A DNA stretch of 13,340 nt from positions 1 to 13,340 of the forward strand of contig PWOD01000018.1 of assembly GCA_003557545.1 (NCBI GenBank), read 5' to 3'. Shown here in pieces: positions 1 to 13,340 of this stretch; the stretch's first letter is position 1, and each line of letters begins with the position of its first letter. A program made the position numbers and the translations under genes. The notes beneath the pieces are model-generated. The model worked only from the letters and a program-made list of their open reading frames with translations. It was not told the DNA's origin and did no database searches. Origin of the DNA: a bacterium (GTDB taxonomy: Bacteria; T1Sed10-126).

Positions 1-1
1 A

Positions 2-3000
2 GCCGGCGCCCGGGTAGAAAACTTACAGTTAACTGATCTACAGCTGCGGGCCGATCAGCTGCTGGGAACTCTGGCCGGAGTCAATGCGGGTGAGATAGTT
101 AACCTGCAGGTAAGTCAGGCCGATCTGCGGGGTGGGCGGTATGCCGGTGGAGAGGATCGCTATATCGGGGGGATAGCCGGGGACAACAGCGGACTGATCA
201 AGCTCAGCAGTTTCACCGGTCAGCTGCGGGGAGAATACCGGGTGGGAGGAATCAGCGGAGGCAATTCCGGGACAATCACTAACAGCTACAGCCGGGGAGC
301 TATTGAAGCGCTTGCGGAGGCCGGCGGGTTAGTTGGCCGGCAGAGTGGTGGTGTAGTTGAGCAGAGCCTGGGGCTGGTTGAGTTAAAGGTTGATGCAGCA
401 GCCGGGGGTGCAGTTGGCAGCCGGGTGGGTGGAGTTGTCGAGGAGGTCTTCTGGGACGTGGAGCTGTCCGGTGAGTCGCAAAGTGCTGGTGGAGTGGGAT
501 TAACTACCCGGCAGCTGCGTGATTTAGCCACCTACAGTGGAGCCGGTTGGTCGATTGAAGCCAGCGCTATTGAGTATAATGATGGCTATCCATATCTGTC
601 GGGAGAGACAGCCCCGGTCTGGCAGATTTCGGTCTACCTGGAGTTAGAGATTATCGGTGAGGGTGTGGTGCTGATTAATGGTGAGACCTACGTCGAGCCG
701 CTGCAGGTTGATCCACAACAGCCACTGCTGGTTGAGGCGATCTCCGGCTCAGCCTGGGAGTTTGGCGGCTGGTCGGGTGATTTGACCGGTGCGGACAGCA
801 GCGTGGAGTTAACTGTTGAGCGGGACAAATTAATTACAGCTGAGTTTACCGGAATTACTCATCAGCTGGCGGCTGAGATTATCGGCAGTGGAGAACTGCT
901 GATTGATGGGACAGCTTATACCGATACGCTGGTGCTGCTTACCGGCAGCACGGTAGCGCTGGAGGTGGTGGCTGATCAGTATTACAGCTTCAGTCAGTGG
1001 GATGCTGATCTGGTTGGCAGTGATACGGCACTTGAGCTGCTGGTGGATGAGGATAAGTTGATCGTGGCTAAATTCAGCCGGGACAGCCATAGCCTGGAGA
1101 TTACTGTGGAGGGTCCGGGCCGGGTGGAGGTTAACGGTGAGACCTACGTCGGGCCGCTGCAGCTGGCGGCGGGTGAGACGCTGGGGCTGGCCGCCGAGCT
1201 GTTGAACCCGGTTTATAGGTTTGACGGCTGGTCGGGCGATATCGATAATCCGGCGAAGACCTTCAGTCTGCTGATTGAGCAGGACCTGCAGCTGACGGCA
1301 CCGTTTGTCCCAAACTTTGCCGGGGGCGAGGGAACACAGCTCTCTCCCTATGAGATTACAACCTGGGAGCATCTGCACAGCGTCCGGGGTTTCCCTCAAG
1401 CCCATTTCAAACTGACCGATGATCTGGACAGCACCAGCATTGGTTATCATCAGCTGGCCTCGGAGACCGCCAACGGTGGAGCCGGCTGGCTGCCAGTCGG
1501 TGACGAGGACGACCCCTTTGCCGGGCAGTTTGATGGAGCCGGCAGGACGATTGCCGGTCTGTATATCAACCGGCCGGACAGCGATTATATCGGACTGTTC
1601 GGGGTGAGCTCGGCTGGTTGTACTGTAGAGAATGTAGGGCTTACGGGGGTGGAGATAATAGGAGCAGAATATACTGGAGGTCTGTTAGGAAAAAATTCTG
1701 GAACCATAAAAAACTCTTATGTGACCGGTCAGATCTCCGGGACTGATCGTGTTGGTGGATTGGTTGGTTACAATTATTTGGGCAATTTAGTTACCAATTC
1801 CTACACCATAGTTGAGCTTGTTGGATTGAATGATGTGGGTGGATTGATTGGTTATAATCATCGAGGTAGGGTCGTGGAAAATAGTTATGCTACCGGGGAT
1901 ATCAGGGGAGAAAATAGGGTTGGCGGGTTGATTGGTAATAACTACCGCGGTGGACAGATAGCCAATTCTTATGCAACAGGAAATGTTGATGGACAAAATA
2001 GGGTGGGTGGGCTGATAGGATACAATCATCCCAATGTATCGGTTGTGAATTGTTATGCAGCCGGTGTGGTTACCGGGGTCAAGGAGGTTGGTGGTCTGGT
2101 CGGTGTTCTTGGTTCTGATGGAATAGTTGAGGATTCATATGCAACCGGTGAGGTGAGTGGTGAAACAACTGTAGGTGGACTGGTGGGCTTTAACTGGTTT
2201 GGAAAGGTGTTCGGTTCATCTGCTTCAGGAACAGTTCTTGGAGTTGATAATACCGGTGGTTTGGTGGGATGGAATCGTGAAGGTAAGGTGAGTTTTTCTT
2301 ATTCAGAAGCAAAAACTACCGGTGGTAATAGAGTCGGTGGTCTGGTTGGATTTAATGATTTGAAAGGATCGATAGATCATTCGTATGCAAGTATGGATGT
2401 CACAGGTAGTCAGGACGTCGGTGGGCTTGCCGGGCGGAATGAGGGGAAGATTTCAACTGCTTACTCACGGGGTTATGTTGATGGTAAAACGGGAGCGGGA
2501 GGTCTGGTGGGAGCAGGTTCCGGTCGGGTGACGGGAAGTTTTTGGAACATGGAAACTTCAGGTCTTGTTTTCAGCAAGGGAGGGGAGGGAAGAACCAGTT
2601 CGGAAATGCATAACATTCATACTTATCTTGATGAAAGGTGGAATATAGAACTTATTTCTGAAGATCATAATGATGGATATCCTTTTCTTGAGGGAAAGGC
2701 CGGTGAAAGTTTAAAAACCTGGTATATAGCTGATGAAGAACATGCCGGACTGATGGATGTGGCCGACCAGTTAGAGGAAGTTTTTTCATATCCTAATCCC
2801 TACAGGGCTGATATGAATAGCGTTATCTATTTTATTGTTCCACCAAATTATGGAGAATGGATAACTCTCAGTATTTATGAAATAAGTGGACGTCAGAGGT
2901 TTAAAAAAGATTATTTTGTTGGAATCGGCTCCGCGAGGCTGATAAGCTGGGAACCAGAGCTTGCTTCAGGAACCTATATTTACCTGATAAAAGGTGATGG

Positions 3001-3037
3001 ACAGTCAGTTTCCAGTACCTTTACCATTATCAGATAA
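2..3037 (+). CDS. Large GLUG / InlB-B-like repeat surface protein, C-terminal part (5' end outside the window)
   Basis: The frame is open from the first complete codon at bp 2, so the gene begins upstream; the GTG at 242 is only an internal codon. About 1011 residues are visible. They comprise a GLUG-type glycine-rich block (bp 2-600) closed by a cap module (FWDVE at 449, NDGYPYL at 578), then three InlB-B-like repeats (632-853, 854-1084, 1085-1312) with GWSGD or related cores. A second GLUG block follows, with a head (FAGGEGTQLSPY) and about eleven VGGLxGxN repeats (about 1661-2540), closed by the same cap type (FWNME at 2540, NDGYPFL at 2669). Last is a domain of about 82 residues starting YPNPY (2789) and ending GTYIYLIKG...STFTIIR, resembling FlgD-Ig or type IX secretion sorting domains. 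GLUG repeats are known in surface and adhesin-like proteins; a beta-helical adhesin is my inference. Base composition falls sharply near 1640. A weak terminator overlaps the stop codon. Confidence 0.85.
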   Translation, partial: AGARVENLQLTDLQLRADQLLGTLAGVNAGEIVNLQVSQADLRGGRYAGGEDRYIGGIAGDNSGLIKLSSFTGQLRGEYRVGGISGGNSGTITNSYSRGAIEALAEAGGLVGRQSGGVVEQSLGLVELKVDAAAGGAVGSRVGGVVEEVFWDVELSGESQSAGGVGLTTRQLRDLATYSGAGWSIEASAIEYNDGYPYLSGETAPVWQISVYLELEIIGEGVVLINGETYVEPLQVDPQQPLLVEAISGSAWEFGGWSGDLTGADSSVELTVERDKLITAEFTGITHQLAAEIIGSGELLIDGTAYTDTLVLLTGSTVALEVVADQYYSFSQWDADLVGSDTALELLVDEDKLIVAKFSRDSHSLEITVEGPGRVEVNGETYVGPLQLAAGETLGLAAELLNPVYRFDGWSGDIDNPAKTFSLLIEQDLQLTAPFVPNFAGGEGTQLSPYEITTWEHLHSVRGFPQAHFKLTDDLDSTSIGYHQLASETANGGAGWLPVGDEDDPFAGQFDGAGRTIAGLYINRPDSDYIGLFGVSSAGCTVENVGLTGVEIIGAEYTGGLLGKNSGTIKNSYVTGQISGTDRVGGLVGYNYLGNLVTNSYTIVELVGLNDVGGLIGYNHRGRVVENSYATGDIRGENRVGGLIGNNYRGGQIANSYATGNVDGQNRVGGLIGYNHPNVSVVNCYAAGVVTGVKEVGGLVGVLGSDGIVEDSYATGEVSGETTVGGLVGFNWFGKVFGSSASGTVLGVDNTGGLVGWNREGKVSFSYSEAKTTGGNRVGGLVGFNDLKGSIDHSYASMDVTGSQDVGGLAGRNEGKISTAYSRGYVDGKTGAGGLVGAGSGRVTGSFWNMETSGLVFSKGGEGRTSSEMHNIHTYLDERWNIELISEDHNDGYPFLEGKAGESLKTWYIADEEHAGLMDVADQLEEVFSYPNPYRADMNSVIYFIVPPNYGEWITLSIYEISGRQRFKKDYFVGIGSARLISWEPELASGTYIYLIKGDGQSVSSTFTIIR
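680..706 (+). repeat. Direct DNA repeat in InlB-B-like repeats, copy 1
   Basis: These 27 bases encode GETYVEPLQ in the first InlB-B-like repeat. They recur with one mismatch (A696 versus G1152) at 1136-1162 in the third repeat. The 456-bp offset equals 152 codons, or two repeat units. The middle repeat has diverged at this place (GTAYTDTLV), so repeats 1 and 3 are the closest pair here. Confidence 0.8.
1136..1162 (+). repeat. Direct DNA repeat in InlB-B-like repeats, copy 2
   Basis: This is the second copy of the 27-base repeat at 680-706, with a single mismatch, encoding GETYVGPLQ. The near-identity at DNA level indicates recent duplication or gene conversion within the surface-protein gene, or shared constraint on the protein motif. 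Confidence 0.8.
1661..2540 (+). repeat. Tandem array of about eleven GLUG repeats (coding)
   Basis: A protein-level tandem array lies inside the surface-protein gene, with a period of about 25-30 residues. Each unit carries a core such as GGLLGKN, GGLVGYN, GGLIGYN, GGLIGNN, GGLVGFN or GGLVGWN, often followed by a serine-tyrosine-alanine segment (NSYATG and similar). At DNA level the core recurs as variants of GGTGGATTGGTTGGTTA, for example near 1754 and 1838. Copies are diverged rather than identical. Confidence 0.75.
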
Positions 3038-3058
3038 TTAACCAGGATAATTATTTTT
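3034..3058 (+). terminator. Weak intrinsic terminator after the surface-protein gene
   Basis: ATAATTA (3034-3040) and TAATTAT (3048-3054) form a perfect 7-bp stem with a 7-base loop, followed by a run of T (3054-3058). The stem is entirely A/T and therefore weak. It includes the TAA stop codon at 3035-3037. Position and T-run fit a terminator; stability argues for a leaky one. Confidence 0.35.
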
Positions 3059-3117
3059 CTAAAAAAGTTAGCCGGGTATTTTGCAACTGAGTTTTCTTCT
3101 ATCAATCACAATCCGTT

Positions 3118-3139
3118 TCAAGCAACTATTATTGCTTGA
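3118..3139. repeat. Perfect 8-bp inverted repeat upstream of the GVQLG-repeat gene promoter
   Basis: TCAAGCAA (3118-3125) and TTGCTTGA (3132-3139) are perfect inverted repeats around a 6-base spacer, CTATTA. The element ends 18 bases upstream of the predicted -35 box at 3158. No T-run follows on either strand, so it does not look like a terminator. It could be an operator for a dimeric regulator, but only one copy is visible and this is inference. Confidence 0.4.
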
Positions 3140-3157
3140 TAAAAAACTCTTGGGGGG

Positions 3158-3185
3158 TTGACTGGAGGGCTGGTGATGGCATAAT
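3158..3185 (+). promoter_or_regulatory. Predicted sigma70-type promoter for the GVQLG-repeat protein
   Basis: The -35 box is TTGACT (3158-3163), followed by a 16-base spacer and a -10 box CATAAT (3180-3185), each one mismatch from consensus. Transcription would begin near 3192 and leave a short leader containing the GGAGGTG ribosome binding site at 3212-3218. Confidence 0.6.
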
Positions 3186-3224
3186 AGTGTTGTGATTAAC
3201 CAATAACATTTGGAGGTGTTGTAG

Positions 3225-3800
3225 ATGAAAAAGATTAGTTTGATCGCTCTTATTTTGTTTCTATTTAGTCTATCGGCAGGGGTGGTCCTGGCGGATAGTC
3301 CTGAAGCTACCGGTGAATCCTGGTTAGGAATTGCAATTTTCAATCCGATTCAATACCCTGACCAGTCTTTTTCTATCAGAGGAGTTCGCTTAAATGCTAT
3401 CTACGCAGTCAATCAAGATTTGATAGGGATTGATTATGGTGTTTTGTTTCCGTTCAATTATCTGCGGGGTGATTTAACCGGTGTACAGCTTGGTATTTAC
3501 AATGAAGTTGGTAATAAAGCCACCGGACTTCAGTGGGGTCTTGCAAACAACACAAAAGGTGATATGTCAGGTGTTCAACTTGGCCTGGCTAATTTTTCCG
3601 ATGGTTATCAGAAGGGGGTACAACTGGGTTTCTGGAATGAAGCCGATCATATTTCAGGGTTGCAGTTGGGTTTTATAAACAAGACCCGGTCTCTTTATGG
3701 AGTTCAGCTGGGACTTTTTAATATGAAACAGGAACTGGGGCCCGGGATTCCTAAATCTTTCCCCATGCGAGGGTTTCCGATAATCAACTGGACATTTTAA
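3225..3800 (+). CDS. Exported GVQLG-repeat protein (LA_2272-like surface repeat family)
   Basis: This is a 191-residue protein starting at ATG, six bases after a perfect GGAGGTG. Residues 1-23 form a signal peptide (MKK, hydrophobic core, cleavage after VLA|D). The mature part holds about six repeats of roughly 20 residues with cores GVQLGIYN, GLQWGLAN, GVQLGLAN, GVQLGFWN, GLQLGFIN and GVQLGLFN. The end is FPIINWTF, a terminus resembling those I recall for the family. The repeat style matches LA_2272-type surface repeat proteins described from Leptospira and other diderms; their biochemical role is not established. The gene has its own promoter (3158-3185) and is followed by a strong hairpin, so it is probably monocistronic. 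Localisation in the periplasm or outer membrane is inferred from the signal peptide and aromatic C-terminus. Confidence 0.85.
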   Translation: MKKISLIALILFLFSLSAGVVLADSPEATGESWLGIAIFNPIQYPDQSFSIRGVRLNAIYAVNQDLIGIDYGVLFPFNYLRGDLTGVQLGIYNEVGNKATGLQWGLANNTKGDMSGVQLGLANFSDGYQKGVQLGFWNEADHISGLQLGFINKTRSLYGVQLGLFNMKQELGPGIPKSFPMRGFPIINWTF

Positions 3801-3823
3801 TAATCAGTTGGATAATCTTTCTC

Positions 3824-3859
3824 CAGGCGCGAGACCCGGGTAATCGGGTCTCTCGCCTG
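3824..3859 (+). terminator. Strong GC-rich hairpin after the GVQLG-repeat gene
   Basis: The arms are CAGGCG-C-GAGACCCG (3824-3838) and CGGGTCTC-T-CGCCTG (3845-3859). They give 14 base pairs with one C/T mismatch around a 6-base loop. It lies 23 bases past the stop codon, as expected of a terminator. The bases that follow are TAAAAATC, so there is no U-run on the + strand, and none appears on the - strand either. It may be a terminator without U-run, a 3'-end stabilising hairpin, or an element upstream of the nuclease operon. Confidence 0.55.
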
Positions 3860-3867
3860 TAAAAATC

Positions 3868-3876
3868 TGCTATATT
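3868..3876 (+). promoter_or_regulatory. Candidate extended -10 promoter for the nuclease/ATPase operon
   Basis: TGCTATATT (3868-3876) matches an extended -10 box (TGnTATAAT) with one mismatch in the hexamer. No recognisable -35 box sits 16-18 bases upstream, where the right arm of the hairpin lies. Start of transcription near 3883 would leave about 70 bases of leader. Confidence 0.3.
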
Positions 3877-3952
3877 TTAATATCATGGTTAATTTTAACG
3901 ATCAGTACCTTCATATGACTCTTTCTGTGGAAAAAATCATTACAAGGGGTGG

Positions 3953-5254
3953 GTGGTTTATCTTTTGAATGATGATTTATCGTTAATTGTATGTGGTGAT
4001 TTACATCTTGGCCGCCATCCTTCCGGTATAGATTCCCGACATGACAAAATTGATTTTTCTCCCCGTAAAATCTGGCAAAAAATTGTTATGGAAGCCTGTG
4101 GTGAAGAGCTTGACGCAGTAGTTATTACCGGGGACCTTGTGGATCGAGAAAACTCGTTTTATGAGGCTTGGGGCCCCTTTGAAGAGGGTTTGAGAAAACT
4201 GAACCAGAGGGCGATTCCGGTTATTGTTGTGGCTGGCAATCATGATGCCCAACTGCTGGAGGGTTTTGTCGATTCGTTAAGTCTGGAGAATCTTCATTTA
4301 TTAGGGAAAAATGGTTGTTGGGAGCGATTTCCTCTGGAAAGAGAGGGGAAGGTGATTGCCTATTTTGACGGTTGGTCATATCCGTTTCGAGAAGTTCGGG
4401 AAAACCCTCTTGATGATTATGATTTTCCACTGGCAGAACCGCCGGTTTTTGCTGTTTTACATACCGAGTTAGATAAAGCGGGCAGCAGCTATGCTCCTGT
4501 ATATAGCAGTCAATTAAAACAGACAAACTGTTGCGCATGGTTTCTTGGACACATTCATAAACCACAGCTTCATAATCAAACTCCGTTGATTTTAAATCCA
4601 GGTTCTCCACAGCCTTTAAATCCTACGGAGGTCGGTTTGCATGGACCCTGGCGGGTGGATTTGAAAAACTCTGGTCGGATTGACTGTAAACAGCTATCCC
4701 TGTCTAATCTTCGTTATATCTCTGTTGAAATCGATGCCGGTCAGCTGAAATCTCTCCAGTCGGTGCCGGAGTTGTTAAAAAATAGGATTGCAAAAAAATT
4801 AGAGCGACCATTGACAGGTCTTGAATTGCTCTCATGTCGCGTTAAATTTACTGGAAGAACGGAGTTTTATCAGGACTTGAAAAACCAGTTAAAAAATATT
4901 CTGAGTAGCCTGGAATTAAAGATAGAAACTTTACCGGTCAATATTGAAAAAATTATCGATCAGACCCTTCCGCCTGTTGACCTGGAAAAACTTAAAGATA
5001 AGAGCGGCCCGGTGGGGATTTTAGCCGAGTTTATTTTGCAACTTGATGATCCACAATTTTCAGTTCCTGAGCAGCTGCTTGAAAAGATTCTTCTGATAAT
5101 GAACGACTCCTATGAAACCAGTACTTACAGGGTTTTGCAGGAGATCGAAAACAGTCCGCCTGTTCCGGTTACAGCCGACCTGGTTCGGGAAAAATTAAAA
5201 CAGCAGGGACTTGAGTTGCTGGAAACTTTACGTCAACAAAAGGAAATTGATTAA
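3953..5254 (+). CDS. SbcD/Mre11-type DNA repair metallophosphoesterase (YhaO-like)
   Basis: This 433-residue protein is a calcineurin-like phosphoesterase of the SbcD/Mre11/YhaO type. All metal motifs are visible: D16-x-H18 (GDLHLG), GDLVD (D61, D64), GNHD (N96-H97-D98), H170 in AVLHTE and GHIH (H200, H202). Residues from about 245 to 433 form the C-terminal cap and ATPase-binding part, which is less conserved. Family enzymes are Mn-dependent nucleases on double-strand ends and act with an SMC-like ATPase, which is the next gene here (one-base overlap, TAATG), so translation is probably coupled. I use the GTG at 3953, but AAGGGG (3944-3949) is only three bases from it. The in-frame TTG at 3965, four codons on, is spaced more normally and may be the true start. 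Its length fits SbcD/YhaO. The YhaO label rests on the partner's YhaN-like design. Confidence 0.9.
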   Translation: MVYLLNDDLSLIVCGDLHLGRHPSGIDSRHDKIDFSPRKIWQKIVMEACGEELDAVVITGDLVDRENSFYEAWGPFEEGLRKLNQRAIPVIVVAGNHDAQLLEGFVDSLSLENLHLLGKNGCWERFPLEREGKVIAYFDGWSYPFREVRENPLDDYDFPLAEPPVFAVLHTELDKAGSSYAPVYSSQLKQTNCCAWFLGHIHKPQLHNQTPLILNPGSPQPLNPTEVGLHGPWRVDLKNSGRIDCKQLSLSNLRYISVEIDAGQLKSLQSVPELLKNRIAKKLERPLTGLELLSCRVKFTGRTEFYQDLKNQLKNILSSLELKIETLPVNIEKIIDQTLPPVDLEKLKDKSGPVGILAEFILQLDDPQFSVPEQLLEKILLIMNDSYETSTYRVLQEIENSPPVPVTADLVREKLKQQGLELLETLRQQKEID

Positions 5255-8200
5255 TGGCAGATAAAAAGCTTTATCCGATTGTAGTTGTTCAGTCGATTGA
5301 GGTTAAAAAATCTCTTGGAATTGATCGCCCCGGGATTAAGCTGGATGGTCTGACTAACGGGGTTAACATAATTCATGGACCTAATGCAGCAGGTAAAACC
5401 ACTCTTGCCCGAACTTTTAATGCTCTTTTTTGGCCTGAAACAGTTCCGCCAGGCTCTATTTTAAGTGGACAATTTAAAATCGGTGGTGAGGGATGGGCGG
5501 TTAGCTTAGAGCATCATAATGCTGTTTATCAACGGGAGGGGAAAAGAGTACCCGCACCCGGATTTGCACCGGTAGAATTCAAAGATCGCTATAATTTAGC
5601 ACTTCATCAGTTACTTCAGACCGAAACTAAAAATAAAGATTTCGCCAGTTTGATAGTCCGGGAGCTGGCTGGTGGGTACGATATTTCAGAAGCAGTTGAA
5701 AAACTTCAGTTTAAAGAAAGAGTTTCTGGTTTTGGGAATAAAACTCAAGCTTTAAAACAGGCAGTGGCGAGTTATGGTGAAGCCAAAAATAGTGTGCTGA
5801 CTGTTGAAGAGGATGCCAGGAAATTGGAAAAGCTCAAACGCCAGCGAAGGGAGGCGGTTAATGCCCGGAATCAGCAGGAGATTTTGAAACAGCTTTTACA
5901 GTGGAAAAAAGCCCGGCAGAAGGTTGAAAAAAATCAGGGAAAATTGAAAAAATATCCAGATGTAATGGATAAACTGGTTGGAAACGAGCAGGAACAACTT
6001 GATAAATTGGATGAAAAAATTACTCGCCAGAATGAGCAACTGGAAAAAACTTCGATAGAAATATCACAACTTGAGGAAAAAATCGATAAAGTCATCTATC
6101 CGTTTGACGAAATCCGGTTAGATTATCTGCCTGTTCAGCAGTCGCGGGTCGAGCAGTTGGAAAAGTTAGAAGAAAGGCTGGATAAATTTGGTCTGGAGGA
6201 AGCCAGCTACCTTAAACAGATTGATTCCTATGAAAAAAAATTGGGCGTTCTGTCCAGCTTTGACAAACTTGGCAGGATAGACAGCTCTGTTTTGATAAAA
6301 ACCGCCAAACTGGCCAGTGAGTATGAGAAACTGCAGGCCGAGCTGAGTTCTCTTGAGAAGTTAAAGGAGTTGTTTGCATCCACTGGAAAAACTCTTAATA
6401 ATGAATTCCAGAGGGGTTGCCAGGCTCTGCAAAACTGGCTGTCCAATCCGCCCCAAAAAAGCTCCAAAATTTCAATTATTACTCATCTTAATCTGCTGCT
6501 GGTTGCCGGTTTGACAATATTATTGTCCTCTTTCTGGCATCCCGGGCTATTGCTTGGTTTGTTTTACCCGGTTGTTTATTATCTGTATTGTTTTTTGGGC
6601 AAATTTCGATCTTCAGCCGATCCCAGGATCATATTTCAGGCTGAATATGAAGCATTAGAATTGCCCTTTTCGCCAGCTGAATGGACAGATTGTGAAGTGC
6701 GCAATTTACTTCGTAGAATTTATGATGAAATTGCCAGACAGACTGTTCAAATTAAATTTAATGAGACCTGGAAAAATTATCAGGCTCGTTACCAGAATTT
6801 GCTTGAGCAGCAACAGATTTTCCAGCAACAACATCAACTGCTCATAGAAAAGTATGGTTTTCCGGCTGAAATCGATAGTCGTAATCTCCACTGGCAGTTA
6901 GAGAAGTTAACTAAATGGCAGGAGGCTCGGGCGAAGCTGGAAGGTATCCGTGAGATGATAAAAATATCGGCTCAGAAACGCGCAGAAATAATTAACGAAT
7001 TGAATTCACAGTTTGAACTATGGAGATTGGATAAGGCGGTTGATTTTAGTACTGCCCGCGGAAATATTCAAGTTATGGAAATAACTACGGAAAAATTCGA
7101 TCGGTTAACTGGACAGCTTCATCAGGCCTGGAAGGATCGGCGAAGAACTATCGCCCATCTGGCTGAAACCGTCAGGGAGCGGCACTCTATTTTTGAACGG
7201 TTTGAGTTGACCCCGGATAAACAGTCGGAGTTAGTGGAATTAATCGAACAGTATTCGGAGTATAAAAATCAGCGGGAAGAATTAAATCAGGCCCGGGGTA
7301 CTTTGCGCGCCGAAGAACAGCGGTTGGAGGAGCTGGAAGGGTTGGACAGCCAGTTGAAAGAGCAATCGGTTGAACGGTTAGAAAAACAACTTGAACAGTA
7401 CAGCAAAGCGGCAGAACAATTTGACGAGATAAATGAGCGTGTAATAAAAATAGAAAATGCTATTGAGGGAGTTAAATCTGGATATGAAATCGAACCCTCC
7501 CTGGCTCAATTGGAACGGGCCCGGTCCAGCCTTGTCAGCCAGTTGGACGAGGATTGGGATAAGCTGGTGGGGCATCAGTTGGCTGGCTACATAGAGAGAA
7601 TTAACAGTGTGCAACAGATGCCGCCAGTTTTTCAAACTGCTCGCTTGATTTTGCTGAAAATTAGTGGTCAGAGGTATAAACTGGTGTTGCATGAAGCAAC
7701 GGATGAGTTTGAGGTTGTTGACCGTAAAACCGAAAAACTTTTAACTCTTGATCAGCTGTCCAGTGGGACCAGGATTCAGCTTTTGCTGGCGGTCAGACTG
7801 GCTTTTGTTCAGCATGGGGAAAGTCATTTTAAGCTACCTCTGTATATGGATGAAACACTGGCTAATGCGGATGATTTAAGAGCTCGCTGGATAATTAGTT
7901 CGATCTTCAATCTGGTTGAGGATGGCAGACAACTGTTCTATTTTACAGCCCGGGGTGATGAGGTTGCAAAATGGCGGGCTATAGCTGACGAAAAAAAACA
8001 GCCGCTCAACATAATCGATTTAACCCGCAGCAGTTCGGCTGAGTTTACAGGTCGAGTAGAAATACCGGGAAAGGTGGACTTTGATATTGTCAAACCGTCC
8101 CTGCCACCGGTTGAGGGGTCTACCCACGCTGAGTATGGCAAGCAGCTTAAGCTGCCGCCGCTTGATCTGTTTGGGGAGCCGTCGGGGATCCATCTCTGGT

Positions 8201-8718
8201 ATTTAGTTGAGGATACCGGAGTGCTGGTGAAGCTTTTAGAGCAGGGTATAGATAGCGTGGGGCAACTGGAAAATCTACTTGAATTAACCGGTAACAAATT
8301 GTTTGGGAAAGATAATCGCGATCTGACCGGAGAGCTTATGGAACTGGTTAAAGCCCTTAAACTTTATATTAAATATGTTCGGCAGGGAAAAAATCAGCCG
8401 ATAGATCGGATTGTGCTTCAAAACTCAGGTGCAGTAAGTGAGCGGTTTATCGATCAACTATCAGACCTGGCTGAAAGAGTGGAATGGAATCCTGCAAGGC
8501 TGCTTGAGCAGTTGGAAACCGGTAAAATTAAAGGATTTTTAAGCCGTAAAATTAACGATCTGGAGAGTTTTTTGCTGAAACAGGGTTATATTGACCGCCG
8601 TAAACCGCTGTCACGGGAGATTATCAGGGCTGCAATCATGGCTGAATTGGATGAAACAAAAATTCCAGATTTAGAAGATAAAATCGAGCGGATGATAAAA
8701 AGATTGACGACCCGGTGA
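5254..8718 (+). CDS. SbcC/YhaN-type AAA (ABC-class) ATPase with mid-coil hydrophobic hairpin and C-terminal extension
   Basis: This is a 1154-residue partner of the upstream nuclease. Its ATG overlaps the nuclease stop and AGGA lies at 5241-5244. Walker A is GPNAAGKTT (residues 42-50). Coiled-coil segments run from about 170-330 and 555-780. The ABC signature LSSGTR begins at residue 835, and Walker B is LYMDE with D866 and E867. At the usual His-switch position the sequence reads FTARGD (R900), with no histidine. Residues about 410-450 are strongly hydrophobic, like two membrane helices with a short turn, and lie within the coil where Rad50 has its CxxC zinc hook. No CxxC is seen; a hydrophobic middle is a feature I associate with YhaN-type proteins. 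After the ATPase head an extension of about 240 residues (915-1154) has no obvious family; residues 979-1010 look loosely helix-hairpin-helix-like. The role is inferred to be DNA-end processing with the nuclease. Confidence 0.88.
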   Translation: MADKKLYPIVVVQSIEVKKSLGIDRPGIKLDGLTNGVNIIHGPNAAGKTTLARTFNALFWPETVPPGSILSGQFKIGGEGWAVSLEHHNAVYQREGKRVPAPGFAPVEFKDRYNLALHQLLQTETKNKDFASLIVRELAGGYDISEAVEKLQFKERVSGFGNKTQALKQAVASYGEAKNSVLTVEEDARKLEKLKRQRREAVNARNQQEILKQLLQWKKARQKVEKNQGKLKKYPDVMDKLVGNEQEQLDKLDEKITRQNEQLEKTSIEISQLEEKIDKVIYPFDEIRLDYLPVQQSRVEQLEKLEERLDKFGLEEASYLKQIDSYEKKLGVLSSFDKLGRIDSSVLIKTAKLASEYEKLQAELSSLEKLKELFASTGKTLNNEFQRGCQALQNWLSNPPQKSSKISIITHLNLLLVAGLTILLSSFWHPGLLLGLFYPVVYYLYCFLGKFRSSADPRIIFQAEYEALELPFSPAEWTDCEVRNLLRRIYDEIARQTVQIKFNETWKNYQARYQNLLEQQQIFQQQHQLLIEKYGFPAEIDSRNLHWQLEKLTKWQEARAKLEGIREMIKISAQKRAEIINELNSQFELWRLDKAVDFSTARGNIQVMEITTEKFDRLTGQLHQAWKDRRRTIAHLAETVRERHSIFERFELTPDKQSELVELIEQYSEYKNQREELNQARGTLRAEEQRLEELEGLDSQLKEQSVERLEKQLEQYSKAAEQFDEINERVIKIENAIEGVKSGYEIEPSLAQLERARSSLVSQLDEDWDKLVGHQLAGYIERINSVQQMPPVFQTARLILLKISGQRYKLVLHEATDEFEVVDRKTEKLLTLDQLSSGTRIQLLLAVRLAFVQHGESHFKLPLYMDETLANADDLRARWIISSIFNLVEDGRQLFYFTARGDEVAKWRAIADEKKQPLNIIDLTRSSSAEFTGRVEIPGKVDFDIVKPSLPPVEGSTHAEYGKQLKLPPLDLFGEPSGIHLWYLVEDTGVLVKLLEQGIDSVGQLENLLELTGNKLFGKDNRDLTGELMELVKALKLYIKYVRQGKNQPIDRIVLQNSGAVSERFIDQLSDLAERVEWNPARLLEQLETGKIKGFLSRKINDLESFLLKQGYIDRRKPLSREIIRAAIMAELDETKIPDLEDKIERMIKRLTTR

Positions 8719-8739
8719 AAAAGTTACCGATGTGAGTTG

Positions 8740-8780
8740 ATCTGCAGAGCTATATTGCAGATTATTCTTAATTGATTTTT
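8740..8780 (+). terminator. Possible terminator of the nuclease/ATPase operon
   Basis: ATCTGCA (8740-8746) and TGCAGAT (8756-8762) form a perfect 7-bp stem with a 9-base loop, 22 bases after the ATPase stop codon. A T-rich but interrupted stretch follows (TATTCTTAATTGATTTTT). Placement between two convergent genes fits, but the T-tract is not canonical. The rest of the 190-bp gap (8719-8908) shows only weak, bulged inverted repeats. Confidence 0.45.
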
Positions 8781-8908
8781 GATAATATTGAGCGATTTAA
8801 TCCTGTTGTTCAATCCGCTCTATCTCGCTGGCCACCCGAACTTTTTGTAAGATTCCTGATAGTCTAAAAATCTTTTAGTGAAATAAATTATTAATATTCA
8901 GCCTGAAA

Positions 8909-10441
8909 TTAGTTAACCGTTGATTGGGCTGGTTGGTTTTGTAAATATCGTTCTGAGTAGGGGGGTTCCACTGTAGACTGTTCAGAAAAGTATTCCTCCA
9001 GTAATTTCCAGATTATATAGTCTGAATAATCTTTCCGTTGAACTGGACTGTTGAAAATCGGTTGCGCTGCGACAAAATCTGATACGGCTACTGTATAGGT
9101 CGACGAACTTTGCAGTTGTTGTCCGTTTTGAGTCAGCAAAACTGTTCTGTTACCCCGGGGCCGGGTGGGATCAAATTTTAGTACACCACCACTGAACTGG
9201 TAAAGGCGGTCAGGATATTTTAGAGTACGTTCAAAAATTTCCAAGATCTGATCTCCGGTAAGTTTCAATTCGACCAGATGATTGCCGTATCGCACGGAGC
9301 GAATCAGGTCGCCGCGAGTAACAGGACCTGCCGGCAGAGATTCTAAGACTCCCATTGGATTCATAAAGGCAAAGTCTGAGTTGATTTTTTCGCGCATGAT
9401 ATCGGTGATAAGATTTCCCAGGGGGGAGGTTTGATTTGCATAACCTTTTATTGAACCGCTTGTTTGACCGATTGATTCAGCCAAAAAACTTTTAACCTGG
9501 TCAAGATACGGTTGAAGAATCTCTTGCATCTCAGGGTCAGGAGGATAGTCTGTGGCATAGAGAGTTTCCAGGGTCCAGTTGTGATCGACAAGTTGGTTTT
9601 CGTCAAACTTGAGATCGAGCCGTCCGGCATTACGCAGTCTGCCTCCTGCCTGAATGATAATTGTATTGTTAACGATCTCTTCGTTGAATAACAGATGATG
9701 GCTGTGGCCTCCGGCAATAACATCGATACCATCTACCTGGCGGGCCAGCCTCCGGTCTCTTTCCAGACCAATATGGGTAAGTGCTATAATCAGGTCAACA
9801 TCTTTGTTTTTAAGCCGGTCGACGGCGTCACGTGCCGTTTCGATTTCTGGTAAAAAGATGAGATCTTCGACCAAGCGTGGTAAAGCCATTGCCGGTGTGT
9901 TATCGTGAATCAGTCCAAACAGACCGATTTTAAGCTGATCAAGTTCCAGCACTACTAGATCTGTTGTGTGATCAAACAGTTGGTCTTCAGTTTTATAGCG
10001 CAAATTTGTCGCCAGAACTGTCGCTTCAAGTTCCTGTAATCGTTGCTTTAAATTTTCAATACCAAGATCTATCTCATGATTGCCGAAAACTGCAAAATCA
10101 AGACCCGTAGCATTGAGCCCGGCTATCAGAGGACGTCCATCAAGCAGATCTGATTCAGGGGTTCCAGAGAGAAAATCTCCACCGTCAAGATAGAGAAGCT
10201 GTCGCCCTTCATCCGCCGCTGCCTGTCGTTGTTGTTTCATATAGGTGGAAAACTTAGGAAATCCGCCGACTTTTGAAGGTGAACTGTTATTCAACCAGAA
10301 GGCTTCGCCTGCAACAATATCTCCATGGATATCGTTGGTGTGAATAATGGTTAGTTGTTGGGCCTGAACTGGAGGGTGAAAACTCCAGCCGATCAACAAA
10401 AAACTAATAACAAACAGGTATTTGATTGAGTTGTTAAACAT
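8909..10441 (-). CDS. Exported 5'-nucleotidase/UshA-family metallophosphoesterase with diverged substrate site
   Basis: This is a 510-residue two-domain protein of the UshA / 2',3'-cyclic phosphodiesterase family. The N-terminal signal peptide (about 1-28, ending PVQAQ) places it in the periplasm or outside the cell. Metal and catalytic motifs are intact: TNDIHG (D37, H39), DGGD (D89), GNHEID (N121, H122, D125), H223 in LTHIG, and GGHSHH (H246, H248). The C-terminal domain (about 325-490) has SPLGNLITD (339-347). However, the usual NGGGIR or NPGGIR loop reads NPMGVL (361-366), so the substrate arginine is replaced by leucine. The later GGDG stretch reads AAQPIF (458-463). Hydrolysis of a phosphate ester is likely; a nucleotide as substrate is uncertain. 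The start is ATG with GGGAG eight bases upstream (- strand). It is convergent with the ATPase gene and divergent from the ankyrin gene. Confidence 0.88.
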   Translation of the reverse strand: MFNNSIKYLFVISFLLIGWSFHPPVQAQQLTIIHTNDIHGDIVAGEAFWLNNSSPSKVGGFPKFSTYMKQQRQAAADEGRQLLYLDGGDFLSGTPESDLLDGRPLIAGLNATGLDFAVFGNHEIDLGIENLKQRLQELEATVLATNLRYKTEDQLFDHTTDLVVLELDQLKIGLFGLIHDNTPAMALPRLVEDLIFLPEIETARDAVDRLKNKDVDLIIALTHIGLERDRRLARQVDGIDVIAGGHSHHLLFNEEIVNNTIIIQAGGRLRNAGRLDLKFDENQLVDHNWTLETLYATDYPPDPEMQEILQPYLDQVKSFLAESIGQTSGSIKGYANQTSPLGNLITDIMREKINSDFAFMNPMGVLESLPAGPVTRGDLIRSVRYGNHLVELKLTGDQILEIFERTLKYPDRLYQFSGGVLKFDPTRPRGNRTVLLTQNGQQLQSSSTYTVAVSDFVAAQPIFNSPVQRKDYSDYIIWKLLEEYFSEQSTVEPPYSERYLQNQPAQSTVN

Positions 10442-10764
10442 CGTTTCAACTCCCAGTATGGTTGATATTGATAGGAATGTTAGGATCTATTGGCAGTTTT
10501 AAAATGATCAGTTCAACCTGATAGTTTAACAGAATTAATTAAACAAAGCAGTTTATTTCTGCTGCTATGGAAGCTTATTTATTTGTCGAAAATCTGAACA
10601 TTTCAATTTAGAAAAATTAAACAGCCAAATAAAATTCTAATTTTGTAGGAAAAACTTGCATTTTTTAAGATAAGTTGGAAAAATTATAACTGTGGGATAG
10701 TAGTTTTTGATCCTGAGCTGTTCTTAACCGGGAAAAATATTTATAAAATGAGGGTTGAACTGTT
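10442..10764. other. AT-rich divergent intergenic region
   Basis: This 323-bp, visibly AT-rich region lies between two divergently transcribed genes and should hold both promoters. For the - strand gene I see one weak candidate (10518-10546). For the ankyrin gene I find AT-rich hexamers but no convincing -35/-10 pair. The best, TTCTTA with TAAAAT at 10744-10749, would start transcription too close to the start codon. No ORF of note and no RNA gene are visible. Confidence 0.6.
10518..10546 (-). promoter_or_regulatory. Weak promoter candidate for the phosphoesterase gene, overlapped by a palindrome
   Basis: Read on the - strand, TTGTTT (10541-10546) and TATCAG (10518-10523) are 17 bases apart, a poor match to sigma70 hexamers with ideal spacing. 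The spacer and first -35 bases are covered by an inverted repeat, GTTTAA (10524-10529) and TTAAAC (10539-10544). An operator is conceivable, but in AT-rich DNA a 6-bp arm may be chance. Confidence 0.22.
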
Positions 10765-12354
10765 TTGAAAAAAATTGAAAAGTTGACCGGTAAAATTTTA
10801 GTAAACTTTTTATTAGTTCTGTTTGTTTTTATATCGGGTTGTGCCGAGCCGACTCTTCATTCGGCTGCCGAACGTGGTAATATTGATCAGCTGCAGGAGT
10901 TGTTTCAGGAAGATCCTGAAGCGATCAATCAGCTGGTCGACGGCGAAACGCCGTTACATCGAGCGGTTAAGAACGATCATCTGGAGGTTGTAGAATTTTT
11001 ATTAAAGATGGGTGCCAACCCGGAAAAAACTGATGCATCTGGATGGTTTCCACTGCATCACGCTGCTTATCTGGGCCATGGTCCGATAGCAATCAAACTG
11101 TTAGAAGCCGGTGTAGAGCTCGATCTCCCGACTGAAGATGCCAGTAAATTTACCCCTCTGGGACTGGCTTTGATAAATCGTCAGCCACAGGTGGCCAGGA
11201 TTTTTTGGCAGCAGGGGGCTGAGCCGGCCTGGGAATCGGGGCGATATACACCGCTGCAGATTGCTGCCAGACAGGGATATAGTTCATTGGTTGAAAAATT
11301 TATTGAAGCCGGGGTTGACCCTGATGCCAGCGGTCAAAAGGGTTCGACACCGATTTTTAAAGCTGTTGAGGCTGGTGAATTAAGGGTTGTTGGAATTTTA
11401 CTTGAAGCCGGTGCAGAAATTGAAACCCTTTCTCCGACCGGTGAAACGATTTTGCACCGGGCGGCCCGGGCCGGATCCAGTCAGCTGATAGAGCTGTTTT
11501 TACAAGAAGGTATTTCCGCTGAGCAGGTTGATGATAAGGGGCGTTTGCCGCTGCACTATGCTGCCCGTTCAGGGACTGTTACCGGGCTGGAAAAACTGTT
11601 GAACACTGTCGGTATTTCTTTAAACACCGGGGATAATTATGGACTTACACCGTTACATCATGCTGTTATCGGGGGGCGCTCGGGGATGGTCGAGTTTTTG
11701 TTGAACCAGGATGTAGTGGTTAATTTAGAGGATGGTTCGGGCAAAACAGCTTTACATCATGCTGTTCAGTCACCTGCTAACCTGTCGCTTGTGGAGTTAC
11801 TGTTAGGGGCGGGAGCTAATACTAATGTTACCGATGATGGGGGTAATACACCGCTGCATCATCTGGCTAAAAATTCCGGTTCTGCTGTGATGACACGGCG
11901 TTTATTGAATTTTGAGGCTGAACTTGATGAAACTAATGATACCGGGAAAACTGCAATTTATTATGCTATTATGACAGAAAATTTAAGTCTGGTTAATCAA
12001 TTGTTAGAGAGCCGGGCTTCTGCAGAGATTGAACCTGATAGTGATATGAACTTTTTATTGCGCCGCTCAGGTGATCAGCTATTTTTGGAAGCTGCCCGCC
12101 AGGGACATAGCAAGGCTCTGGAACTACTGTTTAAACTGTTGGATAGTCCGGATAAGGATGCAGCCCTGTTAAATGCTGCAGAATCCGGTGATCTTCGGAG
12201 TTTGGAGCAGTTGTTGGAGTGGGGAGCGGATATAGAGGTTAAGGATAGAAGAGGACGAACGGCGCGAGTGATTGCTCTAAGAACCGGTCATACAGAAGCA
12301 GCTAATTTTCTTGCCGAGCGGGAGTCGGAAGAGGGAAAAGAGGAAGAAGAATAA
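10765..12354 (+). CDS. Ankyrin-repeat lipoprotein
   Basis: This 529-residue protein begins with a lipoprotein signal: basic MKKIEK, a hydrophobic stretch, then lipobox I23-S24-G25-C26. C26 should be lipidated and the mature protein anchored in a membrane. Almost all the rest (about 29-515) is about fourteen to fifteen ankyrin repeats of roughly 33 residues, with cores such as GETPLHRAV, GRLPLHYAA, GLTPLHHAV and GNTPLHHLA. One less regular unit lies around 420-450. The tail is acidic (ESEEGKEEEE). Ankyrin arrays bind proteins; no enzyme domain is visible and the partner is unknown. The start is TTG with AGGG (10751-10754) ten bases upstream; an ATG at 10748 is in another frame and soon stops. 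The residues after the cysteine (A27, E28) give no clear inner-membrane retention signal, so outer-membrane anchoring is possible. Confidence 0.9.
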   Translation: MKKIEKLTGKILVNFLLVLFVFISGCAEPTLHSAAERGNIDQLQELFQEDPEAINQLVDGETPLHRAVKNDHLEVVEFLLKMGANPEKTDASGWFPLHHAAYLGHGPIAIKLLEAGVELDLPTEDASKFTPLGLALINRQPQVARIFWQQGAEPAWESGRYTPLQIAARQGYSSLVEKFIEAGVDPDASGQKGSTPIFKAVEAGELRVVGILLEAGAEIETLSPTGETILHRAARAGSSQLIELFLQEGISAEQVDDKGRLPLHYAARSGTVTGLEKLLNTVGISLNTGDNYGLTPLHHAVIGGRSGMVEFLLNQDVVVNLEDGSGKTALHHAVQSPANLSLVELLLGAGANTNVTDDGGNTPLHHLAKNSGSAVMTRRLLNFEAELDETNDTGKTAIYYAIMTENLSLVNQLLESRASAEIEPDSDMNFLLRRSGDQLFLEAARQGHSKALELLFKLLDSPDKDAALLNAAESGDLRSLEQLLEWGADIEVKDRRGRTARVIALRTGHTEAANFLAERESEEGKEEEE

Positions 12355-12367
12355 GCTGGCTGTTAGT

Positions 12368-13069
12368 TTAGAAGTAGTAGTTGAAGCTTCCGGTGATCGC
12401 CTCGATAGCTCCGGCCTGACCCTCCAGCTCTAAACTCAAATAATCAGTTACATCATATAAGATGCCGGCTGTGGCAGAAAGTCCTGAAAATTTATCAAGT
12501 TCATAACTGGCTTCAGGTCCGTTAGAAAAATCCACTTCACGTCGTGAGTAGAGCAGTCCCGTGTAGGTGTGAAAACTATCTGTTCTGCTTGAACCGTTGC
12601 TGTATGATGTTTGGCGTCCCAATAAAAACCCCAGCTGCCAGTCACTAGTTATTTCTAACTCTCCGGCACCACCCTGTTGATCCTGTTTGTCATGATTGGC
12701 AAAATTCCCGGTTAATTTCATATAGAGATCAGGATCATCCTCGATTAAGAACTGAAATCCCAGCCCCAAAACTTTTCCATCATCAAATGAATCGTCACCA
12801 AACTCTGTGTCAGTTGTGCCAAAAAGACCATAAACTTGAAGCTGTGGTGAAACACGAAAATTTACCCGTAACCCCAGAATCTGGTTGATTAATTCCTGAT
12901 TGTCCAAACTGCTGTCATCGGGAGAAAAATCAGCCCGGCTATAAGAATAAAGAACGGAAAAATCAAACTCCTCTGCGCGGGTATGATCTATTAGTCCCAG
13001 CTGTTGAGAAATAGCAGGTGCTGGGATTAAGCTGCATATTAAGAGCATGGAGAAAAATAATTTAACCAT
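12368..13069 (-). CDS. Small outer-membrane beta-barrel protein
   Basis: This 233-residue protein has a signal peptide (1 to about 21; MVKLFFSMLLICSL, cleavage near APAIS|QQ). The mature part alternates short amphipathic segments rich in aromatic and glycine residues (FDFSVLYSYSRADF, KVLGLGFQFL, WQLGFLLGRQTSY, TYTGLLYSRREVDF, YLSLELEGQAG) with acidic loops. It ends in SFNYYF, with the terminal phenylalanine typical of outer-membrane barrels. Size and pattern suggest eight to ten strands, like OmpA- or OmpW-sized barrels, but I do not recognise a specific family. The ribosome site AAGGAGGG (13076-13083 on the - strand) is six bases from the ATG, and a good promoter lies at 13128-13156. It is convergent with the ankyrin lipoprotein gene; the 13-bp gap has no room for a terminator. 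Confidence 0.82.
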   Translation of the reverse strand: MVKLFFSMLLICSLIPAPAISQQLGLIDHTRAEEFDFSVLYSYSRADFSPDDSSLDNQELINQILGLRVNFRVSPQLQVYGLFGTTDTEFGDDSFDDGKVLGLGFQFLIEDDPDLYMKLTGNFANHDKQDQQGGAGELEITSDWQLGFLLGRQTSYSNGSSRTDSFHTYTGLLYSRREVDFSNGPEASYELDKFSGLSATAGILYDVTDYLSLELEGQAGAIEAITGSFNYYF

Positions 13070-13127
13070 CGCAAACCCTCCTTGAATAGTCTAAATTCAG
13101 GCGGTTAAACTGAAGACCTGAAAATTA

Positions 13128-13156
13128 ATTATGACTGAGATTATTCCTGATTACAA
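13128..13156 (-). promoter_or_regulatory. Predicted sigma70-type promoter for the beta-barrel gene
   Basis: On the - strand the -35 box is TTGTAA (13151-13156), the spacer is 17 bases and the -10 box is CATAAT (13128-13133). Transcription would start near 13121, giving a leader of about 50 bases that includes the AAGGAGGG site. The -10 hexamer is identical to that predicted for the GVQLG-repeat gene. Confidence 0.5.
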
Positions 13157-13316
13157 GTATCAGGTGAGGAGTAAGCGTGGGCTTCCGCAATGAAAAGCTT
13201 TAGTTTGTTTTCTGCATTAGCTATTATTGTTCTGGTACTCAAATTTTGGTTGGTTGATTTATCTAAAGGTTGGTTTATCTCTTTTTGTCCTTATGAAAGA
13301 TTATCCTGCTGGAGAC

Positions 13317-13323
13317 AGGAGGT
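13317..13323 (+). promoter_or_regulatory. Ribosome binding site of the gene starting at the window edge
   Basis: AGGAGGT, a near-perfect Shine-Dalgarno sequence, lies six bases before the ATG at 13330. It is the main reason for calling a gene start there. Confidence 0.65.
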
Positions 13324-13329
13324 AAAATT

Positions 13330-13340
13330 ATGGGTGTTAT
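13330..13340 (+). CDS. Start of an unidentified gene (cut by the window end)
   Basis: ATG GGT GTT followed by AT is all that is visible, preceded by AGGAGGT at ideal spacing. Three codons give no clue to function. The stretch 13084-13329 upstream holds the promoter of the beta-barrel gene on the other strand and should also hold this gene's promoter, for which I see no clear candidate. Confidence 0.5.

Follow-up and report, generated by a model that had tools for sequence, protein, structure and literature searches.

The locus analysed here is related to nuclease–ATPase complexes of the Mre11-Rad50 type, in which ATP closes the heads and the nuclease and DNA meet at those heads. SbcD-SbcC belongs with Mre11-Rad50 in combining a nuclease with an SMC-like ATPase, and the YhaO-YhaN pair (Bacillus subtilis type, Pfam AAA_27) is a relative of both. 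The genes for the YhaO calcineurin nuclease and the coiled-coil ATPase YhaN overlap or adjoin, and the ATPase lacks a zinc hook and usually has a hydrophobic segment midway along its chain. We found no paper treating YhaN together with SbcC or Rad50 in the literature searched, the coverage of which is incomplete, so that absence is no proof of novelty. A review of SMC-like immunity leaves YhaN unmentioned (PMC10586767).

The window (the whole stretch of DNA analysed, 13,340 nucleotides) encodes a two-gene nuclease–ATPase pair akin to YhaO/YhaN on its forward strand. The nuclease (3953–5254, 433 residues) is a calcineurin-like protein of the YhaO/SbcD/Mre11 kind, which matches Pfam Metallophos with an E-value of 8.6e-15 and in which the metal-site motifs GDLHLG, GDLVDR, GNHD and GHIH can be read. 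The YhaN-like ATPase (5254–8718, 1154 residues) matches AAA_23 (E-value of 5.2e-9), aligns with full-length homologues at 27–32% identity and retains intact Walker A (GPNAAGKTT), signature (LSSGTR) and Walker B (LPLYMDE) motifs. The nuclease stop codon (TAA, 5252–5254) shares one base with the ATPase start codon (ATG, 5254–5256) in the string TAATG, which suggests a coupled operon. In the middle of the coiled coils, in the position that the zinc hook takes in Rad50, the ATPase has a hydrophobic hairpin (residues 406–449 approximately, 6469–6600, hydropathy peaks of 2.17 and 1.65) and no CxxC motif. In a simple hydropathy scan, 24 of 25 family members showed a hydrophobic stretch near the centre of the chain. 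The genes flanking the pair appear unrelated to it and include a GLUG-repeat/InlB-like protein (242–3037), a 191-residue protein with no Pfam match (3225–3800), a long ankyrin-repeat protein (10765–12354) and a weak outer-membrane barrel match (12368–13069).

We compared the pair to the described systems. Its matches to SbcD-SbcC and Mre11-Rad50 profiles are distant. Unlike SbcC and Rad50, the window ATPase lacks the zinc hook, carries a C-terminal extension and falls far below the curated cut-offs, the best Rad50 equivalog giving 23.6 bits against a cut-off of 700, and the SMC and SbcD models also scored far under theirs. The same genome (G000) encodes, on contig C2, a second Rad50/SbcC-like protein with a CPVC zinc hook (L139), thus the window pair adds to that system and does not replace it. 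The match to AAA_27 is weak (15.5 bits, under the cut-off of 22), whereas four ordinary YhaN-like relatives that we scanned passed, and the window clade lies a long branch apart from ordinary YhaN. The Lamassu ATPase LmuB is likewise SMC-like, and its PADLOC match to the window protein is weak (E-value of 1.4e-7) and mostly coiled coil. However, no LmuA or LmuC genes neighbour the pair, and the window ATPase has the Walker B glutamate, which in LmuB is generally replaced by glutamine (PMC10586767).

The earlier note had described a run of about 240 residues beyond the ATPase head, at 7996–8718, and translation confirms both the run and its coordinates: 7996–8715 encodes residues 915–1154 and a TGA stop codon at 8716–8718 closes the reading frame. 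The segments VKPSLPPVEG, KLPPLDLFGEPSG and LVKLLEQGIDSVGQL lie where they had been placed. From the homologue alignment we refined the boundaries, such that the head ends at about residue 928, a proline-rich linker, as had been proposed for the start of the extension, covers residues 929–956 approximately (8038–8121), and a conserved helical accessory domain occupies the remainder (residues 957–1154 approximately, 8122–8715). Measured as the residues that follow the match to a profile of the C-terminal half-head, the tail is 238 residues in the window protein and 237–274 in every extension-bearing protein, the upper value coming from a plasmid protein whose end is frame-shifted (L044). By contrast, the chain stops 1–34 residues past the head in 24 distinct head-only YhaN-like relatives. 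The tail is 6 residues in a protein annotated by NCBI as YhaN family (L141), 12 in a YhaN-like relative followed by an HD-domain gene (L142) and 25 in the ordinary YhaN-like pair of a sister genome of the window (G001). Hence the region, the presence of which in ordinary YhaN proteins the earlier note had named as evidence against a distinct tail, is absent from them.

The extension aligns with its bacterial and haloarchaeal homologues at 17–33% identity. Between close haloarchaeal orthologues, pN/pS is 0.12–0.28 for the domain, 0.15–0.40 for the linker, 0.18–0.25 for the coiled coils and 0.02–0.10 for the C-terminal half-head. Thus, the domain is under selection about as strong as that on the coiled coils and stronger than that on the linker, the least constrained part of the tail. 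The extension is real and under purifying selection, and the conservation among homologues together with these ratios rules out a chance read-through artefact.

We took the anatomy of the domain from the column information of a 35-row extension alignment (A4). Conserved positions are Y961, H980 followed by W or F at 982, D987 and G1003, and the family motifs are WRxGRGRPV at 1042–1050, GDxxxLL from 1078 and FRxxKxxxLxxxLxxxGYxDxR at 1095–1116. The most informative columns correspond to residues 1042, 980 (H), 961 (Y), 951 (P), 1045 (G), 1046, 1003 (G) and 1078–1079, and the window protein departs from the family at several of these, with V for W at 1042, K for R at 1046 and WN for GD at 1078–1079. 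From the start of the alignment to residue 956 all members have 43–50 residues, 6–23% of them proline. This near-constant linker length, together with the strong conservation at the W/R/G and H/W positions, hints at a fixed surface for interaction. Single-sequence AlphaFold2 models gave pLDDT values of 39.9 (residues 905–1154) and 42.6 (residues 960–1154), and both low-confidence models place nearly all of the chain beyond about residue 980 in helices, in keeping with the predominantly helical region predicted earlier. As these models are poor, it is from conservation that we infer a globular domain.

Searches with the extension against Pfam, NCBIfam, PADLOC, PHROGs and PDB sequences returned no match. 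When 35 homologues were scanned at an E-value of up to 1, no Pfam family was hit by two or more of them. One other YhaN-like protein has an accessory domain fused past its head (L145 from G273, a 1249-residue open reading frame with a tail of 198 residues), but this domain is Pfam DUF4332 (residues 1119–1242), is unrelated to the window extension and sits on another branch of the tree. Thus, tails on YhaN heads evolved at least twice.

Homologues of the extension were found in 36 bacterial genomes and on nine haloarchaeal plasmids. The first search gave two bacterial genomes with matches that run into the extension, and a profile search detected it in 6 of 386 widely sampled genomes. Within the phylum of G025 it is present in 29 of 80 genomes, all 29 belonging to one family of 38 genomes, and it also occurs in G237 and G466, in G207, in G049, in G230 and G474, and in the window genome. 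Since the phylum searches gave disjoint sets of genomes, these represent no fewer than six bacterial groups at phylum level. Among full-length relatives, the nearest come from haloarchaea (about 31% identity across 99% of the protein). A search of plasmid proteins returned ten haloarchaeal records, eight of which match 80% or more of the protein with 27–32% identity, and in all eight of these near-full-length loci a "DNA repair exonuclease" is annotated directly before the ATPase. Scans of genome-contig and viral-contig sets revealed no relatives. A profile of the extension alone hit nothing outside such ATPases in the 386 diverse genomes; genes truncated at the edge of a contig aside, in none of the loci found was the extension detached from such an ATPase.

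The association with a nuclease, raised in the earlier note as a question, is without exception in intact loci (the ATPase gene intact and upstream sequence present), where a homologue of the window nuclease lies directly upstream in 24 of 24. Ordinary YhaN-like relatives also usually have an upstream nuclease; a nuclease partner thus characterises the wider family, to which the extension has been added. The ninth haloarchaeal plasmid (NZ_CP084880.1) has an ATPase remnant (L045, 9854–11191) that consists of the C-terminal half-head and the extension, with no nuclease. Plasmid NZ_CP119813.1 holds two near-identical copies of the pair (L044 and L143), with frame disruptions in the nuclease and head of L143 and near the C-terminus of L044, which could reflect decay or sequencing error. 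An apparent nuclease–ATPase fusion at L143 was rejected, being the frame-disrupted second copy. A further candidate (L056) was dropped as an OLD-like ATPase. In one bacterial family (f25), genes for an AIR-synthase-related protein (about 332 residues) and an HDOD-domain protein (about 300 residues) lie ahead of the nuclease, in the same orientation, at three loci (L079, 1661–3664; L083, 10017–12026; L088, 1559–3530), and open reading frames of like size are seen at two others (L086 and L087). UvrD-helicase and PD-(D/E)XK nuclease genes, which are AddAB-like, lie near the pair on two haloarchaeal plasmids (flanks of L044 and L046).

Three trees, built from the nuclease, from the head and jointly from the nuclease and both half-heads, agree in placing the extension-bearing pairs in one deep clade (joint support of 100/100). 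This clade contains one pair without the extension (L144 from G209, 2951–7008, on a contig that ends 165 bases past the gene), which keeps the nuclease and ATPase, thus the domain is not strictly needed. Its exact placement is left unsure by long branches, and a grouping of all extension-bearing rows without it was not rejected (AU p of 0.59 and 0.46). The window protein groups with the haloarchaeal plasmid proteins in the joint tree (support of 97/95), which suggests either transfer between domains or an old version shared by both. The proposal of a distinct subfamily is therefore solid for the extension-bearing pairs, given one deep clade, the absence of the extension from ordinary YhaN-like proteins and the nuclease in intact loci.

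The analysis establishes the domain, its conservation, its confinement to one branch and its pairing with the nuclease gene; we infer that the two proteins form a complex, that this is anchored in the membrane and processes DNA ends, and that the domain docks or gates, drawing for the mechanism on what is established for Mre11-Rad50. Two ATPase half-heads are joined by coiled coils, the far end of which bears the hydrophobic hairpin in place of the zinc hook and probably inserts into the membrane. The near-constant-length linker leaves the second half-head just past its end and carries the helical domain of about 200 residues, which, so tethered, could reach the nuclease or the head. There the domain may rest, controlling access of DNA or the activity of the nuclease when ATP closes the heads. 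Because the linker begins on the head, beside the site that brings nuclease, ATP and DNA together in complexes of the Mre11-Rad50 type, we favour this docking or gating in cis on a YhaO/YhaN-like head, to which we would give somewhat under an even chance; DNA binding and the recruitment of a third partner are real rivals. We looked in the nuclease for a clade-specific insert that might form a docking site and found none longer than four columns.

The extension could instead recruit a third protein, such as a helicase, a recombinase or a membrane factor, with little effect on the nuclease. The strongly conserved aromatic and arginine positions and the neutral charge would suit such a contact, as would the HDOD and AIR-synthase-related genes that immediately precede the pair in one bacterial family and the UvrD and PD-(D/E)XK genes on the two haloarchaeal plasmids. 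However, no third gene accompanies the pair throughout the groups and the flanks of the window pair look unrelated, so we regard this as unlikely, though worth serious consideration. Similarly doubtful in our estimate is a helix-hairpin-helix-like, DNA-binding domain that gives a second grip on DNA ends, the likeness that the earlier note had drawn. The segment LLEQGIDSVGQL resembles two helices around a GI..VG turn, WRxGRGRPV and FRxxK contain conserved basic positions, and L145, from another lineage, ends in DUF4332, which we take to be a helix-hairpin-helix-containing family. Yet no helix-hairpin-helix family of Pfam matched any of 35 members, DUF4332 does not align with the extension (hhalign probability of 0.3%, with a single sequence on one side), and conservation in the hairpin turn is limited to the second of its two glycines, G1003. 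The net charge of the domain is also neutral to acidic (−1 in the window, −11 to +3 in bacterial members). On these results the likeness is not supported, and the added DNA binding proposed with it is possible but gains no specific support. That the extension is inert, a lineage-specific tail or read-through is very improbable: L144 manages without it, but all other clade members keep it, over very large distances, at near-fixed length and under purifying selection.

The domain of about 200 residues is previously unclassified and marks a distinct nuclease–ATPase branch that spans several bacterial phyla and haloarchaeal plasmids. In a bolder form of the docking or gating reading, which we think decidedly improbable as a whole, the extension would be a new fold acting as a gate on a membrane-anchored nuclease of the Mre11-Rad50 type, and the branch would be a separate DNA-processing or anti-plasmid/anti-virus system common to uncultured bacteria and haloarchaeal plasmids. 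The papers searched contained no experiments on any member of the extension family. The haloarchaeal copies lie on plasmids of cultured organisms, which makes deletion tests practical. YhaN-type complexes are widespread and almost unstudied, and a branch with the added domain beside a sister set without it is a natural experiment on how an accessory domain controls a nuclease at an SMC-like head.
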